From Hyphomicrobium denitrificans ATCC 51888 (GTDB lineage: Bacteria; Pseudomonadota; Alphaproteobacteria; Rhizobiales; Hyphomicrobiaceae), in NCBI RefSeq assembly GCF_000143145.1, contig NC_014313.1:310001-374000 (forward strand): a DNA stretch of 64,000 bases, read 5' to 3'. The translations under genes were made by a program, and so were the position numbers. Below are positions 1 through 64,000 of this stretch, in pieces (position 1 is the stretch's first letter; the number at the start of each line of letters is the position of its first letter). Under the pieces are notes generated by a model. The model searched no databases, had not been told where the DNA came from, and saw only the letters and a program-made list of their open reading frames with translations.

Positions 1-845
1 TCGTTGAGCAATTCGCTCAGCCTGACCTGCCCGGTCGGATTGAGGTTGGCCTTCTCTTCGACGCGGCTGAGCAAAAGCAGGTCGTCGATGAGGCGCGTCA
101 TGCGTTCGGCCTGCTCGGCCATGATTTTGAGAAAGCGGTCGTGTGCGACTTCGTCGTTGCGCGCCGGGCCCTGCAGCGTTTCGATGAAGCCGCGGACGGA
201 CGCGAGCGGCGTACGCAATTCGTGACTGGCATTGGCGACGAAATCGGTCCGCATCTCAAGGGCGCGATGCTGTTCCGATTCGTCATGGATCGTGATCAAG
301 GCGGCGACGGCAGGCTGTCCGGCTTCGCCTCCGAACGGCGCAACCGTCGCGATGAAGCGCTGGCCGCCGCCGCCGCGTGGCAGCAGCATTGCCTTGCGTT
401 TCTGGGCGGTTTCGAAAGCTCCGGTAACGGCGGCGATGAGTTCCGGGTCGCGGCTGACGTGCTCGAGCGGCCGGCCTTGCGTCAGCCTTTCGAAAATGGC
501 GAGCGCCGCGGCGTTGTAATTCAGCACGACCGACGAACGGTTGAGAACGATGGTCGGATCGGGGATCGCAGCCACGAGATCCGGCCAGGAAAACGGCTTC
601 TCCGTTGCCCCAGAATTTGCAATGGCTTCGGCCATTTTTTCAGGCTTGGGGCGACTGTTCCATGCCAGCGCCGCGCTGATGCCTGCGAGCAACCCGCATA
701 GGACGCCAAGGCTCAGGCGCCATTGTTCCCCCGCGTACAGCCACATCGGGATCAACGCCAGCAAAGCGACTGCGCTCAATGCTGCAAAGCCTGCAGACGC
801 ATTCGTCGAGGGTGCGGGCGGCAGCCAATTTTTAATGAGCGACAT
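1..845 (-). CDS. PhoR-like sensor histidine kinase, 3' end beyond window
   Basis: Membrane histidine kinase, read on the minus strand from an ATG at 845 and cut off by the left window edge after about 281 codons. Two hydrophobic helices lie at roughly residues 17-38 and 44-61. A PAS-like region follows at about 85-190. The HisKA dimerisation/phosphoacceptor segment carries DFVANASHELRTPLASVRGF with the likely phosphorylated His at 208. The ATPase domain lies outside the window. Two N-terminal helices, a PAS domain and an H-box of this form are typical of PhoR, the phosphate-responsive kinase, but the partner regulator and pst genes are not visible, so the phosphate role is inferred only. The next gene (Rrf2) reads the same way with a short gap and need not be functionally related. 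Confidence 0.85.
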   Translation of the reverse strand, partial: MSLIKNWLPPAPSTNASAGFAALSAVALLALIPMWLYAGEQWRLSLGVLCGLLAGISAALAWNSRPKPEKMAEAIANSGATEKPFSWPDLVAAIPDPTIVLNRSSVVLNYNAAALAIFERLTQGRPLEHVSRDPELIAAVTGAFETAQKRKAMLLPRGGGGQRFIATVAPFGGEAGQPAVAALITIHDESEQHRALEMRTDFVANASHELRTPLASVRGFIETLQGPARNDEVAHDRFLKIMAEQAERMTRLIDDLLLLSRVEEKANLNPTGQVRLSELLN

Positions 846-862
846 TGCCTCTCCGGCGGCAA

Positions 863-1360
863 TCAGCTCCGTCGCGCGGCACGCGCTGCGGGCTTCTTGG
901 CGCGCGTTTTCGTACCGCGGCTGTCTTCGCCGTCGCGATCGGCATTCGATACCCCGAGAGGCGATTTCTGGCTCGCGAGCTCGGCCAGGGTGTGCTGGTC
1001 CAGGACGGAGATGAAAGCGCTCAGGGCGTCGTCGAACATGGCGTTGATGGAGGCCGGATCGTTGTCGACGGTCTTCCGCCCGCGTCCGCCTTCGACCTGG
1101 ACGCGCGTGACCTCGATCGCCCTTACCACGTCGCCGATCTTGATCGACGTTGCCGGCTTCGCGAGCCGGACGCCGCCATTCGGGCCCCTCACGGCCGACA
1201 GAAAGCCCGCGTGAGAGAGAATATGGACAATTTTAAAGACGTTCTGCTTTGTAACGCCAAGCCGATCGGACACGTCCGCGACCTTCACAAGCTCGTCGTT
1301 TGCCAAGGTGCAATCAATCAGGATGCGGATTGCGTGGCCGGTTTGCTTCGTCAAGCGCAT
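863..1360 (-). CDS. Rrf2-family transcriptional regulator
   Basis: 165-residue winged-helix regulator of the Rrf2 family. Residues 1-85 match the family pattern (MRLTKQTGHAIRILIDCTLA at the start, then a recognition-helix region followed by the GFLSAVRGPNGGVRLAKP wing). The usual three cysteines that hold an Fe-S cluster in IscR, NsrR and RirA are missing: the only Cys is at position 17. The C-terminus is a basic tail rich in Lys, Arg and Ala. It is divergent from the imelysin/multicopper oxidase operon across about 240 bp, so it is a good candidate regulator of that operon; RirA, a rhizobial iron regulator, is also an Rrf2 protein. The regulatory link is inference from position. Confidence 0.88.
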   Translation of the reverse strand: MRLTKQTGHAIRILIDCTLANDELVKVADVSDRLGVTKQNVFKIVHILSHAGFLSAVRGPNGGVRLAKPATSIKIGDVVRAIEVTRVQVEGGRGRKTVDNDPASINAMFDDALSAFISVLDQHTLAELASQKSPLGVSNADRDGEDSRGTKTRAKKPAARAARRS

Positions 1361-1491
1361 ATTTGTTTACCCGGTGGCCGCGCGGCCGCAGCTCTAGAGT
1401 CTGACGACCGTTCTTTCAAATTCCCGACTCTATGGCAAGTACCGCGCGGCGGTGCGCCGCTGACAACGCGCCAAAGTGAGGCGGAGTTCAC

Positions 1492-1522
1492 TTGACACCG
1501 TTCAAGGGTGCTAATGTATACT
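1492..1522 (+). promoter_or_regulatory. Candidate promoter of the iron-uptake operon
   Basis: A TTGACA at 1492-1497 and a TATACT at 1517-1522 are separated by 19 bases, upstream of the imelysin start at 1602. The spacing is slightly long for a sigma-70 promoter. The -10 region contains a small palindrome, GTATAC. This lies in the divergent gap with the Rrf2 gene, so a binding site for that regulator would be expected nearby, but I could not identify a convincing long operator. Confidence 0.45.
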
Positions 1523-1601
1523 AACACGGTAAATAATTTTGGGCGATCCGCAGCTTAGCGTATTCTATCGCCAAACCCAGAAACATGATGGAGAACGCAC
1601 G

Positions 1602-2885
1602 ATGTCAAAATTGGCGATTGCGATAGCCTGCGCGACGGGGCTGGCGCTCGCAGGGGCGGTTGCTCGTCCGGCTTTCGCTGACGCGCCGGCGGTCAAAGAC
1701 ATCACCAAGACGTACGGCGACCTCGCCGAAGCGATGTACTCCGACTCGCTGGCCAAGGCAAAAGACCTCGACAAGGCCATCGATGCATTTCTTGCCGCTC
1801 CCGATGCGACGACCCAGAAGGCGGCGCAGGATGCCTGGAAGGCGGCGCGTATCCCCTATATGCAGACCGAAGGTTTTCGCTTCGGCAACAAGATCGTCGA
1901 CGACTGGGAAGGCAACGTCAACTCGTGGCCGCTCGATGAAGGCCTGATCGATTACGTCGACAAGGCGAGCTACGGCGATGCGAAGGAAGAGAACCCGCTC
2001 TATACGGCAAACATCATCGCGAACAAGTCCGTCCGCCTCGGGCCGAAAGTTCTCGACGCCAGCAAGATCGACAAGACGGTGATCGCGCAGCTCAACAGCG
2101 CGCTTGAAGTCGAATCCAACGTCGGCACCGGCTACCACGCCATCGAATTCCTGCTGTGGGGTCAGAACCTGCACGGCACGAGCGCTGGTGCGGGCGAACG
2201 TCCGGCAAGCGATTTCGATCTCAAGAACTGCACGCATGACAACTGCGATCGCCGCCGCGATTACCTCAAGGCCGCAAGCTCGCTTCTGATCGACGATCTC
2301 AGCGAGATGGCCGGCAACTGGAAGGCCGGCGGCGCGGCACGCGAGGCGCTTTCGAAACAGGACGCGAACGCTCAGCTGTCGACGATACTCACCGGCATCG
2401 GATCGCTGTCATACGGCGAACTGGCGGGCGAGCGCATGAAGCTCGGCGTGCTGCTGCATGACCCGGAAGAGGCGCACGACTGCTTCTCCAACAACACGCA
2501 TAACAGCCACTATTATGACCAGGTGGGCATGATCGAAATCTGGAACGGCAAGTACGACGGCGCGACCGCTGTTTCGGGTGCGAGCATCGCCGAGCTTGCG
2601 CGTGCCAAGGCCCCCGACGCTGCGAAGCGTGTCGACGAAGCCATGGAGAACACGAAAGCGAAGCTCAATGCCATCAAGGTCAAAGCGGATTCCGGCGAAA
2701 TGGGCTATAATCAGATGCTGGCAGCCGGAAACGACGCCGGTAACAAGCTCATTCTCGATGGTGTAGACGCGCTCGTGGCGCAGGCCCGTGCCGTCGAGGC
2801 GGTTGTTGCGGCGCTGAACCTCAAGATCAAGATTGAAGGTTCCGACAGCCTCGATCATCCGGATCAGGTTGCGACCAAGAAGTGA
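1602..2885 (+). CDS. Imelysin-family periplasmic protein (IrpA-like, peptidase M75 fold)
   Basis: 427-residue secreted protein with a signal peptide (cleavage near residue 23, after ARPAFA). It carries the imelysin signature GxHxxE at residues 177-182 (GYHAIEFLLWGQ). Imelysin proteins (IrpA, and the EfeO/EfeM M75 domain) are iron-regulated periplasmic or surface proteins thought to bind iron. No peptidase activity is assumed here. The start at 1602 is preferred over the in-frame ATG at 1539 because it gives a clean signal peptide and has GGAGAA at 1590-1595 as a ribosome binding site. It is the first gene of a five-gene operon with a multicopper oxidase, a di-heme protein, a second imelysin and a DUF1513 protein. 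IrpA homologues are often found with the last three. Confidence 0.92.
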   Translation: MSKLAIAIACATGLALAGAVARPAFADAPAVKDITKTYGDLAEAMYSDSLAKAKDLDKAIDAFLAAPDATTQKAAQDAWKAARIPYMQTEGFRFGNKIVDDWEGNVNSWPLDEGLIDYVDKASYGDAKEENPLYTANIIANKSVRLGPKVLDASKIDKTVIAQLNSALEVESNVGTGYHAIEFLLWGQNLHGTSAGAGERPASDFDLKNCTHDNCDRRRDYLKAASSLLIDDLSEMAGNWKAGGAAREALSKQDANAQLSTILTGIGSLSYGELAGERMKLGVLLHDPEEAHDCFSNNTHNSHYYDQVGMIEIWNGKYDGATAVSGASIAELARAKAPDAAKRVDEAMENTKAKLNAIKVKADSGEMGYNQMLAAGNDAGNKLILDGVDALVAQARAVEAVVAALNLKIKIEGSDSLDHPDQVATKK

Positions 2886-2943
2886 TTGGCAGAGGCTCCT
2901 AAACGAGACCGTTGCGATCGATAACGGGTGGTGGACGAGCCCT

Positions 2944-4395
2944 ATGCTAACACGTCGAGAACTTTTGATGGGCGCCGCGGCATTCTCAGGGAGTGCCGCG
3001 GCGACTTTTGTATTTGGAGGCGGCAAGGCGGTCGCGCGAGCGCCGGTCATTGCGCAGCCGATTGCAAACGACACCAAGAAGCTGGTGCTCGATCTCGCAG
3101 AGCGTCCGGCCGCGCTGCCGTGTTTCGACGGCAAGACGCTGCCGCTCTGGACCTTCGAAGAGGGGTCGCTCTATCCGATCGTGCGCATGAAGCTCGGTGA
3201 GCGGCTGGATACGCAGTACGCAAACCATCTGCCGCGGGCCGGTGAATACGTATCGCTGCATTGGCACGGATTGAGAATTCCGAACGATCAGGACGGCGTG
3301 CCGTTCATGACGCAGAAGCCGGTCGAGCCGGGCAGTTCAGGCACGTACTCGTTCGTGCCGCCGGACACGGGCAGCTTTTTCTTTCACACGCACTGCAATA
3401 CGGACGAACATTTCGGGCGCGGTCTCGTCGGGGCGCTGATCGTCGAAGGCGACGAGATCGAACCGTCGGACGCCGAGTACGTCCTGATGATGAAGGACTG
3501 GCGTCTTTCGCCCGAGGGGACGTTCCTGCCGTTTTCGACGGACGCAGGCGCGGCGAAGGCGGGCACGTCGGGCACCGTGCGTTCGGTCAACGGCGAGAAA
3601 ACGGCAGTCTTCAAGGTGCCGTCATCGGCTAACGTGCGCATTCGATTTTACAACGTCGATCCGACGCGGATTTCCGAAATCGGCTTCGAGGATGGAGAAG
3701 CGGCGATCATCGCGATTGACGGTAACGGTCTCGATCCGCTGCCGCTCGTGTCGTGGCGCATGGGGCCGGCGATGCGCATCGACATCCTGCTGCGCACGGC
3801 GCCCGAGGGCGGCAAGGTTCGCCTCGTGGACTTTTTCGCGAAGGAGCCGGTCGTGCTGGCGGAGTTCGTCTCCGAAGGACCAGCGAAGCGTAGCGGCGCC
3901 TTTGTGCCGACGCCGTTGAAGGTCATGCCGTTTCCGAACGTGGACGTCGGCAACGCGCAGATCATCCCGTTCATTTTCTCGGCGACGGCAACGGGCGAGG
4001 CGCTTTCCGAGTTTGCGAAGTCCGATGTCGAAATCGGCTCGCTTTGTCTGACGAAACGCACGTTCTGGGCGATCAACAAGCAGGCGTGGTCCAGCATGGA
4101 TCACAGAGATCTCGGGCCGCCTCTCGCGGTGCTCAAGTCGGGGCAGAGCTATATCTTCGATCTGCAGAACACGACGCCGCATTCGCATCCCATTCATATC
4201 CACGGGCATACGTTCGAGGTCATGAGCTCGAGCATGCGGCATGTGCAGCCGCATCGTGCCGATACCATTCTGCTGCGTCCGAACGAGCGCGTGCAGGCGG
4301 GAATCGTCGGGGGACAACCGGGGAAGTGGATGTTCCATTGCCACATCATCGATCACCAGGAAACTGGCATGATGGGCTACATCGAGGTCGCATGA
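2944..4395 (+). CDS. Multicopper oxidase, Tat-exported
   Basis: 483-residue periplasmic multicopper oxidase. The N-terminus has a twin-arginine signal (TRRELLMGAAAF), which fits export of a folded copper enzyme. All four copper motifs are present: HWHG at about residue 106, HTHC around 140-150, HSHPIHIHGH in the C-terminal third, and HCHIIDHQETGMM at about 465, supplying the type 1 His/Cys/His/Met ligands. The ATG at 2944 is used because the longer frame from 2833 would overlap the imelysin gene and hide the Tat signal. Family members oxidise Cu(I), Fe(II) or phenols. Between imelysin genes, a ferroxidase role is the best inference. The last bases overlap the next gene by ATGA, so translation is probably coupled. 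Confidence 0.9.
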   Translation: MLTRRELLMGAAAFSGSAAATFVFGGGKAVARAPVIAQPIANDTKKLVLDLAERPAALPCFDGKTLPLWTFEEGSLYPIVRMKLGERLDTQYANHLPRAGEYVSLHWHGLRIPNDQDGVPFMTQKPVEPGSSGTYSFVPPDTGSFFFHTHCNTDEHFGRGLVGALIVEGDEIEPSDAEYVLMMKDWRLSPEGTFLPFSTDAGAAKAGTSGTVRSVNGEKTAVFKVPSSANVRIRFYNVDPTRISEIGFEDGEAAIIAIDGNGLDPLPLVSWRMGPAMRIDILLRTAPEGGKVRLVDFFAKEPVVLAEFVSEGPAKRSGAFVPTPLKVMPFPNVDVGNAQIIPFIFSATATGEALSEFAKSDVEIGSLCLTKRTFWAINKQAWSSMDHRDLGPPLAVLKSGQSYIFDLQNTTPHSHPIHIHGHTFEVMSSSMRHVQPHRADTILLRPNERVQAGIVGGQPGKWMFHCHIIDHQETGMMGYIEVA

Positions 4396-5573
4396 CCTCC
4401 GGCTTCAGACTCTGGATCAAGATCGCGCTGCTCGCCTTTGCGACGCTTTGGCCGCGTGTGGCCGATGCCGATCCGCTCGATGCCGCGATGGGCAAGGCGC
4501 TGTTCGACCGCATGTGGGTGCCGGCGCCCGCGTCGACGGATGCGTCCGACGGCCTCGGGCCGCTGTTCGTTTCGCGCTCGTGCACGGGATGTCATGGACG
4601 CGGCGAGGGTTCGCACGTCGTGACGCGCGAAGATGGCTCGCAGGATCTCGCGGGCGCCGTCGTGCGCTTCGGCGATGCTCAGGGGGCGACCGATCCTTTC
4701 TATGGGCTTGAGCTGCAGACCAACGCCGTTCCGGGGCTGATGCCAGAGGGAACCGTGCGCTATCTTCCGAAGCTCGATCTCAAGCTGAACGACCGGGCGC
4801 TGGCGGACGGCATCAAGGCTGGCGTGCGCCAAGCGCCGTCGCTGTTCGGCCGCGCGGCGTTCGATAACGTCACGGACGCCGAAATCCTGAAGCGCGTTGA
4901 TGCGGACGATCGCGATGGCGACGGCGTCAGGGGTCGCGCGAACGTCATTGCGGGGCGCATCGGCCGGTATGGCTGGAAAGCGGCGCAGGTGACGCTCGAA
5001 GAGCAAGTCGCGCACGCGTTTGCGTTCGACATGGGTCTGTCGAGCCCGAAGCAGCCGCGGCCCTACGGCGATTGCACAATTCTGGAAACCGCGTGTCTTG
5101 CTGCGCCCAACGGTGAGAGCGTCTTGTTCAAGGGCCGCGAGCTGTCGGACGATATTCTGAGAGTCGTCTCGGTGTATCTCGGGACGTTGCGGGCGCGGCA
5201 CAGGGCCACCGATCCGGAAGCCGTAGCTCTCTTTGCCAAAGCCGGCTGCGCCACGTGCCACGTGCCGTCTCTGGCGACCCGCGACGGCGGCACCGTCACC
5301 GCATTTACCGATCTGCTGCTTCACGATATGGGATCGGCGCTCGACGATGGCGTCGGAGAACCGGGCGTCAAGCCGCAGGAATGGCGGACGGCGCCGTTGA
5401 TCGACGGGCATGTGCGCGAGAAGGAACGCCGCTTCCTTCACGACGGCTCGGCGGCAAACGTGGCGGAAGCGGTGGCGAAACACGGCGGCGAAGGCGCGCG
5501 GAGCCGGGATCTCTTCAACGCGCTGAAGCCGGAAGACAGACAACGACTGGTCGATTACGTGAGCGGATTATGA
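4392..5573 (+). CDS. Di-heme oxidoreductase (thiol oxidoreductase-like, IrpB-like)
   Basis: 393-residue exported c-type cytochrome of the di-haem oxidoreductase family that accompanies IrpA-type imelysins. A signal peptide ends near VADA. Two haem-binding CxxCH motifs are visible: CTGCH starting at residue 64 and CATCH starting at residue 286. A calcium-binding-like stretch (DADDRDGDGVRGR) lies between them. The start at 4392 overlaps the multicopper oxidase stop by four bases, and its own stop overlaps the next start in the same way. A redox role in periplasmic iron handling is inferred from the operon. The exact reaction of the family is not established. Confidence 0.88.
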   Translation: MTSGFRLWIKIALLAFATLWPRVADADPLDAAMGKALFDRMWVPAPASTDASDGLGPLFVSRSCTGCHGRGEGSHVVTREDGSQDLAGAVVRFGDAQGATDPFYGLELQTNAVPGLMPEGTVRYLPKLDLKLNDRALADGIKAGVRQAPSLFGRAAFDNVTDAEILKRVDADDRDGDGVRGRANVIAGRIGRYGWKAAQVTLEEQVAHAFAFDMGLSSPKQPRPYGDCTILETACLAAPNGESVLFKGRELSDDILRVVSVYLGTLRARHRATDPEAVALFAKAGCATCHVPSLATRDGGTVTAFTDLLLHDMGSALDDGVGEPGVKPQEWRTAPLIDGHVREKERRFLHDGSAANVAEAVAKHGGEGARSRDLFNALKPEDRQRLVDYVSGL

Positions 5574-6637
5574 ATGCGACGATGAAAGTGCTGCTTTCCT
5601 TTTTGATTACGCTGACACTGACGACGGCGGCGATGTCCGCCAACGCGCCTCCGAGCCATTTGGAGCTGACGCGGACGGCGATCGACACGCATATCATTCC
5701 GCACATCGACGCTCTGAAGAGTTCCGCAGATGCGCTGCCTCCGGCCGTCGAGGCCGTCTGCAAAACAGGTTCGGAAGAGGCGCGGCGCACGCTGGACGAG
5801 AAATTCGCCGCGGCCGTCACGGCTTATGCAGGGATCGATTTCCTGCGCTTCGGGCCGATGCTTGAAAATGGACGACGCGAACAGATTTCCTTCTGGCCCG
5901 ATCCGCGCGGTTTCGTTGCGCGGCAGTTGCGCATGATCCTCCTGAACAAAGACGCCAAGCTCGCCGAACCCGGCGCGCTTGCGAAGCAGAGTGCGGCCGT
6001 GCAGGGGCTTCCGGCGCTCGAATTCCTGATGCGCGACAGCGAGGTTCCTCTCGGGCCGACGGAGCCGGCGCAGTTCCGGTGCGTCATGGCGCAGGCGATT
6101 GCGCACAACATCGTGCGGGTGGTGGGCGAAGTTTCCGATGGCTGGGAAAAGCCGGGTGGCTGGAAAGACAAGATGCTGAGCCCCGGACCCGACAACGACA
6201 CCTATCGGAATGAGAACGAGTCGGCGGTTGAGATCGTGAAAGCGTTTCTGATCGGCATCTCGTTGACGGCGGATCTGCAACTAAAGCCGCAGGTCGATAC
6301 GAAGATCAGGCTGTCGCCGCCCTACAATAAATCCGGGCTGCAAAAGCAGGTTTACGCGGCGAGCATCGCGTCGCTGCGACAGCTCTACGATGCGATGCAT
6401 CTCGAAGCGTATCTGAAGCCCGACATGGCCTGGATGAAAGGCTGGTCGCAGGGAACGTGGCGGACGATCGAGGCTATCGATGGCGCGGGAGGCCGCTCGT
6501 CGCATGCGCAGCGCAAGGATACGCCGACTTCGCGAGAGGTTTTCGACCGCATGAACGGATTGCGCAACATCGTAGCCAATCGCTTAGCGACAGCAGCGGG
6601 ATTGACGGTGGGATTTAATGAGCTTGACGGTGATTGA
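5570..6637 (+). CDS. Second imelysin-family protein
   Basis: 355-residue secreted protein with a hydrophobic signal (MKVLLSFLITLTLTTAAMSA). It aligns by eye with the imelysin fold: GIDFLRFGPM, a QGLPALEFLM segment in place of the GxHxxE motif of the first imelysin, and a Trp/Lys/Gly-rich middle. It is the shorter and more divergent paralogue in the operon. The ATG at 5570 overlaps the stop of the di-heme gene, and an ATG at 5582 is an alternative start. The 3' end overlaps the DUF1513 gene by 20 bases. Its loss of the canonical His/Glu pair suggests the two imelysins have different tasks, perhaps one iron-binding and one structural, but that is speculation. Confidence 0.85.
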   Translation: MNATMKVLLSFLITLTLTTAAMSANAPPSHLELTRTAIDTHIIPHIDALKSSADALPPAVEAVCKTGSEEARRTLDEKFAAAVTAYAGIDFLRFGPMLENGRREQISFWPDPRGFVARQLRMILLNKDAKLAEPGALAKQSAAVQGLPALEFLMRDSEVPLGPTEPAQFRCVMAQAIAHNIVRVVGEVSDGWEKPGGWKDKMLSPGPDNDTYRNENESAVEIVKAFLIGISLTADLQLKPQVDTKIRLSPPYNKSGLQKQVYAASIASLRQLYDAMHLEAYLKPDMAWMKGWSQGTWRTIEAIDGAGGRSSHAQRKDTPTSREVFDRMNGLRNIVANRLATAAGLTVGFNELDGD

Positions 6638-7730
6638 TCGCAGATCGTTGCTGCTCGGCACGCTGGCGTTCGTCGGTGCGGCGTACCAGAGCAAGGCGTT
6701 GGCTTCGGCGGCCGATCGCGACATCGCGTATGTCGCCACGGCGCGGAAGGGCATGAAGAATTATTGCGTTCTTCTGCTTCGTGCCGACGGCTCGATCGTG
6801 CGCGAAGTTCCGCTGACGGCGCGGGGGCATGACATCGCCTATCATCGTCCGTCGGGGCGGGTCGCGGTGTTCGCGCGGCGGCCGGGTGTGTTTGGCGTGG
6901 CCTTCGATATCGACAAGGCGACGCCGCCGCACGTCTTCACGCCGGGCAAGGATCGTCACTACTACGGGCACGGCGGATTTTCGCAGGACGGGCGGCTGCT
7001 TTACACATCGGAAGCGGACGTCGAGAGCGAGATCGGTCTCATCGGCATTTACGACGTGGCGCGCGGCTACAAAAAAATCGGCGAGCATCAGAGCTACGGC
7101 ATCGGGCCGCACGAAATCATGCTGCTGGCGGACGGCAAGACGATCGCGGTCGGGAATGGCGGCCTCGATACGGTGCCCGATGCCGGACGCGAAAATCTGA
7201 ATGTCGATACGATGGAGCCGTCGCTGGCTTTCGTCGACGCGGAAAGCGGCAAGCTCGTCGCCAAGCACGCGATGACGGGCGATCTCAAGTCATTGTCGAT
7301 CCGGCATGTGACGCAGGACAAGACTGGGCTCATCTGGTTCGGCGGACAATGGGAAGGAAGCCCGAGCGTGACGCCGCAGATCGTCGGCAGCGCCGGGCTC
7401 GATCGTGAGCTGAAGCTGGTCGACGCGCCGGGCGGCGGCAAGGGTCTGCGCGGGTACATCGGCGCGATGGCGGTCAGCAACGACGGCCGCTTTATCGCCG
7501 CGAGCGCGCCGAAGGCGGGGCACGTTCTCTACGTCGATTCCGAAACCAGCGCGGTCGTAGGCAAAAGCGATCTCAAGGACGTTTGCGGCTTGTCGTCGGA
7601 GGGCGATCATAACTTCGCCGCGTCGTCGGGGTTCGGCGTCATCCGCTACGAGACGGCGCAAGCGCGGGTCGTTTCCGAGCATACGCTTCAGAACATTGCC
7701 TTCGACAACCATTTGCGGCGGATTGCCTGA
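6618..7730 (+). CDS. DUF1513 beta-propeller-like protein, Tat-exported
   Basis: 370-residue protein with a Tat-type leader (DRRSLLLGTLAF). The body is a run of repeats of the form G..V....RPG..GV.FD, GGFS.DGR.LYT.E and AVSNDGRFIAASAPK, as expected for the propeller-like DUF1513 family. This family is found again and again at the end of imelysin/di-heme operons, as here. Its biochemical role is unknown. It overlaps the upstream imelysin by 20 bases, which implies translational coupling, and closes the operon. A GC-rich dyad follows the stop. Confidence 0.88.
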   Translation: MSLTVIDRRSLLLGTLAFVGAAYQSKALASAADRDIAYVATARKGMKNYCVLLLRADGSIVREVPLTARGHDIAYHRPSGRVAVFARRPGVFGVAFDIDKATPPHVFTPGKDRHYYGHGGFSQDGRLLYTSEADVESEIGLIGIYDVARGYKKIGEHQSYGIGPHEIMLLADGKTIAVGNGGLDTVPDAGRENLNVDTMEPSLAFVDAESGKLVAKHAMTGDLKSLSIRHVTQDKTGLIWFGGQWEGSPSVTPQIVGSAGLDRELKLVDAPGGGKGLRGYIGAMAVSNDGRFIAASAPKAGHVLYVDSETSAVVGKSDLKDVCGLSSEGDHNFAASSGFGVIRYETAQARVVSEHTLQNIAFDNHLRRIA

Positions 7731-7751
7731 ATTTTCAGGCGGCCGCACGGT

Positions 7752-7771
7752 CCGGCGGCGCCTACCGCCGG
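7752..7771 (+). terminator. GC-rich hairpin after the iron operon
   Basis: CCGGCGG (7752-7758) and CCGCCGG (7765-7771) form a perfect 7-bp stem with a 6-base loop, 21 bases after the DUF1513 stop. There is no T-run after it, so intrinsic termination is uncertain. A second small palindrome (GCCTGAA-TT-TTCAGGC) overlaps the stop codon. Confidence 0.35.
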
Positions 7772-7823
7772 TTGCTACTCTGTCGCGATTGCGCTTTCGG
7801 GGCGTCGAGGCTAGAAGCGCGAA

Positions 7824-9209
7824 ATGGCGAACCCCTCGGTCAAAGTAAACGCGAAAGCGCGGCGTGCTGCGCACGGCTCCGACACGGCAGCCGCGCCAAA
7901 GGTCGGCTTCGTGTCGCTTGGCTGCCCGAAGGCGCTGGTCGACAGCGAACGGATCATCACCAAGCTCCGCGCTGAAGGCTACATGATCGCGAGCGACTAT
8001 GAGGGCGCGGACGTCGTCGTCGTCAACACGTGCGGTTTTCTCGATTCCGCGAAGAAGGAAAGCCTGGACGCGATCGGCGAGGCCATGAACGCGAATGGCC
8101 GCGTGATCGTCACCGGATGCTTCGGTGTCGAGGAGAACCGCATTCGCGACGCGCATCCGGGCGTGCTCGCGGTCACAGGTCCGCATCAGTATGAGCAGGT
8201 GGTCGAGGCGGTGCACGACGCCGTACCGCCGCTGCACGATCCGTTCGTCGATCTGGTGCCCCCGGAAGGGCTGCGGCTGACGCCGCGCCATTATGCGTAT
8301 CTGAAGATTTCGGAAGGCTGCAACAACCGCTGCTCGTTCTGCATCATTCCGGCGCTGCGCGGCGATCTCGCCAGCAGGCCGTCGAACCATGTGATGGGCG
8401 AGGCGGAGCGTCTGGTGAATGCTGGCGTCAAGGAACTGCTCGTCATCAGCCAGGATACGAGCGCTTACGGCCTCGATATCAAATACGCCGAGAGCGCCTG
8501 GAAGGGCGCGCCGCTGAAAGCGCGGTTTCTCGATCTGTCGCGGGCGCTGGGCGATCTCGGCGTCTGGGTGCGGATGCATTACGTCTACCCGTATCCGCAC
8601 GTCGATGACGTCATTCCGCTGATGGCGGACGGCAAAATCCTGCCGTACCTCGACATCCCGTTCCAGCATGCGTCGCCCGCGGTGTTGAAAGCTATGCGGC
8701 GGCCGGCGGCGCAGGAGAAAACCGCGGAGCGCATCCGTCGCTGGCGCGAGGTCTGTCCCGATCTTGCGATCCGCTCGACGTTCATCGTCGGTTTTCCCGG
8801 CGAGACGGAAGAGGATTTCGCGTTTCTGCTCGACTGGCTGAAGGAAGCGGGCATCAATCGCGCCGGATGCTTCAAGTACGAGCCTGTCGAGGGCGCGAAG
8901 GCGAACGCGATCGATGGCGCGGTGCCTGATGAAGTGAAAGAGGAACGCTGGCATCGCTTCATGGCCGTGCAGAAGGATGTCAGCAGCGCGCAGCTGGAGC
9001 GCAAACTCGGGCAGACGATCGACGTTCTGATCGACGAAGTCGACGAGGACGGCGCGATCGGGCGCTCGAAGTGGGATGCGCCCGAGATCGATGGCAACGT
9101 GTTCCTGAACGGCGAGCGCGACGTGAACGCGGGCGACATCGTGCGTGCCAAAGTCGTTGAGGCCGGAGACTACGATCTCTGGGCCGAACGCGTTTCGGCG
9201 AACGGTTAG
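7824..9209 (+). CDS. rimO: Ribosomal protein S12 methylthiotransferase RimO
   Basis: 461-residue radical SAM enzyme that adds a methylthio group to the conserved aspartate of ribosomal protein S12. The N-terminal UPF0004 domain starts at [17 protein letters not shown] and contains [14 protein letters not shown] and VTGCFG, giving the three Cys of the auxiliary cluster. The radical SAM motif is CNNRCSFC. The C-terminal TRAM-like region covers about residues 390-461. SLGCPK and [10 protein letters not shown] are typical of RimO rather than MiaB. A short Lys/Ala-rich extension precedes the conserved region. It appears to be a single-gene unit, and its stop overlaps the convergent CDF gene by four bases. 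Confidence 0.96.
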
Positions 9210-10126
9210 TTGCCTTCCAGCGGGAGCGCGCCAGACGCTTCGGGCTTCGCCTTGTTTTCCGGCTCGACGTGAATAACGACTTCCGATCCTTCGATCTCGG
9301 TTTCGATAGCGTTCTCGAGGCGATCGCAAATGGCGTGCGCGTCATCCACCGTCATCGAGCCGGGAACGATCAGATGAAACTCGATGAAAAGCGCGCGTCC
9401 GGCCTGCCTCGTGCGGATGTCGTGCGCTTCGAGCGCGCCGCTGCCGTTGGCTTCGATCACCTTACGGATATTGCTCTCGATCTCGGGGCTCGCCGCTTCA
9501 TCCAGGAGATGCGACATCGATTGGACGGCGAGCCTGTAGCCCATCCATAAAATGTTCAGGGCCACGATGGCCGCGATCAACGGGTCGAGGATGTGCCAGC
9601 CCGTCAGAACCGCGAACGCGAGTCCGATGACGACACCGACCGAGGTGATGACGTCCGTGTAAAGGTGTTTCCCGTCGGCGACGAGCGCTGGAGAGCGCCA
9701 CGATCGGCCGCGATTGATGAGCAGCCAAGCCCAGGCGCCATTGAGGATCGACGCGACGATATTGAAGACGATGCCGAGCGTGGAATGCTCGAGCTTGACG
9801 CCCTCAATCAGCGCGGATCTCGCCTTGAGAAGAATGAGTACGGCCGCGACGGCGATCATCGCGCCTTCAAACATCGCGGCGAGGAATTCCGCCTTGTGGT
9901 GTCCGAACGGATGGCCGGAGTCAGGTGGCTTTGCGCTCAGGCGGATCGCCGCGAAGGTCGTCACCGCCGTCATGACGTTGACGACGCTTTCGAGCGCGTC
10001 GGAGTAGAGCGCAACGGACCCCGACACGAGATAGGCGACGTATTTTATCACGATGACGACAAGCGCAACGGCGATATTTACCGCCGCAAGCCGCTTCACC
10101 GTGAGTGAGTCTAGCACCGCCGACAT
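9206..10126 (-). CDS. Cation diffusion facilitator (FieF-like metal efflux)
   Basis: Inner-membrane CDF transporter, 306 residues from the ATG at 10126; the frame stays open to an ATG at 10228, so up to 34 more residues are possible. The start was chosen because CDF proteins are usually about 300 residues and the conserved part begins at once ([20 protein letters not shown]). Family motifs are [10 protein letters not shown] in helix 2 and [10 protein letters not shown] between helices 2 and 3, with [19 protein letters not shown] in helices 5-6. The cytosolic metal-binding domain has [10 protein letters not shown] and EFHLIVPG. It most likely exports divalent metal (Zn, Fe or Mn) in exchange for protons. 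The metal cannot be decided by eye. Confidence 0.9.
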
Positions 10127-10336
10127 GTCGATCCGTTTTTTCCCCATCGCATCCGGCTTGCCTGCCGGATGTGCCGCCATTGCCATCAAAATGGGGAAGA
10201 GGGGCGCAAATGCCCGTCTTATCCACATGGCTCATGGGGCGGCGCCTCGCAGATAGCGGCCGAATCTGTTGCTGACAATAGCGGGGTTAAAATTTGCCGG
10301 TCCGCCTGAGCCGGCGCTCAGAGTTTGGGGGACGTC

Positions 10337-11287
10337 ATGGCCAATTTTACGACGCACATCGCGGTAGGGACGGTCGTTTCCGGGGCTCTTGCGACGCTGA
10401 CGCTCGCGGCCAATGTCGTTGCGCCGGAAAACCTCGTTGCGGTGACAATGGCCGGCGTTCTGGGTTCCGTTCTCCCTGACATCGATCTCAAGGATTCCCG
10501 TCCGAGCCGGGCTATGTTCGCGGGGCTCGCGATTTTCTTTTCGTTTGCGGTGCTGTTCAACGCGGCGACGAAATTCTCAATCGCAGAGCTTTGGATCCTT
10601 TGGCTCGGGACGCTGCTGCTGGTGCGCTATGGGCTGCACACCGTCTTTCACCGCCTTTCCGTTCACCGCGGCATCTGGCATTCGATCCTCGCCGCGGCTT
10701 TTTGCGCGGTCTTAACGGCAATCGTATTCAAGAACCTGCTGAACAAGCCTGAGGGCGTTGCGTGGCTCGGCGGCGCATTCATGTTCCTTGGATATCTCAC
10801 GCATCTGACGCTCGACGAGATCTATTCCGTCGACGTCATGGATACGCGCCTGAAGTCGTCGTTCGGCACGGCGTTGAAATTCATAGACCGGCGTTACTTC
10901 TATTCGTCGCTGGCGATGGCGGCGGCCACGTTCGGCGCGATCATGATTTCGCCCTCGACGTCCACGTTCGTCGATGGCCTTGCCTCGCGCAGTCTGTGGA
11001 CCGGGCTCGAGCAGCGGCTGCTGCCGCCGCATAAATGGTTCGGTCTCGTTGAGACGCCACGCTTTGCGCGCCGGCACGAGGATGGCAAAGGCGCTGACGT
11101 CGAGACCGGGTCGGTTAGTAAAATCCCAGCCGCGGCGGCACCGGTTGCAGCATCTCCGGCGGAGTTGAAGGAGACGGCTCCCGAAGCGGCGTCACCGGAT
11201 ACAGCGTCTGCTCCGGCAATCGAGGCAGCGCCGAGCGAGGCGGATCATCCAGCCGCTAGTGCTCCGAGCGAGACCGCAAGCCCCTGA
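10337..11287 (+). CDS. YdjM-like inner-membrane metal-dependent hydrolase family protein
   Basis: 316-residue membrane protein of the YdjM/LexA-binding hydrolase family. The N-terminus MANFTTHIAVG, GSVLPDIDLKDS and HRLSVHRGIWHSI supply the His/Asp residues typical of the family, with several hydrophobic helices between about 15 and 200. The last 65 or so residues are an Ala/Pro/Glu-rich low-complexity tail with no obvious domain. The ATG at 10337 is preceded by GGGGGAC. The 3' end overlaps the convergent TetR gene by 32 bases. Function is unknown, and the 'hydrolase' label comes from motif resemblance only. Confidence 0.8.
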   Translation: MANFTTHIAVGTVVSGALATLTLAANVVAPENLVAVTMAGVLGSVLPDIDLKDSRPSRAMFAGLAIFFSFAVLFNAATKFSIAELWILWLGTLLLVRYGLHTVFHRLSVHRGIWHSILAAAFCAVLTAIVFKNLLNKPEGVAWLGGAFMFLGYLTHLTLDEIYSVDVMDTRLKSSFGTALKFIDRRYFYSSLAMAAATFGAIMISPSTSTFVDGLASRSLWTGLEQRLLPPHKWFGLVETPRFARRHEDGKGADVETGSVSKIPAAAAPVAASPAELKETAPEAASPDTASAPAIEAAPSEADHPAASAPSETASP

Positions 11288-11864
11288 CGAAGTTGGACGT
11301 CAGTTCCTTGGCATAGATCTGAGCGGTGGCGGGCGTCAGATGCGCGCCCTTCTCGCTCGCGGCGACCGCAGATATTCCATGTACGCCAGCGAACAAAGCA
11401 CGTGCGGTCGTGTCGAGTTCCTCTTGCGTCGCATTGGGAGCTAGCGGTGCCAGCGCCTTACGGACGGTGCAGGCAAGATCATCGAGATGCTCGTGAAACG
11501 GAGGCGGTACCCGATTGGGTCCAGTCACGCTGTGCGCGAAGAGAAGATTCCACATGCGCTTATTCTCGAGCGCGAATTCGATGTAGGCATGCGTCAAGGC
11601 ATCGACGTTCATTTCGCCGTTCGTTCCCAGCGGCACACCTTTTAGATGATCGACGATGCGGCCAAGAAGCTGCACCTGCAGCGTGAGCAGGATGTCGTCG
11701 AGGTTTTCGAAGATATTGTACAGCGTCCCGGGTGAGTATCCGATCACACGCGCGATTTCCCGCGCGGACAAACCAGAAATGCCGTTGGTTTCAACGATCG
11801 TGCGGGACGCGTCCAGGATGAGCTGGCGGAGCTCCTCCGGGGAATGAACCGCTCTCCGTCCCAC
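11256..11864 (-). CDS. TetR-family transcriptional regulator
   Basis: 202-residue regulator. Residues 9-60 form the TetR helix-turn-helix (LILDASRTIVETNGISGLSAREIARVIGYSPGTLYNIF, split here only to show the start and the YSPGTLY recognition helix). The C-terminal half has a WNLLFAH / ALFAGVHGISA pattern like the WHG-type ligand domain. Target and ligand are unknown. It overlaps the 3' end of the convergent YdjM-like gene. Upstream, 11865-12105 is an AT-rich gap of about 240 bases holding its promoter and the end of the tad minor pilin gene. Confidence 0.88.
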   Translation of the reverse strand: MGRRAVHSPEELRQLILDASRTIVETNGISGLSAREIARVIGYSPGTLYNIFENLDDILLTLQVQLLGRIVDHLKGVPLGTNGEMNVDALTHAYIEFALENKRMWNLLFAHSVTGPNRVPPPFHEHLDDLACTVRKALAPLAPNATQEELDTTARALFAGVHGISAVAASEKGAHLTPATAQIYAKELTSNFVRGLRSRSEH

Positions 11865-12105
11865 TGCGAGTCCTCGCCTGTGTTCTGTTTATTTTCTATG
11901 AAGTCTGTCGTCGCGGATTGCGCGGTATAATTCGATATCGAAATGCGGCAGGATATCTATTCTGAACGGAAGTATATTTATCAACTGACGATAGCGCCGT
12001 CTACGTTCTGCCATCGTACGAAGGCGAACTAGCCGGGGTTCCCGCCGTCCCGGCTGGAGCGAGAATGATTTTCTATTTTTTGGCTGCGTACCAAATGATT
12101 TTGGC

Positions 12106-12738
12106 TCAACCGCTTCCTGGCGGGCATTTCGTATTCAGTTTGTCCTGGGCATAGTAAACGGCGCCCCAACGCGGTGCGAAGGACATTGTGTCGGACCACA
12201 CCATCGTCTGCGTGATCCCAGGCAGAATGTTCGCCAGAAGCGGCTCGTAGGTGTACTGCGCTTCGATGACGACCGCGGCATCGCCTTTCGAGATCATGTT
12301 CTCATCGGGCATCGATTTCGTATCGCCACAGCTTTTGATCGGTGCGCTGTGATAGGACCAGGACCATTCCACCTTTGTCGCGCTCGCGTCGGTGGCCGAC
12401 GCTCGAAGCTGCGTGATCGCAATTTGCAAAGGCGTGGCGCTAAACGGCTCCATAGCGTGCTGAGCGGAAACGAGCATGCCGTCGAGCGCTGTATTCGCCG
12501 TGCTCAGCGAAGATCCGATCTGCTTTTCGCGAGATACGAGGTCGCCGACCATGGCGGTCGCGCGCTGAAATCTTTTGTGTGCGACCAACGCGCGCGACAC
12601 TTCGAACGTGCCGAATGTCATCAGCATCAGCAGCGGAGCGATAAGGGCGAACTCGACGGCCGCCACGGCGCTCGTGTCGGATGCGAAGGTACGGAAGTAA
12701 AGTCTGATCCGCGCGGCAAGTGAAAATGTCGACGGCAT
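12106..12738 (-). CDS. TadE/TadG-like pilus assembly protein
   Basis: 210-residue minor pilin-like protein. After a short cytoplasmic basic segment comes the TadE signature SAVAAVEFALIAPLLMLMTFGTFE, in which the Glu follows a hydrophobic prepilin-type helix (about residues 23-50). The rest is a periplasmic domain with two Cys-containing segments and an aromatic-rich end. It starts four bases after the neighbouring TadE-like gene and is surely cotranscribed with it. The pair lies on the opposite strand to the main tad operon but next to it, so they probably serve the same Flp pilus. GAGAG lies upstream of the ATG. Confidence 0.85.
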   Translation of the reverse strand: MPSTFSLAARIRLYFRTFASDTSAVAAVEFALIAPLLMLMTFGTFEVSRALVAHKRFQRATAMVGDLVSREKQIGSSLSTANTALDGMLVSAQHAMEPFSATPLQIAITQLRASATDASATKVEWSWSYHSAPIKSCGDTKSMPDENMISKGDAAVVIEAQYTYEPLLANILPGITQTMVWSDTMSFAPRWGAVYYAQDKLNTKCPPGSG

Positions 12739-12742
12739 TGTT

Positions 12743-13363
12743 TCAGCTCTCGGGATAGGGTTCGCTGCGGAACGCTGTTGCTGATTGAAGCATCATCGAG
12801 CCGTTGGACATATTGCCCAGTTTGATAATCGGCAGCTTCGAGGTGAAATCCCACTGGTAGCACGCAGTCACGATGACCACGTCGCTTGCGGTCCCTGAGT
12901 AGATCGCAATCAAATCGGTTCCGGGCGCGGAGTTCGTCAAGGGTACGCCGCTGCTGTCGATGCAGGGCTTCGGTTTGTACGGCGTGCAGGTGCCGCCTCC
13001 GCCGTCGGACAAGGCGCTCCAGCTGTCGCAATGAACTGTGTCGATCTGCAATTTATTGCAGTCGATCCAAGAGCCCGCGCCATCGCAGATGCTCTGCTTG
13101 AACTGGTTGACAGTCATCTTCTTGGAGACAGCTTCGCCCGTGCGGATCAGCCGGCTTGTCTGATCCATGCCTTTTTCAAGCGAGTTCGAGACAAAGAAGT
13201 AAATCGCGCAGCCAATGAAGCCTAATATGAACATCAGGAATGGAATGGCGACGCTGGAGAATTCCAAGGCCGTCGAGCCGCGGTCGTCTGATGTCCAACG
13301 CCGCAGCAGACGATTGAAACGTAACGAGCGGGGAAGAAAACCCATTCTGCGCGCTGTGGGCAT
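12743..13363 (-). CDS. TadE-like pilus assembly protein
   Basis: 206-residue protein with a TadE-like N-terminus: basic segment, then STALEFSSVAIPFLMFILGFIGCAIYFF, a single membrane helix with the family Glu. The periplasmic part has four or five cysteines (ICDGAGSWIDC, HCDSW, GGTCTPYKPKPC), so disulfides are likely. The ATG at 13363 follows GAGAATTCT. The longer frame starts with a GTG at 13396 that has no ribosome binding site. It is the upstream gene of the two-gene minor pilin unit. Confidence 0.84.
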   Translation of the reverse strand: MPTARRMGFLPRSLRFNRLLRRWTSDDRGSTALEFSSVAIPFLMFILGFIGCAIYFFVSNSLEKGMDQTSRLIRTGEAVSKKMTVNQFKQSICDGAGSWIDCNKLQIDTVHCDSWSALSDGGGGTCTPYKPKPCIDSSGVPLTNSAPGTDLIAIYSGTASDVVIVTACYQWDFTSKLPIIKLGNMSNGSMMLQSATAFRSEPYPES

Positions 13364-13533
13364 AGAATTCTCGCGACCGTTGATGATAACGGCCACTAAA
13401 TAAATTAGCGCGGATTAAGGTGGTATTTATCGGACGGGATTTCGTCTCTAATGGTTGAGCAATCGTGAAAGCGTCCGTATACGCCGAGGAGGCGCAATCC
13501 TGGCGTTGTGGTAGAGCTTGTTGACGGGCTCTT

Positions 13534-14046
13534 TTATTGCTGGCTGTTCGCGCTGCTCGAGGAATCCGACGAGCCTTCAGAGAACTTCGTCTTCTGATTA
13601 TTGGCCGTTTGGACGGCGCTAAAGAAGTCCTTGTCGTCGCCGATCGTGAGCGTCGGCTCGCAGTTTGGCGTGCATGCGTATGTAAAGCGCGTGCTGCCTT
13701 TGTGCAGATTGACGGTCCTGGTATCGTCGCGTTCGACCATCACGCGCTGATCTTGAATGACATTATGAGCGGCATCGAGAGCGATGACGTTGGTGATGCC
13801 GAACGTCTTGCCAGTGACGACGAGCAAATTTCCATCCTGTAGCGTCACGTCGGCGATCGACGGGTTTCCGACGATGACCTCGCTGGCGGGGCGGGGAAGA
13901 TGCAGAAGTTGCGATTGGTCGTAGCGTACAATCAAATCGCCAGCCGATGCGCCAGCGGCTGAAAGAGCCACGATCGCTGCGACGATGCCCGTGCGTAAAA
14001 TGCTGCCGGCGTGAGATGCCGCAATTTTTTTTGCTCCACGATGCAT
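13534..14046 (-). CDS. CpaC/RcpA N-terminal-like pilus assembly protein
   Basis: 170-residue exported protein resembling only the N-terminal (pilus assembly) domain found in CpaC secretins. Visible pattern: signal peptide ending GASA, then LIVRYDQSQLLHLPRPASEVIVGNPSIADVTL and LVVTGKTFGITNVIALD (quoted as family landmarks), the usual start of the CpaC family. It ends with a Ser-rich tail (SSDSSSSANSQQ) and has no secretin domain. The ATG at 14046 follows AAAGGAC and gives a signal peptide; the frame is open to 14307 but that extension lacks a ribosome binding site and has no secretion signal. It probably works in the periplasm beside the CpaC secretin encoded at 16654. Confidence 0.82.
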   Translation of the reverse strand: MHRGAKKIAASHAGSILRTGIVAAIVALSAAGASAGDLIVRYDQSQLLHLPRPASEVIVGNPSIADVTLQDGNLLVVTGKTFGITNVIALDAAHNVIQDQRVMVERDDTRTVNLHKGSTRFTYACTPNCEPTLTIGDDKDFFSAVQTANNQKTKFSEGSSDSSSSANSQQ

Positions 14047-14598
14047 CCGGCGCGGTCCTTTCAAAGCTCCCGGCTGCCATAAGCTCATCAAATGGTGAAG
14101 GAACTGCAAACGGGCGTTCCGATCCGCAGCATTGCGGACCTGCCGCGTTCGAACCGGCATCGCGCGGATAACGTCGGTGGTTAATTCGGCGGGTGAGATA
14201 GTCTGTTCGCGAGAGCGCGCCGCAGCAAAAATTGGAAGATCGGAGGAGATATTCCGATGTCTGTTCGAAGCGGTCTGTCTGCAAGGGCGTTGAAGTATAC
14301 TTGGCAATATTTGATGAAATACTTTTATAAGTACAGTATTAACTCATATTTCCACGTATTATTTTCTTCTTTCAGGTTTGATCAATGTAAAAGCAGGCCG
14401 CGTGCGACCTTTTAAACTTTGTTTTTTTGAAGAAAGGCATTGGATAATTTTTGTTTATTTGTCGGTGAAGCGCGGCCTGGCGCGTTTTACCTGACTTTAA
14501 TTTTTCCAATCTACAGTCCCCGTTAGTTCAGCGGCGAGGACAAACCTCTTCCGAGGAACGGGATCGATAAAAGTATTAGCGTAGATCGGAACAAACCA
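14047..14598. promoter_or_regulatory. AT-rich divergent control region of the tad locus
   Basis: 552 bases with no convincing gene. The part from about 14290 to 14520 is clearly richer in A and T than its surroundings and contains several TATA- and TTTTT-like runs. It separates the minus-strand CpaC-N-like gene from the first Flp pilin, so it should hold divergent promoters. I could not single out a sigma-54 or sigma-70 promoter with confidence. The minus-strand frame extends into it to 14307, but this looks like chance. Confidence 0.4.
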
Positions 14599-14778
14599 AT
14601 GAACATCTTTTCGCGTTTCATGAACGATGAGTCGGGTGCAACGGCCATCGAATACGGCTTGATCGCTGCTCTTATCGGCGTCGCCCTCGTTACGATCCTT
14701 GGCCAGGTCGGTACCAGCCTCAGCGGTACGTTCACGAAAGTCGATGACGCACTGAAAGGTACGCCTGCCGCCAACTGA
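14599..14778 (+). CDS. Flp-family type IVb pilin 1
   Basis: 59-residue prepilin, the major subunit type of Tad pili. The leader MNIFSRFMNDESG is followed by the processing site G/ATAIEYGLIAALIGVALVTI, with the conserved Glu and Tyr at +4 and +5 after cleavage by the prepilin peptidase. The short C-terminus (GTFTKVDDALKGTPAAN) is typical. It lies directly upstream of a hairpin, so it may be made in much larger amount than the downstream assembly genes, as expected for the main structural pilin. Confidence 0.95.
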   Translation: MNIFSRFMNDESGATAIEYGLIAALIGVALVTILGQVGTSLSGTFTKVDDALKGTPAAN

Positions 14779-14818
14779 TCGGCACTTATTTGCGTTAGCC
14801 TATTATCAAAGTGCATTG

Positions 14819-14856
14819 AGCGCGCTCGGAGACGAGTTCTTCGAGCGCGCTTTTTT
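14819..14856 (+). terminator. Hairpin with T-run between the two pilin genes
   Basis: AGCGCGCTCG (14819-14828) pairs perfectly with CGAGCGCGCT (14842-14851), with a 13-base loop and TTTTTT following. It sits 41 bases after the first pilin stop and just before the second pilin. As an intrinsic terminator or attenuator it would uncouple pilin expression from that of the assembly operon. Confidence 0.8.
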
Positions 14857-14870
14857 ATCAGGGGTATGCA

Positions 14871-15047
14871 ATGCTGCCTTCCAGCGTCCGTGAATTTGCA
14901 GCCGACGAGAATGGGGCAACCTCGATCGAATATGCACTGATCGCAAGCATCGTCAGCATCGCAATCGTCGGTGCGCTAATGGGGGTCAAGGGATCTCTAG
15001 TCAGCGTCTTCGAATCCGTCGTAGCAGGGTTCAGCTCCATCAAATAA
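14871..15047 (+). CDS. Flp-family type IVb pilin 2
   Basis: 58-residue prepilin. Leader MLPSSVREFAADENG, then ATSIEYALIASIVSIAIVGA with the Glu/Tyr pair. It differs from the first pilin in the leader and in a Ser/Val/Phe-rich C-terminus (SLVSVFESVVAGFSSIK). It begins 15 bases after the T-run of the hairpin, so its ribosome binding region (GGGGTATGCA) is close to the terminator. Likely a second, less abundant pilin. Confidence 0.92.
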   Translation: MLPSSVREFAADENGATSIEYALIASIVSIAIVGALMGVKGSLVSVFESVVAGFSSIK

Positions 15048-15141
15048 TCGAGCGCCGGCGCACCAAAACTGCGTTAGGCCGGCCTTTACCGAGTTTCGTC
15101 ATACTCCGTCAGCGGTCGTGCTTCTGGTGCAGGTGTAAATA

Positions 15142-15651
15142 ATGTCGGTGCTGACTTTTCTTCTCGTGGCGATCTTCCCGATTGCTATGGCGTTTGCTGC
15201 GGCGAACGACCTTTTCACGATGAGAATTCCAAACGTTATCTCGCTTGCGCTGATCGGTGGCTTTGTCGCGCTCGCGGTTCTGACGCGAATGCCGCTCGAG
15301 ACTTTCGGGATGCACGTCGTCTGTGCGCTCGGGGTGCTGCTTCTCACGTTCGCGCTGTTTGCCTTCAATCTGCTCGGCGGCGGCGACGCCAAACTCATGG
15401 CGGCCGGGGCGCTTTGGATGGGCTCAGCGCAGATTCTCCCGTTTATCGCATTTACGACGATGTTCGGCGGGGTCCTTTGCCTTCTTATTCTGAGCTATCG
15501 CCGGATGGTGCCGGCTGATCTTTTGCCGCTCCCTGGCTGGGCCCAGCGTCTGCACACTGCCGGTGGGCCGGTTCCTTATGGCATCGCGATTGCGGCATCA
15601 GGGCTGATGGTATTCCCCACCACCGAATTGTTCCGAATGCTGCAGGCTTGA
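15142..15651 (+). CDS. cpaA: Prepilin peptidase CpaA/TadV (A24 family)
   Basis: 169-residue inner-membrane aspartic peptidase that trims Flp prepilins. The two catalytic Asp are visible in AANDLFTMRIPN (about residue 22) and GGGDAKLMAAGALWMG (about residue 80). Five to six hydrophobic helices cover the length. The size fits CpaA, which lacks the methylation domain of PilD. It starts 94 bases after the second pilin and begins the assembly part of the tad operon. Confidence 0.93.
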   Translation: MSVLTFLLVAIFPIAMAFAAANDLFTMRIPNVISLALIGGFVALAVLTRMPLETFGMHVVCALGVLLLTFALFAFNLLGGGDAKLMAAGALWMGSAQILPFIAFTTMFGGVLCLLILSYRRMVPADLLPLPGWAQRLHTAGGPVPYGIAIAASGLMVFPTTELFRMLQA

Positions 15652-15811
15652 GCGTAGGCTCTTGTTATCGCGGCTGTTTAGCGGGCTCTGATTGGAGCTG
15701 CAACCGTTGCCCACGCACGTCTTTCTGAAACGGCGGTTAACCTCGCATTGACGTTTGTCCGACAGTATCGGCGCAGGAGCGAGAACCCTGAGCTGAAGGA
15801 TTTACGGCGCA

Positions 15812-16615
15812 ATGAAGCGGGCACAACTTGTCGGTTTCTCCGTAGCGTTTGCTGCGGCGGCGCTCGCTTATTACATCGCAAGCGCATTTATGACGCCCCC
15901 CAAGACCGTGACGGTCGAAAAGCAAGTCGACAGCACGGAAGTCCTCGTGGCCGCCACCGATATCTCCGTCGGGCAGATCGTCAATGAAGGTAATTTTCAT
16001 TGGGCGACCTGGCCGAAGAGCGCGGTTACGGCTGACTATGTGACGAAGGCGAACAGCGGTCCCGGGAAAGCGCACGAGTTTACCGGTGCGGTTGCTCGCT
16101 CGGCGATTCTTTCCGGTGAGCCCGTCACGACGCAGAAGCTGATCAAGGCCGGCCAAGGCGGGGTGCTTGCCGCGATCCTGCCGCAGGGCATGCGCGCCAT
16201 CTCCACCAAGATCAAAGCCGAGACGGCGGCCGGCAGCCTCATTCTTCCGAACGATCATGTCGACGTGATCCTCATCCGTCATGTTCGCAGCCGCAGCGGC
16301 CAGGAGGAGACCGTTGCGGACACTCTGTTCCGCAACGTGCGTGTGATGGCGATCGGCCAGCAGATCGAAACCAAGGACGGCAAGAAATCGGCGGACATTT
16401 CCGCCTCGACAGCGACGCTGGAGTTGATGCCCAAGCAGGCGGAAATGATGGCGCTCGCGAATTCGATGGGAGAGATCACTCTCTCCTTGCGTAGCGTTGC
16501 AGATTTGAGTTCCGACCCCGAGCGGGCGGGCAATCTCGATCTCAACAAACCGCAAAACAATTCGGTGCGTATTGTTCGTTACGGTGCCAAGTCGCGTGTG
16601 TATGGCGTGAACTGA
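15812..16615 (+). CDS. cpaB: Flp pilus assembly protein CpaB (RcpC)
   Basis: 267-residue periplasmic protein anchored by an N-terminal hydrophobic segment (residues 5-25). The SAF-like domain follows (STEVLVAATDISVGQIVNEGNFHW and later the GAVARSAILSGEPVT turn, shown as landmarks), then a LPQGMRAIS segment conserved in CpaB/RcpC. It assists the outer-membrane secretin. A gap of about 160 bases separates it from cpaA, and 38 bases separate it from cpaC. Confidence 0.93.
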   Translation: MKRAQLVGFSVAFAAAALAYYIASAFMTPPKTVTVEKQVDSTEVLVAATDISVGQIVNEGNFHWATWPKSAVTADYVTKANSGPGKAHEFTGAVARSAILSGEPVTTQKLIKAGQGGVLAAILPQGMRAISTKIKAETAAGSLILPNDHVDVILIRHVRSRSGQEETVADTLFRNVRVMAIGQQIETKDGKKSADISASTATLELMPKQAEMMALANSMGEITLSLRSVADLSSDPERAGNLDLNKPQNNSVRIVRYGAKSRVYGVN

Positions 16616-16653
16616 GTTGGTCAGTCAGTAGTCGTCATAAAGGCGGGAAGCTC

Positions 16654-18306
16654 ATGCGATCTGAAATTGGATTTCCATGGCGCGCGGCCGCACGCGCGAT
16701 CATGGTTTTTGCCGCTGTGTTGACATCGGCTGCGCCGACGTCGGCGCAGTCGCGAGCGGCTGACCGCCTATCGGTGCGCGCGGACAGGGGCGATCCCGAG
16801 TTCAGCAAGAACACGCAGTCGATCGTCAGAATTTCAGAGTCGGAAGGCCTGCCGGTTCGCAAGAGCATCAAGATCGGGCTGGGAAAATCCGTTCTCATCG
16901 AGTTCCCGAACGGCGTGCGCGACGTGATGGCATCGAATCCGGCCGTCGTCGATGCGGTGGTTCTCAGCTCGAACCGGGTGTTTTTGCTCGGCAAAGCTCC
17001 AGGGCAATCGAACGCCTTCTTCTTCTCGAATAAGGGCGAGCAACTCGCGCTCATCGAACTCAACGTCGACCAGGAAGGCGATGGGCTCGAAATGCTGTTG
17101 CGGCGCGTGATTCCGGGTTCCGAGATCAAGGTCGAAACGCTCAATCAAACCGCGATCCTCACCGGGCGGGTGAAGAGCCCGTCGGATTCCGCGCGCGCAT
17201 CGCGGATCGCAGCGCAGTTCATGAGTCAGATGATCGCGAACTGGGCGTCGAACGTCAGTCTCACAAGCAGCGGTTCCGGCCAGCAAAACAAGGCTGGCGA
17301 AGTCAAAGACGCCGACGACGTCAAATCCGTCATCAATCTGCTGACTGTCGAGGCGGAAGAGCAGGTGATGCTCAAGGTCACCGTCGCCGAAGTCAAACGG
17401 ACGCTCTTGAAGCAGCTCGGCATCAACCTCGGTGGCGTGCTGTCGTCCGGCAGCTTCTCGACGACGCTTCTCACCGAAAATGCGTTTCCGATCTCGACCG
17501 CGCAGGGTCTCGGATCGCTGCCGACGTTCGGCGTCGGCACCGCCGCGAGCGCGGCGTGTGCTGTCGGTCAGATCTGCGCGTTCAATCCTGGCCCGGCAAC
17601 GGGTGCATTCGGCAACAGCGGTCTCGTGTCCGGCTGGGGTAACAGCCGCAACAACATCCAGTCGGCGGTTCGCGCGCTTGAGCGCGATGGTCTGATCAAG
17701 ACATTGGCGGAGCCGAACCTGACGGCGATCTCGGGCGAACCGGCGGAATTCCTTGCGGGCGGCGAAGTTCCTTACGTCACCGGTGTCGACACGCAGACCG
17801 GTGTCTCCGCCGTTGCGTTCAAGAAGTTCGGTGTGCAGCTTGCCTTCACTCCGGTCGTGCTGACGGAAGGGCGCATCAGCCTCAAGATCGATACGAGCGT
17901 CAGCGATATCTCGCAGTACGTCGCTGGCAATCCCGTCTTCGACACGCGGCAGGCGAAGACCGTCGTCGAACTTCCTTCCGGCGGTTCGCTGGCGCTGGCG
18001 GGCCTGATCTCGACCAAGACGCAGCAGAACATCGACGGACTACCTGGAGCGAAGGATATCCCGATCCTCGGGACGCTCTTCCGCAGCCGCGATTTTCAGA
18101 ATGATGAATCGGAGCTGGTGGTCATCGTCACGCCGTATCTCGTGCAGCCGGTGGCGCGCCAGCAGCTTTCGGCGCCGACGGACGGATTGTACCCGGCGAC
18201 GGATCTCAAGGCCGATTTCCTGGGCCACCTCAACCGCATCTACGGAAAGAGCGAAGTTCAACCGTCGGGCGGCCTGAAGGGCGACTACGGATTCATCGTC
18301 GAATAA
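16654..18306 (+). CDS. cpaC: Tad secretin CpaC (RcpA)
   Basis: 550-residue outer-membrane secretin through which the Flp pilus passes. Order of parts: signal peptide (about 1-31), N-terminal pilus-assembly domain (RKSIKIGLGKSVLIEFPNG, about 68-150), BON-like segment (about 150-190), linker, and the C-terminal secretin domain (about 310-510) containing SGEPAEFLAGGEVPY, the beta-lip LVVIVTPYLVQP and DIPILGTLFRSR. Length and order are normal for CpaC. Confidence 0.95.
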   Translation: MRSEIGFPWRAAARAIMVFAAVLTSAAPTSAQSRAADRLSVRADRGDPEFSKNTQSIVRISESEGLPVRKSIKIGLGKSVLIEFPNGVRDVMASNPAVVDAVVLSSNRVFLLGKAPGQSNAFFFSNKGEQLALIELNVDQEGDGLEMLLRRVIPGSEIKVETLNQTAILTGRVKSPSDSARASRIAAQFMSQMIANWASNVSLTSSGSGQQNKAGEVKDADDVKSVINLLTVEAEEQVMLKVTVAEVKRTLLKQLGINLGGVLSSGSFSTTLLTENAFPISTAQGLGSLPTFGVGTAASAACAVGQICAFNPGPATGAFGNSGLVSGWGNSRNNIQSAVRALERDGLIKTLAEPNLTAISGEPAEFLAGGEVPYVTGVDTQTGVSAVAFKKFGVQLAFTPVVLTEGRISLKIDTSVSDISQYVAGNPVFDTRQAKTVVELPSGGSLALAGLISTKTQQNIDGLPGAKDIPILGTLFRSRDFQNDESELVVIVTPYLVQPVARQQLSAPTDGLYPATDLKADFLGHLNRIYGKSEVQPSGGLKGDYGFIVE

Positions 18307-18325
18307 CCGGTTCCGGAGAAACATC

Positions 18326-19063
18326 ATGCAGATGCAAAAGACGATACTCCGCGGACCGGCCAAGGCACGACGCGGGCTTGCGAGAATGCTGATCATTGCG
18401 TGTCTGCCGATTGCGTTGGCAGGCTGCGAACATGATCGTGTTGGCCCGCAGGTGGCGGGTTGGCAGCTGATCGATCCCGAGCAGCGCCATCCGATCCTGG
18501 TCTCGCAGCAACCCGCCGTCCTCAATCTGCATGTCGCCGCGGGTTCCGAAGGCCTGACGCCATCGCAGCGCAGCCGTGTCATCGACTTCATCGATCGCCA
18601 TAGAGCGAGCGATGCCGGCAACAGTCGGTTTGTCATCTCGGCGCCTGCCGGGTCGTCGAACGAGGCGGCGGCGATGGATGCGGCCAGCGATACGCGACGG
18701 CTGATTCTCGGCGGCGGATACGCGGACTCTTCGATCGCCAACGAAGCCTATCATGCGAGCGGGCGCGATGCGCCGTTGCGCATTTCGTATCTGCGCTACG
18801 TTGCGGAAGGTCCCGAGTGCGGCCGCGACTGGTCCGAGAACCTGGCGCGCGCGTATCAAAACACGCCCTATCCCAATTTCGGCTGCTCGTCGCAGCGTAA
18901 TCTGGCGGCGATGGTTTCCAATCCCGCCGACCTGCTCGGACCGCGCACGATGACGCCGAGCGACGCCAATCGCCGCTTCAAGATGTACGAGAAGTACGTG
19001 AAGGGCGAGACGCTCGGTGCGTCGGACGAAAAAGTAACGTTCGTGAAGCCTATCAGCCAATAA
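18326..19063 (+). CDS. cpaD: Tad pilus lipoprotein CpaD
   Basis: 245-residue lipoprotein of the CpaD family. The signal ends in the lipobox LAGC. The conserved body includes RHPILVSQQPAVLNLHVA and the C-terminal NFGCSSQRNLAAMVSNPADLLGPR, which is the hallmark of CpaD. It acts at the outer membrane with the secretin. It is 19 bases after cpaC and 12 bases before cpaE. Confidence 0.93.
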   Translation: MQMQKTILRGPAKARRGLARMLIIACLPIALAGCEHDRVGPQVAGWQLIDPEQRHPILVSQQPAVLNLHVAAGSEGLTPSQRSRVIDFIDRHRASDAGNSRFVISAPAGSSNEAAAMDAASDTRRLILGGGYADSSIANEAYHASGRDAPLRISYLRYVAEGPECGRDWSENLARAYQNTPYPNFGCSSQRNLAAMVSNPADLLGPRTMTPSDANRRFKMYEKYVKGETLGASDEKVTFVKPISQ

Positions 19064-19075
19064 ACTGGAGCCGAG

Positions 19076-20380
19076 ATGTCCCAGCATACGCAAGCTGCGC
19101 CTGAATTCGATCCAGGGTTTTCCGACAACGGAGAACGGCAGGACACATATTCGAGCGAACGTGCACGGCCCGTGCCTCGGATCTCGATCCAGGCATTCTG
19201 TGACGACGTGGGCGTTGCGAATACTATCCAGTTTGCGGCCGAGGACCGTCGGCTTTCAAAGGCGCACGTCAGCGTGCACATGGGCGGTATCGCTGCCGCC
19301 ATCTCGCATTATGTCGACAGTCCGACGCCCAATCTCATCATCCTGGATTGCGCGCTCGACAGCGGTTCACTTCTGGCCGAGCTCGATCGGCTGGCGGAGA
19401 GCTGCGATCCCGGCACCAAAGTCGTCGTCATCGGACGCCAGAACGACGTGATGCTTTATCGCGAGCTTCTGAAGCGCGGCGTCGGCGAATATCTCGTTGC
19501 GCCGGTCGATCCGCTTGCGGTGATGGAGAGCATTTCCAATCTCTACAACAATCCGGAAACCGATCCGGTCGGGCACGTGTTTGCTTTCGTCGGCGCCAAG
19601 GGCGGCGTCGGCTCCTCGACGGTCTGCCATAACGTCGGCTGGACGATGTCGGAGATCTTGAAGACCGACGTTGCGATCGCCGATCTCGATCTCGCGTTCG
19701 GTACGACAGGGCTCGACTTCAATCAGGACCCTGTGCAGGGCATCGCGGAAGCGCTTGCGGCGCCGGAACGTCTCGACGATCAGCTGCTCGACCGGTTGAT
19801 GACCAAATGCTCCGAGCATCTGTCGATCTTCGCGGCGCCGGTCGTCATCGATCGCGATTACGAAATTTCGCCGGAAGCCTGCGATACCGTTCTCGATATT
19901 GTGCGCCAGAACGTGCCGCTGGTTGCCGTCGACTTGCCGCACGGCTGGTCGCCGTGGTCGAAGCGCGTGCTGCTGCAGGCGGATCAGGTCGTGATCACGG
20001 CGGTGCCCGATCTCGCAAATCTCAGGAACGCGAAGAACATCGTCGATCTACTGCGGACGTCGCGCAAGAACGACAATCAGCCGCTTCTGATCCTCAACAT
20101 GGCCAACACGCCGAAGCGGCAGGAAATCACGATCAAGGAGTTCGAGCAGGCGCTCGACAGCAAGGTGATGGCCGTCATCGACTACGATCCTGAATCGTTC
20201 AGCCAGGCATCGAACAACGGTCAGATGCTGGAGGAATTCAGCCCCAAAGCGAAGGCCGTGGAGAAATTTCACGACATCGCGATGAAGATCACGGGACGCA
20301 AGGAAGCCAAAGCCGATAAGCGAAATCCGGCGTTGGCGGCGCTTGGCCCCCTCATCGAGAAGCTCAAGTTGAAGCGCTAA
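19076..20380 (+). CDS. cpaE: Tad localisation ATPase CpaE (TadZ)
   Basis: 434-residue MinD/ParA-like ATPase that places the pilus machine at the pole. The N-terminal part (about 40-155) is an atypical receiver-like domain. The deviant Walker A motif is FVGAKGGVGSSTVCHN at about residue 175, followed by ADLDLAFGTTGLDFNQDP. The end is Lys-rich. Order within the operon (cpaD-cpaE-cpaF) is the usual one. Confidence 0.94.
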   Translation: MSQHTQAAPEFDPGFSDNGERQDTYSSERARPVPRISIQAFCDDVGVANTIQFAAEDRRLSKAHVSVHMGGIAAAISHYVDSPTPNLIILDCALDSGSLLAELDRLAESCDPGTKVVVIGRQNDVMLYRELLKRGVGEYLVAPVDPLAVMESISNLYNNPETDPVGHVFAFVGAKGGVGSSTVCHNVGWTMSEILKTDVAIADLDLAFGTTGLDFNQDPVQGIAEALAAPERLDDQLLDRLMTKCSEHLSIFAAPVVIDRDYEISPEACDTVLDIVRQNVPLVAVDLPHGWSPWSKRVLLQADQVVITAVPDLANLRNAKNIVDLLRTSRKNDNQPLLILNMANTPKRQEITIKEFEQALDSKVMAVIDYDPESFSQASNNGQMLEEFSPKAKAVEKFHDIAMKITGRKEAKADKRNPALAALGPLIEKLKLKR

Positions 20381-20389
20381 GGATTCGCT

Positions 20390-21874
20390 ATGTTCGGTAG
20401 GCGTTCAAACGATCCGGCGTCCACGAAAAGGAGCGATCCGCAGGTCGTGCCGGTGGCGCAACCTGTTGCCCCGCCCGAGATCAAGGCGCCGCCGCAAGCG
20501 CGTCAGCCGGCGCCGGCAGCGCAGCCGCGTCCGGAGCCGCCCGCCGAAGTGCACCGTAGGCATTCGGAAGAATACTACGACGTCAAAACGACCGTCTTCA
20601 ACGCACTGATCGATACCATCGATCTGACGCAGCTTGCCAAGCTCGATGCGGTCGCGGCGCGCGAAGAAATTCGCGACATTGTCAGCGAGATCATTCAGGT
20701 CAAAAACGTCGTCATGTCGATCGCGGAGCAGGAAGAGCTCCTCGAAGACATCTGCAACGACGTCCTGGGCTACGGACCGCTGGAGCCGCTGCTAGCGCGC
20801 GACGACATCGCCGACATCATGGTCAACGGCGCTTCGACGACGTTCATCGAAGTCGCGGGCAAGGTGCAGAAGACCAGCGTTCGCTTCGCCGATAACCAGC
20901 AGCTGATGAATATCTGCCAGCGCATCGTCAGCCAGGTCGGCCGCCGGGTGGACGAGTCGAGCCCGATCTGCGACGCGCGACTTCCCGACGGCTCTCGCGT
21001 CAACGTCATCGCGCCGCCGCTTGCGATCGATGGGCCGGCGCTCACAATCCGAAAGTTCAAGAAGGACCGGCTCAAGCTCGAGCAGCTGGTGAAGTTCGGC
21101 TCGATCACGCCGGAAGCAAAGACGATCCTCGAGGTCATCGGACGAGTCCGCTGCAACGTCGTCATCTCGGGCGGCACGGGTTCCGGTAAGACGACGCTGC
21201 TCAATTGTCTGACCGGCTCGATCGACAACGACGAGCGTATCATTACGTGCGAAGACTCGGCTGAACTTCAGCTGCAGCAGCCGCATGTCGTGCGTCTCGA
21301 GACGCGCCCGCCGAACATCGAAGGCGAGGGCGAAATCCGGATGCGCGATCTGATCAAGAACTGTCTGCGTATGCGTCCGGAGCGGATCATCGTCGGCGAA
21401 GTTCGTGGACCTGAAGCGTTCGATCTTCTTCAGGCGATGAATACGGGCCACGACGGATCGATGGGAACGCTGCATGCCAACAGTCCGCGCGAAGCGTTGA
21501 GCCGTCTCGAATCCATGATCATGCAGGGCGGCTATGCGCTGCCGATCAAAACCATTCGCGAAATGATCTGCGGATCGATCGACGTGATCGTGCAGGCGTC
21601 GCGTCTGCGTGACGGTTCGCGCAAGATCACGCACATCACCGAAGTTCTCGGCATGGAAGAAGAGACGATCACGCTGCAGAACCTGCTCGTGTACGAGATC
21701 ACCGGCGAGGACGCGCACGGAAAGCTCACTGGTCGACATCGCTCGACCGGCATCGCGCGCCCGCGTTTCTGGGACCGTGCCGAATACTACGGCGAGACGG
21801 AACGGCTGGCGCTGGCGCTGGCCGCCGCCGAAGTCGACGACGATCTCGGAGGTTCGGGTGATCGCCATGGATAG
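20390..21874 (+). CDS. cpaF: Tad secretion ATPase CpaF (TadA)
   Basis: 494-residue hexameric ATPase that drives Flp pilus extension and retraction. A Pro/Ala-rich N-terminal linker (residues 15-50) precedes the conserved region. Walker A is [16 protein letters not shown] at about residue 260. The Asp box and Walker B lie around [20 protein letters not shown] and [17 protein letters not shown], and the His box near [19 protein letters not shown]. Its stop overlaps the tadB start by eight bases. Confidence 0.96.
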
Positions 21875-22856
21875 TCATGAGCTGTTGAGGGTTATTGTTC
21901 CTTTGCTCGCGGCGCTGGCGTTCGCCGGCGGCATTTACGCGCTGGCATATCCGTATTTCTCCGGCGATCGGGAGAAGGATAAACGTCTGGAGAGCGTGGT
22001 GGGCCGCAGCCGCAAGGTCGGCGGGGCTCTTTCCGAAATTCAAAGCAGCCGCAAGAAGTCCGTTGCGGATACTTTGAAGGAAATGGAAGACCGGCAGAAC
22101 GCCAAGAAGAAAATCACCATGGGCCTGCGCCTGGAGCGCGCCGGGGTAAAATGGACGCCGCGCGACTTCTATATCGGCAGTGCGATCGCCGGCATCGTGC
22201 TCGGCGGATTGTGCTTCAATTTTCTGAACCTGCCGATTGCGGCGACTGTCGTCGCGCTGTTCGTCGGCGCGTTCGGAATTCCGAGGTGGGTGGTCGCCAA
22301 GTTGACGAAGCGCCGGCAGGCCAAGTTTACATCTCATCTCGCGAATGCCATCGACGTCGTCGTGCGCGGCGTGAAATCGGGGCTTCCGCTGAATGAATGC
22401 TTGCAGGTGATCGCGCGCGAAAGCCCGGAGCCACTTGCCGGCGAATTCCGCAGCGTCATGGAACAGCAGCGGCTGGGTGTTCCGCTCGCCGATGCGCTGG
22501 ACCGCATGTACGACCGGATGCCGCTGGCGGAAGTGCGCTTTTTGACGATCGTCATCGCGATCCAGCAGCAGGCGGGCGGCAACCTCTCGGAAGCGCTCAG
22601 CAATCTTTCGGGCGTGTTGCGAGACCGGCAAATGCTGGCGCTGAAGGTGAAGGCTTTGTCGGCGGAAGCGAAAGCCTCAGCGATGGTGCTCGCTTCATTG
22701 CCGCCGGGCGTGATGTTCATGGTCTACATGTCGTCGCCCGGCTACATGATGCCCCTTTTCACGACGACGCCGGGCCGTTTCATGATGGCGCTCGGCGCGA
22801 CCTGGATGACGATCGGCGTGCTCGTCATGAAGAAGATGATCAACTTCAAATTCTAG
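21867..22856 (+). CDS. tadB: Tad inner-membrane platform protein TadB
   Basis: 329-residue membrane protein of the T2SSF family. Hydrophobic helices lie near residues 8-28 and 105-140, with two more at the C-terminus. The GspF domain contains NAIDVVVRGVKSGLPLNECL and IAIQQQAGGNLSEALSNLS, typical of TadB. The ATG at 21867 overlaps the cpaF stop; a GTG at 21858 in the same frame is an alternative. It forms the inner-membrane platform with TadC. Confidence 0.93.
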   Translation: MDSHELLRVIVPLLAALAFAGGIYALAYPYFSGDREKDKRLESVVGRSRKVGGALSEIQSSRKKSVADTLKEMEDRQNAKKKITMGLRLERAGVKWTPRDFYIGSAIAGIVLGGLCFNFLNLPIAATVVALFVGAFGIPRWVVAKLTKRRQAKFTSHLANAIDVVVRGVKSGLPLNECLQVIARESPEPLAGEFRSVMEQQRLGVPLADALDRMYDRMPLAEVRFLTIVIAIQQQAGGNLSEALSNLSGVLRDRQMLALKVKALSAEAKASAMVLASLPPGVMFMVYMSSPGYMMPLFTTTPGRFMMALGATWMTIGVLVMKKMINFKF

Positions 22857-22895
22857 GCTGAACCTTCATTCGGCGCGTGGGCCGGCGGTGATTCA

Positions 22896-23876
22896 ATGAC
22901 AGCTTTCATCGAGACGATGATGAACCCGCATTTCGTGGCGACGATGCTCGCCGCGGTTTGCGTTTTTGCGACCGTGCTGTCGATCGCACTGCCGATGCTG
23001 CAACGGGATCAGATGAACCGCCGCATGAAGGAGATGGCGGTGGAGCGCGGCAAGATGCGCTCGGCACGCCTTGCGGAAATGAGTTCCAAGGATCGTCCGT
23101 CGAACAAACTGCGTCCGACGGCCAAGGGGTTCATGCAGCGCATCGTCGATGAACTGAAGTTGCGCGAGCGCTTCGATAACGACGAAATCCGTGAAAATCT
23201 GAAGCGCGCCGGGCTTCGCGGGCAAGCGAACATCGTGACGTTCCTGTTTTTCCGGGTTGCGGCTCCGATCATCATTTTCTTTCTGGCACTGTTTTACGTT
23301 TTCGTTCTCTATGACACGGGCCATGCACCGATCGTGAATGTCGGCATCGCGCTCGGCGCGGGTTTTCTCGGCTTCTATCTTCCGAACGTTTTCATCTCCA
23401 ATCGCGTGCAAAAGCGGCAGACGTCGATCAAGCAGGCGTTTCCCGATGCGCTCGACATGCTGCTGATTTGCGTGCAGTCGGGCATGTCGGTCGAGGCGGC
23501 GTTCGCAAAGGTCGGCAAGGAGATCGCCAATCAGTCGATCGAGCTTGCCGAAGAAATGGCGCTGACGACGGCGGAGCTTTCGTATCTGCAAGACCGCAGG
23601 CAGGCGTATGAAAATCTTGCCAAGCGCACGGGTCTTCCGGGTGTCAAAGGCGTGGCGACGGCGCTGGTGCAAGCCGAACGCTATGGTACGCCCGTCGGAC
23701 AGGCGTTGCGCACGATGGCCAAGGAGAATCGCGAAATCCGTCAGTCGGAAGCAGAACGTAAAGCGTCCGCGCTGCCGCCGAAGTTGACGGTGCCGATGAT
23801 CGTGTTCTTCCTGCCAGTTCTGTTTATCGTCATTCTTGGCCCGGCGGGCATCGGCTACATGCAGATGCCGAAATAA
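22896..23876 (+). CDS. tadC: Tad inner-membrane platform protein TadC
   Basis: 326-residue T2SSF-family membrane protein, paralogue of TadB. Membrane helices appear near residues 12-32, 108-150 and 300-322. The GspF-like domain has FPDALDMLLICVQSGMSVEAAF and YGTPVGQALRTMAKENREIRQSEAE, the TadC form. It is the last plus-strand gene of the operon, followed after 30 bases by a strong hairpin. Confidence 0.93.
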   Translation: MTAFIETMMNPHFVATMLAAVCVFATVLSIALPMLQRDQMNRRMKEMAVERGKMRSARLAEMSSKDRPSNKLRPTAKGFMQRIVDELKLRERFDNDEIRENLKRAGLRGQANIVTFLFFRVAAPIIIFFLALFYVFVLYDTGHAPIVNVGIALGAGFLGFYLPNVFISNRVQKRQTSIKQAFPDALDMLLICVQSGMSVEAAFAKVGKEIANQSIELAEEMALTTAELSYLQDRRQAYENLAKRTGLPGVKGVATALVQAERYGTPVGQALRTMAKENREIRQSEAERKASALPPKLTVPMIVFFLPVLFIVILGPAGIGYMQMPK

Positions 23877-23906
23877 GCTCTGCGGCTAACGGTTTGGATA
23901 AAATAG

Positions 23907-23939
23907 AACGCCCCGGTCGGCAAAGACCGGGGCGTTATT
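23907..23939. terminator. Strong hairpin between convergent tadC and tadD
   Basis: AACGCCCCGGTC (23907-23918) pairs perfectly with GACCGGGGCGTT (23925-23936) around a 6-base loop. On the plus strand ATTGTTT follows; on the minus strand the stem is followed by CTATTTTAT. It lies between the tadC stop (23876) and the tadD stop (24006), so it can serve as a bidirectional terminator. Confidence 0.85.
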
Positions 23940-24005
23940 GTTTCTGAACCAGTTCTATCGATGAAAAGCTAAGGCGGCGCTTTGCGGCGTGGCCTTGGAC
24001 GGATG

Positions 24006-24989
24006 TCAGTGGGTCATGCCGCGAAGCGATGACGTCGTCGTTGCGCTTGCCGGCTGCCAGTTGCTCTGAGCTTCCGACATCGGTGCCGTGTTGGCTGCGA
24101 TGCTCGTCGGGCGGCTTGCCTGAGGCACCGTCACCGGCTCGACGGAGGTTTGCGCCATGAAGCTCGATGCATCGGGCATTTCGGTCTTCGGCTCGAGCTT
24201 GACGAGCTGCTTCAGATAATTGGCGTTGGACGTGGCTGCGTCGGAATCGATCACACTCGATGCAACCGATTTGGATTCGTCGTAGCGGCCCTGAAGGCCG
24301 AGGACGAGTGCGAGGTTCTCGCGGACCTTCGGTGCCGCGGTCGGAGCGGCGGCTGCCTGGCGCAGGATCTGCTCGGCTTTCTTGGGATTGCCCATCATCG
24401 CGTTGGCCATCGCCAGGTTGTTCATGACGCCGGGATTGTCGGGCGAAAGGGCGAGTGCGCGTTCGTAGAAGGGAATCGCTTCGGCGTATTTGCCCTGCTT
24501 GGCCAGAACCGTTCCGCGCGCCGAGACGACGCGCCAGTCCGGCTTCGTCGGATCGTCTGCTGCGGCGAGCAGCTGGCCCGCCATGTTGATCTGGTTGAGT
24601 TCCAGCGCCAGGCGGCCGTACTCGCCCGTCAGTTGCGGATCGTTGGCATGGAACACGCTCGCCTGCTGAAGCACGGCAAGCGCTTTTTGCTTTTCGCCGA
24701 GCGCCTTCAGGTTTTTCGCGTAATTGATCGCGGGCTGCAGCTCCGTCGGCTTTTTCGCGAACTCTTTGCCCCAATAGACGGTCGCTTTCTGAAGCTCCGT
24801 CTGGGGAGCTGCCGCAGGGCCGTCCGTGCTTTCCGTCTTATCCGACTTGAGAGCGACGTCTTGCAGCAGGCTCGGTGAAGCGGAGCAGGCGCCGAGTAGC
24901 AGCGATGCGGACAGAGCGGCGACCACGCCAATGCGTTTGCAGGCGGATGCTTCGACTGAGGTGGGGCGGGGGCGCTCGGTGCGCGTCAT
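24006..24989 (-). CDS. tadD: Tad lipoprotein with tetratricopeptide repeats, TadD
   Basis: 327-residue lipoprotein with a lipobox LLGAC after an N-terminal basic/hydrophobic signal. Several TPR units are visible between about residues 90 and 240 (AINYAKNLKALGEKQKALAV, AIPFYERALALSPDNPGVMN, ANAMMGNPKKAEQILRQAA as landmarks). TadD helps secretin assembly. It is convergent with the main tad operon rather than inside it. The ATG at 24989 follows GGAGACAGAA; the frame is open to 25085 but that start would put 32 polar residues before the signal peptide. The C-terminus is a Ser/Thr/Ala-rich tail. Confidence 0.9.
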   Translation of the reverse strand: MTRTERPRPTSVEASACKRIGVVAALSASLLLGACSASPSLLQDVALKSDKTESTDGPAAAPQTELQKATVYWGKEFAKKPTELQPAINYAKNLKALGEKQKALAVLQQASVFHANDPQLTGEYGRLALELNQINMAGQLLAAADDPTKPDWRVVSARGTVLAKQGKYAEAIPFYERALALSPDNPGVMNNLAMANAMMGNPKKAEQILRQAAAAPTAAPKVRENLALVLGLQGRYDESKSVASSVIDSDAATSNANYLKQLVKLEPKTEMPDASSFMAQTSVEPVTVPQASRPTSIAANTAPMSEAQSNWQPASATTTSSLRGMTH

Positions 24990-25188
24990 TTCTGTCTCCG
25001 TCTGCCGGTGTTCGCGGTCCAATTCCGGCGAATCTGCATGACGGTTAGTTTCTGGGTCAGGCGTCAATAAACGCTTAAGTTTCACTCTCTGTAAGTTATA
25101 GCTGATGCAACTCTGGGTCGGGCTGGCTTGCGGCAGCGAGCGGACTCTGGTGGATGCTTATGAACGTGACGTGCTTGCGAGAGGAATG

Positions 25189-26610
25189 ATGGTCGAGACA
25201 ACAGCCTGGTCGGCAAAAGAGGTTTTCGCAACGGGTGCAGCTGAGGCCACCGACATACCGATCTATTTCGCGTCGTCGGCCGAGCCCGGCCCGGTTGGCG
25301 GTTTCAGCGATCAGCAAAAGGCGTGGCTTGCGGCGCAGAAATTTTCGGGCGCGGCGAAACGGCATCTGCTGTTGCCCGACGCCGGTGGGGGCATCGGTTC
25401 TGTTGTCCTCGGTCTTGGAGATGGGCAGCAGGGCGAGCCGAGCGGACCTTCCGAATTGCTCACCGGATTGCTGGCGGCCAATCTTCCCGCCGGGACGTAT
25501 CGTCTGGCCTCTGACGGCGGGACAAGCGGTCTTGCCGAACTGGCGTGGGCGCTCGGGGGATATTCGTTTTCGCGCTACCGGAAGAAAGACAAAGCGAGCG
25601 AGCGTGCGAAGCTGCGCGTTGCCGGTTCCAGTTCGGTGCCGGTGATCAACACCGCCGAGGCGGTTTGGTTCGGGCGCGATCTCATCAATACACCGGCTTC
25701 CGACATGGGGCCTGCCGACATCGAAGCGGCGGCGCGTGAGCTTGCAGCCCGTCACGGCGCGGTCGTTTCGGTCGTGACCGGCGACGATTTGCTGGCGCAG
25801 AATTTCCCCATGATTCATGCCGTGGGCCGGGCTAGTCCGCGTTCGCCGCGCCTGATCGATCTGACCTGGGGACCGGCAAACGCGCCGAAGATCACGCTCG
25901 TCGGTAAAGGCATCACGTTCGACACCGGCGGTCTCGACATCAAGCCCGCAAGCGCGATGCTGCTGATGAAAAAGGACATGGGCGGCGCGGCGACGGCGCT
26001 CGCACTTGCGCACATGATCATGGGCCAGGGGCTGAAGTGCCGGCTGCGCGTGCTTATTCCGACGGCTGAGAATTCGATCAGCGGAGATGCGTTCCGTCCC
26101 GGCGATATCCTGAAGAGCCGCGCGGGTCTGAGCGTCGAGATCGGCAATACGGATGCGGAAGGCCGTCTCGTTCTTGCCGATGCTTTGGCGCTCGCCGACA
26201 GCGACGAGCCGGACAGCATTTTCGTGTTCGCGACGCTGACCGGCGCGGCGCGCAGTGCGCTCGGACCAGATCTCCCGGCGTTCTTCACCGATGACGAACA
26301 ACTAGGACATGCTCTGCCGCCGCTTGCGGCATCGATCGGCGATCCGCTGTGGCGGATGCCGCTCTGGAGCGGTTATCGCCGCCACCTCGACAGCGACATC
26401 GCCGACATGAACAACGTCTGGGAGTCGCCGTTTGCCGGAGCCATTACGGCGGCGCTGTTTCTCAAGCGCTTTGTCGGCAAGGCTCGCCGTTTCGCCCATT
26501 TCGATCTCTACGGCTGGCGACCGGCGGCGCGGCCGCTCGGACCCAAAGGCGGAGAGCCGCAAACGGCGCGCGCGGTGATGGAGTATCTCAAGCGGGAGTT
26601 GGCGTCGTGA
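25189..26610 (+). CDS. Leucyl aminopeptidase family protein (M17)
   Basis: 473-residue cytosolic dinuclear metallopeptidase. The M17 signature is NTDAEGRLVLADAL. Other metal ligands are in LVGKGITFDTGGLDIKP and MKKDMGGAATAL. The N-terminal domain is reduced compared with PepA, as in the alphaproteobacterial subgroup of this family. The start is uncertain: 25189 gives the usual length and has GAGAGG just upstream, while the frame is open to an ATG at 25105. The stop overlaps the GTG of the next gene by GTGA, so the aminopeptidase and the NlpC/P60 hydrolase are translationally coupled. That suggests a joint role in peptide turnover, perhaps of murein peptides. Confidence 0.92.
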   Translation: MVETTAWSAKEVFATGAAEATDIPIYFASSAEPGPVGGFSDQQKAWLAAQKFSGAAKRHLLLPDAGGGIGSVVLGLGDGQQGEPSGPSELLTGLLAANLPAGTYRLASDGGTSGLAELAWALGGYSFSRYRKKDKASERAKLRVAGSSSVPVINTAEAVWFGRDLINTPASDMGPADIEAAARELAARHGAVVSVVTGDDLLAQNFPMIHAVGRASPRSPRLIDLTWGPANAPKITLVGKGITFDTGGLDIKPASAMLLMKKDMGGAATALALAHMIMGQGLKCRLRVLIPTAENSISGDAFRPGDILKSRAGLSVEIGNTDAEGRLVLADALALADSDEPDSIFVFATLTGAARSALGPDLPAFFTDDEQLGHALPPLAASIGDPLWRMPLWSGYRRHLDSDIADMNNVWESPFAGAITAALFLKRFVGKARRFAHFDLYGWRPAARPLGPKGGEPQTARAVMEYLKRELAS

Positions 26611-27500
26611 CGGCCAAGGTCTCGAAGCTCGCGTCCGGCGCTCTCGATCCGAGACGGAACGCTTTTCGCAGCGATCTCGCGGCGAAAGCGTTGGAGGGCG
26701 CCGTCAAAGCCGATCGCTATGTTGCGGGCGAACCGGCTGTTGTCGCGCGAAGCTCCGTGCCTCTCAGGAAGCTGCCAGACCCCGCTCATGGATTCGAGAC
26801 CGAGGCGCTGTTCGGCGAGCAGCTTACGATTTTCGACGAGGCAAGCGGATGGGCGTGGGTGCAGCTCGTTCGTGATGGATACGTCGGGTATGTGCCGGCG
26901 GATGCATTGCGGCGAGGCACGGCGCGCGCGACGCATAAGATTCATAGTCTCGGGACGTTCGTCTATGGCGCGCCGGACATCAAATCGCCGCCGCTGCTTT
27001 ATCTCGCAATGAACGCATTGCTGACGGTCAGCGCCGGGGACGAGCGGTTTCTGGAACTCGAAGGCGGCGCTTACGTCTACGCGCGGCACGCGGTGTCTCT
27101 CGACCGGAATGCTCGTGATTTCGTCGAGATCGCGGAACGGTATGTCGGTACGCCTTATCTCTGGGGTGGACGGACGCACATCGGGCTCGATTGCTCGGGC
27201 CTCGTTCAAACGTCGTTGCTTGCAGCGGGCATCGTCGCGCCGCGCGATACCGACATGCAGCAAGCGGAACTCGGCGAAAGCGTTCCGGTCGATGACGATC
27301 TCGACGGGCTGACGCGAGGCGATCTTGTTTTTTGGAAGGGCCACGTCGGCATCATGATCGACAGCGTGCTGATGGTTCACGCCAACGCGCACCATATGCA
27401 GGTCGCAATGGAACCGCTTCATGAAGCGGCGCAACGCACCAAGAAAGCGTCGGGAGACATCGTTGCGGTGAAGCGGCTCGGCCGGCTGACGGCTGCCTAG
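26607..27500 (+). CDS. NlpC/P60 family cell-wall hydrolase with SH3-like domain
   Basis: 297-residue protein. Residues about 40-120 form a bacterial SH3-like domain (VVARSSVPLRKLPD, GWAWVQLVRDGYVGYVP). The C-terminal NlpC/P60 domain (about 165-290) has the catalytic Cys in GLDCSGLVQTSLLAAG, His in GHVGIMID and a third polar residue near MVHANAHHM. Such enzymes cleave D-Glu to diamino acid bonds in murein peptides. No signal peptide is visible, so it may act on recycled peptides inside the cell, which fits the coupled M17 aminopeptidase. It starts with GTG, overlapping the upstream stop. Confidence 0.9.
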   Translation: MTAKVSKLASGALDPRRNAFRSDLAAKALEGAVKADRYVAGEPAVVARSSVPLRKLPDPAHGFETEALFGEQLTIFDEASGWAWVQLVRDGYVGYVPADALRRGTARATHKIHSLGTFVYGAPDIKSPPLLYLAMNALLTVSAGDERFLELEGGAYVYARHAVSLDRNARDFVEIAERYVGTPYLWGGRTHIGLDCSGLVQTSLLAAGIVAPRDTDMQQAELGESVPVDDDLDGLTRGDLVFWKGHVGIMIDSVLMVHANAHHMQVAMEPLHEAAQRTKKASGDIVAVKRLGRLTAA

Positions 27501-27961
27501 CGCTTGTAAGACAGGAAGCGATGGGTCTCGCGTTCCTCGTGCGCTTCGAGCGGACGGACGAAGCGTTGCAGCACTCTGCGGCTTCCGGTCCAGTCCCAGC
27601 CGGAGGAGAGTTCGACGCGCGTTGCAACGTCGATCAGGATTCCGGTCTGCGAATTTCGCGTCTCGATGCGCTCAACGTGACCAGCCGCGATGGCCGCCGC
27701 GAGTTTGGGAAACAAGTCGAAGCGTTCGACCGGACGGCTTTCATAAACTTCGCCATTGAGCACGAGATCGAACGTCTGATCGGCTTTGATCAGGAGCTCG
27801 AACGGGCAGGCGCTGGGCAGGAACGGCAAGACGGCCATCCGCCAATATTTGTCCGAAGCGATGATGGCGATATCGGCACTGGCGCGCGTTTCGTTTGCCC
27901 AGGATTCAAGCTCGACGAGCGTCTTTTCCAGGCGGTCGCGGTAAACATCGTCAGAAAGCAT
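27497..27961 (-). CDS. Conserved-looking hypothetical protein
   Basis: 154 residues from the ATG at 27961 (MLSDDVYRDRLEKTLVELESW). The frame is open to 28039, with another ATG at 28006. No family recognised. It reads as a soluble globular alpha/beta protein with an amphipathic first helix, a CPFELLIKADQTFDLVLNGEVYESR segment (landmark) and an Arg/Glu-rich end. Coding character is supported by the low rate of unusual codons. It overlaps the 3' end of the convergent NlpC/P60 gene by four bases. Confidence 0.65.
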   Translation of the reverse strand: MLSDDVYRDRLEKTLVELESWANETRASADIAIIASDKYWRMAVLPFLPSACPFELLIKADQTFDLVLNGEVYESRPVERFDLFPKLAAAIAAGHVERIETRNSQTGILIDVATRVELSSGWDWTGSRRVLQRFVRPLEAHEERETHRFLSYKR

Positions 27962-28142
27962 AGGCTCATTCTCATGCGGTGGAATCGGATGTGCAACATA
28001 GCTCATCCGGAGGCGAGAAAATTGTCCGATCGCAAACAAAAACGGTCGCAGAACCGAGTGTTGAGCATTCGTTCAGGGTTGCCATCTGATGATCGTCGGA
28101 CGAGCGATACTTTCGGGAGCGCGACTTCGGCTGCGGAGCATG

Positions 28143-29195
28143 ATGGGCTTTATTTCAAAGTTTAAGCTTCTGTTCGGCGGTCTCATCGCTGTTGTTCTGT
28201 TCGGGATTGGAAATATGGACGGCAAGGCTCAAGGCGGCGCCACGCACGAACAGGCACAAGCTCAGGATGCGGATGCATCGCCGCATCGCTCGGGGTTCGT
28301 TGAGGGCGATGGCGTGCGGCTGAACTATCTGGATTGGGGCAGCGATGGTCCGCCGCTGATTTTGATCCACGGCATCGCCAATAGTCCGCATATTTTCGAT
28401 GAGCTTGCGCCGCTGTTGCGCGACCGGTTTCATGTCGTCGCCTACGCGCGGCGCGGGCACGGGCAATCCGAAGCGCCCGTCGGGCCATATGATTCCAACG
28501 CCCTCGTCGGGGATCTGGTGCATCTGCTTGACAACCTGAAAATCGAGCGAGCCAACTTTCTCGGTTGGTCGATGGGCGGCAACGAGGTGACGGAATTCGC
28601 GGGCCGTTATCCGGACCGAGTCGAGAAGATCGTCTATCTCGAAGGCGGCTATGACTGGTCCGATCCGGCGTTCTTCAAGGCCTTCACCGAAATGCTCGCG
28701 GTGAATAGTCCGAAGCCAGAGACGCTCGCTTCGTTCGACGCGCTGAAGGCCTGGTATCGCGCCGCCTGGATCGGCCGTGATGTGCAATGGACTCCGGCTC
28801 TCGAAGCGTTTCTCCGCGATGCCGTGCGCATCGATGCGGATGGGCGCGTGGACCCGGTTCCGACGATCGAGGTATTCGCGGCGCTTCATCAGACGCTTGG
28901 GACGTGGCAGCGGGACTATGCGAAGGTCCGAGCACCGGCGCTCGCAATTTACGGCTCGTCATTCTTTCCAGAGGATGCGAGCGGCACGGATCTCGCGCGC
29001 AAGGTGCGTGATTTCGAGCAAAGTGCGGCCACGCCCTTTCGGCGTGCGAGTATCGAGCGAATCCAGCGCGAGCTTCGCGACGTTCAGGTCCTTGAACTTC
29101 CAGATCGATCCCATATGTCGATTGGCGTGATTGCGCCGGACGTGCTGGCAGCGTCAATTAGGGCGTTTCTGCTATCGGGTTCTGCGGCGCGCTAG
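28143..29195 (+). CDS. Alpha/beta hydrolase, membrane-anchored or exported
   Basis: 350-residue hydrolase with an N-terminal hydrophobic segment (about 5-25) and a charged linker. The fold landmarks are LILIHGIANSPHIF (oxyanion loop HG), the nucleophile elbow GWSMGG (Ser), a C-terminal acid in the region after LAIYGSS, and the catalytic His in DRSHMSIG. The start at 28143 follows GGAG with a five-base gap; ATG 28140 and 28089 are alternatives. Substrate cannot be told from sequence. Confidence 0.87.
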   Translation: MGFISKFKLLFGGLIAVVLFGIGNMDGKAQGGATHEQAQAQDADASPHRSGFVEGDGVRLNYLDWGSDGPPLILIHGIANSPHIFDELAPLLRDRFHVVAYARRGHGQSEAPVGPYDSNALVGDLVHLLDNLKIERANFLGWSMGGNEVTEFAGRYPDRVEKIVYLEGGYDWSDPAFFKAFTEMLAVNSPKPETLASFDALKAWYRAAWIGRDVQWTPALEAFLRDAVRIDADGRVDPVPTIEVFAALHQTLGTWQRDYAKVRAPALAIYGSSFFPEDASGTDLARKVRDFEQSAATPFRRASIERIQRELRDVQVLELPDRSHMSIGVIAPDVLAASIRAFLLSGSAAR

Positions 29196-29315
29196 CGGCC
29201 GATGCGTCGACCCGTCCCGTACGTCAGCAACTATTGCGCGGTTTGCGATTGTGATTGAATCACTCGCGTGCGGCGGGCGAAACGCGCGGCCGATAGACGA
29301 GCAAAAGGCATCGAA

Positions 29316-30185
29316 ATGAGCGATTCATCGAGCTATTCGCCGCCCAAGGTCTGGCGATGGGAGGAAGCGAGCGGCGGGACGTTCGCCAGCATCAATCGGC
29401 CGGTCGCCGGGGCGACGCACGAGAAGGCGCTGCCGGTTGGAAAGCATCCGTTGCAGCTTTACTCCTTGGCGACGCCGAACGGCATCAAAGTGACGGTGAT
29501 GCTCGAGGAACTACTCGCGCGCGGTTTTACCGGTGCCGAGTACGATGCATGGCTGATCCGCATTACCGGCGGGGATCAGTTCGGAAGCGGCTTCGTCGAG
29601 ATCAATCCCAATTCGAAGATACCGGCGCTCGTCGATCACAGCGTCAGCCCACCGAGACGTGTTTTCGAATCCGGGTCCATTCTGCTTTATCTGGCGGAGA
29701 AGTTCGGCGCATTCCTGCCGAGCGATCCGGACAAACGCACGCAAGCGCTGAACTGGCTATTCTGGCAGATGGGAAGCGCACCTTTTCTCGGCGGCGGCTT
29801 CGGTCATTTCTACGCCTACGCGCCTGTTAAAATCGAATACGCGATCAATAGATTCGCGATGGAGGCGAAGCGGCAACTGGACGTGCTCGATCGTCATCTT
29901 GCGTTGCATGAATTCATGGCAGGCGATGAGTATTCGATTGCCGATATGGCGATCTGGCCTTGGTATGGCGGCATCGTGCTCAACGAGGTTTATGGCGTCG
30001 CTGAATTCCTCGACGGGCCGTCCTATGTTCACCTCATGCGCTGGGCGAATGCGATCGCCGACCGTCCGGCGGTGAAACGCGGCAAGATGGTCAACCGCAC
30101 GTTCGGAGATCCTGCAGGCCAGCTTCGTGAGCGTCACGACGCCAGCGATTTTGATCTGCGTACTGAGGACAGGCTCGAGACTTGA
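29316..30185 (+). CDS. yghU: Glutathione S-transferase of the YghU type
   Basis: 289-residue GST-fold protein close to E. coli YghU/YfcG (disulfide-bond reductases that bind two glutathiones). Landmarks are the N-terminal extension with VWRWEEASGGTFASINRPVAG, LQLYSLATPNGIKVTVMLEE for the thioredoxin-like part, NPNSKIPALVDH with the cis-Pro, ESGSILLYLAEKFG, and the C-terminal helical domain ending near GDPAGQLRERH. The ATG at 29316 matches the family N-terminus; the frame begins at 29268. Confidence 0.9.
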   Translation: MSDSSSYSPPKVWRWEEASGGTFASINRPVAGATHEKALPVGKHPLQLYSLATPNGIKVTVMLEELLARGFTGAEYDAWLIRITGGDQFGSGFVEINPNSKIPALVDHSVSPPRRVFESGSILLYLAEKFGAFLPSDPDKRTQALNWLFWQMGSAPFLGGGFGHFYAYAPVKIEYAINRFAMEAKRQLDVLDRHLALHEFMAGDEYSIADMAIWPWYGGIVLNEVYGVAEFLDGPSYVHLMRWANAIADRPAVKRGKMVNRTFGDPAGQLRERHDASDFDLRTEDRLET

Positions 30186-30214
30186 GCAAGTGCTGATCCG
30201 CCGCTCTGCGCTTT

Positions 30215-31321
30215 TTATGACTTTGACTCGCGCTTGAGCAGCGCGCGTTTGCGTTCTACGCCCCATCGATAGCCGGACAACGAGCCATCGTTGCGCACGA
30301 CGCGGTGACACGGGATCACCACGGCGATCTTGTTCGCGCCGCAGGCGTTGGCCACGGCGCGCACAGCTTTCGGCATGCCGAGGCGTTCGGCGATCTCGGT
30401 GTAGGTGGTGGTCGTTCCAGACGGAACTTCACGCAGCGCCTGCCAGACGCGATGCTGGAAAGCCGTCCCGCGAACGTCGAGGGGCAGATTGAAGCCTTGA
30501 TCCGGGGTTTCGACGGCGCTGACGGCCGCTGCGACGATGGCCTCGAAGCTGCTGTCGCCGCCGATCAGGTTTGCTTTGGGAAAGCGATCCTGCAGATTTC
30601 GGACGAGCGTATCGGGATCATCGCCGAGAAAGATCGCTGTGACGCCCTTGCTGCTGGCGGCGACGAGGATTGAACCCAGAGAGCATTCGCCGACGGCAAA
30701 GCGCATTTCCGCGTTGCTTCCTCCAACGCGGAAGTCTGTCGGCGTCATGCCCAGGAAGTCCGCTGAATTTTCGTAGAAGCGTCCGCTCGAGTTGAAGCCT
30801 GACGCATAGATGGCATCCGTCACGGAACTACTCCTTGCAAGGTTTTCGCGCACGCGTTTTTGCCGGTGGGCGACCGCGTAGGCTTTTGGCGTAAGGCCGA
30901 CGATGGCTTTGAATACGCGATGGAAATGATACGTGCTGAGGCCGGTCGCTTGCGCGAGTTCATCCAGCTTCGGTGGTTCATCGGATTGTTCGATCCGGCG
31001 GCATGCGTCGAGAATTTTCGCGGCATACTGGTCGCGAAGAGATGACTCGTTCGGTTTGCAGCGCTTGCAGGGACGAAACCCCGCGCGCTCAGCTTCGGCG
31101 CATGATGCGTGGAACGCCACGTTCTCTCGTCTTGCAAGCCGGGCGGAACACGAGGGCCGGCAATAGACGCCCGTTGTGAGCACGGAATAGTAGAACTTAC
31201 CGTCGAAGGACGCATCGCGCGCTTTCACGGCCGACCAGCGGGCAGCGTCGGTGAGTTGTGCCGGGCCATTGTTGATGGGATTTGCTCTGGTCTTTTGCAT
31301 TGGCGGAGCGATCAGCATCAT
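30215..31321 (-). CDS. ada: Bifunctional Ada: DNA methylphosphotriester/O6-methylguanine methyltransferase and regulator
   Basis: 368-residue adaptive-response protein with all three parts. The N-terminal Ada domain has the zinc/acceptor Cys in GVYCRPSCSAR and FRPCKRCKP (about residues 50-85). An AraC-type helix-turn-helix follows (about 100-175, STYHFHRVFKAIVGLTPKAY). The C-terminal methyltransferase carries the active-site VIPCHRVV and the Arg finger region. It removes methyl groups from DNA and, when methylated on the N-terminal Cys, activates transcription. The start is a judgement: ATG at 31321 has a weak GAAAG upstream, and 31300 is possible. Confidence 0.92.
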   Translation of the reverse strand: MMLIAPPMQKTRANPINNGPAQLTDAARWSAVKARDASFDGKFYYSVLTTGVYCRPSCSARLARRENVAFHASCAEAERAGFRPCKRCKPNESSLRDQYAAKILDACRRIEQSDEPPKLDELAQATGLSTYHFHRVFKAIVGLTPKAYAVAHRQKRVRENLARSSSVTDAIYASGFNSSGRFYENSADFLGMTPTDFRVGGSNAEMRFAVGECSLGSILVAASSKGVTAIFLGDDPDTLVRNLQDRFPKANLIGGDSSFEAIVAAAVSAVETPDQGFNLPLDVRGTAFQHRVWQALREVPSGTTTTYTEIAERLGMPKAVRAVANACGANKIAVVIPCHRVVRNDGSLSGYRWGVERKRALLKRESKS

Positions 31322-31775
31322 TGCCGCTTTCAGTGTGGTTCGGACTATACAAAATAAGAGCCGATGACGTGCGTACGCACTCCGTTCCTTGCCGTCGAAT
31401 TCGGATGTTCGGCCTTGCGGTGGAAATTGGGGAAAACAATGCTCCGGTCCGCTCGCATCTTTTCGGCATATATTATTGAAATATATTGTTTTATCCTCGT
31501 TTGGCATCGAGGCCTGGCTTTGCGTCCATCTAGCTAGGTCACGGCGATACGGATGCGGACCACGATGCGCGCGCCGACGTGGCGCCCATGCATGCTCAGG
31601 AGCGACGCCGGGAATCCACGTGAAGTGTTACGTAGATATACGTGTGCGGCGCCGGCCAACGTATCAGGGCGTGCCTGGCTGCGCGGTGGTTTTGATGCGT
31701 CGCATGGAGCGCTCACCACTTCCCTGATATTCCTCGCGGGGGTTGTGATTTGAAAGAGCGCGAGGGACATCGAAG
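31322..31775. other. 454-base gap between ada and the YeeE/YedE genes
   Basis: No convincing coding sequence. It contains the divergent promoters of ada and of the membrane pair. An AT-rich 19-bp palindrome (31468-31486) is the most striking element and is listed separately. The longest frames here have no recognisable protein features and overlap each other on both strands. Confidence 0.5.
31468..31486. promoter_or_regulatory. AT-rich 19-bp palindrome, possible operator
   Basis: ATATATT at 31468-31474 and AATATAT at 31480-31486 form perfect arms around ATTGA. This stands out in a GC-rich genome. It lies about 150 bases upstream of ada and 290 bases upstream of the YeeE-like gene. ArsR-family sulfide repressors (BigR) that control YeeE/YedE genes elsewhere use AT-rich operators, but no such regulator gene is seen here. 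Confidence 0.35.
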
Positions 31776-32219
31776 TTGGCGATCGAAACTGAATTTACGC
31801 CTTTGGCATCGGCTGTGGGTGGCGCGCTGATCGGCGTGTCGGCGGTTCTGCTGCTGTATTCCAGTGGGCGCATCGCAGGCGTCAGCGGCATCATACGGCG
31901 GCTGATCGTGCCGTCGAGCGACAGCAAGCCGGAGCTTGCCCTGGCGTTTATCGTCGGTCTTATCGCCGCTCCGTTTGTTTGGACCGCCGCCACGGGAAGC
32001 GCTGTCGTACAGTCGGTGTCCGAGAATCTTCCGCTCGCGGCCGTTGCCGGGCTTCTGGTCGGGTTCGGCGCGGCTTTCGGCGGCGGCTGCACGAGTGGTC
32101 ACGGCGTTTGCGGACTGTCGCGTCTCTCGAAGCGCTCGCTGGTGGCGACGATCGTATTCATGGCCGTCGCGGCGCTGACGGTGTTCGTCAGCCGCCATAT
32201 CGTCGGAGGTGGCGCATGA
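31776..32219 (+). CDS. YeeE/YedE-like sulfur transport half-protein, N-terminal half
   Basis: 147-residue membrane protein with four hydrophobic helices and the YeeE motif FGGGCTSGHGVCGLSRLSKRS, with two conserved Cys. YeeE/TsuA proteins pass thiosulfate or other sulfur species across the inner membrane by way of cysteines. Here the family is split into two proteins (PmpA/PmpB-like); this one is the first half. The stop overlaps the next start by ATGA. It lies next to a quinoprotein cluster that contains several other sulfur-related folds. Confidence 0.87.
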   Translation: MAIETEFTPLASAVGGALIGVSAVLLLYSSGRIAGVSGIIRRLIVPSSDSKPELALAFIVGLIAAPFVWTAATGSAVVQSVSENLPLAAVAGLLVGFGAAFGGGCTSGHGVCGLSRLSKRSLVATIVFMAVAALTVFVSRHIVGGGA

Positions 32220-32635
32220 GCATCCTCCTCAACCTTGCTGCGGGGCTCATCTTCGGTCTTGGACTCGTGATTTCGGGGATGGCAAATCCCGCGAAGGTTT
32301 TGAATTTTCTCGATGTCACAGGGAGCTGGGATCCGAGCCTGGCCTTCGTGATGCTCGGCGCGATCGCGGTAACGGCGATGGGCTTTCGGCTCGTACTGCG
32401 TCGGCCGAAGCCGCTTCTCGAGCAGAGCTTTCAGTTGCCGGGCCAGAGTTCGATCGATGGGCCGCTTGTCATCGGGTCGGCAATCTTCGGATTGGGCTGG
32501 GGACTTTTCGGCTTCTGTCCAGGTCCTGCGATTACATCGCTCGGGCTTGCTGCCACCAGTACGCTGGTGTTTGTGCCGATGATGCTGATCGGTATTGCGG
32601 CTGCGGCGGTGATCCGTAAGCGGCTGGGCAGCTGA
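32216..32635 (+). CDS. YeeE/YedE-like sulfur transport half-protein, C-terminal half
   Basis: 139-residue membrane protein, second half of the split YeeE/YedE transporter. It begins with LNLAAGLIFGLGLVISGMANPAKVLNF, the usual start of this half, and has the conserved Cys in GWGLFGFCPGPAITSLG. Four hydrophobic helices. Coupled to the first half by ATGA overlap. It ends 51 bases before the convergent CXXCW rhodanese gene. Confidence 0.86.
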   Translation: MSILLNLAAGLIFGLGLVISGMANPAKVLNFLDVTGSWDPSLAFVMLGAIAVTAMGFRLVLRRPKPLLEQSFQLPGQSSIDGPLVIGSAIFGLGWGLFGFCPGPAITSLGLAATSTLVFVPMMLIGIAAAAVIRKRLGS

Positions 32636-32685
32636 CATCGCGTGAGATGCGAGGCAATCAGGCTGTCGCCGAAGGGTTTGGCGCT

Positions 32686-33276
32686 CTAGTGCTTCGCACT
32701 CGCATCGGATGATGCCGCGGGCAGCGGGTGAAAAGGTTCAGGCTTGGCGTCGATGAGAGTGCCGCCCCAGTCGGTCCAACCGTCTGTGCCTTCGCTCAGC
32801 CAGTAAATATTCTGGTAGCCCAAGGCCGCAGCGCGACGAACGGCGTTCCACGACATCCAGCAATCGGCCTTGCAGTAAAAAATGATGGCGCGAGACCGGT
32901 CGCCTTGCGTCAGCCTCGCGAGATTGTCTGAAAAGTACTTCGATTGGTCGGAGGTCAGAACACCTTGGCCGACGTCGGCGAGCCAGGTAGAGCCGGCGAT
33001 ATTGCGGTGGGATTTCGGCAGATACCATTGCCCGGTTTTTGGATTCGCTCGGCCGCCTTCCGATGGCATGACATCGATGAGAATTGCATTGGCTTTGATG
33101 AGTCCGGCGACATCGGCGGCCATGATGCGCGTGCCACCGGGCACGCTTTCCGGTGTCGGCGTGCGATAGCGTGCGATGCGATAACCTGTTTCGGTGTCGA
33201 ACACCGCTTCATCGGCAAAGCACATCGAGACGCTCGCCATGGACCATGCGAGCACGAAGGCCACGAACTTCCGCAT
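32686..33276 (-). CDS. PQQ-associated rhodanese-like protein with CXXCW motif
   Basis: 196-residue periplasmic protein with a signal peptide (cleavage near CFA). The body is a rhodanese fold whose active loop reads YCKADCWMSWNA, the CXXCW motif typical of a family seen only near PQQ-dependent dehydrogenases. The frame extends upstream to 33513 but this overlaps the beta-propeller gene; the ATG at 33276 begins four bases after that gene ends. Likely a thiol or sulfur-transfer role in quinoprotein maturation or electron relay. The exact role is unknown. Confidence 0.88.
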   Translation of the reverse strand: MRKFVAFVLAWSMASVSMCFADEAVFDTETGYRIARYRTPTPESVPGGTRIMAADVAGLIKANAILIDVMPSEGGRANPKTGQWYLPKSHRNIAGSTWLADVGQGVLTSDQSKYFSDNLARLTQGDRSRAIIFYCKADCWMSWNAVRRAAALGYQNIYWLSEGTDGWTDWGGTLIDAKPEPFHPLPAASSDASAKH

Positions 33277-33280
33277 TGTT

Positions 33281-34306
33281 TCAGCGCGTTTCTGTCTGCG
33301 TCTTGCCTTCGAGCGGGACGCTGCCGGCGGTGTGCTCGGGCATGGCGCGGATCGCGATGCCCCAGGGATAGCGGCCGACCTTGATGGACTTGATTGGGCG
33401 CAAGCTTGCCGTATCGACGACGGTGACGTCGTTCGAGACGCCGTTCGTCGTGTACAGCATATCTTCTTTCGGCGACAGCTCGAGGTGCCAGACGCGCTGG
33501 CCGACGAGCACATAGGATTTCACCTTCGCCGTTTCGACGTCGACGACTGCGACGCGGTTTGCCGGACCGAGGGCTATGAACGCGGTCTTCGCATCGCGTG
33601 TCATGCGAATGCCAACGGGCTGGATGGTATCGCGCGCCACGCCGGGAATGGCGAACGTGATCTTCTTTTCGACCTCCCGCTTGGCGACGTCGATGATCGA
33701 TATGCTGCCACCGACTTCCGATGATACCCAGAGCTTGGCGCCGTCCGGCGTGAACTGAGCGTATCGCGGGCGCTGATCCACCAGGATATTCGAGACCACC
33801 TCGAAGCTCGACGTGTCGATCAGGTGGACCATGTTGGTCGTCTCTGAGGTCGTGACGGCGATTTTGTCGTCGGGCGAAACGGCCATGCCTTCGGGCTCGA
33901 CGCCGACGTCAATCTGTTTCACAACCTGCCGCGTTCCGACGTCGACGACGGTCGTGACGGCATTATCTTCATTCGCGACATAAAGAAGCCGGCCGTCGTG
34001 CGAGAGCGCGAACTGCTCAGGGTCGGCGCCCGACGGCAGATCGTGAAGCATCGTGTCGGTCGCCGCATCGTAGACCTGGACCGAGTTGCTATCGCTGGCG
34101 CACACGAAGAATTTCTTGAAATCGCGAGAAAACGTGATTCCTCGCGGCCGCTTGCCAACGCTCAGCGTGCGGACGACGTTGAGCGTCCGCGAATCGATGA
34201 TGGAAACCGAATTGTCCTTCTCGTTGGTGACGTAGATCTCATCGGCGATCGCAACGGGCATCGACATGCTCAGGAACCAGCACGCCAGCAAGGCTCGTCG
34301 TCCCAT
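33281..34306 (-). CDS. PQQ-associated YVTN beta-propeller protein
   Basis: 341-residue exported beta-propeller. A signal peptide ends near VAIA. At least six blade repeats of the YVTN type are visible, such as IYVTNEKDNSVSIID, RLLYVANEDNAVTTV, KLWVSSEVGGSISIID and MLYTTNGVSNDVTVVD. This family accompanies ethanol- or methanol-type quinoprotein dehydrogenases. It may bind a cofactor or a partner in the periplasm. AGAGG lies before the ATG. It is the first gene of a two-gene unit that diverges from the cytochrome gene. Confidence 0.88.
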   Translation of the reverse strand: MGRRALLACWFLSMSMPVAIADEIYVTNEKDNSVSIIDSRTLNVVRTLSVGKRPRGITFSRDFKKFFVCASDSNSVQVYDAATDTMLHDLPSGADPEQFALSHDGRLLYVANEDNAVTTVVDVGTRQVVKQIDVGVEPEGMAVSPDDKIAVTTSETTNMVHLIDTSSFEVVSNILVDQRPRYAQFTPDGAKLWVSSEVGGSISIIDVAKREVEKKITFAIPGVARDTIQPVGIRMTRDAKTAFIALGPANRVAVVDVETAKVKSYVLVGQRVWHLELSPKEDMLYTTNGVSNDVTVVDTASLRPIKSIKVGRYPWGIAIRAMPEHTAGSVPLEGKTQTETR

Positions 34307-34571
34307 CTTAGACCTCTCGTCGCCGGTACCTGCTCAGCCGCCGAAGACGCAAGTCAATCGCAAGCCTCTCCTGAAACGGGGTGCGCACACCATCTCGGAT
34401 GCGCGCCCGCCTGCAATACGACGTTCGTACTGGCTGCCCCGACGAAACCGCCAGAACGTAGAGCTAAGCTCAGCACACTGAACTAAAGAGCAATTCGTCG
34501 AGGCCCCTGCGCCACGTATATCAAGCAGAAAAAATCAAAAAATGTTGGTAGGAAAGCCTGGGAGCTCAAAC

Positions 34572-35003
34572 ATGCCGCTATCACGTATAGCGATGGCTGC
34601 GGCCATCGTATTGGCTGGTGCGACACTCGCCGACAAAACCGCGTTTGCTCACGGCGACGTCACGCCGCAACCGATCGATGCCTCCGAGCTGAAGCAACTC
34701 GGCAAAGAATGGCTCAGCGAGAACCCGTATCGCGGAGATCCGAAAGCCATCGCCATCGGGGCTTCCGGATACAACCAGAACTGCGCCCGCTGCCACGGAC
34801 TCGAGGCGATTTCCGGCGGTATCGCGCCGGATTTGCGCTACCTCGAGTTAGGCAAGACCGGCGACGAATGGTTCCTCGAGCGCATTCGTCACGGCAAGAA
34901 AAATTCCGAAGGCACGACAATCATGCCTGCGTTCGAAGGCGTGTTTTCGCAGGAAGCCATGTGGGCGATCCGCGCTTTTCTCGAGTCCAAGCACGAAGAG
35001 TAA
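34572..35003 (+). CDS. pedF: Cytochrome c-550 PedF-like, electron acceptor for quinoprotein dehydrogenase
   Basis: 143-residue periplasmic c-type cytochrome. Signal peptide of about 26 residues (TAFA/HGDV). The mature start HGDVTPQPIDASELKQLGKEW, the haem site NQNCARCHGLEAISGGIAPDLR and the Met ligand near TIMPAFEGVF closely match PedF of Pseudomonas. It should take electrons from the alcohol dehydrogenase at 37886. The ATG at 34572 follows GGGAG with good spacing; the ATG at 34542 would add ten polar residues before the signal. Confidence 0.9.
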   Translation: MPLSRIAMAAAIVLAGATLADKTAFAHGDVTPQPIDASELKQLGKEWLSENPYRGDPKAIAIGASGYNQNCARCHGLEAISGGIAPDLRYLELGKTGDEWFLERIRHGKKNSEGTTIMPAFEGVFSQEAMWAIRAFLESKHEE

Positions 35004-35012
35004 GAGTGCCAT

Positions 35013-35903
35013 ATGCCTGCCAATTCCACATTTCGGTCAGCCATTCGATTGGCGTGCGCTTTGGGACTCGCGATCGGAATGCTGACGGGAGGAGCTGCCG
35101 CACGACCTCTGGATGAGGTCGTCGGCAGCGGCATTCTCCGGGTCATCGCGTATCTCGACAATGCACCGTTTTCCTGGGACGACAACGGGACGCCGCGGGG
35201 TATCGATGTCGATATTGCCGGAGCCGTCGCGGGTGAACTCGGCGTGAAGCCCGAAGTCGTTCTCCGCATGCCAGGCGAGAAGGGCGACGATGATCTCCGG
35301 GTCAACGTGTGGAAGGGACCTCTGACCGGCGGCGGCGTCGGCGATCTGATGATGCACGTGCCGATCGATCGCGAGTTTGCCGCCCGTAACCCCGAAGCGG
35401 TGCTCGGAAATCCCTACTTTCAAGAGCGTATCGCGCTCGCCATCGACAGTGATCGCACCGGCTCCGATCCGTCGTTCGATATCTTCAAGAAAATCAAGAT
35501 CGGCGTGCAGCTCGGAACCGTCTCCGATTATTTCCTGATGCGCTACGACGATGGGGCGTTGATCGACAACATCGTCCATCACGTGCGCGCGGAAGACGGA
35601 GCCAAGGAATTCAAGAGCAAGGACATCGCTGCTCTCATGGGACAGCGCGCGCGCATCGAGGCTTTGCTGCACGACATCGGCGTCAAGCCGCGTATCGCCG
35701 AGCCCAAGATGGATGGCATCGTGCGCGACCAATGGGTCGTCGGCATGGCCTGGAAGGAAAACAGCCGCGATCTGGGATATGCGGTGCAAGCCGCGCTCGA
35801 CAAGCTGAAGGCAAACGGCAAGCTTGCCGAGATTTTCAGATCCTACGGCGTCACGTATATTGAGCCGCCGATCGACGACGGCGTGTCCAACCAGCAGAAC
35901 TGA
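35013..35903 (+). CDS. Quinoprotein-associated periplasmic solute-binding protein (MxaJ/XoxJ-like)
   Basis: 296-residue exported protein of the bacterial solute-binding fold 3 type. Signal peptide ends near GAAA. Landmarks are LRVIAYLDNAPFSWDDNGTPRGIDVDIA near the start and GVQLGTVSDYFLMRYDDG. Homologues beside methanol or ethanol quinoproteins (MxaJ, XoxJ) bind or activate the dehydrogenase rather than feed an ABC transporter, and no permease gene is present here. It is nine bases after the cytochrome gene. Confidence 0.88.
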   Translation: MPANSTFRSAIRLACALGLAIGMLTGGAAARPLDEVVGSGILRVIAYLDNAPFSWDDNGTPRGIDVDIAGAVAGELGVKPEVVLRMPGEKGDDDLRVNVWKGPLTGGGVGDLMMHVPIDREFAARNPEAVLGNPYFQERIALAIDSDRTGSDPSFDIFKKIKIGVQLGTVSDYFLMRYDDGALIDNIVHHVRAEDGAKEFKSKDIAALMGQRARIEALLHDIGVKPRIAEPKMDGIVRDQWVVGMAWKENSRDLGYAVQAALDKLKANGKLAEIFRSYGVTYIEPPIDDGVSNQQN

Positions 35904-35919
35904 ATAGCGACGCTCACAT

Positions 35920-36750
35920 ATGAGGACTTCGTCCCGTCATATCATTCGGCTGGCATCGTTGATGCTGCTGACCGCATCGCCGGCGCGGGCCGAGCCTCCC
36001 AAAGATGTCTTCAATTCTCCGATGTGGGAGACGCTGTCCGAACGGTACTTCGGGCAGGACAAGGTCGTATTCGATGATCGCGTAAAGGTCGGCGTGCCGC
36101 CTATCGTCGAGAACCAGGCGCAGGTGCCAGTCACGGCGGACGCGCGCATGCTCGACGGCGTCAAGAAGCTCATCGTGTTCGCCGATCTCAATCCGATCCA
36201 GCTTGCGTTGGAACTCGAGCCGATCCAGGCGAAAGCGTTTGTCGCGTTCCGCATGAAGATCGAACAGGCGACGCCGGTTCGTGCGGCGGCGTTGACCGAG
36301 GACGGTGTCTGGCACGTCGGCGGAATGTTTCTGGATGCAGCGGGCGGAGGCTGCACGGCGCCGCCGAAGGCGAATGGCGGCGTTTCCTGGTACGACACGC
36401 TGGGCGAAACGCAGGGGCGTCTGTGGCAGGAGAAAGACGGCAGCGTGCGTGCGCGTTTCCGGATCAGTCATCCGATGGATACGGGGCTCGGGCAGGACAA
36501 CACGCCCGCGTATTATATCGAAAAGGTCGAAGCGAAAGGGACTGCGGGCGTCACGCTGGCGCGGCTCTCGATGTACGAGCCCGTCAGCCAAAACCCGACG
36601 ATCACGCTCGTGGTCGATCTCGGCCGCGACGGAAAGGGTGTCGATATCGATAGCCGTGACAACAACGGTAAGATTTACCGCGCCAGCTTGCTTGCGCCCT
36701 GGCGCCAAAGCCAAAGCGACCAACGCGAAGGGGCATTGAACGCCCCATGA
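35920..36750 (+). CDS. Quinoprotein-associated SoxYZ-like carrier protein
   Basis: 276-residue exported protein fusing SoxY-like (residues about 28-150) and SoxZ-like (about 165-265) domains. The swinging-arm Cys of SoxY appears in an internal GGGCTAPPK instead of a C-terminal GGCGG. In SoxYZ the Cys carries sulfur intermediates. The quinoprotein-linked form is known only by association. The stop overlaps the start of the metallohydrolase gene by four bases. Confidence 0.87.
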   Translation: MRTSSRHIIRLASLMLLTASPARAEPPKDVFNSPMWETLSERYFGQDKVVFDDRVKVGVPPIVENQAQVPVTADARMLDGVKKLIVFADLNPIQLALELEPIQAKAFVAFRMKIEQATPVRAAALTEDGVWHVGGMFLDAAGGGCTAPPKANGGVSWYDTLGETQGRLWQEKDGSVRARFRISHPMDTGLGQDNTPAYYIEKVEAKGTAGVTLARLSMYEPVSQNPTITLVVDLGRDGKGVDIDSRDNNGKIYRASLLAPWRQSQSDQREGALNAP

Positions 36751-37715
36751 AGCCGCTGCTGACTCGTCGTCAATCGCTTTTGCTCGGTGGCAGTGCCTTG
36801 TCGCTGTTCTGCTGTTGTCCGCCTGGCCGGGCAGAGCCTCATCGCTATGAACTCACGCCAAAGAAATTGACCGACGGCGTGTGGGTCACGCGCGGCTCTG
36901 ACGAAGCGATCAATGAGCGGAACGGCGGCGCCATCGCCAACGTCGCAATTCTCGACTCATCAGAAGGCGCGATCCTGATCGATACCGGCCCGTCGCGCCG
37001 GTTTGGCGAAGCCCTGATGACGCTCGCCAAGGAGCTGACCGGCAAGCCCATCGCCCGCGTTTATCTCACGCATTTTCATCCCGATCATATGTTCGGGAAT
37101 CAGGCCTTCGATCCGGCGAAGCTCGCGGCGACCAAGGGCACGATCGACGGCATGAAGGAATACGGAAATGCATTTTCCGATTCCATGTATCGCGCGGCCG
37201 GCGACTGGATGCGCGGCACGGAACTTGTTTTGCCGCAAGCGGTCGTCGAAGGCGCGCCGGAAGACATCGGCAACCGCCGCTTGCGGCCGCTGCTGATGCG
37301 CGGCCACACACCGTCGGATCTTGCTCTTTTCGACGAAAAGACAGGGATCTTGTTCGCTGGCGATCTTGTGTTTCTGGATCGCGCTCCAACGACGCCGCAC
37401 GCCGATATCGAACGCTGGCGGATGAGCCTGGCAAACCTTTCGGCGATCCCGAGCGCAATGATCGTGCCGGGGCATGGGCCGGTCGAAAGCAGTGTGCGGG
37501 GAGTCGAGCAAACGTCGCGCTGGCTTGAAACGATATCGCACATGATCGGCGACGCGTTCGAACGCGGGCTCGATATCTCGGAAGCGATCACTCTTCCGCT
37601 TCCCGATTGGACCAAGAGCATCGCGCTCGCACGCTACGAGTACGAGCGTTCGGTGATGCATCTCTATCCGCAATTCGAGGCCGCGCGCTGGCCGAGAATC
37701 GACGAACGCGGATGA
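36747..37715 (+). CDS. Quinoprotein relay zinc metallohydrolase (SoxH-like)
   Basis: 322-residue exported metallo-beta-lactamase-fold protein. The N-terminus has a signal with a Tat-like TRRQSLLLGGSAL and an unusual CCC run at the cleavage region. Metal motif HFHPDH at about residue 110; further ligands in MRGHTPSD, GDLVFLD and VPGHGPV. SoxH-related hydrolases of this type sit beside SoxYZ-like carriers and PQQ dehydrogenases and may release a product from the carrier Cys. Coupled to the carrier gene by ATGA overlap. Confidence 0.88.
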   Translation: MKPLLTRRQSLLLGGSALSLFCCCPPGRAEPHRYELTPKKLTDGVWVTRGSDEAINERNGGAIANVAILDSSEGAILIDTGPSRRFGEALMTLAKELTGKPIARVYLTHFHPDHMFGNQAFDPAKLAATKGTIDGMKEYGNAFSDSMYRAAGDWMRGTELVLPQAVVEGAPEDIGNRRLRPLLMRGHTPSDLALFDEKTGILFAGDLVFLDRAPTTPHADIERWRMSLANLSAIPSAMIVPGHGPVESSVRGVEQTSRWLETISHMIGDAFERGLDISEAITLPLPDWTKSIALARYEYERSVMHLYPQFEAARWPRIDERG

Positions 37716-37885
37716 CATTTGTCAAAGGTGCCACTTTAGGCGAATAGACCAATTACCAATTAATCAGCGCACGTCTCCGAGGTAGTTTGCCCCCGCTTTC
37801 TTCCCAAATTTCCCAGAATTTGAAGCGGAATAATAATCCGTACAGGGAAGAAGGCCTGGAAACGCAAACCCAAAAGGGACCTGCA

Positions 37886-39649
37886 ATGAAAACCTGGAGA
37901 TGGTTGGCGACGACGAGCGCCTTCGCGCTGTCGTTGGGCATATCGACAGTCGCTCGCGCCGATGTTTCGATCGAAGATATCGTCAACGATGCGAAGACCA
38001 CACAAGACGTCGTGACTTCCGGTCTCGGCGGACAGGGCCAACGCTACAGCCCGCTCAATCAAATCAATAAAGACAACGTCTCGAACCTGGTTCCCGCCTG
38101 GGCGATGTCGCTCGGCGGCGAAAAAATGCGCGGTCAGGAATCGCAGCCGCTGGTCAAAGACGGCGTCATGTACGTTACCGGTTCGTACAGCCGCATCTGG
38201 GCGATCGATATCAAAACCGGTCACGAAATCTGGGAATACAATGCGCGGCTTCCGGAAGGAATTCTTCCATGCTGCGACGTCGTCAATCGCGGTGCTGCGC
38301 TCATCGGCGACAAGGTGATTTTCGGCACGCTGGACGCCAAGCTGGTCGCGCTCAACCAGAAGACCGGCAAGGTCGTCTGGACGAAAGAGATCGACGACTT
38401 CAAGGGCGGCTATTCCTATACGGCGCCGCCGTTGATCGTTCCTTCGAAGGCGTTCGGACCTCTGGTCGTCACGGGCGTATCTGGCGGTGAATTCGGCATC
38501 GTCGGCCGCATCGATGCGCGCAAGGCGGACAACGGCGAACTCGTCTGGACGCGTCCGACGATCGAAGGCCACATGGGCACGCTCAACGGCGCCGAGTCGA
38601 CCATGACGGGCAACAAGAACGAAACCTGGAAGGGCGATCTCTGGAAGACGGGCGGCGGCGCGACGTGGCTCGGCGGAACCTATGACTCCGAGACGAACAC
38701 GATCTTCATCGGTTCGGGCAACCCTGCGCCGTGGAACAGCCACATGCGCCCCGGCGACAATCGCTGGTCGTGCTCGCGGCTTGCGATCGATCCCGAGACC
38801 GGCAATATCAAATGGGGCTTCCAGACGACGCCGAACGACGGCTGGGACTTCGACGGCGTGAACGAAGTCGTGTCGTTCGATCTCGATGGCACGAAGGCGG
38901 TCGCGACGGCGGACCGCAACGGCTTCTTCTATGTGCTCAACCGCGAGAACGGCAAATTCATCCGTGGCTTCCCGTTCGTCGAGAAGATCACGTGGGCGAG
39001 CGGTCTCGATGAAAACGGCCGTCCGAAGTTCGTTGCGGACAACCGTCCGGGCGATCCCAAGGATGCCAAGGACGGCAAGCAGGGCAAGTCGGTCTTCGCC
39101 GTGCCGAGCTTCCTCGGCGGCAAGAACCAGCAGCCGATGGCGTACAGCCCGGACACGAAGCTGTTCTATGTTCCCGCCAACGAGTGGGGCATGGACATTC
39201 ACAACGAGCCGGTGACGTACAAGAAGGGCGCCGCGTATCTCGGTGCCGGCTTCACGATCAAACGGATCTTCGAAGATCATATCGGCTCGTTGAAGGCCGT
39301 CGATCCGGCTTCGGGCAAGATCGTCTGGCAGATCAACAACAATGCTCCTCTGTGGGGCGGCGTTCTGACAACCGGCGGCGGTCTCGTCGTCTATGGAACG
39401 CCGGAAGGCGATCTGAAGATTGTCGACGACAAGACCGGCAAGGAGCTTTGGCACTTCAACACGGGCTCGGGCATCGTTGCACCGCCGATCACCTGGGAAC
39501 AGGACGGCGAGCAGATGATCTCGGTCATCTCGGGTTGGGGCGGCGCGGTTCCGCTCTGGGGCGGCGAAGTTGCCAAAACCATTCAGCACTTGAACCAGGG
39601 CGGAATGGTCTGGACCTTCAAGCTGCCGAAGAAGACAGCATCGAACTAA
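37886..39649 (+). CDS. exaF: Lanthanide-type PQQ-dependent alcohol dehydrogenase (ExaF/PedH-like)
   Basis: 587-residue periplasmic eight-bladed quinoprotein. Signal peptide ends near ARA. The vicinal disulfide is in [12 protein letters not shown]. The catalytic Asp and the extra Asp that marks lanthanide coordination are in [12 protein letters not shown]; calcium-type ExaA has Ser or Thr at the second position. The sequence follows the ethanol dehydrogenase line ([29 protein letters not shown] near the end) rather than the XoxF methanol dehydrogenases, so ExaF/PedH is the better name. It oxidises alcohols, probably ethanol and related substrates, to aldehydes or acids. The ATG at 37886 follows AAAGGGAC. 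A strong terminator follows. Confidence 0.9.
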
Positions 39650-39676
39650 ACTCTCCAAAGCCACGCATGCACTCAG

Positions 39677-39703
39677 AAGGCAAGTCTTCGGACTTGCCTT
39701 TTT
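39677..39703 (+). terminator. Rho-independent terminator of the quinoprotein gene
   Basis: AAGGCAAGTC (39677-39686), a TTCG tetraloop and GACTTGCCTT (39691-39700) form a perfect 10-bp stem followed by TTT. It lies 27 bases after the exaF stop. Confidence 0.9.
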
Positions 39704-39771
39704 CGCATGCGGGTTGGACAAGCGATGATGCGTTCAATCCATTTTATTGCTCAGATGGACAGCGAACCGCG

Positions 39772-40653
39772 ATGCCTGCGAGAGATATTGTGAAACGGGC
39801 ACGCTCGTTCGCGCCGAAGGCTCTCCGAGCCGCGGCCGTGATGCTCGCTTGCCTGGGCGCCAGCGGGCAGGGCGTTCCAAGCGGCGAACTCATTCCGGTC
39901 GATGCGGCGCTGATCCTTGCCGTCGATGTCTCGCAGTCTGTGGATGAAAACCGGTATCGTCTGCAAAGCGAAGGAATGGCCGAAGCGCTCGAAAGCAAAG
40001 CCATTGCGGATACGATTGCCTCCGGGCCTTACGGGCGCATCGCCGTTCAGTTCGTCGTCTGGGCTGACGGCGTCGAAACGACGATCCCTTGGCAGATCAT
40101 CTCCAGCAGCGAGACCGCCGCGGCGTTCGCAGGCCGCATCCGCCAGCAGACGCAGCGCAAAGGCGAATATACGTGCATGGCGCGCATGATGCGCACCATC
40201 GAACAAGACATGCTCGACGATTTGCCATTCAAAGCGACGCGCACGATTTTGGATATTTCCGGCGACGGCATCGACAACTGCGCCGATCCGACAGCGATCG
40301 AGGACGCGCGCGATCGTCTGCTGCGGCGTGGCGTTACGATCAATGGTCTGCCGATCATCGTGCACGGAGAAAACGATGTGGTCGGCGCGGGCGCGTATCG
40401 CGCGCCGGGCTTCGGCTTGCGGCCGTTGGCGCGCGGACCTGGCATCGAAACGACGCTCGACCGCTGGTTTCAAGATCATGTCATCGGTGGGCAGGGCGCG
40501 TTCGTTCAGCCATCGCAGGGTTATGAGGAGATCAGCCGCGCGTTCCGGCAGAAATTCCTGAACGAGATCAGCAGCGTTGGTTTCGATCGTGACCGCTTCG
40601 CAATTGCTCCAAATCATCTCGCGGATTCCGCGCTATCGCGTCCGGCGAATTGA
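39772..40653 (+). CDS. DUF1194 domain protein with VWA-like motif
   Basis: 293-residue exported protein. N-terminal hydrophobic segment (about 15-30). The MIDAS-like metal motif DVSQSVD at about residue 50 and the later TRTILDISGDGIDN are typical of DUF1194, a von Willebrand factor A-related family. Function unknown. The ATG at 39772 is used; an upstream ATG in the same frame lies inside the exaF terminator. It is separated from the quinoprotein cluster by that terminator, so it is probably not part of it. Confidence 0.86.
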   Translation: MPARDIVKRARSFAPKALRAAAVMLACLGASGQGVPSGELIPVDAALILAVDVSQSVDENRYRLQSEGMAEALESKAIADTIASGPYGRIAVQFVVWADGVETTIPWQIISSSETAAAFAGRIRQQTQRKGEYTCMARMMRTIEQDMLDDLPFKATRTILDISGDGIDNCADPTAIEDARDRLLRRGVTINGLPIIVHGENDVVGAGAYRAPGFGLRPLARGPGIETTLDRWFQDHVIGGQGAFVQPSQGYEEISRAFRQKFLNEISSVGFDRDRFAIAPNHLADSALSRPAN

Positions 40654-40769
40654 TTTGATCGGCCCGTGCTCTGGCTCGCGAGGATGCTGATGCTGTCGCT
40701 GGCGCTCTGACACTGCAAGGAACTTAAGCAGGACGGTCACGTTCTTCATCGTCGATGGAGGACCGATAG

Positions 40770-41270
40770 ATGGCGACCCCTAAAGAACTCGAAGCGCAGT
40801 TTTGGAAAGCCCTCAAGTCAGACATGACGATGATGGTCGGTCTTGTCGGCGAGGACGACAGTCACATGCGGCCGCTGACCGCGCAGACCGAGCGAGATCA
40901 TGCAGACGGCTATCGCGGGCCGATCTGGTTTTTCTCATCGACGGAAACGACGCTGGTCCGCGAACTGAGCCGCTCGAATGCGGCCGTCGCGACGTTCGCA
41001 TCGAAGGGGCATGACCTTTTCGCCACCGTTCACGGCCAATTGCGGGTCGACAACGATCGCCGCGTGATCGACGCGTTATGGAATAGCTTCATCGCGGCCT
41101 GGTATGAAGGCGGCAAGGACGATCCGAAACTGGCGCTGTTGCGACTTGACGCGGACAACGCTGAGATATGGCTCAATGCATCGAGCCTTCTAGCAGGTAT
41201 CAAAATCCTTCTCGGGTCCGATCCGAAGGAGGACTACAAGGAAAACGTCGCCAAGGTGTCGCTCAAATGA
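40770..41270 (+). CDS. PPOx-fold general stress protein
   Basis: 166-residue protein of the pyridoxamine phosphate oxidase-like general stress family. Landmarks: FWKALKSDMTMMVGL, IWFFSSTETTLVREL, ATFASKGHDLFATVHGQLRVDND. The split-barrel fold binds flavin in related proteins; the substrate is unknown. The stop overlaps the next small gene by four bases. Confidence 0.87.
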   Translation: MATPKELEAQFWKALKSDMTMMVGLVGEDDSHMRPLTAQTERDHADGYRGPIWFFSSTETTLVRELSRSNAAVATFASKGHDLFATVHGQLRVDNDRRVIDALWNSFIAAWYEGGKDDPKLALLRLDADNAEIWLNASSLLAGIKILLGSDPKEDYKENVAKVSLK

Positions 41271-41458
41271 GTGGGCGTGCTCCAGTTTGGAAGACGAAAA
41301 ATCCGAAAGCGAAGTCCGGACAGTCGCGACGCCTCACATCGTCGCAAAAGGCTGCCGCGAAGCAACGTGCAGCGAAGGCCGGGCGGAAATATCCCAATCT
41401 CGTCGATAATATTCGCGCCGCCCGCTTGTCGGAGGCGAAGAAGGTGCCGCGAACATAA
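41267..41458 (+). CDS. Small basic hypothetical protein
   Basis: 63-residue protein, very rich in Lys, Arg, Ala and Ser (MSGRAPVWKTKNPKAKSG... ending EAKKVPRT). No domain recognised. It is coupled to the PPOx-fold gene by ATGA overlap, which argues that it is real. Its charge and size would suit nucleic-acid binding, which is only a guess. It converges with the UdgX gene, one base apart. Confidence 0.7.
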   Translation: MSGRAPVWKTKNPKAKSGQSRRLTSSQKAAAKQRAAKAGRKYPNLVDNIRAARLSEAKKVPRT

Positions 41459-41459
41459 G

Positions 41460-42869
41460 TCATGCGGCTTCGGCGAGACATGCTCGCGCCAGATTGAGGT
41501 CGGCGACGAACTTCGCAAATTCGGTTTCTGCTTGAGCCTTATCTTGCAGCCTTAAAATATACGACGGGTGGATGGTGAGCACGGCAGGCACGGTGTCAAA
41601 CTTCGTCAGGCCTCGCGATTCAGAAACCTTCACCGGGCGGCCCGCGAGCGCGAAGGCTGCACTGGCACCGAGTGCGACGACAAGCTTCGGCTGCACGATC
41701 TTCAGCTCTTCTTGCAGCCACCAGCGATAATGCTTGATCTCGCCATGCGTCGGCGTCTGGTGAATTCGGCGTTTGCCGCGCTGCTCGTATTTGAAATGCT
41801 TGACGGCATTGGTGATGTAGCATTCGGCGCGCGAGATTCCTGACGCTGCGAGCGCGCGGTCAAAAATTGCGCCCGCCGGACCGACGAACGGCCGGCCTTG
41901 AATGTCTTCCTGATCGCCCGGCTGCTCGCCGATGAACGCCAAATCCGGACGCAGCGGACCTTCGCCCAGGACCGCTCTGGTTCCGCCCGGAACGAATGCG
42001 TCGGAAGCGGTGATGATCTCGTTCAAGGCTTCTAGCGAAAGCGGAGGAGAGCCCGTCGAGCGAAGCAACGCGCGTTCCGGGGAGCGTTTTATCGATATCG
42101 AAGGCGGCGCCTCCAGCATGTCGTCGACCCGGCGAGCGGCCGCGCGGATCATGTCACCCATTGCCGATGCTTCGGGCAAGTTCTGCCAATAACGCTTCGG
42201 CATTTCTGCGCGCATAAGCTTGGTGTTCAGGCGCGCCGGGTTGAACGTGCTTCGATAATATTCGATCCATCCCTTCTCGAACTCATCCTCCGGCGCTTTC
42301 AAGTCGGACTTTGAAGCTGGGCCGCCAGCGGTCAGTTGGTGTCGGTTCCAATGCAGCGAGCCGAGCGGCGTCAAGATCGACCACGCGAAGCTTGGAAACC
42401 GGGAGACAAAAAACGATGAGGCTTCGTGCAGGATGAAAAACTGCGGCTCGAACCAGGCGACGAAACGTTCGCCATCGTCGCTCGGCGTGCTTTGAAAGCG
42501 CACAAACGCGTGCATTTTATGGATATCGCGCGCGATCGCTTTTCGCATCCTCTCGAGCCGATGGACGGTCGGATCGCATGCGACGTCCAGAAGATGCCGC
42601 TCGCCGTGTTTCACGCGCCAGATCAGATCGTAAAGCAATCCGTAGCGTTCGGGATCGGTGTGGCAAACGACGAGCTTCGCCAACGACACGACATCGGCTG
42701 GAAGCGAGATTCGCGTAGCCGAGTTTTCGGGCGCGACATTGAATCTTTCACGAGCGTCGCTGTTGCCCCACGCCACGTTTTCCGGCGTCGTGCCGTTTTC
42801 CAGAAGCGATCGGACAGCCTGCCGAAACCCCTCGAAATCCGCACCAGATTTCAATTGGATCTCGACCAT
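41460..42869 (-). CDS. DUF4130-UdgX fusion, uracil-DNA binding/crosslinking protein
   Basis: 469-residue fusion. Residues 1-250 match the DUF4130 family linked to radical SAM repair proteins. Residues 280-469 are a UdgX-type uracil-DNA glycosylase: GEQPGDQED at 314-322, TNAVKHFKYEQRGKRRIHQTP with the UdgX-specific His at 370, and LTIHPSYILR. In UdgX that His forms a covalent bond with the sugar after uracil removal. The iron-sulfur Cys ligands usual in UdgX (CxxC before the GEG motif and a Cys after the His loop) are absent here. The gene follows the radical SAM gene by one base and shares its SOS box. Confidence 0.92.
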   Translation of the reverse strand: MVEIQLKSGADFEGFRQAVRSLLENGTTPENVAWGNSDARERFNVAPENSATRISLPADVVSLAKLVVCHTDPERYGLLYDLIWRVKHGERHLLDVACDPTVHRLERMRKAIARDIHKMHAFVRFQSTPSDDGERFVAWFEPQFFILHEASSFFVSRFPSFAWSILTPLGSLHWNRHQLTAGGPASKSDLKAPEDEFEKGWIEYYRSTFNPARLNTKLMRAEMPKRYWQNLPEASAMGDMIRAAARRVDDMLEAPPSISIKRSPERALLRSTGSPPLSLEALNEIITASDAFVPGGTRAVLGEGPLRPDLAFIGEQPGDQEDIQGRPFVGPAGAIFDRALAASGISRAECYITNAVKHFKYEQRGKRRIHQTPTHGEIKHYRWWLQEELKIVQPKLVVALGASAAFALAGRPVKVSESRGLTKFDTVPAVLTIHPSYILRLQDKAQAETEFAKFVADLNLARACLAEAA

Positions 42870-42870
42870 C

Positions 42871-44079
42871 TCAGAACAACTCCAGCTGCTGAGAGGGTGC
42901 GATGCGGCTGCGCAGGTCGAGCCGGTCGAGAAGCGCTGTCGAATGGTGATCGGCCGCGATCAGAAACGGCAGCGCACGTTTGAATCCCGGCGACAGGCGG
43001 CGGATGTCTTCGGCTCGCAGACGATGATGCCGCCGCGAAGAGATAATCTGATCGACGGCACGTTTGCCCAATCCCGGGACGCGCAACAACATCTCGCGTG
43101 CGGCGGTGTTCACGTCGACGGGAAAGGCCTCGCGATGCTTCAGCGCCCAGGCGAACTTCGGGTCGATGCCGAGGTCGAGCATTCCGTCGTCAGAGGCGGA
43201 TGCGAGATCCTCGATCGAGAACTCATAGTATCGCAACAGCCAATCGGCTTGATAAAGCCGGTGCTCCCGAACCAGCGGAGGCGCTTTGACGGGCAACGCC
43301 TTGCTCGCGTCGGGGATCGGGCTGAAGCCGGAATAATATACGCGCTTGAGCTTATATTTCTCGTACATGCGCGAGCTTGATCGGAGCACGTCGAGGTCCG
43401 ATGCATCGTCCGCGCCGACGATGATTTGCGTGCTTTGGCCGGCGGGCGAAAAGCGGCGCTTCTCCTTCTTGGCTTCCGCGATGCGCTCTCCCGTCTGCCT
43501 CATCGCAAACTGGATCGTTTCGGCGTTTTTCTCAGGAGCCAGCTTGCGGAGGCTTGTCTCTCGCGAAAGTTCCAAATTGATGGACAGGCGATCGGCCCAT
43601 AAGCCGGCCTGCTCGATCAACCAGGGGCTTGCTTCCGGAATCGTCTTCAAATGGATGTAGCCGGCAAAGCCGTGCTCGCGCCGCAGCTTCTTGGCGACGA
43701 GCATCATCTGTTCCATCGTGTAGTCGGCGGAGCGGATGATGCCGGAGGACAGGAAAAGTCCTTCGATATAATTGCGCTTATAAAATTCGGTCGTCAGCGT
43801 CACGACCTCGTCGACCGAGAAACGCGCGCGGCGGACGTTCGAGGAGCGTCGATTGATGCAGTAGGCGCAGTCGTACAGACAGTAGTTGGTGAGCAGGATT
43901 TTGAGTAGCGACACGCAGCGGCCGTCAGGCGTGTAGGAGTGACAGATCCCGGCTCCGGTGGTCGATCCAAGCCCACCTTGTTTCGCCTTGTGCTTCGGCC
44001 CGCCCGAGGACGCGCACGACGCGTCGTATTTGGCGGCGTCGGCTAAAATCGGAAGCTTTTCGAAGAGCGTCATAGCCAT
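42871..44079 (-). CDS. Putative DNA modification/repair radical SAM protein
   Basis: 402-residue radical SAM enzyme of the family linked to UDG-fold proteins. The start EKLPILADAAKYDASCASSGG, the SAM-cluster motif NYCLYDCAYC and the C-terminal helix-hairpin-helix (LLRVPGLGKRAVDQIISSRR) are all present. HhH and the partner UdgX point to work on DNA. The exact reaction is not known. ATGs at 44079 and 44073 are both possible. It is the first gene of a two-gene unit directly behind an SOS box. Confidence 0.92.
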   Translation of the reverse strand: MAMTLFEKLPILADAAKYDASCASSGGPKHKAKQGGLGSTTGAGICHSYTPDGRCVSLLKILLTNYCLYDCAYCINRRSSNVRRARFSVDEVVTLTTEFYKRNYIEGLFLSSGIIRSADYTMEQMMLVAKKLRREHGFAGYIHLKTIPEASPWLIEQAGLWADRLSINLELSRETSLRKLAPEKNAETIQFAMRQTGERIAEAKKEKRRFSPAGQSTQIIVGADDASDLDVLRSSSRMYEKYKLKRVYYSGFSPIPDASKALPVKAPPLVREHRLYQADWLLRYYEFSIEDLASASDDGMLDLGIDPKFAWALKHREAFPVDVNTAAREMLLRVPGLGKRAVDQIISSRRHHRLRAEDIRRLSPGFKRALPFLIAADHHSTALLDRLDLRSRIAPSQQLELF

Positions 44080-44083
44080 ACAT

Positions 44084-44098
44084 GTTCACTAAATGTTC
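44084..44098 (-). promoter_or_regulatory. LexA (SOS) box upstream of the radical SAM/UdgX operon
   Basis: GTTC at 44084-44087 and GTTC at 44095-44098, seven bases apart on the plus strand (GAAC-N7-GAAC on the coding strand). This is the known alphaproteobacterial LexA box. It ends five bases before the start codon, so bound LexA would cover the promoter start or the ribosome binding region. Confidence 0.82.
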
Positions 44099-44240
44099 TT
44101 TTGTCGAAGTGCAAGTGCAAAGGGGGCGAGGAGCGCAGAATGTGCGCCGATTATGGGCGGAAACCGAAAGCTCTGGCGGGTCTAGCGCAAGCTCTCAACG
44201 CCTGCGCCGCGCGTTCGACGGCTTAGCTTACGACTCTTCG

Positions 44241-45008
44241 CTATTCGAAGCTCTTCGCCGGCCTTCGATTGGAAATGTAGAGGATTGCGAGAAGCAGAAC
44301 CAACGTCGTCAACGACGCGTAATCGCGGGGCAAGTTCAAACCGCCGGCCTCCGCCGGTTTGGTAAGGAAGTCGCCGAACGTCGCTCCAAAAGGACGTGTA
44401 AATACGAAGGCGATCCAAAATAGCAGAACATCGGACAGAGATTTTGAATAGTGCAGAGCGCCGACGATCAGAATAATCGCTGCCGTCACCGCCGCGCCCT
44501 GCAGGAACGAGAGACCGACATTGTCAGTGAGGAAATCTCCAAAGGCTGTGCCAAGGCTGTTTGAGAATAGCACCGCGAGCCAAAAGTAGATTTCGCTGTC
44601 CTTCCGGTACAGCGGATACACGGTCAGATCGCCAACGCGCATGTACCAGCATGCAAGCGTCAGAAGCAGACCGGCAACCAAAAGCGCGGAACCGAGCGCA
44701 TAGCCCAATCCAAGGGAGCGATCCATAAAATCCGAAACTTCGGTTCCAGCCGTCGTCGTGGCGATAATCGCGAGCCAGAACAGCAGCGGATGAAAGGCCC
44801 GCGACTTGATCTGGGCCGCGAGAACGGCAATGAGGACGGCAAACGTAATCGCAAGTCCTACGTAATATCCAAGCTCCAGCGACATCGAGAGATAATCGCC
44901 GGCGGTCTCTCCGAGAGTCGTGGCAAGGATTTTCAGAATCCAGAATGCAAGCGTAATTTCAGCGACCTTCGATACGGTCGCCGGATGTACGCTCTCTTCC
45001 TCAGTCAT
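44241..45008 (-). CDS. COG4705-like membrane protein with four internal repeats
   Basis: 255-residue polytopic membrane protein with about eight helices. The same motif recurs four times: LATTLGETAGDYLS, TTTAGTEVSDFMDR, SNSLGTAFGDFLTD and TRPFGATFGDFLTK. Each has T/S, G and an acidic residue followed by D/F within the helix. This repeat matches the uncharacterised COG4705 membrane protein group. Transport is a fair guess, but no substrate is known. AAGGA lies upstream of the ATG. Confidence 0.82.
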   Translation of the reverse strand: MTEEESVHPATVSKVAEITLAFWILKILATTLGETAGDYLSMSLELGYYVGLAITFAVLIAVLAAQIKSRAFHPLLFWLAIIATTTAGTEVSDFMDRSLGLGYALGSALLVAGLLLTLACWYMRVGDLTVYPLYRKDSEIYFWLAVLFSNSLGTAFGDFLTDNVGLSFLQGAAVTAAIILIVGALHYSKSLSDVLLFWIAFVFTRPFGATFGDFLTKPAEAGGLNLPRDYASLTTLVLLLAILYISNRRPAKSFE

Positions 45009-45101
45009 GATTGCATGTCCTTCGTCGTTGGCAGTATGCGCCGCCGGGGAGATGTCGTAAAAATCTAATTGTCAAAGTCCGCACACACAGGAGCTGATAC
45101 A

Positions 45102-45533
45102 GTGGAATTAAAATTCGGCTGGCTCGCATGGGCTCTTCTATCGGCGACCTTCGCGGCATTGACGGCGATTTTCGCAAAAATTGGCGTCGCCAACATCAAC
45201 TCGGATCTCGCGACGTTCATCCGCACGGTGGTGGTTATGGTGGCATTGGGCGTCATTCTTCTTGCGCGCGGCCTTTTCCAACAAGTGAACGATATCTCGG
45301 CTCATACGTATCTGTTTCTCGCGCTCTCAGGCTTGGCCACGGGAGCCTCATGGCTCTGCTACTTCCGGGCTTTGCAGATCGGCGACGCTGCCCTCGTTGC
45401 ACCGATTGATAAGCTTGGCGTCGTTCTGGTCGCGATATTCGGCGTCACGATTCTCGGAGAGTCTCTTTCGCTCATCAATTGGATCGGCATAGCAATGATG
45501 GCTTCCGGAGCCGTCCTCGTGGCATGGCGGTGA
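45102..45533 (+). CDS. Half-size EamA-family (DMT) transporter
   Basis: 143-residue membrane protein holding a single EamA domain with five helices, ending LGESLSLINWIGIAMMASGAVLVAW. Such half-size members act as dimers. The GTG at 45102 has AGGAG at 45089-45093; a TTG at 45069 opens the same frame but has no ribosome binding site. Substrate unknown. It diverges from the COG4705-like gene. Confidence 0.87.
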   Translation: MELKFGWLAWALLSATFAALTAIFAKIGVANINSDLATFIRTVVVMVALGVILLARGLFQQVNDISAHTYLFLALSGLATGASWLCYFRALQIGDAALVAPIDKLGVVLVAIFGVTILGESLSLINWIGIAMMASGAVLVAWR

Positions 45534-45559
45534 GGAATCCCAGATGAGGCGATTCACAT

Positions 45560-45943
45560 TCAGCCTCCCGCTTTCGACAGAGCTTGGATTACATTTTCGA
45601 GCCGTTGGCTGGCCCAGCGGTTTTTCGGATCGAGCTTAAGCGCATCTTCAAGATCAAGCTTGGCGTGATGCCATTCACCCAAATCCGCAAATGCAACGCC
45701 ACGATTGTAATAAGCATCTGAGCGGCTAAGCGTTCGGCTGTTCGCTACAGCAATGAAACGCGAACACGCCGCAAGTGCCTCGACCGGCCCAAGCTCCGAC
45801 CCGAGGCAAGTTTGCCGATCTATCCCCTCGCTGTCGGAAGAGTCCGGCTTATCGCAACCTGCCACACCGCAAAGAATGCCGATGATGATCAGCAAGGTCA
45901 GGCGTCTAATTCCAAGCGTGTTTCGGATCGCACAGGCCGTCAT
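45560..45943 (-). CDS. Small TPR lipoprotein
   Basis: 127-residue lipoprotein with lipobox GVAGC and one to two TPR-like units (SDAYYNRGVAFADLGEWHHAKLDLEDALKLDP). A single short helical repeat suggests a binding or scaffold role. It starts four bases after the upstream small secreted protein, so the two are cotranscribed. Confidence 0.78.
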   Translation of the reverse strand: MTACAIRNTLGIRRLTLLIIIGILCGVAGCDKPDSSDSEGIDRQTCLGSELGPVEALAACSRFIAVANSRTLSRSDAYYNRGVAFADLGEWHHAKLDLEDALKLDPKNRWASQRLENVIQALSKAGG

Positions 45944-45947
45944 TCAG

Positions 45948-46403
45948 CTAATGCCACGTGAAAAAGGCGATGAACTTGTGCCAGGCGGTCGTGAAGGCAT
46001 TTTGGGGCGCCTGCACGGAACCATCCGGCGGCAATTGCGATGCCGGATTTTGCGGCTCCGATACCGGTAAGGGCGGAGCTTCTCCAAGAAGCGCGTGCTT
46101 GGCTTCCTTGAGTGAAAAGCTTTTTTGCGGCCAATCGAGACACGTCGTGTCTTTCAACGCACGACATCGGTCGGCGCCATAGGACCACTTGACGACCTTC
46201 GCGCACGCTTTGCCCAGAAGTTCCTCGCCGAACGGCAACCCTTCGATTGCTTCCGACTTTCGAATTTCACAGCGAACACTCAAACTTGGCTGGGTGCAGG
46301 TTACGCAAGCCGTTCCGGCGCCCGCTTGCGAATTCACAAGCAGCGATGCGGCCACGAGCGCAGTTCTGCTGTTGCGGCAAACATGTCCTGCCGGATGAAA
46401 CAT
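45948..46403 (-). CDS. Hypothetical secreted Cys-rich protein
   Basis: 151 residues from the ATG at 46403, which follows a G-rich ribosome binding site. N-terminal signal (NSRTALVAASLLVNSQAGAG). Six or so cysteines occur in the mature part (CVTCTQPSLSVRC, KACAKVVKW, DRCRALKDTTCLDW), followed by a Pro-rich segment and an aromatic end (HKFIAFFTWH). No family recognised. The frame is open to 46622. It lies just upstream of the TPR lipoprotein and diverges from a two-component system. Confidence 0.65.
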   Translation of the reverse strand: MFHPAGHVCRNSRTALVAASLLVNSQAGAGTACVTCTQPSLSVRCEIRKSEAIEGLPFGEELLGKACAKVVKWSYGADRCRALKDTTCLDWPQKSFSLKEAKHALLGEAPPLPVSEPQNPASQLPPDGSVQAPQNAFTTAWHKFIAFFTWH

Positions 46404-46714
46404 CTGGTCGCCCCCCGTCCGGCGTCGAAATTCCAAGCGATGTCGGCCGTCAATGAGGCAGCAGTATCGCCGACTTGTATGATTGCCTGCCTTCAGACGG
46501 TGATTTCCGGGAACCATACAGATTTCTGAGGTTTCCGCCTCAATCCGATCACGTTGCGTTCCGAGGTCACGATGGTCGGTTCGGCGCCTCCCACCCACAA
46601 CACTTGAGCAACCTCGCTCCATATGATCTTAGATGAATAACGCCGGGAACTCATTCTTCCCCAACGCGACGATCGCGGCGATCCCGACACTATGTTCTCA
46701 AACGATGATCCCTG

Positions 46715-47392
46715 ATGCGAATTCTTCTCATCGAAGACGACGACCAGACGGCAAAACTCGTCAAACAAAGTCTCGTCAAACATGGCTACGATGTTGATGT
46801 CTCGAACGACGGCCAGAACGGTTTTAAGCATGCCGTTGTGGGCGGGTTCGACGTCTTGGTCATCGACCGGATGCTGCCCGGATTGGACGGACTATCCATC
46901 GTTCAACGTCTTCGCGCGGCCCGCGTGAGTTCGCCGATCCTGTTTTTGACTGCCGTTGGCGGCATCGAAGACCGAATAGAAGGCTTTGAAAGCGGAGCCG
47001 ACGATTATCTTGTGAAACCATTTGCGCTCGGCGAACTCGTCGCGAGGGTCGCGGCGCTCGGCCGGCGGCCTCCGATAGCGCATGAAGATTTCTATTATAG
47101 GATTGCCGATCTCGAAGTCGATTTGATCAAGCGCGAGATCAAGCGCGGCGGAGAGATCATCCGTCTGCAGCCCCGTGAGTTCCGCATGCTGGAAATTCTG
47201 GTGCGCAACCGTGGGCGCGTCGTCACACGCTCGATGCTGCTCGAACAAGTTTGGGATTTGGAACTCGATCCCAAAACTTCTATCGTGCAAACGAATGTCA
47301 GCCGCTTGCGATTAAAAATCGATCGGCCCGGCGACATTCCGTTGATCCGCACCGTAAGAGGTCTTGGCTATCGCATCGATGACAAAGACTAG
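46715..47392 (+). CDS. OmpR-family response regulator
   Basis: 225-residue regulator. The receiver domain (1-115) has the acidic pair EDD at 7-9, the phosphoacceptor Asp at 51 (VIDRMLPG) and the conserved Lys in YLVKPF. The C-terminal winged helix (about 130-222) has LQPREFRMLEILVRNRGRVVTRSMLL and VRGLGYRI, as in OmpR/PhoB/QseB. It overlaps the kinase gene by 14 bases. The stimulus is unknown. It diverges from the small secreted protein and TPR lipoprotein, which might be targets. Confidence 0.93.
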   Translation: MRILLIEDDDQTAKLVKQSLVKHGYDVDVSNDGQNGFKHAVVGGFDVLVIDRMLPGLDGLSIVQRLRAARVSSPILFLTAVGGIEDRIEGFESGADDYLVKPFALGELVARVAALGRRPPIAHEDFYYRIADLEVDLIKREIKRGGEIIRLQPREFRMLEILVRNRGRVVTRSMLLEQVWDLELDPKTSIVQTNVSRLRLKIDRPGDIPLIRTVRGLGYRIDDKD

Positions 47393-48776
47393 ACTGACGC
47401 AACGCGCGGCTATTCGATTGGCGGCATTGGTCGCGGCAATCGTTTCGCTGACAAATCTCGCGATCTTTTCAGTCCTGTACTTTGTGATCAGTGCGCAGCT
47501 TGTCGATAACCTCAAAGCTCACGTCGACGAGGTGCAAAGAACGTTATCGGACCTGGAGGTCAACGGCGGCTTCGATGGGGTCGCCGCAATGGTCAATCGT
47601 CATGCTGCGGTCGCACAGTCAAATGAAGACATTTACCTCTTAGTCGATGGCAAGGCCGAGTACGTTGCCGGCAACATCCGGGTCATTCCTCGCTTCTCTG
47701 GCTGGAAGACGATTCCCTGGGATGAGCTGCCATTGATCGGAGCATGGACGACGCCGCGTACAAGCACGGCAGTTCTCGGGCGATGGACGCCAGTAAAAAA
47801 TGGTGCGTTGTTCGTCGGCGATGGAAATGGAGACATCAAGGACGCGCAACGTGTACTTTTGACAGGCCTCTTGTGGGGTATTGGGCTGTCGGTCTTCGCG
47901 GCCATGATCGGCGGCTACGTCTCTGGCATGAGCGCTCAACGGCGTATTGCAAAGATGGATGCCGTGCTGAACGCCGTCGCCTCGGGTCACCTGAAAGAGC
48001 GCATTCCCATCGGCCGCGCCGGAGACGATCTCGACCAAGTTTCAGCGTTGGTCAACGCGACACTGAACAGATTGCAGGCTCTCATCGACAACCTGAAACA
48101 AGTGTCGATGGACATCGCCCATGACCTGCGCACGCCCATCGCGCGCATGCGCCAAAAGCTCGAAATCGCACAATGGAGTCCGCACGATCTCGCGGGATAT
48201 CAAGAAGTCGTGGGTGCGGCGGTTCAGGAGATCGACGAGATTTCGGAAACGTTCGACGCCTTGCTGAGGATTTCGGAAATCGAATCCGGAGCGCGAAAGA
48301 CAAGTTTCGTCAACGTCGAACTCAATGCTTTGCTTGCCAACATCCTCGATGCGCTCGAAGCCGTCGCCGAGGAACGGAGCCACGAACTTTCCGGATCGAT
48401 CGGCGATTCGCCGCGCATGTTCGTCCACGGCGACCGGAAACTTCTCAATCAGCTCTTTATCAACCTGATCGAAAACGCGATCGTTCATTGCCCGTCGGGA
48501 TCGGGAATTGGCGTCGAGCTGAGCGAGGAAGACGGACGACCAAAAGTGACGGTCAAAGACACCGGGCCTGGAATCCCGGCTGCAGAGCGCGAAAAAGTTT
48601 TCAGGCGTCTCTATCGTTTGGAGAAAAGTCGTTCGACAAAAGGAAACGGTCTGGGCCTCAGCCTCGTGGCATCCATTGCGGATTTGCACGGGGCTAAAAT
48701 TCTGCTCGCCGACAACAATCCAGGATTGATCGTTGTAATCACATTTCCAAAGCAGCACGCGTCTAACGCAGCTTAG
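47379..48776 (+). CDS. Sensor histidine kinase with HAMP domain
   Basis: 465-residue membrane kinase paired with the preceding regulator. First helix at about 14-38, periplasmic sensor of about 125 residues, second helix at about 160-185, then HAMP (about 185-240). The H-box is MDIAHDLRTPIARMR. The ATPase domain has ENAIVHCPSG (N box), DTGPGIP (G1) and KGNGLGLSLVASI (G2). The ATG at 47379 overlaps the regulator; 47364 is an alternative start. Confidence 0.93.
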   Translation: MTKTRLTQRAAIRLAALVAAIVSLTNLAIFSVLYFVISAQLVDNLKAHVDEVQRTLSDLEVNGGFDGVAAMVNRHAAVAQSNEDIYLLVDGKAEYVAGNIRVIPRFSGWKTIPWDELPLIGAWTTPRTSTAVLGRWTPVKNGALFVGDGNGDIKDAQRVLLTGLLWGIGLSVFAAMIGGYVSGMSAQRRIAKMDAVLNAVASGHLKERIPIGRAGDDLDQVSALVNATLNRLQALIDNLKQVSMDIAHDLRTPIARMRQKLEIAQWSPHDLAGYQEVVGAAVQEIDEISETFDALLRISEIESGARKTSFVNVELNALLANILDALEAVAEERSHELSGSIGDSPRMFVHGDRKLLNQLFINLIENAIVHCPSGSGIGVELSEEDGRPKVTVKDTGPGIPAAEREKVFRRLYRLEKSRSTKGNGLGLSLVASIADLHGAKILLADNNPGLIVVITFPKQHASNAA

Positions 48777-49034
48777 CTTCCAGACGCTTTTGGTTATGCT
48801 GCGGTTCTGAAACGAAATCGAAAACGTTGCCGCGCCTTCGTGGCTGCCTTTCGGGCAGTTCAGCGAATGGTTCTTACTTTCGCTGGGAGAACTACCGCAT
48901 TAATATTGTTGCTATTGGACAATATCAACCTGCTTGCTAATCCCACCAACAACTTCAAAATCATCATCAAAACGGCCGCATCTGCAAGAACACGTTGAGC
49001 CAGTGAGGAACAATTGCGCGCCCTTCTCGGAGTG

Positions 49035-50027
49035 ATGTCCTCAACCCTCGGCCGCGTGATCGCTGGCCTCCGGCACCTGTGCCTGGCTCTGCTGTCCTTG
49101 TGGGCCGCTCTGGCCATCCACTTTTCCAACCTGCCCACGGCGTGGCTGCGCTCGGCGCTGGCGATAGCCTTTGCGGCGTTTGCGATTTGGGCTCTCTGGC
49201 TGTCGCGTCCGAGGCACACGATCCTTTTCGCAGCTCTTTTCCTCGGTGTGGTTGCGTGGTGGATTTCTATTTCTCCGTCACACGATCGCAATTGGCGACC
49301 GGAAGTCGCGGTGATGCCGCGAGCGACCATCGACGGCGATCGCGTGCGCATCACTGGAGTGCGAAACTTCGACTACCGCAGCCGGGACGATTTCACGGTG
49401 CGCTATGAGGAGCGCGAGGTGCTTCTATCGCACCTCACTGGCATCGATTTCTACGTATCCTATTGGGCCGAAGGGTGGGTCGGACACACCTTCCTGAGCT
49501 TCATCTTCGACAACGCGCCACCGTTGAGCATCTCCATTGAAACGCGCCCGGAGGTGGGCGAGGGCTTTGACCCGATTGCCTCTCTCTTCAAGCAATTCGA
49601 ATTGATTTATGTGGTCGCCGACGAGCATGATCTCGTTGGCCTGCGCGTCAATCACCGTCAGGAGACGGTCTATCTCTACCGCCTTAACACCAGCGCTGAC
49701 GATGCGCGGCGGCTGCTGATGATATACTTGAAGCGCATCAACGAGCTGGCCGATCGGCCGGAGTTCTATCACCTGTTGAGCAATAGTTGCACGATTAACA
49801 TCATACGCTACGCGAATGCTGCGGGCCGGAAAGGACGGTTCGACATCCGCCATCTCCTAAATGGACTGATCGATAGCTATCTCTACCACTCGGGCAGGAT
49901 CGACACGACGCTGCCGTTTGACGAATTGCGGCGACGATCTCTGATCAATGCGGCCGCTCAAGCGGCCGATGGGGCGCCAGATTTCTCCGACCGCATTCGC
50001 GCGTCGCTACCAACAATCACTCGATGA
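49035..50027 (+). CDS. DUF4105 domain membrane protein
   Basis: 330-residue protein with two or three N-terminal membrane helices (about 8-30, 40-60, 62-80) and a large periplasmic domain. The DUF4105 landmarks are SYWAEGWVGHTFLSFIFDN, VNHRQETVYLYRL and FYHLLSNSCTINIIRYAN, including the conserved His and NSCT residues. Its role is unknown; a catalytic Cys/His pair is plausible. The ATG at 49035 has GGAG upstream, and a TTG at 49014 is an alternative. Confidence 0.85.
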   Translation: MSSTLGRVIAGLRHLCLALLSLWAALAIHFSNLPTAWLRSALAIAFAAFAIWALWLSRPRHTILFAALFLGVVAWWISISPSHDRNWRPEVAVMPRATIDGDRVRITGVRNFDYRSRDDFTVRYEEREVLLSHLTGIDFYVSYWAEGWVGHTFLSFIFDNAPPLSISIETRPEVGEGFDPIASLFKQFELIYVVADEHDLVGLRVNHRQETVYLYRLNTSADDARRLLMIYLKRINELADRPEFYHLLSNSCTINIIRYANAAGRKGRFDIRHLLNGLIDSYLYHSGRIDTTLPFDELRRRSLINAAAQAADGAPDFSDRIRASLPTITR

Positions 50028-50177
50028 CCCCAAGCACAAACTACTACGCGGTCTCAGAGCCGACAGCCGACATAATTTCCGCTAACGGATGACCTCGACT
50101 CTGGCCCAGAAGGCGTCGGCGGCTCGCCGATGTCAACGATCAGTGCCAAACGCGGAAGTCGCTCGCCTTTGCTTAGG

Positions 50178-52136
50178 CTACGGGGCCGGGCGATGCTTCT
50201 TCTGGTGCTTCTTCTTATGAGCGTATTTCGACACAGGCTTATATTCGCCGTTTGATTTTGATGGGCCTGGGTGAGGCCCGGCGCCCTTGGCATGAGTTTT
50301 CTGTGCGTCACGCTTTCGATGAAAATGCGCGCCAGATTTCTCTTTGTTTCGATCCCGCCATGGCGTCTTCGCGTGCCGACCCGTTTGAGGATCGGACAAG
50401 GTTGCGGCTTTGCCCTCGTCGTCATTCTGCTGCCGGGCAGCGAACGTCGGATTGCCGGGCGTGCCAGCGTCGTCACCCATGGAGGCGCCGATGCGCGAGA
50501 TCCGCCCCTCGTTCGGCTTCATCGCGCGCGCGGCATCCGCGAACGTGTCTGCAAATTCGGCGGCGATCTGGAAGCGCGTGTCGCGATCGAAGATCTTGAT
50601 GGAACCGATCTCGGCTTTCGTCACATTGCCGGCGCGGCAGAGAAGCGGCAGCAGCCAGCGGGGCTCGGCATTACGCTCGCGGCCGATATCGATCCGGAAC
50701 CACACCATCTCGCGGCCATGATCCCGCACGGGACGCGTTGAGCGATGATCTTTCGGGCGCAGGCCTGCGCGTTCATCCCGCTCGCGCGGCGCTCGTGCAC
50801 GGTCGTCGCGCCGCTGCGGAGGGCCGGGATCATCGCTCAGGTCTTCGGGCGCTGGAAGCTGGGCGCGATGCATGCGAACCAGCGCGAGAGCAATCTCGTC
50901 TGCGCTACGGTTGGCCTGAAGGGATTGGGAAAGATTCAAATCGTCGTTGGTCGCGGGATCGGTGAAGATGGAACTGGCCAGAAACCGTTCCTGATCTCGC
51001 GCGCGGATTTCCTCGGAGGTCGGCGCCGAGCCCCACGTGACCTTGAGCTTGGCGGCGGCCAGGAGTGCATCGGCCTTGCGCCGCCGGTTAAACGGTACAA
51101 TCAGAACCGACAGGCCCTTGTTGCCGGCCCGGCCCGTGCGGCCCGAACGGTGAAGAAGCGTTTCGGCATTGTTCGGAAGATCGGCGTGAATGACGAGAGC
51201 GAGCGCAGGCAGATCGAGCCCGCGCGCCGCTACGTCCGTTGCAACGAGAACTCGCGCGCGGCTATCACGGAGCGCTTGCAGCGCATGGGTACGCTCGTTC
51301 TGCGTCAACTCTCCGGATAGCGCCACGGCAGCAAAACCGCGTTCCAACAGGCGCGCGTGCGTCCGCTTTACGGCTTCCCGCGTCGAGCAGAACACCAGCG
51401 CGGCATCGGCCTCGTGAAACCGCAGTACGTTGACGATGGCGTTTTCAGTGTCGGCCGGTGCAATACGAATGGCGCGATAGTCGATGTCGGCATGCTGCTC
51501 GTTACGCTTTACCGTTTCGATGCGAACAGCGTCGCGCTGATAGCGTCGCGCCAGTGCTTCGATCTCGCGCGGCATGGTGGCCGAGAACAGGAGTGTCTGG
51601 CGGCCTTCAGGGGTTGCGTCGAGAATGAATTCCAGATCCTCGCGAAATCCGAGATCGAGCATCTCGTCGGCCTCGTCGAGCACAACGGCTGCGAGTTTTG
51701 TCAGGTCAAGCCGCCGCCGTTCTAAATGGTCCCGCAGCCGTCCGGGCGTGCCGACCACGATATGGGCGCCGAAGCCGAGTTGGCGAGCTTCCGCGCGCGC
51801 GTCCATGCCCCCGACGCAGGTCACAACACGCGCCCCAGTGTCTGCATAGAGCCAATCGAGTTCGCGCTGCACTTGCATCGCAAGCTCACGCGTGGGTGCG
51901 ATGATCAGCGCCAGCGGCTCAGCGGCTTGGGAGAGACGTTCCGCTTCTCCAAGCAGCGTCGACGCCATCGCAAGTCCGAAGGCGACCGTTTTCCCGGAGC
52001 CGGTTTGCGCCGAGACCAGCAAATCGCGCCCTACCGTGTTGGCTTCAAGAACCGCGAGTTGCACGGCGGTCGGCGCAGAGTAGCCGCGCGCAGAAAGAGC
52101 GCGCCCGAGCGCGGGATGAACCGACGGGAAGGTCAT
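50178..52136 (-). CDS. DEAD-box ATP-dependent RNA helicase with RNA-binding tail
   Basis: 652-residue helicase. N-terminal core: Q motif near SAPTAVQLAVLEAN, Walker A SAQTGSGKT, PTRELAMQVQ, DEAD box VLDEADEMLDLG, SAT motif LLFSATMP. Second core domain: LVFCSTREAVKRT, ATDVAARGLDLP and HRSGRTGRAGNKG. The C-terminal half (about 430-652) is Arg/Asp-rich, then a DbpA-like RNA-binding fold (MVWFRIDIGRERNAEPRWLLPLLCR as landmark) and a Lys/His-rich end. Likely role in ribosome assembly or cold adaptation. The ATG at 52136 starts the conserved region; the frame opens at 52205. Confidence 0.93.
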   Translation of the reverse strand: MTFPSVHPALGRALSARGYSAPTAVQLAVLEANTVGRDLLVSAQTGSGKTVAFGLAMASTLLGEAERLSQAAEPLALIIAPTRELAMQVQRELDWLYADTGARVVTCVGGMDARAEARQLGFGAHIVVGTPGRLRDHLERRRLDLTKLAAVVLDEADEMLDLGFREDLEFILDATPEGRQTLLFSATMPREIEALARRYQRDAVRIETVKRNEQHADIDYRAIRIAPADTENAIVNVLRFHEADAALVFCSTREAVKRTHARLLERGFAAVALSGELTQNERTHALQALRDSRARVLVATDVAARGLDLPALALVIHADLPNNAETLLHRSGRTGRAGNKGLSVLIVPFNRRRKADALLAAAKLKVTWGSAPTSEEIRARDQERFLASSIFTDPATNDDLNLSQSLQANRSADEIALALVRMHRAQLPAPEDLSDDPGPPQRRDDRARAPRERDERAGLRPKDHRSTRPVRDHGREMVWFRIDIGRERNAEPRWLLPLLCRAGNVTKAEIGSIKIFDRDTRFQIAAEFADTFADAARAMKPNEGRISRIGASMGDDAGTPGNPTFAARQQNDDEGKAATLSDPQTGRHAKTPWRDRNKEKSGAHFHRKRDAQKTHAKGAGPHPGPSKSNGEYKPVSKYAHKKKHQKKHRPAP

Positions 52137-52176
52137 GATTGTGAAGACTTTTCGAATGGAGGAAGCCCGCCGGGCT

Positions 52177-52624
52177 CTATTCGAGTGGCAGGCGCACTTC
52201 GTCAAGAATGTCGTTATTCAGCGTGCCTAGCCGGTATTCGGCGCAACCGCCAGCAGGCAGGTTGGCGCGCCCGGAGTTCTCTCTTTTGTCCAGGAATGGC
52301 GCACCGCACTGGGTGAAGATGACAACTTTGTCTACGCCATAGGCCTCTAAGGCCCTCCTCGGCGCAGATCGAGGAGACCCGTCCCAGAAGTATTAGCCGA
52401 TGCCACGCCCGACATGCTGGGTTGCGACTATGCAGGAAGCCGAGCGTGACGTGGCGCAGGATGTGGGAATGAGTATCAGCGGGCGACACCGTCTGAAAGT
52501 GGTCTAGATATGTTTCCGCCTCTACCGACCGCGCCTTAATATGCGGCTTCAAAATCGGTACGGCGCGACGGGCTGCATTGACGAGCAATGGCGTGGCATT
52601 GATGAAAACTGCTTCGGCTGGCAC
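52177..52624 (-). pseudogene. Frameshifted unknown gene at the left edge of the island
   Basis: A GTG at 52624, one base after the previous stop, opens a frame reading VPAEAVFINATPLLVNAARR and onward to about 52340. The plausible C-terminus (EAYGVDKVVIFTQCG, then LPAGGCAEYRLGTLNN, ending at the stop 52177-52179) is in another frame. Moving between them needs one extra base or two missing bases. No family recognised for either part. It may be decayed, or the sequence may contain an indel error. Confidence 0.5.
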
Positions 52625-52625
52625 C

Positions 52626-53134
52626 TTATTGCTTTGCGTACCCGTCGAGCAAATCTCCGGAGAGATAATCAAAAATTGCCTTGCTTGCGCTCGCGCGGAG
52701 TCTGCTCTCGGTAGCGGGCATCATCAGCATTGAACGGACGTCGTGCCACGAAATCGGAACCTCCATTGTGGTTCCGCTATCCGCTGCCGGCGTGCAATCA
52801 ACCATGAGGTAGGAACGCGGTCTTTCAGGCTGTGGCGTCTGAAGATGATACGTAGACAGTCCGCGCACCCGGCCCGCAAGATTATGATCCGTGCGTTCCG
52901 GACAGCGAGGATGGCAGCTGTTTCAGGTACACCGTACCAGTCGAATGAAATCCGACTATCTTCCCGCGCGCTGTCGTATACGCTGTGAAAAGCGTTCAGA
53001 ACCGACGTCAGGGCGTGCTCGATATTTCCGGTCGCCTCATGAGCATCGATACGTACAAGTTCATATGCGCGGTAGACCACTTCCGGCAAGATGCGGAGCG
53101 CATGTGCAAACCCTTCAAATGCGTCAGTGATCAA
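52626..53134 (-). pseudogene. Unknown island gene with a probable 1-base frameshift
   Basis: The first frame starts at 53134 (MITDAFEGFAHALRILPEVV) and stays sensible to LAVRN near 52890. From there the neighbouring frame continues naturally (ERTDHNLAGRVRGLSTYHLQ, then MVDCTPAADSG, ending LLDGYAKQ at 52626). Adding one base within the CCGGAACGC at about 52890 would give a single protein of about 169 residues. No family recognised. It starts 24 bases after the HEPN-like gene ends and is part of the same minus-strand series. Confidence 0.6.
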
Positions 53135-53158
53135 GCCGGACCTCTCCTGAAAATCTCT

Positions 53159-53934
53159 TCAGTTCGCCACCGTGCTGTTGGAGGTAATGACAGTTACTTG
53201 CTCTTGGACAAGCATCTGAAAGGCCTCGAAAACGCCGTAGCAGTTGTCGCGCTGCGCGGCGAGAAGAGCACTCACCTCGGCAAGATCAAGAGCCTCCATC
53301 CCTCCGAACCCGTAAGATACGCTTTTGGTTTTCGGATCAACGTGGCGTGTGACTATCTGCGTCATACCGATGACGAAACGCGGTGATAGCCTGTGATAGT
53401 AAGCATTGCGAAAATCGTGCGTTGCCTCTCTGAATGCCTTTCCGTTTACAGTATCCAGTCGAGCCTTCAGACGCTTAAAGGCGACCAATCGCCTCCCAAC
53501 GTTTCGGCGACGTCCATCTTGATATCGCTATCCCACGTCAGGTTGTCTTGCCAATCCTTGCCTTGACGCGCCCTGTTGGCCTGATGGCAAAGGTGAGCAA
53601 TCGCGAAAACGAAACGCGCTTTGATGGCATAGGGCAGGCTCACAGCGACAGTCGCGACTGGATCAATGAACTCTCGGCAGGCTGCAAGCTTCTCATCGTT
53701 CGAGAGTGAACGCACGACGTCGGACCAGGCTTCAAGCCTCGGTACATAGCTCGTAAGGTCATTTATCACATTGGCGAGTTCGCGGGAGAACTCTGACAAC
53801 ATTTGGGAATAGGCCAACCACCGAGCATCAAGGCTCTTTGGTAGTGTATCCCAGTCGTAGGGCATGCTTCGCCCCGAGGCGGGTCGAGACGCAAAGTTAA
53901 GTTGGTAACGCTCGTACAGGGAAAGCAATGTCAT
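53159..53934 (-). pseudogene. HEPN-like protein gene split by a frameshift
   Basis: The first frame runs from the ATG at 53934 (MTLLSLYERYQLNFASRPAS) to a stop at 53467. The second runs from about 53488 (VAFKRLKARLDTVNGKAFRE) to the stop at 53159. Joined, they make one helical protein of about 258 residues. The second part holds DFRNAYYHRLSP, an Rx4H motif at 53393-53410 like that of HEPN nucleases. A one-base deletion near 53480 explains the split, although coupled translation of two proteins with a 22-base overlap is the alternative. It starts four bases after the PD-(D/E)XK gene. Confidence 0.6.
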
Positions 53935-53938
53935 GCGG

Positions 53939-54706
53939 CTAACGTTGGAGGATAGGCTGTGCCGAATGCGCCGCCTGCTCTGATGAGTTAGCCATGTCAA
54001 TCCAGAGATGGTGAAGTTGTATATCTGGCAGGCCTTCGCTTCGGCGATGAACAGATTCCAACAGCGCTGACCTTGCCGTCGTATCCCGCTTCGTGATGCG
54101 GAGCCCATCGTGAAGGGTCCATCCATCGACCGGACTTGCGATCAACCCCTCAAGCCAAGCGCGTATCTGGCCATCCCAGAAATCAATATCACGAGACTGG
54201 ATGTATCCGATCATGGCACCGATCGAGTGAGCGGCACCATGGTGCCCGGCTTTAAAACGTTGAACGCCACCAGTCGAGGAATGAGCGCTGTAGAGGTACT
54301 CGCGCTCGTCGCGCGTCGCGCTAGCTGGGATGGGCAGACGCTTGCACTCGATGGGAACGAGAGGCGAATATTGCGTGTACTCGCGGCCTTCGATCCAGAT
54401 TGTCGCTGCGCTGGGGGCTGGCACCAAGTCAACCTTTCGCCCGCCGACGATTTCGTCCGGCTCCTCGACACGGAACTGGAGAAAATCCCATCCTCCAGAC
54501 TTCCTTGTTGCGCTATTCATGTGGGCGCAGAGTCGTGACGTCAGCGATGTCTCGGCGGTTTCAATCGGGCGCTTGGGATCATCACGCCATTTGGGAAGCT
54601 CGCTAGCGATGAACTCTAGAAGGGTCAGACGCCATGCGGCCGGAAGATGAAGGTTCTGGTCCAGGGCGCCTGATTGGATTTTTGGTTCTTCTTGATCCGC
54701 CAGCAA
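53939..54706 (-). CDS. PD-(D/E)XK nuclease-like protein beside the methylase
   Basis: 255-residue protein with a PD-(D/E)XK-like core: Asp93 in GGRKVDLVPAP and Glu120-x-Lys122 in SPLVPIECKRLP, with a helix before (LTSRLCAHMNSATRKSGG). The rest includes RFKAGHHGAAHSIGAMIGYIQ, found in helical support regions of such enzymes. Start is a TTG three bases after the methylase stop, so it is tightly linked to that gene. Most likely the nuclease part of a restriction-type defence unit. No confirmed homologue is known to me. Confidence 0.68.
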   Translation of the reverse strand: MLADQEEPKIQSGALDQNLHLPAAWRLTLLEFIASELPKWRDDPKRPIETAETSLTSRLCAHMNSATRKSGGWDFLQFRVEEPDEIVGGRKVDLVPAPSAATIWIEGREYTQYSPLVPIECKRLPIPASATRDEREYLYSAHSSTGGVQRFKAGHHGAAHSIGAMIGYIQSRDIDFWDGQIRAWLEGLIASPVDGWTLHDGLRITKRDTTARSALLESVHRRSEGLPDIQLHHLWIDMANSSEQAAHSAQPILQR

Positions 54707-54709
54707 GGC

Positions 54710-57583
54710 TCAGAACCCCTGTGCACGGAGATCGGCGAGCACGTCATCAGCATCCCGTAATGCCGTGGAGCGGAGCCAATAGCGAAGGCGGTCGGGTTTT
54801 AACAAGAAGACAAAATTGCGATCGTAAATCCGAGCGATCCGGGTTACGGCGATGCTTGAGCCGCGCTTCTCACGAAGAAGGCTATCCAATCTGCCCCGCA
54901 ATTCACCGACTCCGGTCCAGTCGACCTTGCCGACGCCAAATACGAAAGGCTGACAGATGATGCCGGGCCAGCGTTGCGCTTCAAGTGCGCGCAAAGGTTT
55001 GTTCGCATAGACCGTACTGATCTGGGACGTAAAGCTTTCGGCGAAAGCCGGCAACGCTTGTCCGCCATCGAGCTTCATAACGTCGGAGTCGCTGCCCTTG
55101 CGGACAAAATCTCGTCCGTATCGCACGACGTCATCGATTAGAATCCGCTCGTTCATACTCAGATCGAGCGAGCCGTCTTCGGGATATGGAAGCGCCATGA
55201 TGTCGGCGCTAGCGATCGATGTTGCTCGCTGTGTGAATAACCGAATACTTGTTCCGGCAACATAGGCCTGAAGAGCAGGGGCGTTGGTCGCGATCCAGTC
55301 GCGTACCAGGCGTAAACGCTTAAGGTCGCCTTTGGGGGCGGCAAAACCGACGATTTCGTGCTTGTAGGTGAGATAGCTCTCCTCCCACATCGCATGATAG
55401 AGATCTTGGTGCTCCTTCATGAGCAGGATCGGAGGAGTGAAGCGCGCCTCCGACTTAGGATCCTTGATCGGTGCCTTTGGCACTTTGGTGATGGCGGACG
55501 CGTCAAGGCCTTTCGAGGAGAGCGCCTTAGTAGGCAGCAATCGCTGTCCGACAATGTGCTCTGCTGGCCGGGAAATCCCCTTCTGGCCAGCGATGTAGCC
55601 TTCACCGCTGTTCCAGCCACGTTCGGTCGCGTACTCACCAAGAGTGCGATATTTGCGCAACCGCTGAACGAAACTCAAAAGTCGATCACCGCCGAGTAGG
55701 TTGGCCCGCCAGAGATCGCTGTTGCTCGACAGTGCGGCATGCGGCACGCGATGAAGATCGTAGTAGTCGATCTCAAAACCCTGTTCCGCATTGGCTCGAC
55801 CGTTCCGGCGAAAGACAGCGTGCAGCAGCTTCGAAGCTGGGTTTGCCGGCTCCGACAACGCCACGACAATGACAACTTTGGGATCGGCTTCCCCCTTTTT
55901 GAAGAGGCCGCGGACGGACACAAAATCGAGAATCTCGCGAACATTCCAGCGCTTGAAGAAGCTCTCGCGGAATTCGCCTGCATGTTGATTGTAGAGGAAG
56001 CCTGATGGTTGAATCATGCTGAGGACGCCGCCTTCCGCAGTCATCCCCATGGCTTCATGCAGGAAGAGATAAGCGACTTGCTGGTCGGCGAGTTTCCCAT
56101 GCTGTTTGACATAGGCAGCGTAGGCACGCTTTGCCGCAGGCGTCGTAAGGCTGGACTCGAAGGGCGGATTGCCAACCAGAACACCAACTGGAGCTTTTAT
56201 GAGGGCCTCTTCCTTGGCTTCGAAGAAGCAGCGCTTGTGAAGGGAGGCGTCAGCAAGCTTCGGAAAGAGCTTCACGCTCGCGCGAATTTCTTCCGGTTCG
56301 AGTGCGTCGCAAAGTGCCAGGCAAAGGCTGAAGGCAGCAAGTTCGACTGCGCCAGCTTCCAGATCGATGCCATGGACACGATCCAGAAGAGTCCGCAGTT
56401 CATCCACGCCCGGCTTTGCCCAGTCGTTGCGGCTGCGCCAATGAAGCACCAGGCGCTTGTAGGCCTCAACGAGGAAAACCCCCGAGCCACACGCAGGATC
56501 AAGAACGATTTCTCGGCTCGCCATCAAGCGGTCGATACGGTCCCAGCTCAGTGCTTCGTCGAGCATTAGACGCACCAGCGTCGGGGGAGTGTAGACCGAG
56601 CTGTCGGTATCGGTGACGAACAGCTGGTAGATATGACTGATTAGCTCGACGGGGAGATCTTTAAACGAATAAAGGCGCCAGAAGCTAAGTTGGCCACCGG
56701 CGTCCTCATATCCTTCCACGAGACTGGCAAATCGCGCCAGTTGCCTGCTGGATTTTAATGCGCCTGCTTCATCATCCTTCAAAGCAAAGACGTGCCCGTT
56801 GAAACGGTCCTCTAGGGCTTTCAGCATTTCGACAAGCGCAGCCCCGTCGCGCAACACTTCGAAGAAGCGGCTCGCATCCTTTAGGAAGCGCCCAAAGAAG
56901 TCCGGCCCCAAAACGCCTCGCTCTTCGAGGTAGGCGATAAGCAAGGAGAGGATCAGCAGCCGTCGACGCAGGCCAGCGGTAAGCAGACGCTTGTTACTGA
57001 GTTCGTCATTGAGGTCTCGGACAGCCTCCACCAGCTTTCGGTGTGCGGCTTTCTGGGCCGAGAGCATCAGACGGCAGGCGTTGGGGTCATCCCAGAGGGT
57101 GCCATTGCGAATGCGTTCGGCGTCCCACCATGCTTCCGTCGCGGCGATACGGGAACCGATGTCAAGGAATCTGAAAGGCTTGCAAATCTGTTCTCCGGTC
57201 GGAGAAATGAAATCTGGATCGTGTGCGCAGCGGAACAGCTGAATCTGTCCAGGAGTCCTCCGATAGAGGAGCGGCACGCCGCCCCAACTCCAAAGACGCT
57301 TGTGCAAATCGGCGAATTCTTCGTCGTCGCCTCCGTCCCTTGAAACGAAGACAAACGCCTGGGGAACGGGCGCGCGTCCATTGCGTCCCACTTCGAAGAA
57401 AACAGAGTGCGCCTTATAGAAGCGCGCCTTCTCTATGGTCGCGACTTCCTCGGGAGGACGTCCGTTCCGATCATAACCGTCGACAATGACCAAGCCGTCG
57501 ATCTGTTGCGCCGCATTTGCTTGGTCGAGTTGAACGAACCAGCGGTTCGGCTCGGCAGCGTCGCTGAAGAGGTCAAGCGTCAT
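54710..57583 (-). CDS. Eco57I-like N6-adenine DNA methylase of a restriction/defence island
   Basis: 957-residue protein. Residues 1-300 form a large N-terminal region without clear catalytic residues. The class I methyltransferase domain follows: motif I DPACGSGVFLVEAYKR at 362, GIDLEAGAVELAAFSL for the second strand, and motif IV GNPPFESS at 471-475, as in N6-adenine methylases. The C-terminal 350 residues resemble target-recognition regions of Type IIG-like proteins (RRLLPTKAL type region, KPLRALEAQRWPG). It likely methylates adenine in a specific DNA site, with a nuclease either in its own N-terminus or in the next gene. It is preceded by a ribbon-helix-helix gene. Confidence 0.88.
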   Translation of the reverse strand: MTLDLFSDAAEPNRWFVQLDQANAAQQIDGLVIVDGYDRNGRPPEEVATIEKARFYKAHSVFFEVGRNGRAPVPQAFVFVSRDGGDDEEFADLHKRLWSWGGVPLLYRRTPGQIQLFRCAHDPDFISPTGEQICKPFRFLDIGSRIAATEAWWDAERIRNGTLWDDPNACRLMLSAQKAAHRKLVEAVRDLNDELSNKRLLTAGLRRRLLILSLLIAYLEERGVLGPDFFGRFLKDASRFFEVLRDGAALVEMLKALEDRFNGHVFALKDDEAGALKSSRQLARFASLVEGYEDAGGQLSFWRLYSFKDLPVELISHIYQLFVTDTDSSVYTPPTLVRLMLDEALSWDRIDRLMASREIVLDPACGSGVFLVEAYKRLVLHWRSRNDWAKPGVDELRTLLDRVHGIDLEAGAVELAAFSLCLALCDALEPEEIRASVKLFPKLADASLHKRCFFEAKEEALIKAPVGVLVGNPPFESSLTTPAAKRAYAAYVKQHGKLADQQVAYLFLHEAMGMTAEGGVLSMIQPSGFLYNQHAGEFRESFFKRWNVREILDFVSVRGLFKKGEADPKVVIVVALSEPANPASKLLHAVFRRNGRANAEQGFEIDYYDLHRVPHAALSSNSDLWRANLLGGDRLLSFVQRLRKYRTLGEYATERGWNSGEGYIAGQKGISRPAEHIVGQRLLPTKALSSKGLDASAITKVPKAPIKDPKSEARFTPPILLMKEHQDLYHAMWEESYLTYKHEIVGFAAPKGDLKRLRLVRDWIATNAPALQAYVAGTSIRLFTQRATSIASADIMALPYPEDGSLDLSMNERILIDDVVRYGRDFVRKGSDSDVMKLDGGQALPAFAESFTSQISTVYANKPLRALEAQRWPGIICQPFVFGVGKVDWTGVGELRGRLDSLLREKRGSSIAVTRIARIYDRNFVFLLKPDRLRYWLRSTALRDADDVLADLRAQGF

Positions 57584-57646
57584 CGTGACGCCTTGTTGCG
57601 CTGCGTGCCTTGATTCTGGGCTGTGGCTGGGACATCCGCGAGGCAG

Positions 57647-57838
57647 TCACTGGCTGCGTCGCTTCTTCGAAAGGGCGAAGCCTTCTTTCAGAAGGTCGAC
57701 CATCGAGATCCCTTGGCTCACCGCGTAGCCTTTGAACTCCTTCTTGAATTCTGGGGTGACTTTGAAGTTGAGCGAACTGCCCTTGTCGCTCTCTTCAGGA
57801 GCGTCCTTCTTGCTTGCGCGGGCAGGATTCTCAGCCAT
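57647..57838 (-). CDS. Small ribbon-helix-helix-like regulator
   Basis: 63-residue basic protein. After a charged N-terminus comes SLNFKVTPEFKKEFKGYAVSQGISMVDLLKEGFALSKKRR, cited in parts: the strand LNFKVTPEFKKEFK, then two helices. This fits a ribbon-helix-helix DNA-binding fold as in antitoxins and controller proteins. It lies 63 bases upstream of the methylase on the same strand and has its own promoter with a palindrome. Probable autoregulator of the island operon. Confidence 0.72.
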   Translation of the reverse strand: MAENPARASKKDAPEESDKGSSLNFKVTPEFKKEFKGYAVSQGISMVDLLKEGFALSKKRRSQ

Positions 57839-57878
57839 GACGGTCAACCTGTATCGGTCCTCGACCGGATGGAGCTTT

Positions 57879-57916
57879 GATTCTAAGAATCATAACGAAA
57901 TCTGCCTTTCTTGCAA
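57879..57916 (-). promoter_or_regulatory. Promoter with overlapping palindrome upstream of the RHH gene
   Basis: On the minus strand, TTGCAA (57911-57916) and TATGAT (57889-57894) are 16 bases apart, a good sigma-70-like pair. The palindrome GATTC-TTA-GAATC (57879-57891) overlaps the end of the -10 box and the likely start site, so a bound dimer would block transcription. Two more overlapping dyads lie upstream at 57933-57961. Confidence 0.6.
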
Positions 57917-57932
57917 GACTGAAAGCCAATAA

Positions 57933-57961
57933 TCTGGAAAGCCAGAAATATGGTTTTCTGG
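57933..57961. repeat. Overlapping inverted repeats upstream of the RHH promoter
   Basis: TCTGG-AAAG-CCAGA (57933-57946) and CCAGAAA-N6-TTTCTGG (57942-57961) share the CCAGA arm. They could be further operator half-sites for the ribbon-helix-helix protein or remnants of the recombinase element. Confidence 0.45.
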
Positions 57962-57984
57962 ATTTATGGGGGCGTTGGTGCATT

Positions 57985-58965
57985 TCCGTCCGCCTATCGG
58001 CTATTGTATCGTCGCAGCCGAGCAGCGCGGATCGAAGACCAAGAAGAAGCTGGAGATCGACCCGCTGCACGCCGACACCGTGCGGCTGATCTATCGCCTG
58101 TTCCTTGAAGGTGATGGCATGTCCGGCGCGCTGGGCGTCAAGGCTATTGCGACCTACCTCAACGAGCGCCGCATCTTCACCCGCGACGGCGGCCGATGGG
58201 GCTTGGCGCAAGTCCATGCCATCCTGACCCGCACCACCTATATCGGCGAGCACAGGTTCAATACGCGCTCGCACAAGGACCGCCAGAAGAAGCCCGAGAG
58301 CGAGGTCGCCATCATGGCGGTACCGCCCTTGATTGAGCGGGAGCTTTTCGACGCGGCGCAAGCCCGTCTCAAATCCCGTCAGCCGATGGTGACGCCGGCG
58401 CGCGTTTCGAGCGGCCCGACGCTGCTGACCGGCATTTGCTTCTGCGCCAAGTGCGGGGGCGCTATGACGCTGCGCACTGGCCGGGGCAGCGCGGGCGGCA
58501 CCTATCGGTATTACACTTGCTCGACCAAGGCGCGGCAGGGCAAGACTGGCTGCGAGGGTCGCACGATCCAGATGGACAGGCTTGACCATCTTGTCGTCGA
58601 TCACATCGAGGGCCGCTGTCGGAAATCTGCATCACGTCGAGCTTGGCTGCGACGCGCGGCAGAATGTTTTTGCCATAAGCCGTCGCCGCCGCGACGATCG
58701 CCGAATAATTTCCAGCGATCGATACGATCAGCGCCGTGACTTCTCCTTCGCCCGCAAGGCGCGAGAGCGGATACGGCTGGAAGATGGCGGCTATCGCCGT
58801 GACCATCTGCGCTCGCCTGCACAGCGTGTCGAAGTTGACGACGCTGAGGCTCGCATCATGGGATCGAAGTCGGAATTGCTGCGAACGCTCGTCGCCGCCG
58901 CTTCGGGAGGGAAATCGGCGGCGTTCGGCGTTCATAGTTCTGTACTGAAATGGCGCACCCGGTAG
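57985..58965 (+). pseudogene. Broken serine recombinase with internal foreign segment
   Basis: Remains of a large serine recombinase. The N-terminal catalytic resolvase domain is missing. The recombinase domain (RPPIGY, KKLEIDPLHADTVRLIYRLF) and zinc ribbon (CFCAKCGGAMTLRTGRG, YYTCSTKARQGKTGC) run from 57985 to HIEGR at 58616. The coiled-coil part is then absent. The C-terminal end ([49 protein letters not shown]) resumes in another frame at about 58738 and stops at 58965. Between them is about 120 bases of antisense etfA. The last codons lie in the 3' end of tRNA-Arg. Confidence 0.85.
58618..58734 (-). pseudogene. Fragment of electron transfer flavoprotein alpha gene (etfA)
   Basis: On the minus strand this stretch encodes about 39 residues, with ALIVSIAGNYSAIVAAATAY then GKNILPRVAAKLDVMQISD. 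This is a middle piece of EtfA, around the conserved ATAFGKN..PRVAA region. Both ends stop abruptly at recombinase sequence. It is too short to work and must come from elsewhere in the genome or from a donor. Confidence 0.8.
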
Positions 58966-59027
58966 GATTCGAACCTACGACCTCTGCCTTCGGAGGGCAG
59001 CACTCTATCCAGCTGAGCTACGGGTGC
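58951..59027 (-). tRNA. tRNA-Arg (anticodon CCG)
   Basis: 77-base tRNA with CCA encoded. The 5' GCACCCG pairs with CGGGTGC before GCCA. D arm GCTC-AGCTGGATA-GAGT; anticodon stem CTGCC/GGCAG with loop CTCCGAA, so anticodon CCG reading CGG; T arm with GTTCGAATC. The recombinase remnant abuts and overlaps its 3' end, so this gene is the likely integration site of the island. Confidence 0.95.
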
Positions 59028-59108
59028 CTAAGAGAGCGAGACTGATACCGCATTCGCCGCCGGGCCGCAAATGCTCACGCCGCGCGAATGGGCGCGGATA
59101 AGGAAAGG

Positions 59109-59129
59109 GGTGAGGCTCGTCGCCTCACC
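59109..59129 (-). terminator. Hairpin downstream of the small secreted protein gene
   Basis: GGTGAGGC (59109-59116) and GCCTCACC (59122-59129) form a perfect 8-bp stem with a five-base loop, 24 bases after the stop of the minus-strand gene at 59153. On that strand it is followed by CCTTTCCTTA, a weak T-run. Confidence 0.5.
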
Positions 59130-59152
59130 GTTTGGGCGGGTTCCGCGATCGC

Positions 59153-59464
59153 CTAGTAGCGGCAGGGGCGAGCAACGACGACGCATTTCGCGAGAAGGAT
59201 CGCGCCCTTCTTGCAGTCCCACTGGCGGCCCTGAGCGTTGCGGAAATCCGAATAACGCGGGCCATAGAGGCGCGCGACGGTCGCTCGCCAATTGTGCCGT
59301 GCTTCGATGCGGGCTTTTTCCGATCCGGCGCCCAAGATGCCGGTCGCGGTCGCGAAGCCTTCGACGGGGGCCCGGCAGCGCGGCAGAGCGCTGGCTTCGA
59401 CAGTCCCCAATCCGGCTGCAACCGTGGCCAGAAATGCAACCGTAAGTTTCCTGGTCATGCGCAT
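59153..59464 (-). CDS. Hypothetical secreted protein
   Basis: 103-residue protein with a signal peptide (MRMTRKLTVAFLATVAAGLG, cleavage near ASA). The mature part has four Cys (LPRCRAP, WDCKKG, AKCVVVARPC) and the conserved-looking WRATVARLYGPRYSDFRNAQ segment. A short secreted protein of this style is common in Hyphomicrobiales, but no function is known. The start at 59464 follows AAGGGAG with eight-base spacing. Confidence 0.75.
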   Translation of the reverse strand: MRMTRKLTVAFLATVAAGLGTVEASALPRCRAPVEGFATATGILGAGSEKARIEARHNWRATVARLYGPRYSDFRNAQGRQWDCKKGAILLAKCVVVARPCRY

Positions 59465-59707
59465 AAGCGTAACTCCCTTCTGATGGCGTCGCATTGCGCT
59501 GCCCGCTTGGCAGGCAGCTCGTTGCCGACGCGGGGGGAGATCAGCCATGCGCTTCCCATGCTGTCAACGGAGGCGACGCGCAGCGAGCGGAATGATCCGG
59601 TAGTGTGCGATTTGCGCCCGCACTTTTCGACACCTCAGATTGCGGGCTGGCGGAATTCTCGCGCATGAGCGTTGGTCGGGCCGCGCGATGTCCCTATAGT
59701 GCGGCCC

Positions 59708-62695
59708 ATGACGACAAAATCCAAACAAGACCATGCCATTGAACAGGCTTCCGCGGCGCTATCGGAGAACGTTCCGGTTGGCAAAGGCAGCCATGTCTAT
59801 CTGATCGACGGCTCGGGCTACATTTTTCGGGCGTTTCACGCATTGCCGCCGCTGACGCGTCCCTCGGACGGACTTCCGGTCGGCGCGGTGCATGGCTTTT
59901 GCCAGATGCTGTGGAAGCTGTTGCGCGAAACGAAAGCGTCGGAAGCCCCGACGCATATGGGCGTGATTTTCGATGCGGGGCGGGAGACGTTTCGCAACCA
60001 GATCTATCCGCAATACAAGGCGCAGCGGCCGCCGCCGCCGGAAGAACTCATTCCGCAGTTTCCGCTCATTCGCGACGCGGTCAGAGCGTTCAATGTCGCG
60101 TGCGTCGAACTCGACGGCTACGAGGCGGACGATCTTATCGCGACGTATTCTCGGAGAGCGGTCGACGTCGGCGGCGATGTGACGGTCGTCTCGTCGGATA
60201 AGGATTTGATGCAACTCGTGCGCCCCGGCGTCACGATGTTCGACGGCATGAAGTCGAAGCGCATCGGCCGCGACGAGGTGATCGAGAAATTCGGCGTGCC
60301 GCCGGAGAAGGTCGTCGACGTTCAGTCGCTCGCGGGCGATTCCGTCGACAACGTTCCGGGCGTGCCGGGGATCGGCATCAAGACGGCGGCTGAGCTCATC
60401 GCTGCTTACGGCGATCTCGATACGCTTCTTGCTCGCGCGGGCGAGATCAAGCAACCGAAGCGGCGCGAAAAGCTCATCGAGTTTGCGGAGCAGGCGCGCA
60501 TATCGCGCAGTCTCGTGCTGCTTAAAGACGACGTCGTGCTCGAAACGGCGATCGATGCGCTGGGCGTTCGCGATCCGCAGGTGGATGCGTTGCTCGGATT
60601 TCTGCGCATGATGGAATTCAACACGCTGACGAAGCGCATCGCGGAGGGACTAGGCGCCGAGGCGCCGCCGCCGCTCGCGGTGTCGGTTGGAGCCAGCGTC
60701 AGGGTTTCGCCGCAGCAAGTGAACCTCGACGTCATCGAGGCAGGCGCTCCGCAGGATGCGTCTCCCGCCGCGGCGGTTGCTGCGGGCGCCGCGATTGCGC
60801 GAGCACAGGCGATCGATCGCAGCAAGTACGAGACGGTTACGACGCGAGCGCGGCTCGAAGAGTGGGTTCGACGCGCGCGGGAAGCCGGACGCGTCGCCTT
60901 CGACACCGAGACGACCGATCTCAGCGCGCTCGATGCCGAGCTTGTCGGAATATCTCTCGCGGTTGCGCCGGGGGAAGCCTGCTATATCCCTCTCGGTCAT
61001 ACGGGGCCGAGCGGCGATCTGTTCGGCGGCGATGACAATCGTCCGCAACAGCTTGCTGCGAACGAAGCGTTGGCACTGATCGGTCCGCTGCTTGAAGACC
61101 CGAGCGTTCTGAAGATCGGGCAGAACATCAAGTACGATGCGTTGGTGATGAAGCGGCGCGGCATCGAGATCGTGTCGTTCGACGATACCATGCTTCTATC
61201 CTATGCGCTCGATGGTGGCAGAGGTCAGCACGGCATGGATGCGCTCGCCGAGCGTCATCTCGGCCATATGTGCATGACGTTCGCGCAGGCGATGGGGCAT
61301 GCGCCGGGCGCGAAGAAATCCGACAAGACGTTCGCCGCGATGCCGCTCGACAAGGCGACGGAGTATGCGGCGGAAGATGCCGACGTGACCATGCGGCTCT
61401 GGATGGCGTTGAAGCCGCGCCTCGCGGCCGAACGCATGGCGACCGTCTACGAGACGCTCGAACGGCCGCTGGTGCCGGTGATCGTCGGCATGGAGCATGC
61501 GGGCATCAAGGTCGACCGGGATATTCTCTCGCGGCTGTCGCATGCGTTCGCGCAGCGCACGGTGCGGCTCGAAGAAGAGATCAACGGGCTGGTTGGGCAC
61601 AAGTTCAATCTCGGATCGCCGAAGCAACTCGGGGAATTGCTGTTCGACCGGCTGAAGCTGCCGGGCGGCAAAAAAACGAAAAGCGGTCAATGGGAGACGC
61701 GCGCCAATCTTCTCGATGATCTTGCCGCCAACGAGGAGATCGATGGCGACGCGCGCCGTCTGATCAATACGATGCTCGAATGGCGGCAGATGACGAAGCT
61801 GAAGTCGACGTACACGGATGCGCTGCCGGCGTACATCAACGCAGAGACGGGCCGCATCCATACGAGCTACGCGCTGGGTGCGACGACGACGGGCCGGCTC
61901 GCGTCGTCCGATCCCAATCTGCAGAACATTCCGATCCGCACGAAGGAAGGTCGCGAAATCCGCACCGCGTTTATCGCGGACAAGGGGATGCAACTCATCT
62001 CGGCGGACTATTCGCAGATCGAGCTGCGCGTGCTCGCGCATGTCGCCGATATTCCGCAGTTGAAGAAGGCGTTCGCGGAAGGCCTCGACATTCACGCGAT
62101 GACGGCGTCGGAAATGTTCGGCGTTCCCGTGAAGGACATGCCGTCCGAGGTTCGCCGCCGCGCCAAGGCAATCAATTTCGGTATCATCTACGGGATCTCG
62201 GCGTTCGGGCTCGCCAATCAGCTCAGCATCAGCAGGGAAGAGGCGAGCGATTACATCAAGACCTACTTCCAGCGCTTTCCCGGCATTCGCGACTATATGG
62301 ACGCGACGAAGAAGCAGGTGCATGCGCACGGGCACGTCGAGACGATTTTCGGGCGGCGCATCCATTATCCGGAGATCAACACGAAGAATCCGTCGATGCG
62401 CGGATTCCTGGAGCGGGCGGCGATCAATGCGCCGATCCAGGGTTCGGCGGCCGATATCATTCGCCGTGCGATGATCCGGATGCCGGCGGCGCTTGTGGAT
62501 GCGAAGCTTTCATCTGCGCGGATGCTGCTTCAGGTCCACGACGAACTTGTGTTCGAAGTTGCCGATAACGAGGCTTCGGCGCTCATCACGACAGCGCGCC
62601 GGGTGATGGAGACGGCAGCTGAACCCGCGCTCAAGCTTGCCGTTCCGATCCATGTCGATGCGAAGGCTGCGAACAACTGGGACGAGGCGCACTGA
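59708..62695 (+). CDS. polA: DNA polymerase I
   Basis: 995-residue polymerase with all three domains. 5'-3' exonuclease (about 30-320): LIDGSGYIFRAFHALPPL, DGYEADDLIA, SSDKDLMQLV, DNVPGVPGIG. 3'-5' exonuclease (about 390-590) keeps the metal residues in FDTETTDLS, so proofreading is probably active. Polymerase domain (about 610-995): motif A SADYSQIELRVLAH, motif B RRAKAINFGIIYGISAFGL, motif C QVHDELVFE. The ATG at 59708 starts after a short upstream open stretch. Single-gene unit. Confidence 0.97.
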   Translation: MTTKSKQDHAIEQASAALSENVPVGKGSHVYLIDGSGYIFRAFHALPPLTRPSDGLPVGAVHGFCQMLWKLLRETKASEAPTHMGVIFDAGRETFRNQIYPQYKAQRPPPPEELIPQFPLIRDAVRAFNVACVELDGYEADDLIATYSRRAVDVGGDVTVVSSDKDLMQLVRPGVTMFDGMKSKRIGRDEVIEKFGVPPEKVVDVQSLAGDSVDNVPGVPGIGIKTAAELIAAYGDLDTLLARAGEIKQPKRREKLIEFAEQARISRSLVLLKDDVVLETAIDALGVRDPQVDALLGFLRMMEFNTLTKRIAEGLGAEAPPPLAVSVGASVRVSPQQVNLDVIEAGAPQDASPAAAVAAGAAIARAQAIDRSKYETVTTRARLEEWVRRAREAGRVAFDTETTDLSALDAELVGISLAVAPGEACYIPLGHTGPSGDLFGGDDNRPQQLAANEALALIGPLLEDPSVLKIGQNIKYDALVMKRRGIEIVSFDDTMLLSYALDGGRGQHGMDALAERHLGHMCMTFAQAMGHAPGAKKSDKTFAAMPLDKATEYAAEDADVTMRLWMALKPRLAAERMATVYETLERPLVPVIVGMEHAGIKVDRDILSRLSHAFAQRTVRLEEEINGLVGHKFNLGSPKQLGELLFDRLKLPGGKKTKSGQWETRANLLDDLAANEEIDGDARRLINTMLEWRQMTKLKSTYTDALPAYINAETGRIHTSYALGATTTGRLASSDPNLQNIPIRTKEGREIRTAFIADKGMQLISADYSQIELRVLAHVADIPQLKKAFAEGLDIHAMTASEMFGVPVKDMPSEVRRRAKAINFGIIYGISAFGLANQLSISREEASDYIKTYFQRFPGIRDYMDATKKQVHAHGHVETIFGRRIHYPEINTKNPSMRGFLERAAINAPIQGSAADIIRRAMIRMPAALVDAKLSSARMLLQVHDELVFEVADNEASALITTARRVMETAAEPALKLAVPIHVDAKAANNWDEAH

Positions 62696-62765
62696 CGCCA
62701 AGCAATCGGCTCCGGCGCGCTGAGGTCAGCGCGCTGGGACGGGTGTCGGTTACAAAGAAGTCTGC

Positions 62766-64000
62766 TTATTTCGCGAGCGTGGTCTCTGGGGCGTGACTGC
62801 CGTTGGCGCTGTTCAGCCCTGAGCCCTTCTTTCGCCATTCGGGAGCGACATCGAGCGCGTCTTGCAGAACGCGTTGCGGCCGCGACGCACGCGCCGCCTG
62901 TTCGTTCGACCGGTGCTTGTAATTGACGTCGCGAATGAACTCGCGGATGCGTGGCTGGATTTCGGTGCGCCAGCGCGTTCCGTTGAAGACGCCGTAGTGG
63001 CCGACGCCGGCCTGCACGTAATGGACTTTTTCGTCGCTCGGGACGGACGTGCAGAGATCGTGCGCAGCTTCCGTCTGGCCGAGGCCGCAGATGTCGTCGC
63101 GCTCGCCTTCGATCGTCATCAGGGCTGTCTTGGTGATGGCCGAACAGTCGACGAGTTCGCCACGGTGCATCAGCCTGCGGTCGGGCAGCAGATGCTCCTG
63201 GAAGACCGTCTGGACGGTCTGCAGGTAGAACTCAGCGGTCAGGTCCATGACCGAGAGGTATTCTTCATAGAAGGTCTGGTGCTGACGGACGCTGTCGCAG
63301 TCGCCCTTGACGAGGTTGTTGAACAACTCGACGTGCGCGTTCATGTGGCGCTCGAGGTTCATCGTCATGAAGCCGGTGAGCTGCATGAAACCGGGATAGA
63401 CCGGGCGCATGAAACCAGCGTGCGGAAACGGCACCGTCATGACGACGTTCTGCTCGAACCAGGCGATCGATTTCTGTGCGGCGAGCTCGTTGACCTTGGT
63501 CGGGTTGCGCCGGGTATCGATCGGGCCGCCCATCAGGATCAAGGAGGCGGGCTGTATGTCTTCATGGCGCGCCGCCATGACAGCGGTCGCGACGAGCGCG
63601 GGGACGGCGGGCTGGCAGACGGCGAGAACGTGCGTGTCTTCGCCGATGAAGCGGACAAAGTGTGTGAGATATTCGACGAAGTCGTCGAAATCGAAGCGTC
63701 CGGCGGCGATGGGAACGTTCCGGGCGTCGGTCCAATCGGTGATGTAGACTTCGTGCTCAGGCAGCATCGCTTCGACCGTGCCGCGCAGCAGGGTCGCGTA
63801 GTGCCCTGACATCGGCGCAATTATGAGCACCTTAGGGTCGTTGCGCTTGCCGGACTTCGTCTCGTCGCGAACAAAATGGATCAGATTGCAGAACGGGAGC
63901 GCCAGCGCGATCTCTTCGTGAACGGGAACGTCGATACCGTTCACTGATACGTCCTTGATGCCGAACTCCGGTTTGCCGTAGCGGCGTGTGATGCTTTCGA
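62766..64000 (-). CDS. phaZ: Intracellular polyhydroxyalkanoate depolymerase, N-terminus beyond window
   Basis: At least 411 residues of an intracellular PHA depolymerase; the frame continues to the right window edge (ESITRRYGKPEFGIKDVSV precedes the GTG at 63944, which is therefore not the start). Landmarks: NDPKVLIIAPMSGHYATLL, VYITDWTDARNVP, and the nucleophile region AVCQPAVPALVA with Cys where lipases have Ser, as in PhaZ. C-terminus has the catalytic His in VGHYGVFNGTRWR. It degrades stored polyhydroxybutyrate. A disordered tail ends the protein. Confidence 0.94.
   Translation of the reverse strand, partial: ESITRRYGKPEFGIKDVSVNGIDVPVHEEIALALPFCNLIHFVRDETKSGKRNDPKVLIIAPMSGHYATLLRGTVEAMLPEHEVYITDWTDARNVPIAAGRFDFDDFVEYLTHFVRFIGEDTHVLAVCQPAVPALVATAVMAARHEDIQPASLILMGGPIDTRRNPTKVNELAAQKSIAWFEQNVVMTVPFPHAGFMRPVYPGFMQLTGFMTMNLERHMNAHVELFNNLVKGDCDSVRQHQTFYEEYLSVMDLTAEFYLQTVQTVFQEHLLPDRRLMHRGELVDCSAITKTALMTIEGERDDICGLGQTEAAHDLCTSVPSDEKVHYVQAGVGHYGVFNGTRWRTEIQPRIREFIRDVNYKHRSNEQAARASRPQRVLQDALDVAPEWRKKGSGLNSANGSHAPETTLAK

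Follow-up and report, generated by a model that had tools for sequence, protein, structure and literature searches.

A putative restriction-modification operon with a ribbon-helix-helix-like regulator and an unmodelled PD-(D/E)XK-like nuclease in Hyphomicrobium denitrificans

The window analysed here, a stretch of 64,000 nucleotides from Hyphomicrobium denitrificans ATCC 51888, carries on its minus strand the genes of an RHH-like (ribbon-helix-helix) protein, a methylase and a 255-aa protein, all three being open frames in the ORF list. We read them, with a probability of roughly 0.78, as a Type II-like restriction-modification (R-M) operon in which the nuclease belongs to an unmodelled family and a MetJ/Omega-like RHH repressor replaces the usual HTH C protein. 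Gene order, intactness, conservation, catalytic-type motifs, co-divergence, an array over the promoter and the co-occurrence of that array with the RHH gene are directly seen; from these we infer methylation, cleavage, a shared target and repression.

Results

Layout of the locus

All of the ORFs named in a first-pass annotation of this DNA are present on the minus strand in the ORF list, and the tRNA placed beside them is a tRNA-Arg (Table 1). The gap between the RHH-like gene and the methylase gene is 63 bases, whilst the 255-aa gene begins 3 bases past the methylase stop, a spacing already given in that annotation and confirmed by the positions. The same annotation had suggested one operon for the whole series. 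Spacing, conservation of the methylase-nuclease pair and co-divergence support such an operon for the RHH, methylase and PD-(D/E)XK protein, but not for the HEPN-like genes that follow. When compared with the homologous loci L002-L004, dN/dS was 0.040-0.080 where computable (the nuclease against L004 was left out) and 0.046-0.049 for the methylase, values that are only rough because dS is near saturation (1.2-2.5).

Table 1. Positions in the window of the three genes, their control region and neighbouring features.
Feature	Position	Strand	Evidence
RHH-like DNA-binding protein, 63 aa, ATG start	57650..57838 (stop 57647-57649)	-	alignment (n=16), sub-cut-off RHH_10 and Antitox_RHH, phrog_6024
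Probable gamma-class (DPACGSG, NPPF) N6-adenine DNA methyltransferase, 957 aa	54710..57583	-	Pfam Eco57I, PADLOC REase_MTase_IIG, alignment (n=18), dN/dS
PD-(D/E)XK-like nuclease, 255 aa, unmodelled family (E52, D93, E120-C-K122; GxxRF; MIGY)	53939..54706	-	alignment (n=19), motifs, profile comparison
Operator-like array of 8-bp period over the RHH promoter	57890..57969	-	lag-8 self-identity, array alignment, promoter scan
Predicted promoter, spacing 16	-35 TTGCAA 57916-57911; -10 TATGAT 57894-57889	-	promoter scan
Palindrome TGATTCTTAGAATCA overlapping the -10 region	57878..57892	-	similar only in L002
HEPN-like gene remnant, RNAYYH motif, frameshifted, outside the unit	53159..53934	-	single-frame relatives L049, L050; 0/19 homologous loci
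Second HEPN-like gene remnant, three frames, outside the unit	52484..53134	-	single-frame relative L052; 0/19 homologous loci
Serine recombinase remnant, Recombinase and Zn-ribbon domains only	57966..58739	+	Pfam Recombinase E 2.2e-19, Zn_ribbon_recom E 3.3e-17
tRNA-Arg, near the three-gene unit	58951-59027		

Pairing of methylase and nuclease

Methylase and nuclease genes are adjacent in all 19 homologous loci (L002-L008, L037-L048) that were fetched, besides the window, through methylase searches. Twelve of these are alphaproteobacterial plasmids; titles among the others include Mesorhizobium, Aminobacter, Frankia, Acidobacteriaceae and Phycisphaerae. Two loci are damaged: L044 has a frame-broken methylase and was left out of the methylase alignment (n=18), and L048, whose nuclease lies in two frames, was left out of both the methylase and the nuclease alignment (n=19). 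The RHH gene is present in 15 of the 19 and was not found in L006, L007, L044 and L048, and therefore is not essential; the RHH alignment (n=16) omits these four. The first-pass annotation had taken methylase homologues lacking the proposed partners as evidence against its model. The HEPN genes are indeed absent and the RHH gene is missing from those four loci, whereas the nuclease is present in all 19. Among the genes of the window, only the nuclease and RHH genes recur in the 19 loci. Shedu, AbiH, SIR2 or TIR genes lie near the unit in 4 of 11 annotated plasmid regions.

The plasmid records give the same picture. Among the matches listed (40 of 73), the nuclease adjoins the methylase in every one of the 20 plasmid records with a methylase coverage of at least 80%; 12 of these were fetched and the remaining 8 were judged from coordinates. 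Nuclease matches occur in 21 plasmid records, of which 20 are, among the matches listed, exactly those whose methylase coverage reaches 80%, and the 21st is a 50-residue fragment. The RHH protein was matched in 26 plasmid records, comprising 18 of the 20 near-full records (among the matches listed), one with a truncated methylase and 7 weaker matches outside.

Across 22 genomes of the same genus a full-length methylase match was found in the window's own genome only; four others match part of the methylase, one of which (G391) is a distant relative and carries the distant form described below. The full-length methylase form occurs in 2 of 385 genomes of the class (the window's own and G095) and the nuclease in 1 of 60 genomes of the family, again the window's own. 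The distance matrices of methylase and nuclease are strongly correlated (r 0.944, 18 sequences, 0/2000 permutations), as they are in the distant group (r 0.98, 7 sequences, 1/2000 permutations), permutation counts that are only a guide because the sequences are related. Co-divergence alone gives no proof of a complex.

The methylase and the nuclease

The earlier description of the large protein as an Eco57I-like adenine methylase was borne out by Pfam, in which Eco57I matched with an E value of 1.4e-13 (51.8 bits against a cut-off of 25.3) and N6_Mtase and MmeI_Mtase also scored above cut-off. The best PADLOC models were those of Type IIG enzymes (REase_MTase_IIG, E 9.3e-28), and among the profiles matched in the PDB are adenine methylases, BsaXI, BrxX and BpuSI. 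NPPF and DPACGSG are invariant in the alignment, apart from the A of the latter, which varies. Inspection by eye found no PD-(D/E)XK pattern (D..E-x-K) in the N-terminus of the methylase.

Residues E52, D93, E120 and K122 are invariant across the 19 aligned nuclease sequences, and so are G147, R150 and F151 of the GxxRF motif. E, D and E-x-K in that order form the PD-(D/E)XK signature. The conserved motif order thus agrees with the first-pass assignment, and the 255-aa protein is likely a PD-(D/E)XK-like nuclease. Searches of four libraries (Pfam, NCBIfam, PADLOC and PHROGs) returned nothing over cut-off for the window nuclease, and the nuclease alignment had no match among PDB profiles up to E 10. 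When the 19 sequences were searched singly against Pfam, 8 families were hit, each by one member, with a best E value of 0.014. On viral contigs we found one nuclease relative (L055), which lies without an adjoining methylase amid insertion-element-like ORFs; these contigs hold no methylase relative, and the phage records gave no nuclease match.

Distant relatives and control regions

All 8 distant methylase relatives (L074-L078, L080, L081 and L110; about 24-33% identity), seven from the survey of the class and one from that of the genus, have a short ORF overlapping or adjoining the methylase end. These ORFs are of 213-259 aa and all contain E-[CA]-K, GxxRF and M[IL][GA]Y; the nuclease D aligns in every one of the 8 loci except L080, which is the most divergent. 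In L110 the methylase is broken over two frames. Comparison of the two nuclease groups by hhalign gave 97.7% and E 1.8e-12 over 195 columns. With L081 left out, the distant nucleases matched Pfam below cut-off only (best TfoX_C, E 0.0049) and none matched PADLOC.

The pairing was also approached from the side of the nuclease. A nuclease-profile search of 398 genomes of the phylum gave 4 matches. Two of these were new genomes, reached only through the nuclease profile, and in each a methylase adjoins the nuclease. One of them (L111) has the full RHH-methylase-nuclease order, with identities of 58, 61 and 52%, whilst in the other (L112) the nuclease lies beside a distant methylase and a MerR-looking regulator. 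Such genome searches are insensitive: one found 2 (G028, G323) out of 7 distant nucleases that its genome set contained.

As a control we searched 16 regions around other methylase matches, wider regions that replaced an earlier control (33 loci with short flanks) which was too weak. In 14 of them the joint profile of the nucleases found nothing at an E value of 1 or less. The two that matched are L110, which belongs to the distant group, and L096, which represents a third form: a regulator resembling MerR by eye, next a methylase in two frames and last a 288-aa nuclease relative. The other 7 distant members are part of the joint profile, so its independent matches are L110 and L096 alone. The family-1 profile alone matched L110 and 6 of the 7 distant members at E 8.6e-6 to 0.0037, L096 at 0.021 and L080 at 0.1; the L080 nuclease was put into the joint profile by choice, despite this weak match.

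The RHH-like regulator and its control region

For the small RHH protein proposed in the first-pass annotation the evidence is divided. The residues of the strand and helix are conserved in the alignment of 16 sequences, but the window protein matches the RHH families RHH_10 and Antitox_RHH below cut-off only; at E up to 1 RHH_10 is found in 15 and Antitox_RHH in 11 of the 16 members. The protein also matches phrog_6024 (E 2.5e-11), and a search against PDB profiles gave no match up to E 10.

A sigma-70-like promoter, TTGCAA-16-TATGAT, is the one such site found between 57600 and 58100, and both its -35 and its -10 are covered by an array of 8-bp period. The lag-8 self-identity of the window array is 0.435, a value reached by a fraction of 0.0002 of 6494 background segments. 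With up to 2 mismatches, 42 sites like GAAAGNCNGAAATC lie upstream of the RHH gene in 15 of 16 regions, compared with a mean of 0.54 and a maximum of 3 in shuffles, although the motif was derived from the same regions in which its sites were counted. In 14 regions anchored on this motif (L005 and L043 were left out of the 16), lag-8 self-identity is 0.429 against 0.254 in shuffled sequence (z 15.4), and lag 16 gives z 10.1. When a fixed region was taken instead, the lag-8 values of 12 of the 16 regions were reached by at most 1.03% of the 6494 background segments, and among lags 3-20 it was lag 8 that scored best in 12 of 16. In L003, L005, L043 and L045 the RHH gene is present and the lag-8 signal is weak and without significance. 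The array is absent from the 4 loci without RHH (highest lag-8 self-identity 0.337, 24 segments). MetJ operators are made of 8-bp boxes. These data are consistent with the 63-aa RHH-like protein being an autorepressor.

The first-pass annotation had also noted a palindromic promoter. A palindrome is present over the -10 region (Table 1), but of the 15 other upstream regions that of L002 alone has a similar one, and we rejected the palindrome as a conserved operator; the common feature is the array.

HEPN-like neighbours and genomic setting

The 258-aa HEPN protein of the first-pass annotation does have the RNAYYH motif, but it comes from a single gene whose reading frame is broken into two (53934-53467 and 53488-53159). 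Full-length relatives in a single frame exist in L049 (272 aa) and L050 (267 aa), and R-N-x3-H is kept in L049, L050, L051 and L054. What had been listed as another unknown protein (52626-52868) belongs to a second HEPN-like gene, which is broken into three out-of-frame pieces (53131-52889, 52868-52632 and about 52609-52484). Its relative in L052 is a single 283-aa frame with RNARHH, whilst that in L053 is itself in two pieces; in the window the frame breaks at the motif. Both window genes being frameshifted, neither encodes an intact HEPN RNase with R-x4-6-H. Three frame breaks in two neighbouring genes alongside three open genes suggest decay, though sequencing error might also account for them. 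At E 1e-3 the HEPN-like pieces have no match in any of the 19 homologous loci (flanks of 1.5-10 kb), nor do they match in L079, L111 or L112. Next to relatives of the first gene lie a D..D-C-K protein, in L049, or different genes; the relative of the second in L052 adjoins HTH and ImmA/IrrE genes. We therefore rejected the HEPN genes as a component of the unit, as they are absent from homologous loci, have other neighbours in relatives and are both broken here.

Upstream of the RHH gene, Pfam reports no catalytic resolvase domain in the serine recombinase remnant. Homology of the left flank to three genomes of the same genus ends at 52270 of the window. In those three genomes a long distance separates the helicase gene from polA, so that 52270 is also a rearrangement point; for this reason a neat empty site was rejected. 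G+C is 0.53-0.58 over about 52.2 to 57.9 kb and 0.61-0.66 in adjoining stretches, weak island evidence since 48.0-50.4 kb is equally low (0.54-0.58). The 3′ end of the tRNA is repeated at 52295-52305, the 11 bp of the repeat being too short to prove integration. The end of the flank homology and the recombinase remnant point to an acquired island at a rearranged spot.

Discussion

According to the R-M reading, the large methylase would mark adenine within a specific site of host DNA and the small PD-(D/E)XK protein would cut the same site when unmarked, for instance in the DNA of an invading phage or plasmid. Given a methylase of 957 residues, a nuclease core of 238 and the tight co-divergence of the two, the nuclease may depend on the methylase to find its target, in the manner of a split Type IIG enzyme. 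The RHH repressor would bind side by side on the 8-bp-period array over -35 and -10 and thereby limit transcription of all three genes, keeping dosage down. This operon logic, like that of Omega-epsilon-zeta toxin-antitoxin systems, would replace the HTH C protein.

Several other readings were weighed. The layered system of the first-pass annotation, in which methylase, DNase and HEPN RNase act jointly with the HEPN proteins as a suicide back-up, draws on genes lined up with short gaps, on the RN-x3-H motif in the first remnant and four relatives, and on the HEPN back-ups proposed for BREX in an excerpt of PMC12839542. With HEPN-like pieces in 0 of 19 homologous loci and in neither L111 nor L112, both genes broken here and different neighbours around their relatives, we regard it as very improbable. 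A BREX-like or other system, blocking phage by methylation and a non-cleaving step with the PD protein as regulator or nickase, is also improbable, if less so. The methylase does resemble PglX (PADLOC, E 2e-14; NCBIfam BREX_2, 48.1 bits), but the NCBIfam score is far under the equivalog cut-off of 400, only the nuclease and RHH genes recur in the 19 loci among the window's genes, and the catalytic-type residues of the nuclease are invariant.

The operon might instead be mainly an addiction module of plasmids or islands, whose loss would leave the nuclease to attack unmethylated chromosomal sites. The 20 plasmid records (among the matches listed) fit this idea, as does the RHH-repressor-first order known from Omega-epsilon-zeta and PaaR systems (PMC3874152, excerpt), and it is compatible with the Type II-like R-M reading. 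The unit is also chromosomal, as in the window, whose genome is a single contig of 3,638,969 bases, and nothing distinguishes it from other R-M systems, which leaves the module as the main role unlikely, though the strongest of these alternatives. Lastly, a modification-dependent (Type IV-like) nuclease beside a solitary regulatory methylase is compatible with the sequence, but constant pairing and co-divergence with the methylase would have the host cut itself; this we consider the least probable of all.

The preferred reading, a Type II-like R-M operon, shares features with several known systems. The putative methylase has the same gamma-class N6A core as Type IIG and IIC enzymes such as Eco57I, MmeI, BpuSI and BsaXI (judged by PADLOC IIG models and by the BsaXI and BpuSI PDB profiles), whereas here cleavage probably resides in a small protein of its own, encoded by the following gene. 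Separate genes for a gamma-class m6A methylase and a nuclease are likewise found in the Type IIH system AhdI, as described in an excerpt of PMC4081073; the window differs from it in its large single-chain methylase, unmodelled nuclease family and RHH regulator. In C-protein R-M operons a small DNA-binding protein is also encoded with the R-M genes and promoter sites are repeated, but C proteins bind via an HTH (PMC3874152, excerpt) whereas the window has an RHH protein and an array of 8-bp period. The same excerpt describes RHH repressors acting on their own promoter in Omega-epsilon-zeta and paaR-paaA-parE, Omega binding cooperatively to repeats; here the genes under RHH control would be those of a methylase and a nuclease instead of an antitoxin-toxin pair. 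The adenine methylase of BREX PglX and of DUF499-centred BREX-related systems is related (PMC12839542, excerpt), but the window methylase falls under the NCBIfam cut-offs, and by annotation the plasmid neighbourhoods show no recurring set of BREX ATPase, helicase and PglZ partners. In our literature search of mostly open-access texts, outside REBASE, none of the titles and abstract openings listed told of this pair or of an RHH-run R-M operon.

More tentatively, and at less than even odds, these loci could represent an undescribed 'split Type IIG' family, in which the large methylase gives target recognition to a small, obligate, adjacent nuclease. Such a family would span several phylum labels, be unseen by defence-finding models and have exchangeable regulators, here a MetJ/Omega-like RHH dose repressor.

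Of the 21 plasmid records matched by the nuclease, 19 label it 'hypothetical protein' and the other two annotate no gene there. Because the nuclease is both 'hypothetical' and unmodelled, surveys would score these loci as solitary or Type IIG methylases. They would thus overlook what is probably a restriction barrier carried by rhizobial and related plasmids. If true, the reading given here describes an R-M operon that an RHH repressor governs from an 8-bp operator array, and it would offer a test case for a nuclease borrowing the target recognition of a methylase.

Left-flank homology to three genomes of the same genus ends within the window (coordinates are tabulated below), and polA and the helicase gene are widely separated in those genomes. 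The 3′ end of the tRNA-Arg gene is repeated over 11 bp (GGTGCGCCATT on the minus strand), with one copy close to the left edge of the island. This short repeat is a possible attachment site.

At three homologous loci (L002, L003 and L005), additional weak methylase matches adjoin the unit; these are other methylase genes of those neighbourhoods. Ahead of the forms of the pair at two other loci (L096 and L112), the RHH gene is replaced by a regulator that by eye resembles MerR, the two being alike in sequence, again by eye. One distant methylase relative (L077) directly follows a different RHH-like gene, whose match to Antitox_RHH (E 0.0055) falls below the cut-off. Another (L078), with no recognised RHH gene, is preceded by sequence of lag-8 self-identity 0.413, several lags and offsets having been tried.

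Relatives of the HEPN-like genes were observed on two plasmids. On the Mesorhizobium plasmid, an HTH regulator, an ImmA/IrrE peptidase and the HEPN-like protein are encoded consecutively. The Sphingomonas plasmid carries a HEPN-like gene and, overlapping it, a 265-aa gene whose product shows a D..D-C-K pattern; the two may constitute a nuclease/HEPN pair.

Coordinates of features in the window and at related loci
Locus	Feature	Position
Window	End of left-flank homology	52270
Window	11-bp repeat, left copy	52295-52305
Window	11-bp repeat, tRNA-Arg copy	58949-58959
L002	Weak methylase match	14713-15030
L003	Weak methylase match	6950-6822
L005	Weak methylase match	8527-7715
L096	MerR-looking regulator and pair (reverse strand)	5525-9878
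L112	MerR-looking regulator and pair	3369-7899
L077	RHH-like gene	5154-5384
L078	Lag-8 self-identity	upstream of 4036
L049	265-aa and HEPN-like genes (Sphingomonas)	3728-5333
L052	HTH, ImmA/IrrE and HEPN-like genes (Mesorhizobium)	3643-5810
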